Source: Phycisphaerae bacterium (lineage in GTDB: Bacteria > Planctomycetota > Phycisphaerae > UBA1845 > PWPN01). Taken from it: a stretch of DNA of 39,625 nucleotides. The position numbers and the translations under genes were made by a program. Positions 1 through 39,625 of this stretch are shown here, piece after piece; the stretch's first letter is position 1; every line of letters begins with the position of its first letter. Below the pieces are notes generated by a model. The model made no database searches. It saw only the letters and a program-made list of their open reading frames with translations, and was not told where the DNA came from. The stretch spans positions 1 to 39,625 of the forward strand of contig JAAXZI010000048.1 in NCBI GenBank assembly GCA_012719955.1, given 5' to 3'.

Positions 1-13
1 GAGGGGGAGAGGG

Positions 14-42
14 GGACAAGAGACACACTTGCACTCTTGTCC
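14..42 (-). other. Leader stem-loop of the left-edge transcript
   Basis: A perfect 9-bp inverted repeat (GGACAAGAG / CTCTTGTCC) with an 11-base loop lies about 30 bases downstream of the start predicted for the leftward promoter at 80-108. It would fold in the 5' leader of whatever gene lies beyond the window. It has no U-tract on the minus strand, so it is not called a terminator. Confidence 0.45.
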
Positions 43-79
43 TACTTCCCACCTCACTTGCGTTTATCAGACCATAAGC

Positions 80-108
80 AATATACGTCATACTGCTGAG
101 GTTGTCAA
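80..108 (-). promoter_or_regulatory. Sigma70-type promoter, leaving the window leftwards
   Basis: On the minus strand TTGACA (108-103) is followed by a 17-base spacer and TATATT (85-80). The -35 is perfect and the -10 matches five of six. It sits about 30 bases beyond the terminator at 138-177, so it starts a new transcription unit whose gene lies outside the window. Confidence 0.75.
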
Positions 109-137
109 GGCGGGAAAAGATAAAAAAGTGAGAACAC

Positions 138-177
138 AAAAAACGGCCCGGTGATGCCTGATGGACATCGCCGGGCC
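138..177 (-). terminator. Intrinsic terminator
   Basis: On the minus strand a 12-bp stem (GGCCCGGCGATG / CATCACCGGGCC, one G-U pair) with a 9-base loop is followed by G and six T. This is a textbook rho-independent terminator. It ends the candidate RNA gene upstream of it, and would also stop any read-through from rpsL. Confidence 0.85.
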
Positions 178-221
178 TTATCTCGTTTAGGCTGCCGCAA
201 AGCAGCGCGCGTTCGCTGCCC

Positions 222-251
222 TTACGGCAGCCTACCTATCTTACTAGACAA
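222..251 (-). CDS. Possible nine-codon leader peptide
   Basis: A TTG codon (251-249) sits seven bases after GGAGG, inside an unusually long Shine-Dalgarno match (GGAGGTGATCC, 263-253). It opens a frame encoding MSSKIGRLP and then TAA. The stop falls in the stem of the 188-234 hairpin, so ribosome position could affect folding before the terminator. The ribosome-binding match is directly visible; translation is inferred. The peptide resembles nothing I recognise. Confidence 0.25.
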   Translation of the reverse strand: MSSKIGRLP

Positions 252-468
252 TGGATCACCTCCCTTTCTTGGGCTAGACCTCCCGGGCCGGCCGGCCTGA
301 TTGGACGGTAAGAACATCCAAGGTTCCGCCGTCGCCGGGCTTTGCCCACGCCGCCGACCGCCGTCGACGGCACCGACGGATAGCCCTTCGTTAGAAGAGC
401 TACCGGCCGATCAAAGCTCTCCGTCAGGATTGATTCATCCGAACCGTTGAGCTCTGATTGCCACTAAA

Positions 469-477
469 AGTATATCA
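469..477 (-). promoter_or_regulatory. Possible extended -10 promoter of the candidate RNA
   Basis: On the minus strand TGATATACT gives a TGn extension plus the -10 TATACT (474-469). The best -35 at 16-base spacing is only TTCCTT, so the call rests on the extended -10. Transcription would start near 462. Confidence 0.35.
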
Positions 478-564
478 TCAGCGCCGCCAAAAGGAAGCGA
501 GAACCCCTCGAATATCCCGATTTTGGCAAGATAGGGAGTTTCCCCCTGCCAAAGCGCAAAGAAC

Positions 565-602
565 AAGAGTCGGCTCGACCGTTCCTCGTCGGTCCGACTC
601 TT
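565..602 (-). terminator. Terminator-like hairpin after rpsL
   Basis: AAGAGTCGG and CCGACTCTT form a perfect 9-bp stem about 120 bases beyond the rpsL stop, followed on the minus strand by the T-rich run TTGTTCTTT. The U-tract is interrupted, so termination may be partial. It is the natural 3' end of the long operon. Confidence 0.5.
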
Positions 603-720
603 GCTGGTTATCTGCCATTGTCTGCCAAACGGCATGCCGCAGACAACAACACGGGATGGCGCGTACCGGGCGCAGCGCCGGCAGCGTGCTTGCAGCGGGC
701 GCAGCGCCCGCTCTCCCCGC

Positions 721-1110
721 TTACTTGCGGCGCTTCACGCCGTACTTGCTGCGGCTGCGGTTGCGGGGGCGGTTTTCCTTGTCGCCCTGCACGCCGGCAC
801 AGTCCAGCGCACCGCGGATAATGTGATAGCGCACGCCCGGCAGGTCGCGGACACGGCCACCGCGCACGAGCACGATGGAGTGCTCCTGCAGGTTGTGATC
901 GATGCCCGGGATGTAAGCCGTGACTTCCTTCCCGTTGGTCAGGCGCACACGGGCCACCTTCCGCAGGGCCGAATTCGGCTTCTTGGGCGTCTGGGTCTTC
1001 ACAATCAGGCACACGCCGCGCTTCTGCGGGCTGGCCTCCAGATCGCGCACCTTGGACTTGCGCTTCTGGACTTCGCGAGGCTTCCGAATTAACTGGTTAA
1101 TCGTCGGCAT
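721..1110 (-). CDS. rpsL: 30S ribosomal protein S12
   Basis: Encodes uS12, a 30S decoding-centre protein, 129 aa. It begins [12 protein letters not shown] and carries the conserved [11 protein letters not shown] segment, where streptomycin-resistance changes usually map, and the central [14 protein letters not shown] motif. The basic C-terminus is typical. The ATG at 1110 is chosen because it matches the family start and has GAGG just upstream; the open frame extends further 5' but without similarity. It is the last gene of the operon. rpsG and fusA, which normally follow in the str arrangement, are absent; a terminator-like hairpin comes next. Confidence 0.97.
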
Positions 1111-1172
1111 TCCAATCCTCATTCTTAGCGGGGAGCCATCTCCCCGGTCCCTCCGACTGCGGAGGGTTCCAA

Positions 1173-1205
1173 TTCCCGCCGGACCCGGTTCAGGCCCGGC
1201 GGGAA
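1173..1205 (-). other. Hairpin between rpoC and rpsL
   Basis: TTCCCGCCGG (1173-1182) and CCGGCGGGAA (1196-1205) form a perfect 10-bp stem with a 13-base loop in the 230-base rpoC-rpsL spacer. No U-tract follows on the minus strand, so it is more likely an RNA processing or stability element than a terminator. Nothing else is evident in this spacer. Confidence 0.5.
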
Positions 1206-1340
1206 CCCGAAAGTATATCAAAACGGCCAGCCTTCGACCAGCCCCCCGCCAGGTGCGGGGAGAAGGGATTTTCCTGCCCCCCCGCACGGCTCACCGGGCA
1301 GTGGCACCCACCCCGCCGGGTGGCGCCGGCCGGACCACGG

Positions 1341-5771
<4,431 letters not shown>

Positions 5772-5863
5772 TTATCGTTCTCCAGACGGCTCCAGCCGTC
5801 GTCAGATTCATGCCAGTCCAGGGTCGTGCCCGACGAACAACGATGACATCAGCACCTGCCGCA

Positions 5864-8800
5864 TCAGCTCAGTCGATTCTTCTCGAGCTGAATGTTCATC
5901 CCCAGGCCCTTGATCTCGTTGCACAACACGTCGAAGGACACCGGCGTGCCGGCCTCCAGCGTGTTCGTACCCTTGACCATGGACTCGTAGATCTTGGTGC
6001 GGCCCTCGACGTCGTCGCTCTTGACCGTGAGCAGTTCCTGGAGGACGTAGGCGGCGCCATAGGCCTCCAGACCCCAGACTTCCATTTCGCCGAACCGCTG
6101 GCCGCCGGTGCGGGCCTTGCCGCCCAGGGGCTGCTGGGTGATCAGCGAGTACGGGCCGGTGGAACGGGCGTGGATCTTGTCATCCACCAGGTGGTGCAGT
6201 TTCATCATGTAGATGTAACCCACCGTCACCGGCTGATCGAACAACTCGCCGGTCCGCCCGTCGCGCAGACGCACCTTGCCCCCGCGGGGCATCTCCACCA
6301 GCAGTTCGCCGGTGTCACCGGCCGTCTGCACGGCCCGGGGATCGTTCTTGCGCTTCCGAACGTGCTCGTTGGCCTGCTGAACGGCCTCGTTGATCTCGGC
6401 CTCGGTGGCCCCGTCAAACACTGGCGTAACCGCCTGGAAGCCCAGCACGGCCGCCGCCCACCCGAGGTGCGTCTCGAGGATCTGGCCGACGTTCATACGG
6501 CTGGGCACGCCCAGCGGGTTGAGCATGATGTCCACCGGCGTGCCGTCCTCCAGGAACGGCATGTCCTCCTCGGGGAGGATGCGGGCGATGACGCCCTTGT
6601 TGCCGTGCCGGCCGGCCATCTTGTCGCCCACCGAAAGCTGGCGTTTGGTGGCCACGTAGACCTTCACCATCTCCAGCACGCCGGAAGGCAGCTCGTCGCC
6701 GCGCTTCATCTGCCCGACCTTCCGGTCGCGCTCTTCGATGATCTCCTGGATCCGCGGCCAGTAGCGCTCCACGATCTTCTGGGCGACGGGCCTGTGCTCC
6801 TTGGGCTTCAGCCACTCCAGTTGCCCGGTCGCGACCTGGCCGGCAAAGGCCTCCACCTGCTCCAGAATCACTTCGGTGGACTCGGACTTGCCCACCTTCT
6901 GGTGGGTGGCCGGATCGACCATCACCTGGCCGGTGGCCTGCTCGATCTTTTCGGCCATGGCCCGGAAGACCTGGGCGATCTTGTCGTTCTGGACCTTCTG
7001 ATAATCCTTGATCTGCTTGCTGAGCTGCTTCTTCTGCTCGTCGGTCAGATGCATGCGGCGGCTGAACCACTTGGTGTCAATCACCACACCTTCTTCACCG
7101 GCGGGCAGCTCCAGGGAGTCATTCTTCACATCCTCGCCGGCCCGGCCGAAAATCGCGTGCAGCAGCTTCTCCTCGGGGGAGAGCTCAGTCTTGCTCTTGG
7201 GGCTGACCTTGCCGACGAGAATGTCGCCGGGGCCAACCCGCGTGCCCACGCGAACGATGCCGTTCTCGTCGAGATTGGCTAGGGCCCGCTCGGAGACGTT
7301 GGGAATGTCGCGGGTGAACTCTTCGCGGCCCAGCTTGGTCTCGCGGATCTCGATATCGTACGAATCGATATGGATGCTCGTGAACGTGTCGTTCTTGAGC
7401 AGCCGCTCGCTGATGAGGATGGCGTCCTCAAAGTTGTACCCGTCATAGGTCATAAAGGCGACGAGCACATTGCGGCCCAGGGCCAGTTCGCCGTTGCGGC
7501 AGGCCGGCCCGTCGGCCAGGATCTGCCCCTTCTTGACCTTGTCGCCCAGCTTGACGATCGGCTTCTGGTTCAAGCAGGTGCGCTCGTTCAGACCCTGGAA
7601 CTTGCGCAGCGGGTACTCGTCCGTGCCGTCGATCTGGATATGCAGGGCGTCCACGGCGGTAATCACGCCATCCTGACGGGCGCGGACCACCATGCCGCTG
7701 TTGAGCGGCACCTGCTTCTCCATGCCCGTGGCCACCACCGGAGGTTCGGTGATGAGCAACGGCACGGCCTGCCGCTGCATGTTCGAACCCATCAGGGCCC
7801 GGTTGGCGTCGTCATGCTCCAGGAACGGGATCAGCGAGGCGGACACACCCACCGTCTGCCGGGGGGAAACGTCCACGTACTGGATGTCCTTGGAGTCGGT
7901 GCTGGCCAGATCGCCGTTCACCCGGGCCAGGACCGGCCCTTCCTTAAGCTTGTGGGTGGCCGGATCCACCACCTCGGGCGGAGCCAGCACGCTGCGCATT
8001 TCCTCGTCGGCGCGCAGGTATACGACCTCGCCGTTCACCTTGCCGCGCGCCACCTTGCGGTACGGGGTCACCAGGAAGCCGTAATCATCCACGCTGCTGA
8101 AGATGGACAGCGAGGCGATCAGACCGATGTTGGTGCCTTCCGGCGTCTCAATCGGGCAGATGCGCCCGTAGTGCGAGATATGCACGTCGCGAACCTCGAA
8201 GCCGGCCCGCTTGCGGTTCAGACCGCCCGGCCCGAGGGCCGACAGCCTTCGCTCGTGCGTGAGCTGAGAGAGCGGGTTGGTCTGGTCCACGACCTGCGAA
8301 AGCTCGCCGCGGCCGAAGAAGAAGTCGATGCTCGAGGAGATGCTCTTGGAATTCACCAGTTCGGCGATGCGCCCCATGGCGTCGGGATCCTTGAGGCTCA
8401 TGCGCTCCTGGACGGTCCGGCGGAGCTTGAGGAAGCCCTTGCGCAACTCCTCGGTGGCCAGCTCATCGATGGTGCGCAACCGGCGGTTGCCCAGATGGTC
8501 GATGTCGTCCACCTCATAGGAGCTCTCGCCGCTGCGCAGCAGCAGCAGGTACTTGAGTGAATTGATCACGTCCTCCACCCGGAGGGTCATGACCGACTCG
8601 TCCACGTGCTGATCGAACTTGCGGTTGAGGCGGAAGCGGCCCACCTTGCCCAGGCGGTACCGGTTCTCGTCGAAGAACTTCTCCTTGAAGAGCTTCTCGG
8701 CCTTATCCTTGGCCACGGGGTTGCCCGGCCGGAGCCGGCCGTAGATCTTCAGGAGGGCGGACTCGTAATCGCTGCAGCCGTCCTCGGCCATGGTGTTGAG

Positions 8801-9718
8801 AATCAGCGGGTCGGACACGTGCTCGATCACCGCGAAGGTCCGGGCCTTCTCCTTCTGGCCGCTCTCCGCGGCTGCCTTCTGGGCGGCCTCGACCATCTTC
8901 TGAATGCGCTGCACGGCATCGCCGATCTGGGCACCGCCCTTGACCAGCACCTCGCCGGACTCCTCGTCCACGATGTCGCTGACCACGTACATTTCCGGCT
9001 TGAGGGCGCTGGCCTTCACGTTCTTGATCTTGTCGCCGTAGAACGTGCGGATCAGGGCCTCGTTGGTCGAATAGGCCGGGTCCATGGCCCGCAGGAAAGT
9101 AGTGGCCGCAATCTTCGCCGACTGGTCGATGCGGATCGCCAGCAGGTCCTTCTTGGTGACGATGATCTCGATCCAGCTTCCGCGTTCGGGAATGATGCGG
9201 CAGGCGTGCAGGGCCCGGTCGCCCTCGGCCTGCTGCTTGATAAAGTCCACGCCCGGGGAGCGGTGAAGCTGGCTGACGATGACCCGCTCGGCCCCGTTGA
9301 TGATGAACTCGCCGCCGCCCATCATGATGGGCAGTTCGCCCAGGTAAATGCTGTCCTCGGCAATCTCGTCGCGATCCTTACGGATCAGGCGAACCTTGAT
9401 CTTGAAGGGCATGCCGTAGGTCAGTTTGAGCTGCCGGCACTCGTCCGGCGTATACCGCGGCTTGCCCAGCTCATAGGAAACGTATTCCAGGGACATGTTC
9501 CCGTCATAGCTCTCGATCGGGAACACTTCCTTGAGCAGGGCCTGCAAACCATGGTTCTCCCGCTTGTCAGGATCCACGTTGGCCTGCAGGAACCGTGCGT
9601 ACGATTCCGTCTGAATCCTGGTCAGCGGCGACTCCACCTCGCCATCACGGTCCTTGGGCAACGGAAAAACCGCTTCGCCCATCTTGCTGAAGTTCCGGAC
9701 TTCGCTCACCTTGAGCAT
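5864..9718 (-). CDS. rpoB: DNA-directed RNA polymerase subunit beta
   Basis: Second-largest RNA polymerase subunit, 1284 aa. Recognisable parts in order: the lobe segment [19 protein letters not shown] (132-150), the rifampicin-pocket region (about 468-500, [20 protein letters not shown]), the [12 protein letters not shown] segment, and [12 protein letters not shown] near the active centre. The start at 9718 has an AAGGAAAGGAAA ribosome site about eight bases upstream; Met13 is a weaker alternative. A 338-base spacer with strong hairpins separates it from rplL, as in other bacteria where L7/L12 and polymerase levels are uncoupled there. Confidence 0.98.
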
Positions 9719-9940
9719 GAAAACGTTTCCTTTCCTTTCAGCGGAAAAAGCCCCGATCCCCCCTGTTTCTCAGGCGGGCGGGGTCCAAACATAGCGGTTA
9801 GATCATCAGGACATGAGCCCGCGGCAAGCATCCGTTCGACTGACAGTCCTGCTCGGCCGACCCCTCTCGCTGGGTCAGCCTGCCAGCCAATCTCGCTCGC
9901 GCGGCGAGGAAAACCGTGCTTCTTTTCCATCCCCGAGCCT

Positions 9941-9988
9941 CTGCGACTCCGTTCCGCCCGGAACGGAATCGCAGGGGCTCGCCCCTGC
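9941..9988 (-). promoter_or_regulatory. Twin hairpins in the rplL-rpoB spacer
   Basis: The 338-base gap between rplL and rpoB holds no gene. A 15-bp stem with one mismatch (arms 9941-9955 and 9960-9974, loop GCCC) is immediately followed by, and overlaps, a second GC-rich stem (GCAGGGG / CCCCTGC, 9971-9988). In E. coli this same spacer carries an attenuator and an RNase III site; a similar role is inferred from position and structure. A shorter GCCGGC stem lies just after the rplL stop. There is no U-tract. Confidence 0.55.
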
Positions 9989-10056
9989 GCTGCCCACAAA
10001 GCAGATTATTATTCTAGGCAGCCAAACCGGCACAAAGCCGGCCGCCGGAATTAAGA

Positions 10057-10476
10057 TTACTTAATCTCGACGGTTGCGCCAGCCTCTTCGAGCTCCTTCT
10101 TGATCTTCTCGGCCTCTTCCTTCGGAACGCCTTCCTTGACCGTCTTGGGCGCGCCGTCCACCAGATCCTTGGCTTCCTTGAGGCCCAGGTTGGTGTGGGC
10201 CCGGACGACCTTGATGACCTGGATCTTCTTGTCGCCGCCGGATTTCAGCACGACGTCAAAGCTGGTCTTCTCTTCGGCCGGGGCCGCCGCGGCCGCACCG
10301 GGGGCAGCCGCGCCAGGCGCAGCAGCCATCACCACGCCGCCGCCGGCCGGCTCGATGCCGTGCTCTTCCTTGAGGCAATCCACCAGTTCCTGGGCCTGCT
10401 TGATGGTCAGGGAGACGATCTTGTTGGCCAGGTCCTTGATTTCCGCGCTGAACTCTTTCGCGGGTGCTTCTGCCAT
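10057..10476 (-). CDS. rplL: 50S ribosomal protein L7/L12
   Basis: Stalk protein bL12, 139 aa, which recruits translational GTPases. It has an N-terminal dimerisation helix region, an Ala/Pro/Gly-rich hinge (about 52-68) and the conserved C-terminal domain ([20 protein letters not shown], then [20 protein letters not shown]). The ATG at 10476 is preferred over one eight codons earlier because GGAG lies nine bases upstream and the shorter protein fits the family. It follows rplJ after 212 bases containing a double palindrome. Confidence 0.97.
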
Positions 10477-10619
10477 TGCAAACAACTCCGAACAAAGCAA
10501 TCCACCGACTGCCTGATAGGCGACATCCCACTGACGTCATTTCATTCGCCGAAGCGAACCAATCCGCGGCAAGCCGTCTGATTGCGACAATGCTTTCGTT
10601 AGATTCCTCTTTCCCTTGG

Positions 10620-10678
10620 GGCAGGTCTTGACCTGCCGTGCGCTCGTGAGGCCGGAAGGAGGCAGGTCGAGGCCTGCC
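10620..10678. repeat. Pair of GGCAGGTC palindromes
   Basis: Two short palindromes, GGCAGGTC-TT-GACCTGCC (10620-10637) and GGCAGGTC-GA-GGCCTGCC (10661-10678), lie 23 bases apart in the rplJ-rplL spacer. They resemble in design the GGCGGGCA-type palindromes at 31.0, 34.8 and 35.9 kb. They would fold into two hairpins in the operon mRNA, between the L10 and L12 genes whose products are needed in unequal amounts. Confidence 0.6.
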
Positions 10679-10688
10679 GCCCATACGC

Positions 10689-11237
10689 TTACGCCGCGGG
10701 AGCGGCCGCTTCGCCAGCCTCGCCGCCCTCCTGCCGGTCGGCAATGGCCTTGATGCAGCCGGCGATCTTGGCGGCCGGGGAGGCCACGCACCCGGCGATC
10801 TTCCGCCCGGGGCTCACGATCAACATCGCGATCTCACCCGCCAGCTCGGCCTTGCTCTTCATGCTGGCCAGCCGCTCAAGATCGATCAGTTCCGACTCGC
10901 CACGGAAGATGCCCTGCCGCAGCTCGATCTTGGGAAAAGTCCTTTTCAGCTCGACCAGCGCCTTGGCCACGTCGATGACCGACTCCCCGCCGGTCACCAG
11001 GGCGCACGGGCCGGTCAGAGCCGGGGCCAGCGGGGCCAGGGGGCCGTCACCGAAGGCCCGCCGGGCCAGGCTGTTCTTGACCACCTTGAGCTGGATCTTC
11101 TTGGCCCGCAGCTCGCCGCGCAACTTGTTCGTCGAGATCGCATCCAATCCGATGACGCTGACCACGCATGCGCCGTCCACATCGCCGAACAGCGCCTTGT
11201 ATTCATTGGTTACCAGATCTTTGACAGGCTTGCTCAT
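10689..11237 (-). CDS. rplJ: 50S ribosomal protein L10
   Basis: Base of the ribosomal stalk (uL10), 182 aa. The N-terminal rRNA-binding domain is recognisable (SKPVKDLVTNEYKALF, then LRGELRAKKIQLKVVKNSLARRA and LTGPCALVTGG), followed by a helical C-terminus that would bind L12 dimers and an Ala-rich end. The start at 11237 has AAGG nine bases upstream. It lies between rplA (83 bases) and rplL. Feedback by L10-L12 on this leader is known in other bacteria, but no clear binding structure was identified here. Confidence 0.95.
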   Translation of the reverse strand: MSKPVKDLVTNEYKALFGDVDGACVVSVIGLDAISTNKLRGELRAKKIQLKVVKNSLARRAFGDGPLAPLAPALTGPCALVTGGESVIDVAKALVELKRTFPKIELRQGIFRGESELIDLERLASMKSKAELAGEIAMLIVSPGRKIAGCVASPAAKIAGCIKAIADRQEGGEAGEAAAPAA

Positions 11238-11320
11238 CGTCTATCGCCTTATCGCTTGAGGCCGGCCAGGGCCGGCTCGATCGTCCACCTTGTCTCTGAC
11301 GCCGAAGAGAAACAATCCGC

Positions 11321-12046
11321 TCAACTGACTTCCAGGGTCAGCGACGGGGTCATGGTCGCGGTCAGGCAGACCTTCTTGATGTACTGCCCCTTGGCCGCGG
11401 CCGGACGCGCCCGGCGGATGTGGTCAATAAAGGCTTCCACGTTGGCCTGCAGATCCTCGGCGGGGAAGCTCATCTTCCCCACCGCCGCGGCCACGTTGCC
11501 GCCGGCGTCGTTGCGATACTCGACCTTGCCGGCCGCGTACTCGCGAATCGCGGTGGGGATGTCCGGCGTCACCGTGCCGGACTTGGGCGAGGGCATTTTG
11601 CCCTGCGGGCCCAGGACCCGGCCCAGCCGTCCCACCTTGCCCATCACGGAGGGGTGAGCAACGGCCACGTCAAAGTCCGTCCACCCTTCGCTCACCTTAT
11701 TGATCAGGTCGTCCGCCCCGGCTTCGACGGCACCGGCCGCCTTGGCCGCCTCGACCATGTCGTCCGGGCAGAAGGCGATGACTTTCTTGGTCTTTCCAAT
11801 CCCTTTGGGCAACGACACCGCGCCGCGGATCATCTGGTCCGCCTGCTTGGGGTCGATTCCCAGGTGCAGAACCACCTCAACCGTCTGATCGAAACCCTTG
11901 CGGGCCTTGGCGCCCTTGTAGCTTTTCTTCGCCTTGACCTCGCCCAGGCTCTTGAGCACCTTCACGGCCTCGGCGATCGGAAAACGCCGATCCCGTTCGC
12001 CGATCTTGGCGAGCTGGGCTTCATATGTCGCACTGCGCTTCGGCAT
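11321..12046 (-). CDS. rplA: 50S ribosomal protein L1
   Basis: L1-stalk protein uL1, 241 aa, beginning MPKRSATYEAQLAKIGERDR, with the conserved segments FDQTVEVVLHLGIDPKQADQ, RGAVSLPKGIGK and GRVLGPQGKMPSPKSGTVT. An in-frame GTG four codons upstream is possible, but GGGAGG lies directly before the ATG at 12046, which fixes the start. L1 is an autogenous repressor of the rplK-rplA mRNA in many bacteria; this was not resolved here. The 173-base gap to rplK is filled mostly by a heptamer palindrome. Confidence 0.97.
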   Translation of the reverse strand: MPKRSATYEAQLAKIGERDRRFPIAEAVKVLKSLGEVKAKKSYKGAKARKGFDQTVEVVLHLGIDPKQADQMIRGAVSLPKGIGKTKKVIAFCPDDMVEAAKAAGAVEAGADDLINKVSEGWTDFDVAVAHPSVMGKVGRLGRVLGPQGKMPSPKSGTVTPDIPTAIREYAAGKVEYRNDAGGNVAAAVGKMSFPAEDLQANVEAFIDHIRRARPAAAKGQYIKKVCLTATMTPSLTLEVS

Positions 12047-12166
12047 AACGCCTCCCACTTATGGTGAAAGCGATCAGTATTCAGCGGCCGGCTCACAGCG
12101 AAACCGACTGGGGCGCGGAAGACTGATCGAGAACAAAGGGCCCGTGGTCAGGCCCTGAAAAGCCAT

Positions 12167-12214
12167 CAGCAGTCAGCTTTCAGCTTTTCGCCGGCTGAGT
12201 GCTGACCGCTGACC
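12167..12214. repeat. Heptamer palindrome H1
   Basis: Three direct heptamers CAGCAGT, CAGCTTT, CAGCTTT (12167-12187), a six-base centre, then three inverted heptamers GCTGAGT, GCTGACC, GCTGACC (12194-12214). It ends five bases from the rplK stop codon. Degenerate units (CAGTATT, CAGCGGC) continue the pattern near 12075-12088. It would fold as a hairpin in the rplK-rplA mRNA. Confidence 0.65.
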
Positions 12215-12219
12215 GCTTG

Positions 12220-12648
12220 TTATCCTTCGACAATTTCGATGCCCATCGACCTTGCGGTGCCCGCGATGATGCGATCCGCATGGTCCAGATCGAACGCGTT
12301 CAAGTCCTTCTGCTTGCGTTCACTGATCTTGCGCACCTGGGACCAGGTCACCTTGCCGACCTTCTCCTTGTTGGGCACGCCGCTACCCTTCGCGATCTGG
12401 GCCGCCTCCTTGAGCAGCACGGCCGCCGGGGGGCTCTTCACGATGAAGGTGAAGCTCTTGTCCTTGTAGATGGTGATCTCGACCGGCACGATCATGCCGT
12501 TGAGCTCACGGGTCTGGTCGTTGAACATCTTCACGAACTGGCCGATGTTCACGCCATGCTGGCCCAGCGCCGGACCGATCGGCGGCGCCGGCGTGGCCGA
12601 ACCGCCGGGAGCCTGGAGTTTAACCTTGGTCAGTATTTCCTTCGCCAC
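12220..12648 (-). CDS. rplK: 50S ribosomal protein L11
   Basis: uL11, 142 aa, of the GTPase-associated centre. The N-terminal domain has the Pro-rich linker [15 protein letters not shown], which elsewhere binds thiostrepton and is needed for stringent-factor activation. The C-terminal domain binds 23S rRNA ([22 protein letters not shown]). The start codon is GTG at 12648, with GAGG eight bases upstream, so the first residue of MAKEILTK comes from GTG. It lies between nusG and rplA in the conserved order. Confidence 0.97.
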
Positions 12649-12659
12649 GATTCAATCCT

Positions 12660-12741
12660 CAGTTGCCAGTTCCCAGTCACCAATTCCCAGTCACCAGTCA
12701 GCGAAACCCGACTGGAAACTGGGAACTGGATACTGGGAACC
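12660..12741. repeat. Heptamer palindrome H2
   Basis: Six consecutive heptamers of CAGTNNC type (CAGTTGC, CAGTTCC, CAGTCAC, CAATTCC, CAGTCAC, CAGTCAG; 12660-12701) are followed after a short centre by four inverted heptamers (read on the minus strand: CAGTATC, CAGTTCC, CAGTTTC, CAGTCGG). The element fills the 96-base nusG-rplK spacer and ends next to the nusG stop. It can form one long imperfect hairpin. Confidence 0.75.
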
Positions 12742-12744
12742 TGA

Positions 12745-13323
12745 TTACAGCTTCTCCAACTGCCAGTATTCCACGTCCACCGGCGTGGACCGGCCGAAAA
12801 TGGTCAACAGCACGGTGATCAGGCCCTTGGTCTCGTCGATGGCCTCGACCGTGCCCTCGAAATTCTGGAAGGCGCCTTCCTTGATCTTCACGCGATCGCC
12901 CTTCCGGAATTCCATGCCCTGCAGCGTGGCCTCTTCGTCCTGCTTGGCCGCCGCCAGAAGCATCATCTCGACATCGTGGTCCTGCATGGGACTGGGCTTG
13001 CCTTCCGAACCGATGAAGTCGCCCACCCCGCTGGTCTCTTTGACCAGGAACCAGACGTTCTCGGGGATGGAGCGATCCGGCTCAGTGGCCATTTCCACGA
13101 ACACGTAGCCGGGATAGAGCTTCTTCTCGACGATCTTGACCTGCCCGCCCTTCATCCGCTTTTCTTTGGCAGTCGGGACAAGCACGCGCCCTACGCGATC
13201 CGTCAGGTTCTCCACGCGAATTTTGCGCAGGAGGGCCTCACAGACCTGCTCTTCCTTGTTGCTGGCCACCCGGAGCACATACCACTTCATGCCCGGGCGG
13301 GTTGGTTCGGCAGCAACCGTCAT
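12745..13323 (-). CDS. nusG: Transcription elongation/antitermination factor NusG
   Basis: NusG, 192 aa, binds RNA polymerase and links it to Rho or the ribosome. The NGN domain (MKWYVLRVASNKEEQVCEALL, then KKLYPGYVFVEM and PENVWFLVKET) is followed by the KOW domain (RKGDRVKIKEGAFQNFEGTV). The ATG at 13323 overlaps the secE stop as ATGA, implying coupled translation; an alternative Met11 (MKWYVL) would give a more typical N-terminus. The frame extends further upstream inside secE but without similarity. Confidence 0.95.
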   Translation of the reverse strand: MTVAAEPTRPGMKWYVLRVASNKEEQVCEALLRKIRVENLTDRVGRVLVPTAKEKRMKGGQVKIVEKKLYPGYVFVEMATEPDRSIPENVWFLVKETSGVGDFIGSEGKPSPMQDHDVEMMLLAAAKQDEEATLQGMEFRKGDRVKIKEGAFQNFEGTVEAIDETKGLITVLLTIFGRSTPVDVEYWQLEKL

Positions 13324-13925
13324 GATCCAAATCCAAAGAAAGCTTTGAACCCGGGGAACCCCTTCAGCACGCCTATCGTGCTGAAGAACCACATAAACAA
13401 CAGATCCGCCACAAACAGGACCACGGCCATCAGCAACGTGGTGGTGATCACCACCTTCGTCGAGCGGATCACCTCGCGCCGTGAGGACCAGCTCACCTTC
13501 TTCATCTCACCCTCGGTGGCGATGAAGAACTCGTTGGTCCGCCGGTTCAGGCCGACGATCCAGTAGAGCAGGCCTCCTATGCCGAGCACGAAAGCCGTGG
13601 ATATGCCGTAGGTCAGCGGGTTGTAATAAGGGGTGGTCGGATCCAGAATACTGCTGACCTGCTGGTAGAGGGCTCCCGCCCCCCAGAGGATCAGCACCGA
13701 ACCACCCACCGCCGTCCACAGCCGCGTGTAATAGCCCTGTCCAGGCTTGTAAAATCGCAGGCCACCGCCGGTACGACGCGGCGCGGGCCGCGCGATCCTG
13801 CGTTCCGGCTCTTTCCGATCGTTCGCTCCAGCCGCTATATCGCTCACTGCACGCCTTTCCTGATCAGGCTGCGATTCTTGAGTCACCGATCCTGTCGGAC
13901 CGCTTCCTGAGCCGTCCCTGCTCAT
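13320..13925 (-). CDS. secE: Preprotein translocase subunit SecE, long form
   Basis: SecE stabilises SecY in the Sec translocon. This one is 201 aa, longer than most. A polar N-terminal stretch of about 65 residues precedes three predicted membrane segments (about 69-90, 106-127 and 162-188). The diagnostic part is the amphipathic helix and last segment (EFFIATEGEMKKVSWSSRREV followed by a hydrophobic run). The first two segments are not shared by short SecEs but occur in gamma-proteobacterial ones. It overlaps nusG by four bases and follows tRNA-Trp. Confidence 0.93.
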   Translation of the reverse strand: MSRDGSGSGPTGSVTQESQPDQERRAVSDIAAGANDRKEPERRIARPAPRRTGGGLRFYKPGQGYYTRLWTAVGGSVLILWGAGALYQQVSSILDPTTPYYNPLTYGISTAFVLGIGGLLYWIVGLNRRTNEFFIATEGEMKKVSWSSRREVIRSTKVVITTTLLMAVVLFVADLLFMWFFSTIGVLKGFPGFKAFFGFGS

Positions 13926-14016
13926 GGCGCCTGCATCTCCCGCAGCTTACCCCCCATGGAGGTCAACCTTGTTCAACGGACGGCACTTCACAATGACCGG
14001 GACCGTGCCCGGGCAC

Positions 14017-14089
14017 CAGGAGCGGAGGGGCTCGAACCCCCAACCGCCGGTTTTGGAAACCGGTGCTCTACCAATTGAGCTACGCTCCT
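14017..14089 (-). tRNA. trnW: tRNA-Trp (CCA)
   Basis: A 73-base cloverleaf: acceptor AGGAGCG/CGCTCCT, D-arm GTAGCTCAATTGGTAGAGC, anticodon stem CCGGT/ACCGG with loop TTCCAAA (anticodon CCA), T-arm GGGGGTTCGAGCCCC, discriminator G. The 3' CCA is not encoded. A Trp tRNA between tuf/rpmG and secE is a classical bacterial arrangement. Confidence 0.97.
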
Positions 14090-14093
14090 TCCG

Positions 14094-14168
14094 CAGCGGT
14101 CAGCCATCAGCATTCAGCCATCAGCATCCGGCCGGCTGACAAACCTGCTGATCGCTGACTGCTGACCG
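14094..14168. repeat. Heptamer palindrome H3
   Basis: Five direct heptamers (CAGCGGT, CAGCCAT, CAGCATT, CAGCCAT, CAGCATC; 14094-14128), a centre, then three inverted units (read on the minus strand: CAGCAGT, CAGCGAT, CAGCAGG). It fills the spacer between tRNA-Trp and the rpmG stop codon. Confidence 0.7.
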
Positions 14169-14176
14169 CCGAACGC

Positions 14177-14344
14177 TTACTTCCGTTTGATCTTATGGTT
14201 GGTGCGGGTGCGCGTGCGCGGGCAGTACTTCTTCAGCTCGAACTTCGGCGTTCCGCCCAGCACGTTCACGGAAATCCGGTAATTCAGGTCGCCGCACTCC
14301 GTGCACTGCAACCACACATACTCGCGTTTATTACTCTTGGCCAT
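14177..14344 (-). CDS. rpmG: 50S ribosomal protein L33
   Basis: bL33, 55 aa, starting MAKSNKREYVWLQCTECGDL. It has the first CxxC of a zinc ribbon but only one Cys of the second pair (KKYCPRTRT rather than CPxC), an intermediate between the zinc-binding and zinc-free forms. The ATG at 14344 fits the family; the ribosome site is weak. It lies 62 bases after tuf, with a strong hairpin between, and just before tRNA-Trp. Confidence 0.95.
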   Translation of the reverse strand: MAKSNKREYVWLQCTECGDLNYRISVNVLGGTPKFELKKYCPRTRTRTNHKIKRK

Positions 14345-14366
14345 AGTATCACTGCTCAAGCATGTC

Positions 14367-14395
14367 GGAGAGGCGGGCCAACCGCCCGCCTCTCC
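14367..14395 (-). other. 12-bp hairpin between tuf and rpmG
   Basis: GGAGAGGCGGGC (14367-14378) and GCCCGCCTCTCC (14384-14395) make a perfect 12-bp stem with a five-base loop, right after the tuf stop. It lacks a U-tract, so it probably acts as an mRNA 3' stabiliser, processing site or partial attenuator that sets EF-Tu above downstream expression. Its core GGCGGGC/GCCCGCC is shared with the dispersed palindromes at 31-36 kb. Confidence 0.6.
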
Positions 14396-14406
14396 GGGCC
14401 GGACGC

Positions 14407-15612
14407 TTATTTGATAATCTTGGTAACAACACCCGAACCGACCGTCCGGCCGCCTTCGCGAACCGCGAACCGGAGACCCTCCTCCATGGCGATCGGCTTG
14501 CCCAGCTCGACTTCGAGCTCGACGTTGTCGCCGGGCATACACATTTCGGCGCCGCCGAGCAGCTTGAGACTGCCGGTCACGTCAGTGGTGCGGAAGTAGA
14601 ACTGCGGACGGTAACCGCTGAAGAACGGAGAGTGCCGGCCGCCTTCTTCCTTCGTCAGCACGTACACGTTGGCCTGGAACTGGGTGTGCGGGGTGATGGT
14701 GCCCGGCTTGGCCAGCACGTGGCCGCGCTCCAGGTCGTTCTTGTCCACGCCACGCAGCAGCAGACCGACGTTGTCGCCCGCCTGGCCAACGTCCAGCGTC
14801 TTGTTGAACATCTCGACGCCGGTCACGACCGTCTTGCGGGTCTCGCCCAGACCGACGATCTCGACTTCATCGCCGACTTTGACCGAGCCACGCTCAATAC
14901 GGCCGGTACCCACCGTACCACGGCCCTTGATGCTGAACACGTCTTCGATGGACATCTGGAACGGCTTGTCCACGTCGCGCTTCGGCTCGGGAATGAAGCT
15001 GTCCACCGCGTCCAGAAGCTCCTGGATCGGCTTGGTGGCCTCGGGATCGGTCGGGTTCATCAACGCCGCGCTGGCCGAGCCGCGAATGATCGGGGTCTCG
15101 TCCCCCGGGAAGTTGTACTTGCTCAGCAGTTCCCGAATCTCCAGCTCAACCAGCTCGAGCAGTTCGGGATCGTCCACCAGGTCCACCTTGTTGAGGAACA
15201 CGACCAGGGCGGGCACGTTGACCTGCCGGGCCAGCAGGATGTGCTCACGGGTCTGGGGCATCGGACCGTCGGCGGCCGACACCACCAGGATGGCCCCGTC
15301 CATCTGGGCCGCACCGGTGATCATGTTCTTCACGTAGTCCGCGTGACCGGGGCAGTCCACGTGGGCATAGTGACGCTTCTCCGTCTCATACTCAACGTGA
15401 GACGTGGCGATGGTCAGAATCTTGGTCGGGTCGCGGCGGCCTTCCTTTTCGGAAGCCTTGGCCACCTCATCGTAGCTCTTGAAGTTGGCCAGGCCTTTCT
15501 TCGCCTGCACCGCGGTGATCGCCGCCGTCAAAGTCGTCTTGCCATGGTCAACGTGGCCGATCGTCCCCACGTTGACGTGCGGTTTGGTTCTCTCAAATAC
15601 AGCCTTGGCCAT
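14407..15612 (-). CDS. tuf: Elongation factor Tu
   Basis: EF-Tu, 401 aa, the GTPase that delivers aminoacyl-tRNA. G1 GHVDHGKT is at 19-26, DCPGH at 86-90, NKVD at 141-144. Domains 2 and 3 are intact ([42 protein letters not shown]). Switch I is unusual: the common EEKxRGIT motif is replaced by [20 protein letters not shown] (58-76), a form I associate with planctomycetes. GGAGG lies about ten bases before the ATG at 15612. It is the first protein gene of the operon, behind tRNA-Thr. Confidence 0.98.
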
Positions 15613-15746
15613 GAAACCAATTCCTCCACTGTTCTAACGAACGGGTCTTACCCGACCCACGCGTACCTGACAAAAAAACGCCAATAATCTCAGGCTTCCG
15701 CTTCCCCGTTGAAACTCGCTGCCGCTGTGAGGCGGTAGCCCGGAGA

Positions 15747-15823
<77 letters not shown>

Positions 15824-15928
15824 GGATACCTTCGGCTCACCTGCAATGCGACCTGCATAACGAGCCTCGCGGGCAGCGGGTCGGCTGGGGACATACCGAG
15901 AGCGTGCACGCTTCGCCGAAGCCCGAAC

Positions 15929-15956
15929 AGTATACGCGAATTACCATCGGTGTCAA
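15929..15956 (-). promoter_or_regulatory. Main promoter of the tRNA-Thr/tuf/rpo operon
   Basis: On the minus strand TTGACA (15956-15951), a 16-base spacer, then TATACT (15934-15929). The -35 is perfect and the -10 has five of six consensus bases; transcription should start near 15922. No comparably good promoter was seen further down the operon, so it may drive all thirteen genes. Confidence 0.8.
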
Positions 15957-16151
15957 ATCACCAACCCGCCTGTCGGCGGAAATCCGCGTTGCTTTGCCGC
16001 CCCTCGCTCTCCTGTCCGGCGTGCCGGCCTCCCCTTGCCACCAGAACCGTCTCCAGCTCAGCCGTAAGATCCTGTTGCAAGGCAAGTTACAATCAGCAAC
16101 CCCATCCCGGGTTCGATCAAGGGCCCACCATCCACCACGAAGCTGCCGCTC

Positions 16152-16180
16152 TTGACCCGGCAGCAGCCCCATTCTAGGAT
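16152..16180 (+). promoter_or_regulatory. Promoter for the 162-aa membrane protein
   Basis: TTGACC (16152-16157), a 17-base spacer, then TAGGAT (16175-16180). Transcription would start about 30 bases before the ATG at 16217, within or beside a 7-bp hairpin (CTCGTTC/GAACGAG, 16183-16201). It points away from the main operon promoter, about 200 bases off; the stretch between holds nothing else I can identify. Confidence 0.5.
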
Positions 16181-16216
16181 GCCTCGTTCATAAAGAACGA
16201 GAACCTCGAGAGAATC

Positions 16217-16705
16217 ATGGCCCGGTTTTCACCCCAGCTCACGCGTCTTCTGGTCATCCGCGGCATCGCCCGGGCGCTGGCGCCAGTGGCCGTGCTGTGG
16301 GGCATCTACGACTGGTATCTGTTCGACCGACTGGCCGTGCCGCCCCGCTTTCCCTGGCACGCACTGGTGTTCGCCCTGCTGACCGCCAATTACGTGCTGG
16401 TTTACATCCTGACCTGGGTGGCACCGGCCGCTCTCAACGGCCCCTGGCGCATTCGTCCGTGGCAGACGTTTGTACTGCTCATCAACGCCTTTCTGCTCCC
16501 CATCCAGTTCTATCGCCACTTTGGAACGCTGCCCTGGGGCTTTATCATCATTACCCTGCTCTTTCTTATCGGACTATACGTCGCAACGGCCATCTACTTC
16601 TATCTTCAGAACCGCCTGCCCATGGCCGGGGTCTTTGCCGTTCGAAAGGCTGCGGCCCAGCAGTCCCCGTTAGTACCGGCCGGCCAGGGAACTCCCGCCC
16701 CATAA
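16217..16705 (+). CDS. Small four-helix membrane protein, unknown function
   Basis: A 162-aa protein with a short basic N-terminus and about four hydrophobic segments (roughly 12-32, 45-68, 84-98 and 106-129), ending in a polar Ala/Pro/Gln tail. Aromatic-rich motifs such as WGIYDWYLFDR and QFYRHFG are visible, but no family is recognised. The start at 16217 has only a weak GAGAGA ribosome site; it is the first Met of the frame and fits the promoter just upstream. No enzymatic motif is seen. A separate -10-like TATAAT (16830-16835) lies before the next gene, so the two may not be one unit. Confidence 0.75.
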   Translation: MARFSPQLTRLLVIRGIARALAPVAVLWGIYDWYLFDRLAVPPRFPWHALVFALLTANYVLVYILTWVAPAALNGPWRIRPWQTFVLLINAFLLPIQFYRHFGTLPWGFIIITLLFLIGLYVATAIYFYLQNRLPMAGVFAVRKAAAQQSPLVPAGQGTPAP

Positions 16706-16890
16706 CCACGTTTCAGCGCCAGGTGCCGCTGCCACCCCGTGGCCAGTGCTCAGGAACCAACATCCCGGAGCCCGCCATGTCCTTTATCGACACAGCCATG
16801 GCGGCCGCACACCTCGACAATACCCGGCTTATAATCTCGCTGTTTTGAATCGTCCCCTTGGCTTGGCCAACCCCCAGGAGGCTCAACAGT

Positions 16891-18027
16891 ATGCGCAAGC
16901 TCCGTCTTATGACCCCCGGCCCAACCATGGTCCCCCCGGAGGTAACCGCCGAGATGGTCGGCCCCATGGACCATCACCGCACCCCCGGTCATCGCCAGAT
17001 CCTCAAGGAGATCACCGAGGGTTTGCAGTATGTCTTCCAGACACAGGGCGCCTGCTTCGCCCTCACCGGCAGCGGCACATCCGGCATGGAAGCGGCCATT
17101 GTGGGCGTCTGTAATCCCGGCGGCAAAGCCCTGGTGCTGCGCAACGGCAAGTTCAGCGAGCGATGGGGAAAGATCTGCGCCACCTTCGGCATCAGCTGCA
17201 CCACCGCGGACCTGGAGTGGGGTTGCGGTTTCACCCCTTCCATCGTCGAAAGCCGGCTGAATGCCGATCCAGCCATCAACACGGTCATCCTGACCCACAG
17301 CGAGACCAGCACCGCCGCGGCCAGCGACCTGGAGGGCATTGCGGCCATCACCCGAAATCGCGACGTTCTGCTGGTCGTGGACGGCATCACCAGCGTTGGA
17401 GCCCTGCCGGTCCGGATGGACGCCTGGGGCGTGGACGTGATGGTCACCGGCTCCCAGAAAGCGATGATGTGCCCCCCGGGCATGGCCTTTGTGGCCGTAA
17501 GTGAGCGAGCTTGGGGGCGGATCGACTCGTTCAAGTCGCCGGCCTTCTACAATTGCCTGAAGGCTTACCGCAAGTCGCTGACCGATTACGACTCTCCCTA
17601 CACGCCGGCCATTACCCTCATGATGGGAGCCCGCCGGGCGCTGCACATGATCCGCGAGGAGGGCATGGAGGCGATCTGGGCGCGCACCGCCCGGCTGGCC
17701 CGGGCCACGCGCGCGGCCGCCGCGGCCATGGGCCTGAAGGTATTCGCCCGGGATCCGTCCGACTCCCTCACCGCGTTGCTGCTGCCCGAAGGGCTTGACG
17801 AACCCGCCTTCCGTAAGCGCTTGCGCACCGATTACGGCATTGTCGTCGCCGGCGGCCAGGACCAGTTGAAGGGCAGGGTCATCCGCCTCAATCACATGGG
17901 CTACGTGGACGAAATGGACACCCTGGCGGCCCTGACGGCCATCGAGCTGACGCTGCACAAGATGGGCCGAAAAGTTGAGCTCGGCGCGGGGCCTTCCGCC
18001 GCAATGGAGATCTTCGCCGCGGCCTGA
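16891..18027 (+). CDS. Class V aminotransferase, alanine/serine-glyoxylate type
   Basis: A PLP enzyme of fold type I, 378 aa, most like the alanine-glyoxylate / serine-pyruvate aminotransferase group. The N-terminal LMTPGPTMVPPEV motif, the TGSGTSGMEAAI phosphate-binding turn (59-70), Asp164 in VVDGITSVG and the Schiff-base Lys190 in TGSQKAMM are all present, as is the late Arg in GRVIRLNHMGYVD. The start at 16891 follows AGGAGG by ten bases; an earlier in-frame ATG lacks a ribosome site. Substrate cannot be fixed from sequence: glyoxylate/serine metabolism or an L-serine route is likely. Its stop faces the exported gene at 18216 across a hairpin. Confidence 0.93.
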   Translation: MRKLRLMTPGPTMVPPEVTAEMVGPMDHHRTPGHRQILKEITEGLQYVFQTQGACFALTGSGTSGMEAAIVGVCNPGGKALVLRNGKFSERWGKICATFGISCTTADLEWGCGFTPSIVESRLNADPAINTVILTHSETSTAAASDLEGIAAITRNRDVLLVVDGITSVGALPVRMDAWGVDVMVTGSQKAMMCPPGMAFVAVSERAWGRIDSFKSPAFYNCLKAYRKSLTDYDSPYTPAITLMMGARRALHMIREEGMEAIWARTARLARATRAAAAAMGLKVFARDPSDSLTALLLPEGLDEPAFRKRLRTDYGIVVAGGQDQLKGRVIRLNHMGYVDEMDTLAALTAIELTLHKMGRKVELGAGPSAAMEIFAAA

Positions 18028-18144
18028 CCCACCGGCCGAAGTCTCCGCCGCCCCTGGGACCGACGCACGTCCGCTCAGAGCGACGGCAAAGCCCACCTCG
18101 CGCCCCCGTCCCGTCGATCGGCGAATTCCGATACAACGAAGACA

Positions 18145-18171
18145 GCCCGGGCGAAACGAGTTCGCCCGGGC
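18145..18171. terminator. Hairpin between convergent genes
   Basis: A perfect 11-bp stem (GCCCGGGCGAA / TTCGCCCGGGC) with loop ACGAG lies between the convergent stops at 18027 and 18216. Both flanks have only weak T-runs. It is homologous to the terminator at 20795-20827 beyond the paralogous gene, so its main role is probably on the minus strand. Confidence 0.6.
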
Positions 18172-18215
18172 CGCGAAATGGTGTTCAAAACCGAGTGTTG
18201 ACCTTTGGTGACCTC

Positions 18216-20072
18216 TTACAGATCGCAGTTGGGGTTCACGCCCACCACTGCCGGTCCGGTCGCACAGTCCTCGAAGGCATTCAGGTCGAATTCATCAATC
18301 ACGCCGTTTCCGGGGTTGACGTGGTCGAAGCACTCGCATTCGGGTGCCACGCCGGGCGCCACGCCGGTGATGCACGCCTGGAACAGGCCGAAGTCCTCCT
18401 GGTCCACGTCGCCGTCCATGTCCCTGTCCGCCCAGACGTGATAGGTCGAGGAGCACGGGCAGGCCTCATTCGCACAGTCGGTGCCGATGCCCTTGAAGTC
18501 TGCCTCCGGACAGACGCCGTAGTTTTCCTGCAAGCAGGTCTTCTGACCGTTGCAGCAGGCCCCCAGGCAGGCGGTGGCGCAGGAGGTGCTGGCGCCGCGG
18601 GCGATATCCCCTTCGCCCACGCACGCATCCGCGGCCACGAAGTCACTGCAGGTGCCATCCGCATGGCAGCAGGCGCCCGGGCAGGAGGCATTGATGCACA
18701 GGGTGTTCGCCGTCCAGCTCTGCTGGCCCTCGATGTTCGGGCAGTCAGCCGCAAACTTGCTCGTGCACGAACCGATCATGCAGCAGGCACCGGTGTCCGG
18801 CAGCGGGAACTCGCTGAGCGGAATGGTCGCCACGAAGGCACGCGTACCCGCAGCGGTGGCGCCGATGCCAACGACAACCACCTTGGTGTCGTCCACAGCG
18901 ACGGCCTTGGCGCGGGTCAATCTCGTGAAGGGGCCCAACGCGTTCGTCTGTGTGGCCTGGCCAAGAGCACCGAAGTAGGCGGTCAGGTCGTAGATCTTCC
19001 AGTTCGCCGGGTTGGAGTCGCGCAGATCCCAGAGGACAGCGCGCTCCTGACCGCGATAGTTCATACCCGCCGCGAAGGTGCCGTCCTCGCTCACGCCATA
19101 GGGCACGGCATTCGTCGTACTGCCCGTGGTGTCCGGATACGTCGGCAATTCCTGGATACCTGTCCGGACAATATCGAAGTCGGTGGGATCGCCCACCTTC
19201 GGAGTGACGCTCACCGTCATCATGAACGGCCAGTTGCCCGACCGCCCATCCGATACCGGCGACATGCCGAAGACCTTCGTTCCGTCTTGGCTGACCGCCC
19301 AAGCCTGCCCGAGCTCATTACCGGCCAAGCCGTTCAGGAACGCGACGCTCTGGGTCCCGTTGTTCGGGAGAACGCCAATCCCACGGTGCTGATAAACGTA
19401 GATCCGCTCCTGGCCCTGTCCATTCTTGCGCGACCCGACCGACAGGCCCGAAGCCGAGGCAGCGCGGACTGCAGCCTCCTCCGACGTACTCTTCACATCC
19501 CGGGAGACCAGCACCGCAGGCGGATCGCCATCGGTGCTGTCGTGCTTGAGACTGAAGATCTCCGTGCCGCTCTTCCTGGCGATGGTGTAGTAGACACTGC
19601 TGTTCAGGCTGATGCCCAACGAGTTTTGTTCCACGAACAGCGGGCCGCTCTTGTCGCTGGGCCAGAAAAGATCCCGCCTTATCTTCGTCCACGTCAGGCC
19701 GTCATCGTTCGAGAAAAAGTCCGCATTCCAGCCATTCGCCTCACCATTAATCACGAGTTGTGGCTGTCCGTTGACCGTCCGGTAACCTACCCCGAGGGGC
19801 TTGGTCAGCGCCGCATTCTCGCTGCTGAGCACGCTTCGCGCGCCGTTTGTCGGGTCCCAGATAAACCCCCCAAAAGACTGGGCGACCGGCGGACTGCTCA
19901 CCCCGACCACGATCGCCTGACCGCTTGGAGAAATCGTCACACCTTTCGCATCCGTCGATGTTCCCGCCTCAAGCGGATCGATCGCTGTCAACGTCGCGCC
20001 GAATGCGCCGGCCGACAAGGCCAGCAACGCCAGCGCCGTCATCCCGTAAATACCTGGTCGCGTAAAACTCAT
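18216..20072 (-). CDS. Exported HAF-like/Cys-rich protein with dockerin-like C-terminus (paralogue A)
   Basis: A 618-aa protein with a signal peptide (MTALALLALSAGAFGA region), then about 400 residues of beta-rich repeats (DGTFAAGMNYRGQERAVLWDL) like extracellular HAF/propeller domains. Next come three Cys-rich units beginning GACC (about 430-540) and a C-terminal pair of calcium-loop motifs (DRDMDGDVDQEDF and DHVNPGNGVIDEFD) like planctomycete dockerin-type repeats. The start at 20072 has GGAGGGAGG seven bases upstream. It is a tandem paralogue of the next gene, with the C-terminal third almost identical and the N-terminal part diverged. The likely role is cell-surface or secreted; no enzyme motif is visible. 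Confidence 0.85.
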   Translation of the reverse strand: MSFTRPGIYGMTALALLALSAGAFGATLTAIDPLEAGTSTDAKGVTISPSGQAIVVGVSSPPVAQSFGGFIWDPTNGARSVLSSENAALTKPLGVGYRTVNGQPQLVINGEANGWNADFFSNDDGLTWTKIRRDLFWPSDKSGPLFVEQNSLGISLNSSVYYTIARKSGTEIFSLKHDSTDGDPPAVLVSRDVKSTSEEAAVRAASASGLSVGSRKNGQGQERIYVYQHRGIGVLPNNGTQSVAFLNGLAGNELGQAWAVSQDGTKVFGMSPVSDGRSGNWPFMMTVSVTPKVGDPTDFDIVRTGIQELPTYPDTTGSTTNAVPYGVSEDGTFAAGMNYRGQERAVLWDLRDSNPANWKIYDLTAYFGALGQATQTNALGPFTRLTRAKAVAVDDTKVVVVGIGATAAGTRAFVATIPLSEFPLPDTGACCMIGSCTSKFAADCPNIEGQQSWTANTLCINASCPGACCHADGTCSDFVAADACVGEGDIARGASTSCATACLGACCNGQKTCLQENYGVCPEADFKGIGTDCANEACPCSSTYHVWADRDMDGDVDQEDFGLFQACITGVAPGVAPECECFDHVNPGNGVIDEFDLNAFEDCATGPAVVGVNPNCDL

Positions 20073-20522
20073 TCGTCATCCTCCCTCCGGGCCTCTCACC
20101 CGGGTTGTGTGACCCGCTTCGCTGTCGATCCGGTTCCAGCCACAACTCCGGCTGAATTCCGGTATCACTTCGCCATACAATCCCGATGGCAGACCACTAT
20201 CCTTCACACCGCTTTCCTTTCCAGAGACCCTTCACCATTGCTGCCGTCAGCCAAAGCCGGGGGCGCCACGGGGAAAGCGCGTGCTTCGCTTCTCTTCGAA
20301 TTCTCTGAAATTCCCGGCGCATCATGCGCCGAAAGATACGACGTACAAACCGGCGCGCCGCCCTCAATGGCATCGCTCAACGCGGCCGGTAAACCAACAA
20401 AAGTCACCGTATGTGTCTGCTTAAGACCTGCTGGGTCTCCTTTTCTCCCTGCCGTCACATCATCGTGCCGCAGTGATCACCGAACTGAAACAAAATGAGA
20501 CTTGCAACAAAACCGCGACACT
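20073..20522 (-). promoter_or_regulatory. 450-base 5' leader of paralogue A
   Basis: No gene is supported between the start at 20072 and the promoter. The last 70 bases are similar to the leader of paralogue B, including the shared ACCGGATC segment and a CCGGG/CCCGG hairpin (20087-20103) whose 3' arm touches the Shine-Dalgarno sequence, suggesting accessibility control. An inverted repeat around GGCGCATGATGCGCC (about 20317-20331) is also present. Confidence 0.5.
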
Positions 20523-20528
20523 GTCTCT

Positions 20529-20581
20529 AGAGTACCGTTTTCCCATCGCCGTGTCAACTGAAATTTCCCAATTCCGTCAAC
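20529..20581 (-). promoter_or_regulatory. Shared-architecture promoter of paralogue A
   Basis: On the minus strand: upstream element GTTGACG (20581-20575), 16 bases, GTTGACA (20558-20552) containing the -35 TTGACA, a 17-base spacer, and the -10 TACTCT (20534-20529). The same layout precedes the genes ending at 20858, 23873 and 25940. The repeated GTTGAC is 23 bases from its copy, about two helix turns. Confidence 0.75.
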
Positions 20582-20794
20582 ACGTGAAAGATGTCCAAGT
20601 TGTGAAAAACAACCACCGCCCGTCCAAATCCGGCCGTTGGCCGCCTCACGGCCGGGGTTTCCGCCCTGCCGGGGGGAGAGTTACGTATCTCATGGCTATT
20701 TCGGATCTTACAGCGATGAATGAGCCCCTTGAACGGATGCCGTAGCGGGCCGCCCCCCCTCTTACGAATCCCAACTTGCGTGGCGCAATCAAAA

Positions 20795-20827
20795 GCGGCC
20801 CGGACGAAACCAGTTCGCCCGGGCCGC
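20795..20827 (-). terminator. Intrinsic terminator of paralogue B
   Basis: A 14-bp stem with one mismatch (GCGGCCCGGACGAA / TTCGCCCGGGCCGC) is followed on the minus strand by TTTTGATT. It is about 30 bases beyond the stop at 20858. Confidence 0.75.
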
Positions 20828-20857
20828 GAGATGGTGTCAACAAATGGGTCTGGCGAC

Positions 20858-22735
20858 TTACGGCTCGCAGTTGGGGTTCACGCCCACCACTGCCGGTCCG
20901 GTCACACAGTCCTCGAAGGCATTCAGGTCGAATTCATCGATCACGCCGCTTCCGGGGTTGACGTGGTCGAAGCACTCGCATCCGGGCGCCACGCCGGGCG
21001 CCTCGCCGGTGAAGCACTCCTGGAACAGGCCGAAGTCCTCCTGGTCCACGTCGCCGTCCATGTCCCTGTCCGCCCAGACGTGATAGGTCGAGGAGCACGG
21101 GCAGGTCTCATTCGCACAGTCGGTGCCGATGCCCTTGAAGTCTGCCTCCGGACAGACGCCGTAGTTTTCCTGCACGCAGGTGTTCTGGCCGTTGCAGCAG
21201 GCCCCCAGGCAGGCGGTGGCGCAGGACGTGCTGGCGCCGCGGGCAATATCGCCTTCGCCCACGCACGCATCCGCAGCCACGAAGTCACTGCAGGTGCCAT
21301 CCGCATGGCAGCAGGCGCCCGGGCAGGAGGCGTTGATGCACAGGGTGTTCGCCGTCCAGCTCTGCTGGCCCTCGATGTTCGGGCAGTCAGCCGCAAACTT
21401 GCTCGTGCACGAGCCGATCATGCAGCAGGCACCGGTGTCCGGCAGCGGGAAAGCGGACAGCGGAATTCGGGCCACGAAGGCGCGGACGGTGCCTTCCACA
21501 GTACCGCCCCGGCCGGCCACCACCACCTCCTGGCTGGTGGTGTCCACCGCCACGCTGTAGGCACGGTCCAGCCGGACAAAGTTACCCAATTGCCCCAAGG
21601 CTCCGAAGTAGGCGGTCAGGTCGTAGACTTTCCAGTTGGCGGGATCGGCGTCGCGCAGATCCCAGAGGACCGCACGTTCCAGGCCCCGATTGTTGTGGCC
21701 GACGGCCCAAGTCCCATCATAGTTGGCCCCGTACACATATCCCCGGGACGAGCCGGCCACGTCGGGGTAGAGCGGGAGCGGATGAATCGCAACGGCGTTC
21801 GGCTTGGCCGGGGCGTTCGAGGTCAGGGTCAGCCTGAACGGATACAGCGTGTTGTCGTCCGCCGCGATCGGCGACACACCAAAGGCCTGTGTACCATCGA
21901 TGCTGATCGCCCAGGCCTCGCCGATATTCGTGTAATCGGTCGGCCACTGCGGGTTCGCTACCCCAGGCTTGGGCTGGAGTCCCGCATAGTATCCCCAGTT
22001 GCCACCGCCGGTGCCCGTCGCTTGCCCGATGTAGATCGAATACGGTGCCTCTGATTGATTGCTCTCCTTGCGGCGGCCGACGGCAATGCCGTTTCCCGAG
22101 ACGCTTTGCACAGAGGTCTTATACCCGTTGGGCACGTTCTTGCCGTCTACGACCCGGGTGATCGGGCTCCCGGTCATATGGTCGATCTTCAGGCCGTCGT
22201 CACCAGCCGTATCATCCCACCAGATGCCGTAAACCAGATCATCGACGCCCAGGGAGCTCACCGTGTTCGCGGCGCCCGTCTTCACGGCAGCGAAACCACT
22301 CATCATCCGATATCCCTGTTCCCAGGTCAGGCCCCCGTCTGCGGAGGTGATATAGGCCAGGTAGCCGGATGCCAATCCCTGAACCACCAGTTCGGGCGTC
22401 CCGTTCACCTTACGGGTGGACACACCCAGGGCCGTCGTGAGTGACCAGCCCCCGGCAATGGCGAGACGCACACCGTTGGTCTCATCCCACACAAAGCCGA
22501 TCGAGTAATCGTTCGTCTCGTTCACCTGGCCATCGGACTGGCCCACAATCACCTTTCCGTCGGGCGAGATGGCCAGCGCCTGTGCATTTTGCCCGACGAA
22601 GTGCGAAGTTTGATTCAAATCGACATACCCGCTCCAGGTCGGGATCTCCGTCAGGGTAGCGCCAGATGCGCCAGCCGACAGCGCCAACAGCGTCAGCGCC
22701 GTCATCCAACAAACACCACCTCGCGAAAAGATCAT
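20858..22735 (-). CDS. Exported HAF-like/Cys-rich protein with dockerin-like C-terminus (paralogue B)
   Basis: A 625-aa tandem paralogue of the 618-aa protein. It has a signal peptide (WMTALTLLALSAGASGA), a repeat-rich body (ISPDGKVIVGQSDG, YDGTWAVGHNNRGLERAVLWD), three GACC Cys-rich units and the same double calcium-loop end. The bodies share only scattered identity, but from FPLPDTGACCMIG onwards the two differ at only a few residues. The start at 22735 has GGAGGGAGG seven bases upstream and the same hairpin arrangement (22750-22766) as paralogue A. The likely fate is secretion or surface attachment; the function is unknown. Confidence 0.85.
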   Translation of the reverse strand: MIFSRGGVCWMTALTLLALSAGASGATLTEIPTWSGYVDLNQTSHFVGQNAQALAISPDGKVIVGQSDGQVNETNDYSIGFVWDETNGVRLAIAGGWSLTTALGVSTRKVNGTPELVVQGLASGYLAYITSADGGLTWEQGYRMMSGFAAVKTGAANTVSSLGVDDLVYGIWWDDTAGDDGLKIDHMTGSPITRVVDGKNVPNGYKTSVQSVSGNGIAVGRRKESNQSEAPYSIYIGQATGTGGGNWGYYAGLQPKPGVANPQWPTDYTNIGEAWAISIDGTQAFGVSPIAADDNTLYPFRLTLTSNAPAKPNAVAIHPLPLYPDVAGSSRGYVYGANYDGTWAVGHNNRGLERAVLWDLRDADPANWKVYDLTAYFGALGQLGNFVRLDRAYSVAVDTTSQEVVVAGRGGTVEGTVRAFVARIPLSAFPLPDTGACCMIGSCTSKFAADCPNIEGQQSWTANTLCINASCPGACCHADGTCSDFVAADACVGEGDIARGASTSCATACLGACCNGQNTCVQENYGVCPEADFKGIGTDCANETCPCSSTYHVWADRDMDGDVDQEDFGLFQECFTGEAPGVAPGCECFDHVNPGSGVIDEFDLNAFEDCVTGPAVVGVNPNCEP

Positions 22736-23196
22736 TCTTCATCCTCCCTCCGGGCTTCTGACCCGGTTTATGGTACCTGCTCCGCCTGTTGATCCGGTTT
22801 CGCCGGATATGTTCGTAGAGGTCCGGCACCACTAATCCGCTACAGCGCATCGGCAGCACCTCGCCACCTGGCACGCTGATCATCCGGTTGTCCGCCGAAT
22901 CCGGGATTCAGCTCCGGCCCCGCGGTGTCTACCCATGGCCAGGCACCGGCCCTGGTCAGAGTCCCGACACTGCCCGGTCCTACCCCGCGCCCTTCGCCTG
23001 CCGCAAAGACAGGCCCGACGCCCCTCCGGGGCGACTGAATACATACGGCTCACTGAACTCCGCTTCTGCTCGCAAATAAGCTCCTAAGCCTCCCCATGGC
23101 AGTCTTCAGCCGGAAGCCAAAGTTGTCTCCAATGCTTGACAGGGTCGTCGGACGGAAAACGCAATGAAGTAACACCCTGCCGAGAACTTCGCGACT
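22736..23196 (-). promoter_or_regulatory. 460-base 5' leader of paralogue B
   Basis: No supported gene. The start-proximal part matches the leader of paralogue A (ACCGGATC, then a CCGGG/CCCGG hairpin at 22750-22766 touching the ribosome site). The rest is GC-rich and shows no further homology I can see. Confidence 0.45.
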
Positions 23197-23202
23197 CCAT
23201 TA

Positions 23203-23255
23203 AGAATACCTGACCTCCAAGTGAATGTCAACTGTATTTCACACATGGCGTCGAC
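23203..23255 (-). promoter_or_regulatory. Shared-architecture promoter of paralogue B
   Basis: On the minus strand: GTCGACG (23255-23249), 16 bases, GTTGACA (23232-23226) with a perfect -35, a 17-base spacer, and the -10 TATTCT (23208-23203). The spacing is identical to the other three exported genes. Confidence 0.75.
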
Positions 23256-23741
23256 AAGTCGCCCGCAGTTTCAGGGTACAACGAATTCCAAACAATTATG
23301 GGACAATTGGTTAAACTAAATGACAGCCTCGCGAGCCAATTCGTACCACTGGCGCCGCCTGCACCAGCAGTTTTGCCGACAAAACTCACCGGTTCCCATG
23401 AGCCGTCAGGCAAAGCCGCATTGCTCCAGGCAAGCCTCCACAACCTGCCTGGCGGACAGAATTTCCGGCATAACCGGTGAAGTTGTCTGGCGGTTAAGCT
23501 CGTTGTGGACCCCCCCGGCGGGCGCTTGAGGCCGCGCCCACACAGAACCTCCAGCTTGTTCTCGCCCCCCATCCCCGGTCGGTCTGACTGGATGGATACT
23601 AACAATCCCTGCCCGCAAAAGCAAGAAGTGTACCCCACCCGCTGGAGGGAACTCTCACCTTCTGCCACTCATTGACAGTCCCACCCATTGCCAGCAATTA
23701 CCGCCTTTTCCGGGCGCCGAGCCCCCGGGCTTGCCGGCGAC
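23256..23741. other. Intergenic stretch with no supported gene
   Basis: About 490 bases upstream of the paralogue B promoter. Reading frames of up to 146 codons exist on the minus strand, but they have no ribosome site, no recognisable similarity and an odd Cys/Trp-rich composition. I see no RNA gene or repeat here. Confidence 0.5.
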
Positions 23742-23786
23742 AAAAAACGTGCGGACCACGAACGCCATAGCGCTCATGGCCCGCAC
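23742..23786 (-). terminator. Intrinsic terminator of the 408-aa PEP-CTERM gene
   Basis: On the minus strand GTGCGGGCCA and TGGTCCGCAC form a 10-bp stem (one G-U pair) around an inner loop, followed by G and six T. A close copy lies after the second PEP-CTERM gene (25814-25855). Confidence 0.8.
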
Positions 23787-23872
23787 GACTGTTGTGTCAA
23801 TCTCCACGCTGCCACCTCCGCTCTCGCCGGATCAGAGCCGGCCGTGAGCGCAAGCGACAGATCTACTCCTGA

Positions 23873-25099
23873 TTACCGACGGCGACGCAACAACGCCAGG
23901 CCGCCCAAGGCCAGGAACGACAGCGTGGCCGGCTCGGGAACGACCATCACGAATCCCGTCCAGCCGCTGGCTTCCAGGCTGCCGGCATAGCCGACGCCGG
24001 CAATAACCGGGTTGCCCTGGGCATCGATGCCGATCGCAGTGCCCCGGCGCAGGTTGCCGGTGAACGGACCGAGGATCCCGTGGTCAATCGCGAACTGGGT
24101 CAGGTCAATCGCCTGGATGTTGCTCAGGTCGCGAAGATCCCAGAGAACCGCCTTTTCCATGCCGTAAGAGTAGTCCATGCCCACCGCATAGTCGCCATTG
24201 GGGGCGATGGCGTAGACAACGCCGTTGGTGGCACTAACGACACTACCGCCCAAGCCAGGCAGTTCGTACGAGGTGGTGCCGTCGTAGACGAACGGATACA
24301 TGCCGCTCTTGCCGGCCACCTGGCCATAGCCGCCCATGATGCTGCCGTCATCGGCGATGTCATACAACGCGCCCGTGTCGGTTCCATCCGGACCGGCAGC
24401 AATGTACCCGTTGGGCGCCGTGCCGCTGCCCACGTACGGCCCATTATAAAACATCCGGCCACCACGAACGCCGACCGACAGGCCCTCGTTGGAAACACCG
24501 TGCATGGTTGTTTCATTGGTGGTGCTCTTGTAAGAGTAGTCGGCAAAGCCGGTGCCATTGAAAGCATCGACGTTCACCTGAAAGGCGTTGGTCTGGAACA
24601 CGGCGTGGAGCAGACCGGTCGCGCTGTTGCTGGTCCCGGCCACGCGGTTCATCCCACTGCCGAAATAGTTGACGTCGTTCCGGCGGTTCTTCGCCCAGTC
24701 GGCCGTTCCATCCCAGGTGGACGAGGTGTCCCACCAACTCAGCGACTGCCAGGTATTATTAGCGCCTACGACAACCACCTTGGTCGTGGTGCCGTCAGTC
24801 CAGTAGCCGATGCCGTCCACACTGGTGTTAACGGAACCGGCCACGATGGGGCCCGCAACGCCGGTGGCGGCATCATATACGAACCCGGTGTCCTGACCGT
24901 CGCTGTTAAATCCGAGTCCCGCGGTACCGCCGACAAAACGTCCGTCCGGCGTAATACCTCGAGGATACACGCCGACCTTCGCGCCGCTGGTAGGGTGCGT
25001 TATCTTGGGAAGGGCAGTGAGGCTTTGGCCAAGGGCGATGGTCGCCCCCGCCGCAACCGTCAGGACTGCAATCCCCAACCTCATCTTTCTTCCTTTCAT
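23873..25099 (-). CDS. Exported PEP-CTERM protein with HAF-like repeats
   Basis: A 408-aa protein with an N-terminal signal peptide (LGIAVLTVAAGATIALGQ), a beta-rich body with HAF-like units (ITPDGRFVGGTAG, IAPNGDYAVGMDYSYGMEKA, LWDLRDLSN) and a C-terminal PEP-CTERM signal: VPEPATLSFLALGG, a hydrophobic helix, then RRRR. Such proteins are normally cut by an exosortase and sorted to the surface; no exosortase gene is in this window. The body shares the AVLWDLRD module with the two dockerin-like paralogues. The start at 25099 has AGGAGG nine bases upstream; Met at 25084, with its own AAGGA, is an alternative. The tail and terminator are nearly identical to those of the neighbouring gene. Confidence 0.88.
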   Translation of the reverse strand: MKGRKMRLGIAVLTVAAGATIALGQSLTALPKITHPTSGAKVGVYPRGITPDGRFVGGTAGLGFNSDGQDTGFVYDAATGVAGPIVAGSVNTSVDGIGYWTDGTTTKVVVVGANNTWQSLSWWDTSSTWDGTADWAKNRRNDVNYFGSGMNRVAGTSNSATGLLHAVFQTNAFQVNVDAFNGTGFADYSYKSTTNETTMHGVSNEGLSVGVRGGRMFYNGPYVGSGTAPNGYIAAGPDGTDTGALYDIADDGSIMGGYGQVAGKSGMYPFVYDGTTSYELPGLGGSVVSATNGVVYAIAPNGDYAVGMDYSYGMEKAVLWDLRDLSNIQAIDLTQFAIDHGILGPFTGNLRRGTAIGIDAQGNPVIAGVGYAGSLEASGWTGFVMVVPEPATLSFLALGGLALLRRRR

Positions 25100-25348
25100 C
25101 AGCTTTTTCCTCCTCTCCGGGCTCTTGCCGAGCGCCCGGTGCTCTCCGAGGTGACTTGAAAACGGGACAGGCAGGGACCTCCTTCCCGGCCACACCGCAT
25201 GGCCGGCACGATCCCCTCATCTTCCCGAACACATGCTATTTAAGGCGACCCCGAAATGTGCAAGGGCCATCCTCCTCCTTCGCTCCGTATCCCTCCACTC
25301 GCGGGCCAAAAACGAGATGAAGCACAAGGTTGGGCACGGCAGCATTCT
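25100..25348 (-). promoter_or_regulatory. Conserved 250-base leader RNA, copy 1
   Basis: The leader of the 408-aa PEP-CTERM gene aligns over most of its length with that of the 293-aa gene. Shared blocks in order include CTTCAT..TCGTTTT, GGATAC, TTCGGG, TTGTTCGGGAAGATGAGG-like, CATGYGGTGTGGCYGG, TTTCAAGTCRCCTCGGAGAG and GAGCCCGGAG. Near the start codon it can form a GAGC-GCTC type hairpin (around 25115-25146) beside the ribosome site. No known riboswitch was recognised. Confidence 0.5.
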
Positions 25349-25354
25349 TTTGCC

Positions 25355-25407
25355 AATCTATCCCCTTGCGTGGCGGATGTCAACTATTTTTTCTGGATTA
25401 CGTTAAC
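25355..25407 (-). promoter_or_regulatory. Shared-architecture promoter of the 408-aa PEP-CTERM gene
   Basis: On the minus strand: GTTAACG (25407-25401), 16 A-rich bases, GTTGACA (25384-25378) with a perfect -35, a 17-base spacer, and the -10 TAGATT (25360-25355). Confidence 0.75.
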
Positions 25408-25813
25408 AGATGCCCCCGACTCACCAGCGCCAATCGCGCACACAAACGCAGCTAAAGCATGGCTTCAGGGGCACACAAAGATCAGCCTCTCGTTCCCGGC
25501 CTGAAGGAAGATCATCTGTGACCCGCAGTCTCGAAATGGCATTGAGGCACTATCGTGGCCGGCATGCTGGCCGAGATCATCTGAGCCAACTTAAGCAACA
25601 CCTGTGCATATAGAGAAGCCTGTTGGATCCTGTTGCCTGATCTCCCGCGATTCTTCGATCCCCCCGGGCGAAGCCAACGGGCCCACCAATGTGTTGCGTC
25701 CTCCCTGGGCAGGCGCTCGAGGCCTTCACCTGCGAACTACCGCTACCACTTCTGATCCCCCATTCCGCACCGCTCTCACGAGGAGGATCTCACTCATTCC
25801 GGCCTGCGAGCAC
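25408..25813. other. Intergenic stretch with no supported gene
   Basis: About 400 bases between the promoter of one PEP-CTERM gene and the terminator of the next. No frame has a convincing ribosome site or recognisable similarity, and no structured repeat stands out. Confidence 0.5.
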
Positions 25814-25855
25814 AAAAAATGCGGACCACGAACACCGCAGTGCTCGCGGCCCGCA
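25814..25855 (-). terminator. Intrinsic terminator of the 293-aa PEP-CTERM gene
   Basis: A GC-rich hairpin whose outer arms TGCGG/CCGCA enclose further pairing, followed on the minus strand by six T. It is a diverged copy of the terminator at 23742-23786 at the same distance from its gene. Confidence 0.75.
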
Positions 25856-25939
25856 CGACTGTTGCACCAATTTCCGCCGCACCTCCGCTCTCGCCGGATC
25901 AGAGCCGGCCGGGAGCGCAAGCGACGGATCTACTCCTGA

Positions 25940-26821
25940 TTACCGACGGCGACGCAGCAACGCCAGGCCGCCCAGAGCCAGGAACGACAGCGTGGCCGGC
26001 TCGGGGACGAAGTTGTAGGAGTACTCGACGCCGTTGATGCCGATGGTCAGATTGCTGACGTAGCCGTTAATGCTGGACGCCTCCTGCCACCAGGAGCCCG
26101 GGAAGTGATTGTCGGTGCCCAGCCCCGTCGAATTACCGGCACCGATCTTGACGCTGATGCTGGTATTCGTAATGTTGTTGTCGTACCAGTCGCCGCCGGC
26201 CACACCCGTCCAATCGCCCGGAGCCTGGAAACGGGCCGGATTCTCAGCGGTGCCGTAGCGAGTGGTCAGCCACGCCCAGTCCCCTTGATAGTTACCGGAG
26301 CTCGTGTTGATCAGTTTCCAGACGACCTGGTCCGGATCCATCAGGTCCCAGGTCTGCCACTGCCCGGGCACCACATCGGCAGCGCCGTTCTTCGGAAACG
26401 CCACAAAGAGCCGATCCTGGCCGGTCGTGCCGCTGGTGGTCCGCACCTCGACCAGGGGCGGAAGGCCGGCGTTTTCATAATCACGGTTTCGAAGCAGGGT
26501 TGTGACCGTAAAGCTGGTCACATCCCGCACTGATGCGCCGCTGTGATTGTTCGTTCCCAGGTAGACTCGCTGCATGACCGTCTGCGACGAGTCGCTGTAG
26601 CCGGTCTGCATATGGAACGAACCCTTGCCGTTGGGTGACGGGTAGAACGAATCATTGACACCAATGAACTCCGCCACCGGAACGGTCGACCAGCTGCCCT
26701 GCTGGGTGGCCCATGTCCAACCGTTCGGATTGGCCGCGGACACGTCAATGCTGGTGGCGCTTGCCACCGCGGCACACACAGACAACGAAAGCACTCCAAC
26801 CCATACGATCTTTTTATTCAT
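25940..26821 (-). CDS. Exported PEP-CTERM protein, beta-rich, unknown function
   Basis: A 293-aa protein beginning MNKKIVWVGVLSLSVCAAVASA (signal peptide). The body is rich in Trp, Gly, Asn and Thr with a likely beta-sandwich character (SSINGYVSNLTIGINGVEYS near the end). It closes with the same PEP-CTERM signal as its neighbour (VPEPATLSFLALGG, hydrophobic helix, RRRR). The body is unrelated to that neighbour. Carbohydrate binding is a guess from composition only. The start at 26821 has GGAGG nine bases upstream. It is expected to be exported and processed by an exosortase encoded elsewhere. Confidence 0.85.
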   Translation of the reverse strand: MNKKIVWVGVLSLSVCAAVASATSIDVSAANPNGWTWATQQGSWSTVPVAEFIGVNDSFYPSPNGKGSFHMQTGYSDSSQTVMQRVYLGTNNHSGASVRDVTSFTVTTLLRNRDYENAGLPPLVEVRTTSGTTGQDRLFVAFPKNGAADVVPGQWQTWDLMDPDQVVWKLINTSSGNYQGDWAWLTTRYGTAENPARFQAPGDWTGVAGGDWYDNNITNTSISVKIGAGNSTGLGTDNHFPGSWWQEASSINGYVSNLTIGINGVEYSYNFVPEPATLSFLALGGLALLRRRR

Positions 26822-27189
26822 AAAGCTTGTCCTCCTTCGGGCAGAGATTTGCGCTGGGCCGCCCGCCCGCCCGTCCACAGTTCGCCTTTTTTTATCTTCG
26901 CTCCTGACACCAGGAGCGTAAGAGGTCTCCAATGTCAGCTTTTCCTCTTCTCCGGGCTCTGTCCGAGCGTCCGGCGCTCTCCGAGGCGACTTGAAACCAA
27001 GACAGCCGGGGACCTCGCAACCAGCCACACCACATGGCCAACCCGATCCCTCATCTTCCCGAACAAGTGCAATTAAGACGAGCCCGAAACGTGCAGCGGC
27101 CTTTCTCCTCCTTCGACTCGGTATCCTTCCGCTTGCGGGCCCAAAACGACATGAAGCCCACAAGACACTACAGATACTGCGTCGTTCTC
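26822..27189 (-). promoter_or_regulatory. Conserved leader RNA, copy 2
   Basis: The part from about 26945 to 27180 aligns with the leader of the 408-aa PEP-CTERM gene. The copy has about 125 extra bases between its hairpin/GGAG region (26950-26982) and the true start. Where the sister gene has its ATG this copy reads GCTGACATTGG, so the ancestral start is lost and a new ribosome site is used. Confidence 0.5.
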
Positions 27190-27195
27190 ATCTGG

Positions 27196-27248
27196 AATTT
27201 ACCGGCCTACCGCGTAGATGTCAACTGTTTTTTCTTGATTATGTCAAC
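27196..27248 (-). promoter_or_regulatory. Shared-architecture promoter of the 293-aa PEP-CTERM gene
   Basis: On the minus strand: GTTGACA (27248-27242), 16 A-rich bases, GTTGACA (27225-27219) with a perfect -35, a 17-base spacer, and the -10 TAAATT (27201-27196). This is the only copy in which both heptamers are identical. Confidence 0.78.
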
Positions 27249-27554
27249 AACTGCCTATAAACTGACACCTGTCAAACAGCGACACAAGTGCCGGAACAAC
27301 ATGAATTTATAACAGCACAGCCGCCGTCCCCCGTTCCGGAGCGTTACGGGGAAAGCGACTCGTTCTGTTGACACGAGTAAATATAAAGCCTGTTTCGCAA
27401 GTTTTACGCTGCCACTGCTTTTGAGCAGTAATGGGCACGTCCATTGCTGTCGACACGGCGTGAACGACCCACCCGCGGTTGACTCCAGGCCTGTTCGTGG
27501 GATCAATTCTCGGAAGTATTCCCGCCCCCCTGACGGGGCGGACCGGCCTGACGT
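27249..27554. other. Divergent intergenic region
   Basis: About 300 bases between the leftward PEP-CTERM promoter and the rightward 1125-aa gene. On the plus strand GTTGACA occurs at 27367-27373, but no good -10 follows at 17 bases. A CCGCCCC/GGGGCGG hairpin lies at 27522-27541, directly before the downstream start codon. No gene is supported. Confidence 0.4.
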
Positions 27555-30500
27555 ATGAGGGGGCATGAAGTGCGATTTTCGCAAGATTCCATCCTGATTC
27601 CCGCGCAGAGAGTTCCAATCCGTTATCAGGGCAGCAAGCCGCGCGCTGCCGGCAGATGGGCACGGGTTGTCGTGTTGACGGTCGTCCTAGCCCTGATCCG
27701 GTCAACTTTCGCCCAGCCACCCCGCTCGCTGAACGATCTGACCGGCCCCTGGCAGCTTTTTGTCGATGATTACGCGGTCGAGTCCCGGAGCGGCGTCACC
27801 CGGGTCTACCACCCGTTCACCAAATATCCCCACAACCCCGTGCTGGTGGCCGACCGCCCCTGGGAAGGCAACCACATTTACGTGTACGGCACGGTCCTGC
27901 CCAACGAGTCGGGGCCGGGTTATCGCCTCTGGTATCACGCCCTGAGCAACGACCCCGATCGCCAGCGCAATCTCTATGCCACCAGTCCCGATGGCATCCA
28001 CTGGACCAAGCCGGACCTGGGCATCATCAACTACAGCGGATCGACGAACAATAACATCATCATCCGCCGCGGCGCGGGCGATCACATCCTCTCGGTGATT
28101 CACACCCCCTGGGAAACCGACCCTGCCCGCCGCTACAAGCTGATCAATTTTGACGTGGCCACCGGCCGGTTCCTGGGCGCCTGGTCACCCGACGGCCTGC
28201 ACTGGACCGATGCCCCCGCCAATCCCATCCTGCCGCCGGCCAGCGATGTGGGCAATTTCGCCTGGGATCCCCACCACGGTCGCTATAACGGCTATCTCAA
28301 AATGGGCAGCTATGTCCGCAACCTGAGACGCCGATCGGTGGGCTTCACCTGCTCGAAGGAATTCAATACCTCCTGGCCGGCCCTCCAACTGATCCTCGAA
28401 CCTGACGACTTCGACGACCGCTGGGCGACCGGCCTGCAGCGCACCCACTTCTACGGCCTGTGCGCCTTCCCCTACGAATCCATGTATCTGGGCTTCCTGT
28501 GGATCTTTCGGGCCACCGACGATGAGGGTTATTACGACGGCGTCATCTTCGTCGAACTGGTCACCAGCCACGACGGCGTCCACTGGCAGCGGCAGGAGGG
28601 CGACCGTCCCCCCATTCTGCCGCTCGGGCCGGCGGGAAGCTGGGACGGCGGTATGGTCTTTACCACTCAACACCCCCTGGTGGAGGGCGATACCATCAAA
28701 CTCTGGTACGGCGGCACCAGTGGGACGCACGCTTATTTCACGAAAGAACGCACCTCCATCGGCCTGGCCACGCTGCGCAAGGACGGCTTCGCCTCCCTCG
28801 ATGCGGGCGACACTCCCGGCATCATCATCACCCGAAGGCTTCTCCATACGCAGGGGCCGCTGCGTCTGAACTACAAGGCCGCCGCCGGTGGCTTCGTCCG
28901 CGTTGAACTGGTTGACGACTCGGGAGCGGCGCTGCCCGGCTATTCCTTCGCGGACTGTCAGCCGCTCACCGGCGACAGCACCGACCAGGTAGTCGCCTGG
29001 GCCGGACAAACGCAACTGCCCGCCCATCCGCCCGCCTTTCGGCTGCGCTTCTTTGTTCGGCGCGCCTCGCTCTATTCGTTCGCGGCCGGTGATGGAGTCC
29101 AGTTGATCGTTCCGCCTACGATTTCCGTTCAGCCTCAGTCCGTGGTTGCAGCAGGCGGAGAGACCGTCCAATTTACGGTTGACGCCGCCGGTTATGAACC
29201 GCTCTCCTACCGCTGGTACAAGAACGGGGTCGCCCTCGCCGAAAGCCAGACCTGCACCGGTGTGGATACGCCCACGCTGGTCATCGCCAACGTCGGCGCC
29301 GCCGATGTGGCCGCCTACCATTGCGTAGTCAGCAATCCGGCCGGAGCGACCTCTTCCGCCGTCGTCACCCTTACACTTCAGTCCGCCGATTTCTGGCCGC
29401 TGGGCATCCTCCCCGGCGCGACCGCCAGCGCGATTGCCGGGATCACCGCCGACGGTAGCGTGATCGCCGGCAGCAGCGGCAACCATCCGTTCATCTGGTC
29501 GCCAACCACCGGCCTGAAGTCTCTCGGTCTGCCCGCGGGCGCAACCTCCGGGGCCGCCGTGGGGGTCGCCCTCGACGCAGGCGGCAGGCTGGTCGTGCCC
29601 GTCAACACCAACGCATCAACCTTCAAGGCCCGCACGTGGATCGGTACCCTCTCCGGCTCAGGCTCATGGTCTACGCTGCCGCGCAGCGCAGGTCGGGAGT
29701 GGACCGCCAGAGGCATCGGGGCGAACGCCTCCGATCTGTGGATCGTCGGCAGCACATTGACCGGCGGGGACGGCGGAGTCAGCCGGGACGCCTGCCGCTA
29801 CGTCCAGAGTACCGGTACCACGAGCACGGTCCTCCTGCCGCCCGGCGGTCACGATCACTCCGACCTGCACGCCGCCTCGGACACCGGCCACTTCGCCGGA
29901 CAATATCAGCACGGGGGAGCGCCTCCCACCGGCGGCGCCCGCAACGCCATGGCCTGCACGGCCGGCAATACCGCTTGCGAAGCGCTCCATACGCTGGTCG
30001 GTCCGCCGACCAGCAGCCACGAGGCCGTAGCGCGGACCATCTCACGCAACGGCCAGGTCGTCGCCGGCTGGAGCAACCTTGAGCCCGACCTCTCACTCTA
30101 TCAACCCGTGATCTGGAACGGGTCGAAAGAGCCTATGGAACTGCCCCTGCCCCCTGGCAGCGTCAAGGGCGAAGTGCTGGCCTTGAACGAGGATGGCACG
30201 CTGGCCGGCGGCCGATGCCTGGAGAGCGACGGGACGGCAACGGCTTTCCTCTGGGACCCCGACCATGGGACGCGCCGACTCTCTTCAGTGCTCTCCGATC
30301 TCTACGGGCTCGATCTGGCCGGCTGGTCCCTCACCGAAGTTCAGGCCATATCCGCCGATGGCCTGGTCCTGGCCGGCAACGGCGTACACGACGGGCACGA
30401 CGAAGGCTGGGTGGTCAGGTTTGACCGCTACAACCAGTTGCCACCCTTCATTCAACAATCCCCCACTCCGTACGCGGCCCGGGTGGGAGCCGCGGCCGTC

Positions 30501-30932
30501 TTCACGGTCGTGGCCACAGGCGAAGGCCCCCTGACCTATCAGTGGCTGAAGGACAACGTTCCCCTCGCGGAAGGCGGACATTACGCCGCCACGACCACTG
30601 CCACGCTGACCGTCTTTCCCGTCAAGACCGCGGATCTCGGCCAATACCGCTGCCGGGTCGAAAACGCGGCCGGACAGACCTTGTCAGACCCCGCGCCGTT
30701 GACCATCAACAGCGTGGGCGATTTCGACGACGATAACGACGTGGATCTCGAAGACTTCGCCCACTTCCAGGCCTGCTTCAGCGGGGCGGGCGAACCACAG
30801 CTCGACCCGGCCTGCGACAAGGCGCGTCTCGATAACGACCCGGACGTGGACCAGAACGACTGCGCGATCTTCCGCAAGTGCATGACCGGCCCGGGCATTC
30901 CGCTCGACCTGAGCTGTTTCGACAGAAACTGA
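27555..30932 (+). CDS. Secreted multidomain protein: glycosidase-like propeller, Ig-like, HAF, Ig-like, dockerin-like
   Basis: An 1125-aa exported protein. A hydrophobic segment at about 37-53 ends in TFAQPP, a probable signal cleavage. Residues 60-430 look like the five-bladed propeller of GH32/43-type glycosidases (LFVDDYAVESRSGVTRVYHP, repeated SPDGIHWT and SPDGLHWT blades). Then come an Ig-like domain (about 525-615, WYKNGVALAES..YHCVVSNPAG), HAF-like repeats (about 620-950, GSVIAGSSGNHPFIWSPTTG), a second Ig-like domain (about 970-1055, QWLKDNVPLAEG..YRCRVENAAG) and a dockerin-like end (DFDDDNDVDLEDFAHFQ). The start is uncertain: the n-region is long and no ribosome site is seen. A polysaccharide substrate is inferred only. 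Confidence 0.85.
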   Translation: MRGHEVRFSQDSILIPAQRVPIRYQGSKPRAAGRWARVVVLTVVLALIRSTFAQPPRSLNDLTGPWQLFVDDYAVESRSGVTRVYHPFTKYPHNPVLVADRPWEGNHIYVYGTVLPNESGPGYRLWYHALSNDPDRQRNLYATSPDGIHWTKPDLGIINYSGSTNNNIIIRRGAGDHILSVIHTPWETDPARRYKLINFDVATGRFLGAWSPDGLHWTDAPANPILPPASDVGNFAWDPHHGRYNGYLKMGSYVRNLRRRSVGFTCSKEFNTSWPALQLILEPDDFDDRWATGLQRTHFYGLCAFPYESMYLGFLWIFRATDDEGYYDGVIFVELVTSHDGVHWQRQEGDRPPILPLGPAGSWDGGMVFTTQHPLVEGDTIKLWYGGTSGTHAYFTKERTSIGLATLRKDGFASLDAGDTPGIIITRRLLHTQGPLRLNYKAAAGGFVRVELVDDSGAALPGYSFADCQPLTGDSTDQVVAWAGQTQLPAHPPAFRLRFFVRRASLYSFAAGDGVQLIVPPTISVQPQSVVAAGGETVQFTVDAAGYEPLSYRWYKNGVALAESQTCTGVDTPTLVIANVGAADVAAYHCVVSNPAGATSSAVVTLTLQSADFWPLGILPGATASAIAGITADGSVIAGSSGNHPFIWSPTTGLKSLGLPAGATSGAAVGVALDAGGRLVVPVNTNASTFKARTWIGTLSGSGSWSTLPRSAGREWTARGIGANASDLWIVGSTLTGGDGGVSRDACRYVQSTGTTSTVLLPPGGHDHSDLHAASDTGHFAGQYQHGGAPPTGGARNAMACTAGNTACEALHTLVGPPTSSHEAVARTISRNGQVVAGWSNLEPDLSLYQPVIWNGSKEPMELPLPPGSVKGEVLALNEDGTLAGGRCLESDGTATAFLWDPDHGTRRLSSVLSDLYGLDLAGWSLTEVQAISADGLVLAGNGVHDGHDEGWVVRFDRYNQLPPFIQQSPTPYAARVGAAAVFTVVATGEGPLTYQWLKDNVPLAEGGHYAATTTATLTVFPVKTADLGQYRCRVENAAGQTLSDPAPLTINSVGDFDDDNDVDLEDFAHFQACFSGAGEPQLDPACDKARLDNDPDVDQNDCAIFRKCMTGPGIPLDLSCFDRN

Positions 30933-30980
30933 ATGACCGTGCGCGATGCGGCGACAACAAAGCGCCGCGCTTCATCGGGG

Positions 30981-31080
30981 GGCGGGCATCCTGCCCGCCT
31001 GATTCACAGCCGGTGTGTGCCACGGCTCCTGAGCTTATGGCGGAATCGTCCCGACACGGCTCAAGAGCCGCGGCACACAA
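30981..31080. repeat. Palindromic repeats between convergent genes
   Basis: GGCGGGCA-TCC-TGCCCGCC (30981-30999) is a perfect palindrome of the family seen at 34.8-36.0 kb. About 15 bases later a second, larger inverted repeat begins: TGTGTGCC-A-CGGCTC on one side and GAGCCG-C-GGCACACA on the other (to about 31079). Either could act as a bidirectional terminator between the stops at 30932 and 31145, but neither has a U-tract. Confidence 0.6.
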
Positions 31081-31144
31081 ATCGTGCTTTTTGTTGACTC
31101 ACCATCGCGCACGGCCACCAAGAATGCCCCTTGCGGGACAAACA

Positions 31145-33187
31145 CTACGGCTTGAGCCGCGCCACGGTCTGGGCAAATTGCTCCGCATACCGCCGGCTCA
31201 GTGTCTCCCGCAGCTTCGAGTCGGCCGTCAGGACGAACATCCGCGCCACCTCCAGCCGGCCCATGTCGAGCGTCACCTGTTGCCCGTCCTGCCGCCAGGC
31301 CAGATCGCCGATCCCCTGCTCGGAAATCTCAAAAGCCGTCGCCACCTTCAGCCAAGCTGGCGGGGTGACCGCCAAAGCGGCCTTCTCGACCGGCACGACC
31401 ACCGTCCCCTGTCGATCGCTGGCGATACCCTCATTGACTACCAGCAGCAGAAGTGAATCATCACCGGCCAACAGCGAACGCACCCATAAATGGGAAGGGG
31501 CTTTGACCGTCACGGCCGCCGGGCAGCTCCGGGTAATCAGTGGACCCGCCGTACGGGTCAGCGCCCCCAGCAGTCCGATTTCGCGCCACAGGGCTACGCC
31601 GTCCGGATCCGACGACCCGCAGCCGTGGAACTCGCCGTAGGGCGTGTACCACCAGTACGAAAGCGCCTTTGCCCCGCCGGCCAGCGCGTAGAATACCTCC
31701 ATCCGCTTCTCTGCCGGCGTCGCAAAGCGGAAGGGCGAGCCGGGGATATCGTGCCGGACGCTGTTGAGAATAATGTGCAGCGGCTTGGGCGCGCAGGCCG
31801 ACTGGCAAATGGTGGCCACGCCAAACACGTAGGTCGGTTTGACGAACGACGCCGCCCACGCCGGCCGCTGGTTCCACGCGATCCGCTGCTGTTCCTGGTA
31901 GTAGGGGTCGGCGCAATAAATGTCCGGAAGCTGCGCGTACACATACCAGTTCGCCGGCTTGAACGTGTTGTCCACATTCAGAAGCTGAGGCACGTCCTGA
32001 ACCTCCTCGCGCCAGTCGCGGCTGCGCTGCACCAGCGGCTGGGCCAACGCCCCCAGCCGGAGCCCAAGATCGAGTTGGGTCACCTCGAAATCGTGAGCGT
32101 CGGGCTCGTCGGTGAGAAACACGTACAGCGGGTCGCGCAGCGTTTTGTCCGGGTGGCTCATCATCAGGTTCAACCCGGTTTGCCGTCGATATTCCAGCCC
32201 TTCAGGGGTCTCCAACCATTTCCAGACCTCGCTGGAAATCGAATACATCAGGGCGTTCACGTTGTGCAGGCGCATGTCATTGAGGAAATAATCAACACGC
32301 TCCTGCTCTGTCGCTCCCTTGTTGATATACCCCCACATTCCGTATACGAACTCGCCGGAAAAGGCCCGCTGCCCGGCCCGGGCGACAGAGCCGTCCGCAT
32401 AGGCCACTTCGAAGAGGTGAAAGGAACCGCGGGCCAGCATCGACTCCAGGCGGGCGCTCACCACGACCACACCCAGTTCGGGATCAAAGGCTATCCGAGA
32501 TCGTGACATCAGATCCCTGCCATCCATCCGCATGCCCATGGGGCGAGTCTCCCGCTTCGGATGACGGGCGTACAGGACCACCTCGTCAAGAGAGGCCGAA
32601 AGACTGAGTCCCTCCACCCGTGGTGCGGCCGGTCCGCCGCACGGCACGCGAACCGAAGCACGCTCCTCGCCAGCAACCACCTCCACTTGCAGCGCGGCCG
32701 GACGCGGAAGCCGCCGCAGTCGCACGACCACCTCTGTCGCACCCCCGGCCGGCACCGTCCACGGTTCCGCCTTCCACCACACCGGCTCCCCGGCCTCGAT
32801 CAGGCGATCGATCTGATCCTTGGGCAACTTGGAGAAATGCAGGCTCGCCGGCCACATGCCGCTCACCTTGGCCTGGTGAGAAAAGGCAATCGCCTTGGAC
32901 AGATTCACCCCCTCCAACAGCACGTCGTTCACCTCCACCCGGCCGGCCGACGCGTTACGCAGGTAGACGTGAAGATATGCCCCCGGCGGCAGATCGACCC
33001 GGGTGGATTGCAGCGGATCACCATCCTTGCTCTCCAGCGCCCATCCTTCAGACCACAGATGCGTAAATTGCGGAAAAGGCGTGTCGGCCCGGCTCACCGC
33101 CCCGATCACCTCCAGTCCCGCCGCCCGGTCGGCCGCAACCCCAAATAAAAGGCATACCCCCACCGCACAGACTGCCGTCCTGCTCAT
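31145..33187 (-). CDS. Secreted protein, possible glycoside hydrolase (GH123-like)
   Basis: A 680-aa protein with a signal peptide (AVCAVGVCLLFGVAADRAAG). The N-terminal 270 residues look like beta-sandwich domains; the C-terminal part looks like an alpha/beta barrel with GMWGYINKG, YVFLTDEPDAHDF (Asp360-Glu361) and YWWYTPYGEFHGCGSSDPDG. An adjacent Asp-Glu pair before Pro is reminiscent of GH123-type or DUF4091-type hydrolases, so a glycosidase is plausible but unproven. The start at 33187 has AGGAG seven bases upstream. It is divergent from the ceramidase-family gene and may share its control region. Confidence 0.75.
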   Translation of the reverse strand: MSRTAVCAVGVCLLFGVAADRAAGLEVIGAVSRADTPFPQFTHLWSEGWALESKDGDPLQSTRVDLPPGAYLHVYLRNASAGRVEVNDVLLEGVNLSKAIAFSHQAKVSGMWPASLHFSKLPKDQIDRLIEAGEPVWWKAEPWTVPAGGATEVVVRLRRLPRPAALQVEVVAGEERASVRVPCGGPAAPRVEGLSLSASLDEVVLYARHPKRETRPMGMRMDGRDLMSRSRIAFDPELGVVVVSARLESMLARGSFHLFEVAYADGSVARAGQRAFSGEFVYGMWGYINKGATEQERVDYFLNDMRLHNVNALMYSISSEVWKWLETPEGLEYRRQTGLNLMMSHPDKTLRDPLYVFLTDEPDAHDFEVTQLDLGLRLGALAQPLVQRSRDWREEVQDVPQLLNVDNTFKPANWYVYAQLPDIYCADPYYQEQQRIAWNQRPAWAASFVKPTYVFGVATICQSACAPKPLHIILNSVRHDIPGSPFRFATPAEKRMEVFYALAGGAKALSYWWYTPYGEFHGCGSSDPDGVALWREIGLLGALTRTAGPLITRSCPAAVTVKAPSHLWVRSLLAGDDSLLLLVVNEGIASDRQGTVVVPVEKAALAVTPPAWLKVATAFEISEQGIGDLAWRQDGQQVTLDMGRLEVARMFVLTADSKLRETLSRRYAEQFAQTVARLKP

Positions 33188-33247
33188 TGCCGACTCCTGA
33201 AAGTACGTGCGGGGCCCCGGCACAACGATTCCGTAAGCTGCACCTTG

Positions 33248-33275
33248 TTGACCCCCCTGGCCGTTCCGCTATCTT
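33248..33275 (+). promoter_or_regulatory. Promoter of the ceramidase-family gene
   Basis: TTGACC (33248-33253), a 16-base spacer and TATCTT (33270-33275), about 115 bases before the start at 33391, in the 203-base divergent region. No clear partner promoter was found for the leftward gene. Confidence 0.5.
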
Positions 33276-33390
33276 CACGTATCAGAGCGACAGTTCAAGA
33301 CCCGACACCGAGCCGCGAACGTTATTGAGGCGACACTTGAGCCCGACGCGTCAGCCAGGGCATTCTGTCCGATCCGAGGAGAACAAACCC

Positions 33391-34791
33391 ATGCGAAGCG
33401 GAACCTGCTGGATCCTGTTGCTGATTACCCTGCCTTGCCTGTACGCGGAACTGAAGGCTGAATCGCTCCGCGCCGGGGCGGCCGCCGTCAAGATCACCCC
33501 GCCTACGGGAATCGCGATGGCCGGCTACTATTTTGATCGCGGGGCCCAGGGCACACATGACGACCTCTACGCCAGGGCGCTGGTCCTCGAAAACGGTAAC
33601 CAGCGGGCCGCCCTGGTCACGCTGGACCTGATCTCGACGACCGCGCCGCTGGTGCAGGCCGCCCGCGAGCAGATCGAGAAGGCCACCGGCATCCCCGGCC
33701 AGCACGTCATGATCAGCGCGACCCATGCCCACACCGGCCCGGTATTGGCCAAACGCGGCATCCGCGAAGATGAGCAGGGTGGGGCCGCGAATCTGTCGGT
33801 CCAATACTCGGCCAAGCTGCCCGGGCTCATTGCCGAGGCGGTGCAACTGGCGGCCTCGCGGTTGCAGCCGGCGCGGGCACTGGCCGGCCTGGGACGCGAA
33901 GAGCATCTCCCCTTCAACCGCCGTTACTTCATGCAGGACGGAACGGTGGGCTGGAACCCCGGCAAGCGCAATCCGCGGATCGTCAAACCGGCCGGTCCCA
34001 TCGATCCGGACGTGGGTGTGGTACTGTTCGAACAGTTGGACGGCGCCGCTCAGGGGGGAGCCATCGCCACCTGCGTCAACTTCGCCATGCATCCGGACAC
34101 GGTCGGCGGGCAGTATTTCTCCGCCGATTACCCCGGCGTGCTGGCGCGGCAGTTGGCCGCCTACAAGGGTGAAGACATGGTCACGCTGTTTGCCAACGGC
34201 GCCTGCGGCAACATCAACCATGTGGACGTGAACTGGGCCGACCGGCAACGCGGCCCCCAGGAGGCCCACCGCATCGGCACCATCCTGGCCGCGGAAGTGC
34301 TGCGGACGTACAAGAAGGTGCAACCGCTGGCCGGGCATGACCTGCGCATCCGCCGTGAGATCGTCAAGCTCCCCCTGCCGCCGGTGACGGAAGAAGAGGC
34401 CGCCAAGGCCCGCGAGACCGTGCAGCGCCTGGGCACCAAGGACAACCGGGGCTTCATGGACAAGGTCCGGGCCTACCGCGCTTTGGACGTGGCCGCGCGT
34501 AAGGGTAAGCCGCACGAAGTGGAGGTGCAGGTGATCGCACTGGGCGACGAGGTGGCCTGGGTGAGCCTACCGGGAGAGGCGTTCGTCGAGCTCGGTCTGG
34601 CCATCAAGAAGGCCTCGCCCTTCAAGTACACGCTGATCGTGGAACTGGCCAACGGCTCCATCGGCTACATCCCCGACCGGCCGGCCTACGAGCAGGGCAA
34701 CTACGAGCCGGAGAGCGCCCGCTGTGCCGCCGGCTCCGGCGAACTACTCGTCGATACGGCCATCCGCTTGCTGAAGGAATTCCGGCAGTAA
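33391..34791 (+). CDS. Secreted neutral/alkaline ceramidase-family protein
   Basis: A 466-aa protein with a signal peptide (CWILLLITLPCLYAELKAES). It shows the family marks GAAAVKITPPTGIAMAGY near the start, THAHTGP at 111-117 (zinc-binding histidines), NFAMHPDTVGG and FANGACGNINHVD. Family members hydrolyse ceramides or related N-acyl amides. The GDxSPN nucleophile motif of characterised ceramidases is not seen; GACGNIN is in its place, so substrate and even activity are uncertain. The protein is also shorter than typical ceramidases. The start at 33391 has GAGGAG about nine bases upstream. Confidence 0.88.
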   Translation: MRSGTCWILLLITLPCLYAELKAESLRAGAAAVKITPPTGIAMAGYYFDRGAQGTHDDLYARALVLENGNQRAALVTLDLISTTAPLVQAAREQIEKATGIPGQHVMISATHAHTGPVLAKRGIREDEQGGAANLSVQYSAKLPGLIAEAVQLAASRLQPARALAGLGREEHLPFNRRYFMQDGTVGWNPGKRNPRIVKPAGPIDPDVGVVLFEQLDGAAQGGAIATCVNFAMHPDTVGGQYFSADYPGVLARQLAAYKGEDMVTLFANGACGNINHVDVNWADRQRGPQEAHRIGTILAAEVLRTYKKVQPLAGHDLRIRREIVKLPLPPVTEEEAAKARETVQRLGTKDNRGFMDKVRAYRALDVAARKGKPHEVEVQVIALGDEVAWVSLPGEAFVELGLAIKKASPFKYTLIVELANGSIGYIPDRPAYEQGNYEPESARCAAGSGELLVDTAIRLLKEFRQ

Positions 34792-34796
34792 GCCAG

Positions 34797-35027
34797 GAGG
34801 GCGAGCATCTTGCCCGCCTCTGTCTTGGAGGGCGAGCATCTTGCCCGCCTTGGTCTGGGCTGGGCATCCTGTCCGCCTCAAAGGCGTGCAAGATGTACGC
34901 CCTCCGAGGCGCCCCCCCGTTCTGCCCCATGCCATCTTGTGGTAGCGGCCGGGCTCCGTACCGGCCGTTTCACCGGACAAAACGCCTGCACCTGTCTGGA
35001 TCCAGAAAGGCGGGCAGGATGCCCGCC
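34797..35027. repeat. Cluster of GGCGGGCA-type palindromes
   Basis: The 330-base gap between convergent genes (stops at 34791 and 35122) is largely repeat. It holds two tandem copies of GGCGAGCA-TCT-TGCCCGCC, a TGGGCATCCTGTCCGCC copy, an inverted-sense copy around GGCGTGCAAGATGTACGCC, and a perfect GGCGGGCA-GGA-TGCCCGCC at 35009-35027. A CGGCCGG/CCGGCCG palindrome sits between them. No gene is supported; the repeats may serve as a bidirectional terminator. Confidence 0.7.
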
Positions 35028-35094
35028 CCCCTGCATCGGCGGGACGCCGGTGCCACACGGCACGAACACCACCCCAGGCCCGTCCTCACTTCCC

Positions 35095-35146
35095 CAGTTC
35101 TCAGTTCTCAGTTCTCAGTTTTCAGTTCTCAGTTCTTGAGTTCTCA
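35095..35146. repeat. Heptamer array H4, entering a coding region
   Basis: Seven near-perfect units of CAGTTCT: three exact, one CAGTTTT, two exact, one changed. Unlike H1-H3 there is no inverted half. The array runs across the stop codon of the 1420-aa ATPase gene (35122) and supplies its last codons. Confidence 0.85.
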
Positions 35147-38100
35147 CTTCGCGACGCCAGTCGCTCTCTCACGCTCTGGAGCCACTCTGCGTCCGGCAGC
35201 GCATACGGCCGGAACTTCTCCAGCGTCCCGTGCTCCTCGCTGTAGGCCAGAGCCCGGTTCTGGCCCAGCTTGTTGGCCAGCGGCGAGTCGATGAGATTGC
35301 TCGAATCGGACGCGCTCATCTGGAACAGGATGCGGTTGTCGAACTCGCGCAGGCTGGCGCGGTCCAGCGTCCGTTCCACCGCCGCCGGCGTGTCGCACCA
35401 GGCCACCACGTGCATGCCCACCGGCGGCCCTTCGCGCAGCAGGTCCGCAAACTGCCGGTCCGGTGCGGGCTTCGCGTCCTCCTCGCGCGGTGAGAAACTG
35501 AACGAATCCTCCTGCCTGCGCAAGACCCGGTAGCGCTGCAGTCCGTAGATCAGCACATACACGGCCGGCAGGTTCAGGTCTTCGCTGGATTGCCGCTGCG
35601 CCAATTCCTCGGCCACCTCGTTGATGGCCTCCGGCACGGCCCGGTACTCCACGAGTCTCACTTCATGCGGCACAACGTCCTTCAAACGCGGGAATACTGT
35701 CGCCAGCGGCGAATCGGAAGGGCTGCCGTCCAGCACGTAGAATTTGGCCGCATCGGGCGCGTGCTGAGCGGCCAGCGAGATCAGCGACGATGCCAGCAGG
35801 GCCAGCCCCGATTCCTCCTGCTGGCCGATGATGAGCACGTTAGCCCCACTCTGCCGCCGCAGCGTCACCGCGGTCGGTTCCTTGATGGCCACCGGCTCGC
35901 CCAGCCACACCCGCGGCGCCTCGACCCGGGGGGCGGACATCTTGTCCGCCTCGTGTGGAGCAGGCATCTTGCCTGCTTCGTGTGGTGCGTGCGTCTCACC
36001 GGTGCCAGGCGGGCAAGATGCCCGCCCTCCCTTGTCCAGCAGCGCCGCCAGCAGGGAGTTCTTGCGGATATCGGCCGGCACGTTGCCTTCGAACACCACC
36101 ATTTCCGGGATTGAAATCCCTCGCTCGCGCTTCGGGCTCAAAAGCCCCTCGCGCTCGGCCTTTTCACGCACGCGCTCCAAAAACTTGTCGCGCCCCTCGT
36201 CCGGCAGCCACGACACCTGGAACGGGCTGTTGGCCTCCACCAGGCCGCTCATGTCGTTGTAGATCGCCTCGCCCGGCCGGGAGAGCAGCCGGGCCGCGGA
36301 GTTGCCGTCGCCCAGGATGACCTGCGAATCCGCCTCGGAGGTCTGCAGGGCCACGCGCACGGCCATCTGCCCGATGGTGCTGCGCGCCAGCCCCGAGGTC
36401 CCGCCGATGGTCTGCGAACCCAGCAGCAGATGGATCCCGAACGCACGGCCCTGCCGAACCAGCCGGTCCAGCAGCAAACTGGCGTCCTGGGCAATGCGGT
36501 CGTCCTCGCTGAAGAACTCCTGGAACTCGTCGATGATCAGCAGCGTCCGCGGCAGCTTCCGGCCCGAGGCCTGGCGATAACTCGCCAGATCCTGCACACC
36601 CAGCTTGCGGAACATCTCGCCGCGCCGGCCCAACTCCGCGTCCACCCGCTGGAGCACGCTGAGGCCGAATTCCCGGTCGCTCTCCACGGCCACGGCCCGC
36701 GCGTGCGGCAGCCGGTGCGTCGCATAGGCCTTGAACTCCACGCCCTTCTTGAAGTCCACTAAATAGAACTCCACCTCCTCGGGCGAATACCACAGCGCCA
36801 GGTTGGTAATCAGCACGTGCAGCAGGGTGGACTTACCCGAGCCGGTCTTGCCGGCGATCAGGCCGTGCTGGGCCACGCCGCGTCCCAGCCGCAACATCTG
36901 CAACCGGCTGGCCCCCATCCGTCCGATGGGCACTTCCACGTCGTTGTCCGTGCTGCGCGACCACATCCGGTCGTCGGTCGGCGCGATGCTCTCAAACGGC
37001 ACCTCCACGCGCTTGGACTCACGCGCCTCGCGCCCGATCACGTGCAGCGTCCGCGTCAGGAACTCCTCGGAGGGCGGTGGGTCCACCATCAGCGGGAACC
37101 GCTTGAACACCTCGTCCTCCCAGACGAACCGGTCTTTCTGGTGCACCAGACTCACGCTGCTGGCCGCCAGTTCCTCCGGCGGCACCCCCGGCGGCAGCGG
37201 CTGCCGCGTGTCCCGCGCGATCAGCGTGTACACCCCGCAGCGCGCCCCGGTGCCGATGATCGAGGCCAGCCGGCGCAGCGCGTCTTCGCTGAATCCCAGC
37301 GGAAAATCGGCGATGACCAGGAACCGGTACGGCTCGGCCAGCTCGCCGGCCTGGGCGTTGTAGGCGTCGATGGTGGGGAACTCGTTGCGCAAATACTTCT
37401 GGATGACCGTCTCCATGTGCTCGGTCAGGTCCGCCAGCCGTCGCTCGATGTGGTCGCTTTCCGTCCAGATGCGGTTGCCCACCAGGGACTCGTCGTAATC
37501 CGCCAGGTGCATAAAACCGGCGAAGTTCTGCCCCAACCCCACGGGATCGATGATCGTGAACCGCACCCGCCCGGCCGGCAACGACACCAGCAGCCGCATC
37601 ATCACCATCCGCAGCACGCGAATGGCCTCCGCCCGGCCGGTATGGTCCGAGGCCACCAGCAGCGAGGCCTGCTTCGGGAACGCCAACAGAGCCGGCACCG
37701 CGAACTCCTCGGGCAAGGCCAGCGACCCGGGCACGCGCTCGGTGATCTGCTTGAGATCGACCTTCATCTCGCCGAAACGAACCACCGACGTGAACTGCCG
37801 CGGCGGCTTCCAGCCCTGCCACTCGGGCGATTCCCAGTCCAGCGGCGCCTGCCCGAGGCCACGCTGCCGGCCGTCGATAGGCTCCTGGATCTGGGCCAGC
37901 CCGGTTCGCCAGCGCTGCTCGAGTTCCCGCCGACCGGCCTCGTAGTCGTTGCGGATCCGGACCAGGGCCTGCTCGTGCCGTTCGCGCGCTTCGCGCTGCT
38001 CGCGCTGATGGCGCTCCTCGACCTCGGCCAGCATGGCCGCCCGCCAGCGCTCGGCCTCGCCAAGACTCGCCTCCCGCTGGGCCTCTATCTTCGCCAGCAG

Positions 38101-39384
38101 CCGCTCGCGCTCTGCTTGCTGGCCTTTCAGAAACTCTTCCTGCTCGCGCACGGCCTTGGCCAGCAGCGGACCGAAACGAGTCTTGGCCTCCTGTACCTCG
38201 TGGTCGCGCTTCTTATAGGCCTCGGCCAGCCGCCGTTGCCGGGCCCACTGGCCGTGGGCAAACTCGGCCTGGGCCGACCGTGCCGCCCGCTCGATGGCCT
38301 CACGCAGCCCATCGGCGGCCCGCCGCACCTGGGTCCGGGCCACGGAACGGAGCCCCACGCCCGCCGCCAACATCGCCACCAGCCCCACCCCTGCGCCAAT
38401 GGCTATTTCCTTCACGTGCGGCGCGTCCAGGCCAGCCAGAAGCTGGGCCACCCCCGCTCCCGCCAGCATAGCCAGCAGGATGAGCACAAAAGGCGCCACC
38501 CCCACGAACAACCGGGGAAATCGCAATCCCGCGGTCGCCTCCAGCCGGGCGCCGGCCTCCTCGTATAACGCATCGAAAGGCGCCTCCGGCCGTCGCGGCT
38601 CGGCCGCATCCGAAGCAAGGGCCGCCAGTTTGTCGGCCATGGAGAAAGCGCCTGTTCCTCCACTCTTCAGGCGCGAGGACTGACGCGACGGGGAAGCCTG
38701 CTCCTGGTCCGGAGCGGGATCGACGTCAACGTCCACCGCATCCTCGTCGTCCTCCACCTCGGAATGCAAAGGCCCTTCCAGCCCGGGGACGGCCTCGTCC
38801 TCCTCCTCGATGTCCTCTTCATCTATCCACTCCACCGGCGTCCATTCCTGCCGGAGGGTGAACATCAGCACTTCCGCCTGTCCTTCCAACTGCTCGATGA
38901 GTTGTCGGCGGTTGGCGAGTTCCTCCTTGGCCTTCCGGGCCTCCTCGCGGGTCTGTTCCTGAACCCCCTCCAGGACCGTCTCGGCCAGCCAGGCGGCATG
39001 GGTGTATTTCTTCTTGATCTCGCCTTCCGCAGTGGCGTGCTCCTGGTTGAGTTCCAGGCGCTTGGCCTCCTGGGCGGCGTCCAGCCTGGCCCGGTCCGAC
39101 TCATAAGTGGCCGCGATCTTCTGCAGAAACTCCTCGTACTGGCACGCAATCGCCTCGCGCTCGGCCTGGTATCGCGTTCCGGCGTCCTCCAGGTCTTTCC
39201 TGAGCTGGGCCTCGACCCGCTCCTGTTCAGTTTGCCTCCGGCGTTCCAGGGTCTCTTCGGTGTCGGCGCACTCGGTGGACAGCAGCACCAGGTCATGCAG
39301 CGCTTCGCGCTGAAGATCTCGCGCCGTGCTCGTCTCCTCGGGGTTGTTCACGGATCGTGGATTCACAGGAGGTGCATCTGACAT
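35122..39384 (-). CDS. Membrane-anchored coiled-coil FtsK/SpoIIIE (EccC-like) ATPase
   Basis: A 1420-aa protein. Residues about 20-175 are charged coiled coil, then an acidic stretch (187-230), two membrane segments (about 292-315 and 326-346), a second coiled coil (350-500) and three FtsK-like modules. Module 1 (about 560-730) lacks a Walker A. Module 2 has GKTGSGKS at 845-852, Walker B LLIIDEF (Asp952, Glu953) and LLGSQTIGG. Module 3 (about 1158-1400) again lacks a P-loop. Tandem FtsK modules are the plan of type VII secretion motors, though there the first module is usually the active one. The ATG at 39384 follows the 70-aa gene by four bases. Repeats lie at 1118-1155 and in the last eight residues. 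DNA pumping is the alternative. Confidence 0.85.
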   Translation of the reverse strand: MSDAPPVNPRSVNNPEETSTARDLQREALHDLVLLSTECADTEETLERRRQTEQERVEAQLRKDLEDAGTRYQAEREAIACQYEEFLQKIAATYESDRARLDAAQEAKRLELNQEHATAEGEIKKKYTHAAWLAETVLEGVQEQTREEARKAKEELANRRQLIEQLEGQAEVLMFTLRQEWTPVEWIDEEDIEEEDEAVPGLEGPLHSEVEDDEDAVDVDVDPAPDQEQASPSRQSSRLKSGGTGAFSMADKLAALASDAAEPRRPEAPFDALYEEAGARLEATAGLRFPRLFVGVAPFVLILLAMLAGAGVAQLLAGLDAPHVKEIAIGAGVGLVAMLAAGVGLRSVARTQVRRAADGLREAIERAARSAQAEFAHGQWARQRRLAEAYKKRDHEVQEAKTRFGPLLAKAVREQEEFLKGQQAERERLLAKIEAQREASLGEAERWRAAMLAEVEERHQREQREARERHEQALVRIRNDYEAGRRELEQRWRTGLAQIQEPIDGRQRGLGQAPLDWESPEWQGWKPPRQFTSVVRFGEMKVDLKQITERVPGSLALPEEFAVPALLAFPKQASLLVASDHTGRAEAIRVLRMVMMRLLVSLPAGRVRFTIIDPVGLGQNFAGFMHLADYDESLVGNRIWTESDHIERRLADLTEHMETVIQKYLRNEFPTIDAYNAQAGELAEPYRFLVIADFPLGFSEDALRRLASIIGTGARCGVYTLIARDTRQPLPPGVPPEELAASSVSLVHQKDRFVWEDEVFKRFPLMVDPPPSEEFLTRTLHVIGREARESKRVEVPFESIAPTDDRMWSRSTDNDVEVPIGRMGASRLQMLRLGRGVAQHGLIAGKTGSGKSTLLHVLITNLALWYSPEEVEFYLVDFKKGVEFKAYATHRLPHARAVAVESDREFGLSVLQRVDAELGRRGEMFRKLGVQDLASYRQASGRKLPRTLLIIDEFQEFFSEDDRIAQDASLLLDRLVRQGRAFGIHLLLGSQTIGGTSGLARSTIGQMAVRVALQTSEADSQVILGDGNSAARLLSRPGEAIYNDMSGLVEANSPFQVSWLPDEGRDKFLERVREKAEREGLLSPKRERGISIPEMVVFEGNVPADIRKNSLLAALLDKGGRASCPPGTGETHAPHEAGKMPAPHEADKMSAPRVEAPRVWLGEPVAIKEPTAVTLRRQSGANVLIIGQQEESGLALLASSLISLAAQHAPDAAKFYVLDGSPSDSPLATVFPRLKDVVPHEVRLVEYRAVPEAINEVAEELAQRQSSEDLNLPAVYVLIYGLQRYRVLRRQEDSFSFSPREEDAKPAPDRQFADLLREGPPVGMHVVAWCDTPAAVERTLDRASLREFDNRILFQMSASDSSNLIDSPLANKLGQNRALAYSEEHGTLEKFRPYALPDAEWLQSVRERLASRSENSRTEN
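35932..36026. repeat. Three palindromes inserted in frame in the ATPase gene
   Basis: GGCGGACA-TCT-TGTCCGCC (35932-35950), AGCAGGCA-TCT-TGCCTGCT (35959-35977) and GGCGGGCA-AGA-TGCCCGCC (36008-36026) lie within codons about 1118-1155. Translated, they give GGRASCPP, AGKMPAP and ADKMSAP in the linker between ATPase modules 2 and 3, leaving the reading frame open. Confidence 0.85.
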
Positions 39385-39388
39385 GCGT

Positions 39389-39601
39389 CTACTCGCAATC
39401 TCGCCGGATCTTTTCCAACAGGGCCGCCATGTGGGACATCGCGCTGGAAGCGTTGCGCAGATCATTCTGCAGCGGGATCAGGTACTTCTCCTCGAACTCG
39501 CGGGCCTGGGCGTCATCCCAGGTCATCCGCGTCTCCTCCCACTGGATGAGAAGCTGCCGCAAGGCCTTTGAAAGTTGTCCCCCGCCCTCATAAACGCCCA
39601 T
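39389..39601 (-). CDS. Small helical protein, WXG100-like
   Basis: A 70-aa protein, complete, with GAGGAGG six bases before the ATG at 39601. A short first helix (LSKALRQLLIQWEETRM) leads to a Trp-Asp-Asp turn, then a long amphipathic helix (DAQAREFEEKYLIPLQNDLR and onward). This resembles the second half of WXG100 proteins, where W-x-G separates two helices and a Phe follows about eight residues later; here WDD replaces WxG and the first helix is shorter. It ends four bases before the FtsK/EccC-like ATPase start, so the two are cotranscribed. It could be a substrate, chaperone or coupling subunit of that ATPase. No export tail YxxxD/E is present. Confidence 0.7.
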   Translation of the reverse strand: MGVYEGGGQLSKALRQLLIQWEETRMTWDDAQAREFEEKYLIPLQNDLRNASSAMSHMAALLEKIRRDCE

Positions 39602-39625
39602 GCGATCCCTCCTCTCCCGTTACCC

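What the first reader, a model, noticed from the sequence alone, without database searches (positions are those of the whole stretch)
35122..39601. Candidate type VII-like machine: WXG-like small protein plus coiled-coil triple-module ATPase
A 70-aa helical protein with a W-D-D turn is coupled by four bases to an ATPase with two long coiled coils, a membrane hairpin and three FtsK-type modules. In known type VII motors the first module is active and FHA or ubiquitin-like parts are present; here only the middle module has a P-loop and the coiled coils replace those domains. The pair may be a distinct export or contact-dependent system of planctomycetes. Further genes probably lie right of the window.
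Basis: partly seen in the sequence, partly recalled or inferred. Interest (0 to 1): 0.72.

Follow-up and report, generated by a model that had tools for sequence, protein, structure and literature searches.

The report
Planctomycete minimal type VII-like export machine
The two genes are the last two of a conserved four-gene set that looks like a stripped-down, membrane-anchored relative of the type VII protein-export machine; the general kind was noted in 2012, but its four parts, membrane anchor and tight co-retention in planctomycetes had not been worked out in the papers I could find.

Summary
The 70-mer models as a helical hairpin (pLDDT 92) whose five best structural matches are all Esx/WXG100 proteins, with W-x-D at the turn. 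The ATPase has a TM hairpin and three RecA-like modules, with a P-loop only in the middle one (87/87 relatives). The contig ends 24 nt upstream; relatives show two missing genes, so the unit is A-B-C-D: A, a true WXG100 protein (best solved relative H. pylori HP0062); B, a helical protein with a variable C-terminus; C, the 70-mer; D, the EccC-like ATPase. All four occur in 68 of 70 loci with room. D and WXG100 co-occur across 392 Planctomycetota genomes (57 both, 327 neither). Some genomes scatter the genes yet keep one copy of each. Plasmid relatives in other phyla can carry a nuclease toxin at B's position. Best reading: a minimal type VII-like export module. The kind is not new: a 2012 footnote and a 2024 paper describe WXG100 plus an EssC-like ATPase with only the middle module active. 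New here: four-part anatomy, W-x-D in both hairpins, the membrane hairpin, a B without recognised toxin, and a register suggesting the active module equals EccC ATPase1. Export is inferred, not shown.

The parts
39389..39601 (-). Gene C: 70-aa WXG-like helical hairpin, W28-D29-D30 at the turn
   Evidence: W-x-D in 89/89; hairpin model; top five Foldseek matches all EsxA/EsxB
35122..39384 (-). Gene D: 1420-aa EccC/EssC-like FtsK-family ATPase (longest ORF from 39465)
38785..39297 (-). D residues about 30-200: first long charged helical (coiled-coil-like) region
   Evidence: read from sequence and alignment; no coiled-coil predictor run
38350..38511 (-). D residues about 292-345: membrane hairpin (two hydrophobic segments)
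37885..38247 (-). D residues about 380-500: second long charged helical region
   Evidence: read from sequence and alignment
37015..37785 (-). D module 1: RecA-like, no P-loop; used as the diagnostic of the family; perhaps equivalent to the EccC DUF domain
36247..36939 (-). D module 2: active FtsK-type module; best match is EccC ATPase1
36829..36852 (-). P-loop GKTGSGKS, the only Walker A in the protein
   Evidence: one per protein in 87/87
35197..35913 (-). D module 3: RecA-like, no P-loop; best match is EccC ATPase2
39602..39625 (-). Contig end: genes A (90-aa WXG100) and B (helical, 185-393 aa) expected upstream are most likely absent only because the assembly stops

Best explanation
A four-protein, membrane-anchored, minimal type VII-like export module. 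A (WXG100 hairpin) and C (shorter WXG-like hairpin, the 70-mer) act as paired targeting proteins that hold or present B, a helical cargo or adaptor with a variable C-terminal part. D, an EccC-like ATPase held in the inner membrane by a TM hairpin between two long helical stalks, forms a hexamer and uses its one active module to drive the complex across the membrane. Shown: gene set, homologies, hairpin fold (model), single P-loop, co-occurrence even when unlinked, membrane segments (hydropathy). Inferred: A-C pairing, B as cargo, hexamer, export, direction. In relatives of other phyla the B position can hold a toxin; in planctomycetes no toxin was recognised, so a non-toxic cargo is likely.
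For: A is Pfam WXG100 in 15/15 members, best 2.9e-11; best solved relative HP0062 3fx7, 3.9e-11, then EsxB/EsxA. A and C are related: the C profile finds A proteins down to 1.1e-5, 40/81 below 0.01, none reversed. C is a hairpin like Esx. D is closest to EccC: 4nh0 1.1e-41, HH 8.8e-38, Foldseek 4.7e-28. A-B-C-D in 68 of 70 loci with room with no conserved outer neighbour. D and WXG100: 57 both, 3 D only, 5 WXG only (weak), 327 neither, p 9e-59 (genomes are related, so p is only indicative). All four kept when scattered: G165 at four chromosome sites. Plasmid relatives: A homologs (5e-24 to 7e-10) beside effector-like genes, e.g. WHH/colicin nuclease plus SUKH immunity in Helicobacter.
Against: No export shown. 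YukD and EssB were not found in 12 genomes that carry D. The YxxxD/E export motif is absent from A (0/81) and all but absent from C ([YF]xxxD/E in 2/89). Planctomycete B has no recognised toxin, and 7/16 carry an Imm33-like domain instead, which does not look like an exported weapon. No outer-membrane component was found.
Confidence: 0.6

Rival explanations
1. A defence or stress module: D and the WXG proteins act inside the cell, as the related operons next to TerY-P and McrBC-like (CoCoNuT) systems may, with D moving protein or nucleic acid and B or its relatives acting as a nuclease on phage or own DNA.
For: Relatives sit beside TerD (L197), vWA, PP2C, Ser/Thr kinase and CARF genes (L199) and Hsp70/GrpE (L200). 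PMC11090510 and PMC4978471 describe such associations. PADLOC matches the P-loop module to SspH, 1.6e-27, though over that module only.
Against: No defence gene recurs next to the planctomycete unit; D has membrane segments; B lacks a recognised nuclease; the four genes are single-copy and kept without island-like neighbours.
Confidence: 0.2
2. An envelope or cell-organisation machine of Planctomycetota: D is a membrane-anchored coiled-coil motor that organises the envelope or internal membranes, with A, B and C as structural adaptors rather than cargo.
For: Long helical stalks on both sides of a membrane hairpin, single-copy retention of all parts even when scattered, no toxin repertoire.
Against: Patchy: D in 60 of 392 genomes; homologs on plasmids with toxin and immunity genes point to cargo delivery.
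Confidence: 0.12
3. A regular T7SSa or T7SSb whose other core genes lie elsewhere in the genome.
For: EccC-like ATPase plus WXG100 protein are the two shared hallmarks.
Against: YukD and EssB not found in 12 D-positive genomes while the B. subtilis control rang; three modules, not four NTPase domains; W-x-D, not W-x-G.
Confidence: 0.03

Closest known systems
'Mobile T7SS': solo WXG plus YueA-like ATPase with three FtsK/HerA domains, only the middle active (Zhang et al. 2012, PMC3482391 Table 1 note 6; planctomycetes named there)
   Same: ATPase layout, solo WXG100, phylum
   Different: The footnote gives no B, C, membrane hairpin or co-retention data; here single-copy, sometimes scattered, with no clear sign of mobility
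EssC-like ATPase with WXG100 pair in extended Type III-A CoCoNuT loci (PMC11090510)
   Same: Three modules, only the central predicted active; long N-terminal coiled coil; two WXG100-like proteins; a coiled-coil fusion protein in the same region
   Different: That ATPase has no TM segments and its operon sits in a McrBC/TerY-P locus with a nuclease fusion; the planctomycete ATPase has a TM hairpin and no such neighbours
Helicobacter WXG100 secretion cluster (HP0062/HP0066, PMC4978471, PMC3397514)
   Same: HP0062 is the closest solved relative of A and also has W-R-D at the turn; FtsK-type partner
   Different: No function proven there; the Helicobacter plasmid relative (L201) has a nuclease and SUKH immunity gene, and a shorter D without an N-terminal TM hairpin
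T7SSb LXG effector with Lap1 and Lap2 targeting proteins (PMC9600955)
   Same: A larger helical protein encoded with two small WXG-like hairpins
   Different: B shows no LXG domain or toxin by Pfam; the FxxxD motif of Lap1 is not conserved; the T7SSb partners YukD and EssB are missing
EccC/EssC of T7SSa-j (PMC11217815)
   Same: ATPase homology over 733 aligned columns, membrane anchor, WXG100 partner
   Different: Three modules, one P-loop, helical stalks instead of FHA or UBL; that survey covers Actinomycetota and Bacillota only

Membership tests
WXG100 superfamily (gene A) | Matches PF06013 | tested here: met
   15/15 members, first member 39.3 bits against cut-off 27.3; HP0062, EsxB and EsxA are the best solved relatives
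WXG100 superfamily (gene C, the 70-mer) | Profile match and helical hairpin with W-x-G-like turn | tested here: inconclusive
   Hairpin met; Esx proteins top the fold list but with E above 1; Pfam WXG100 only weakly, 3/17; related to A; turn is W-x-D in 89/89
Type VII secretion system a/b | EccC/EssC-type ATPase | tested here: met
   Homologous by sequence, profile and fold, though far below the EccCa model cut-off (129 of 509 bits)
Type VII secretion system a/b | Ubiquitin-like YukD/EsaB | tested here: not met
   0 of 12 D-positive genomes; control rings in B. subtilis; an EccD-fused form was not searched for separately
Type VII secretion system b | EssB/YukC | tested here: not met
   0 of 12 over cut-off; control rings
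Type VII secretion system a | EccB | tested here: inconclusive
   0 of 12, but no control genome rang
Type VII secretion system a/b | Four NTPase domains in the ATPase | tested here: not met
   Three modules in the model and in alignment A4
Type VII secretion system a/b | YxxxD/E export motif | tested here: not met
   0/81 in A; [YF]xxxD/E in 2/89 of C; A instead ends in a conserved YL tail, e.g. EYLQQR (80/81)
Type VII secretion system a/b | ATPase-dependent export of WXG100 protein | not testable with these tools
   Needs bench work
Mobile T7SS of Zhang et al. 2012 | WXG plus ATPase with three modules, only the middle active | tested here: met
   (one P-loop, middle module, 87/87)
Mobile T7SS of Zhang et al. 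2012 | Mobile | tested here: inconclusive
   Plasmid-borne in other phyla; in planctomycetes single copy per genome, no recurrent mobility gene nearby, one supported clade
CoCoNuT-associated EssC-like ATPase | N-terminal helical stalk and no TM segment | tested here: not met
   Stalk seen, but TM segment(s) found N-terminal of module 1 in 87/87
LXG effector with Lap1/Lap2 | LXG domain and toxin domain in the large partner | tested here: not met
   No LXG or toxin family in 16 B proteins by Pfam

The most novel reading that the evidence does not exclude
Planctomycetota carry a fixed, non-mobile, membrane-anchored branch of the WXG100/EssC-like family that exports, or positions in the envelope, a non-toxic cargo (B). 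It would be a diderm type VII-like machine tamed for a cell-biological role, with four parts under selection to stay together even when their genes are scattered over the chromosome.
Probability: 0.35. Interest if true: 0.72.

Novelty: new variant of a known kind. Interest (0 to 1): 0.5.

Why it matters
Type VII secretion is studied almost only in Actinomycetota and Bacillota. A compact four-gene relative kept in many Planctomycetota, with all parts named and a cultured host available (Singulisphaera acidiphila DSM 18658, L108, carries all four), makes it possible to test what the smallest working type VII-like motor is, whether it exports protein in a diderm cell, and how the hairpin pair recognises cargo without the usual YxxxD/E signal.

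Tried and rejected
Plain DNA translocase FtsK: rejected; EccC scores far above FtsK by sequence (146 against 43 bits) and fold. Regular T7SS with distant partners: YukD and EssB not found. Extra WXG100-domain toxins in planctomycete genomes: none seen; PF06013 hits are essentially one per D-positive genome. Extra copies of B or C that could be polymorphic effectors: none convincing, one copy each. A fifth conserved gene in the flanks: none. Module 1 against solved structures: nothing significant. Weak C-to-solved match (EsxA, E 0.033) is support, not proof. B against solved structures: nothing. Global Foldseek alignment of D to EccC does not by itself fix the module register; the profile alignment prefers the shifted one, and this stays open. 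A test of other phyla in genome contigs was limited: 468 loci matched, only the best 80 were returned, all Planctomycetota.

Full report
WHAT IS THERE. The window is a whole contig of a 5.29-Mb planctomycete assembly (93.7% complete). At its right end, on the minus strand, lie a 70-aa ORF (39389-39601) and a large ATPase ORF ending at 35122. The ATPase most likely starts at ATG 39384, four bases after the 70-mer stop. The contig ends 24 nt upstream of the 70-mer, so nothing further can be read in the window itself.

THE MISSING GENES. The 70-mer is found in 17 of 61 genomes searched, this one included. In 20-kb stretches around the hits the same order recurs on one strand: A (90 aa), B (185-393 aa as read), C (the 70-mer), D (about 1320 aa). 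In a separate collection, a search with D module 1 gave 468 loci, the best 80 all Planctomycetota (some are the same genomes as before). Of these 80, I count 68 with all four genes, 10 cut by a contig end, and two true exceptions: L084 with none of A, B, C within 8.6 kb, and L104 with no A. No flanking gene recurs beyond common planctomycete families, so A-B-C-D is the unit.

WHAT THE PROTEINS ARE. A is a WXG100 protein by Pfam in 15/15 members. Its best solved relative is Helicobacter HP0062 (3fx7, E 3.9e-11), followed by EsxB and EsxA. C matches Pfam only weakly, but it models as a hairpin (pLDDT 92, helices 3-27 and 31-69). The five best of 37 Foldseek matches are EsxA and EsxB, though E-values are above 1, as expected for a short hairpin. 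Profiles of A and C find each other, and reversed sequences do not. The turn is W-x-D in 81/81 A and 89/89 C. B is helical by its sequence. In 7/16 it carries an Imm33-like C-terminal domain; otherwise it ends in a variable tail. No toxin family was seen.

THE MOTOR. D matches EccC best among solved structures (4nh0, 1.1e-41; FtsK 1.1e-10). Its three C-terminal modules are RecA-like in a model, and the best Foldseek match is EccC (4.7e-28). All 87 relatives have exactly one Walker A motif, in the middle module. One or two hydrophobic segments lie N-terminal of module 1 in all 87. Four of the five distant plasmid homologs (823-947 aa) showed no such N-terminal segment; the fifth showed one marginal segment at its very start.

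MODULE REGISTER. Against an alignment of eight EccC/EssC proteins from plasmids, the whole three-module profile aligns best as module 1 to DUF, module 2 to ATPase1, module 3 to ATPase2 (score 327, E 9e-38). The register 1-2-3 scores 233. Modules 2 and 3 prefer the shifted register on their own; module 1 alone prefers neither convincingly. If right, the active module is the same one as in EccC, and what is lost is ATPase3. I give this about 0.7.

CO-OCCURRENCE. In 392 Planctomycetota genomes, D module 1 is found in 60 and PF06013 in 62. By my count from the two lists, 57 have both, 3 D only (one is this genome, cut by the contig end), 5 WXG only with weak hits, 327 neither (Fisher p 9e-59; genomes are not independent). 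All 52 above-cut-off WXG100 genomes are D-positive. In several genomes the genes are unlinked: G165 has A, B, C and D at four chromosome sites, G084 at three, G212 and G367 have ABC apart from D, G276 has AB apart from CD. Each of B and C is present once. This argues for one shared function better than operon order does.

RELATIVES ELSEWHERE. A search of plasmids with the D modules found homologs at 28-33% identity. Their neighbourhoods hold A-like genes in Caballeronia (5e-24), Helicobacter (6e-16), Rhodococcus (4e-15) and Deinococcus (7e-10) (E-values for a set of a few dozen proteins). In the Helicobacter plasmid the B position holds a protein with a C-terminal WHH/colicin-like nuclease (1e-11 and 1e-8) followed by a SUKH immunity protein. 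In Caballeronia the B-position protein has what reads like a restriction-endonuclease-type C-terminus, but Pfam found nothing. Weak profile matches link planctomycete B to the Rhodococcus protein (1.4e-4 with Z 10,000). So the B position is probably the cargo position. A tree of the active module puts the planctomycete proteins in one supported clade inside this wider family, apart from EccC; long branches make deeper joins unsure.

HOW IT WORKS. Best reading (0.6): A and C are hairpin targeting proteins for B, and D, anchored by its TM hairpin, drives export with one active module. The nearest worked example for two hairpins plus a larger partner is LXG effectors with Lap1 and Lap2 (PMC9600955). 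Not shown: binding, export, direction, outer-membrane passage. Absence of YukD and EssB and of the YxxxD/E motif says it is not a regular T7SS, without arguing against working like one.

NOVELTY. Zhang et al. 2012 (PMC3482391) state in a table note that some proteobacteria, planctomycetes and other lineages have solo WXG domains with a three-domain ATPase of which only the middle is active, and call these mobile versions of T7SS. The CoCoNuT paper (PMC11090510) describes the same ATPase layout with an N-terminal coiled coil, no TM segments, and two WXG100 proteins. HP0062 and its W-R-D turn are described in PMC3397514. I therefore rate this a new variant of a known kind. Literature searches for planctomycete WXG100 or type VII systems found nothing else relevant, but only open-licence papers are held.

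LIMITS. Genes in relatives were called with my own simple caller; B starts are uncertain. Coiled coils were judged from sequence. The survey gives presence in the phylum, not a census of other phyla.

Noticed in passing
window 34800-36026, also 30981: A palindromic 19-mer (GGCGGGCANGATGCCCGCC, 14 hits against 0.22 expected) clusters downstream of and inside the ATPase gene. Two copies (35932, 36008) fall in a stretch encoding about 40 extra residues between modules 2 and 3 that most relatives lack.
   Followed up: partly
window 35095-35150: A 7-bp tandem repeat (CAGTTCT, about 8 copies) runs over the ATPase stop codon and encodes its last residues.
   Followed up: no
L191 (genome G167): A is followed directly by a shorter D (1006 aa), with no B or C detected; a possible reduced form.
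   Followed up: partly
L084: D without A, B or C within 8.6 kb upstream; perhaps a split arrangement as in other genomes.
   Followed up: no
L197, L198, L199 (plasmids) and planctomycete B: B-position proteins of four phyla share a short motif (planctomycete SCVDEEKALA, Caballeronia GCSSEESDVADA, Rhodococcus DCSVERRQVNRA, Deinococcus SCSSESNNVFTA), seen by eye.
   Followed up: partly
L198 (Deinococcus plasmid), 9249-9677: A separate 142-aa helical protein with one TM segment precedes a D without TM; it might supply the membrane anchor in trans.
   Followed up: no
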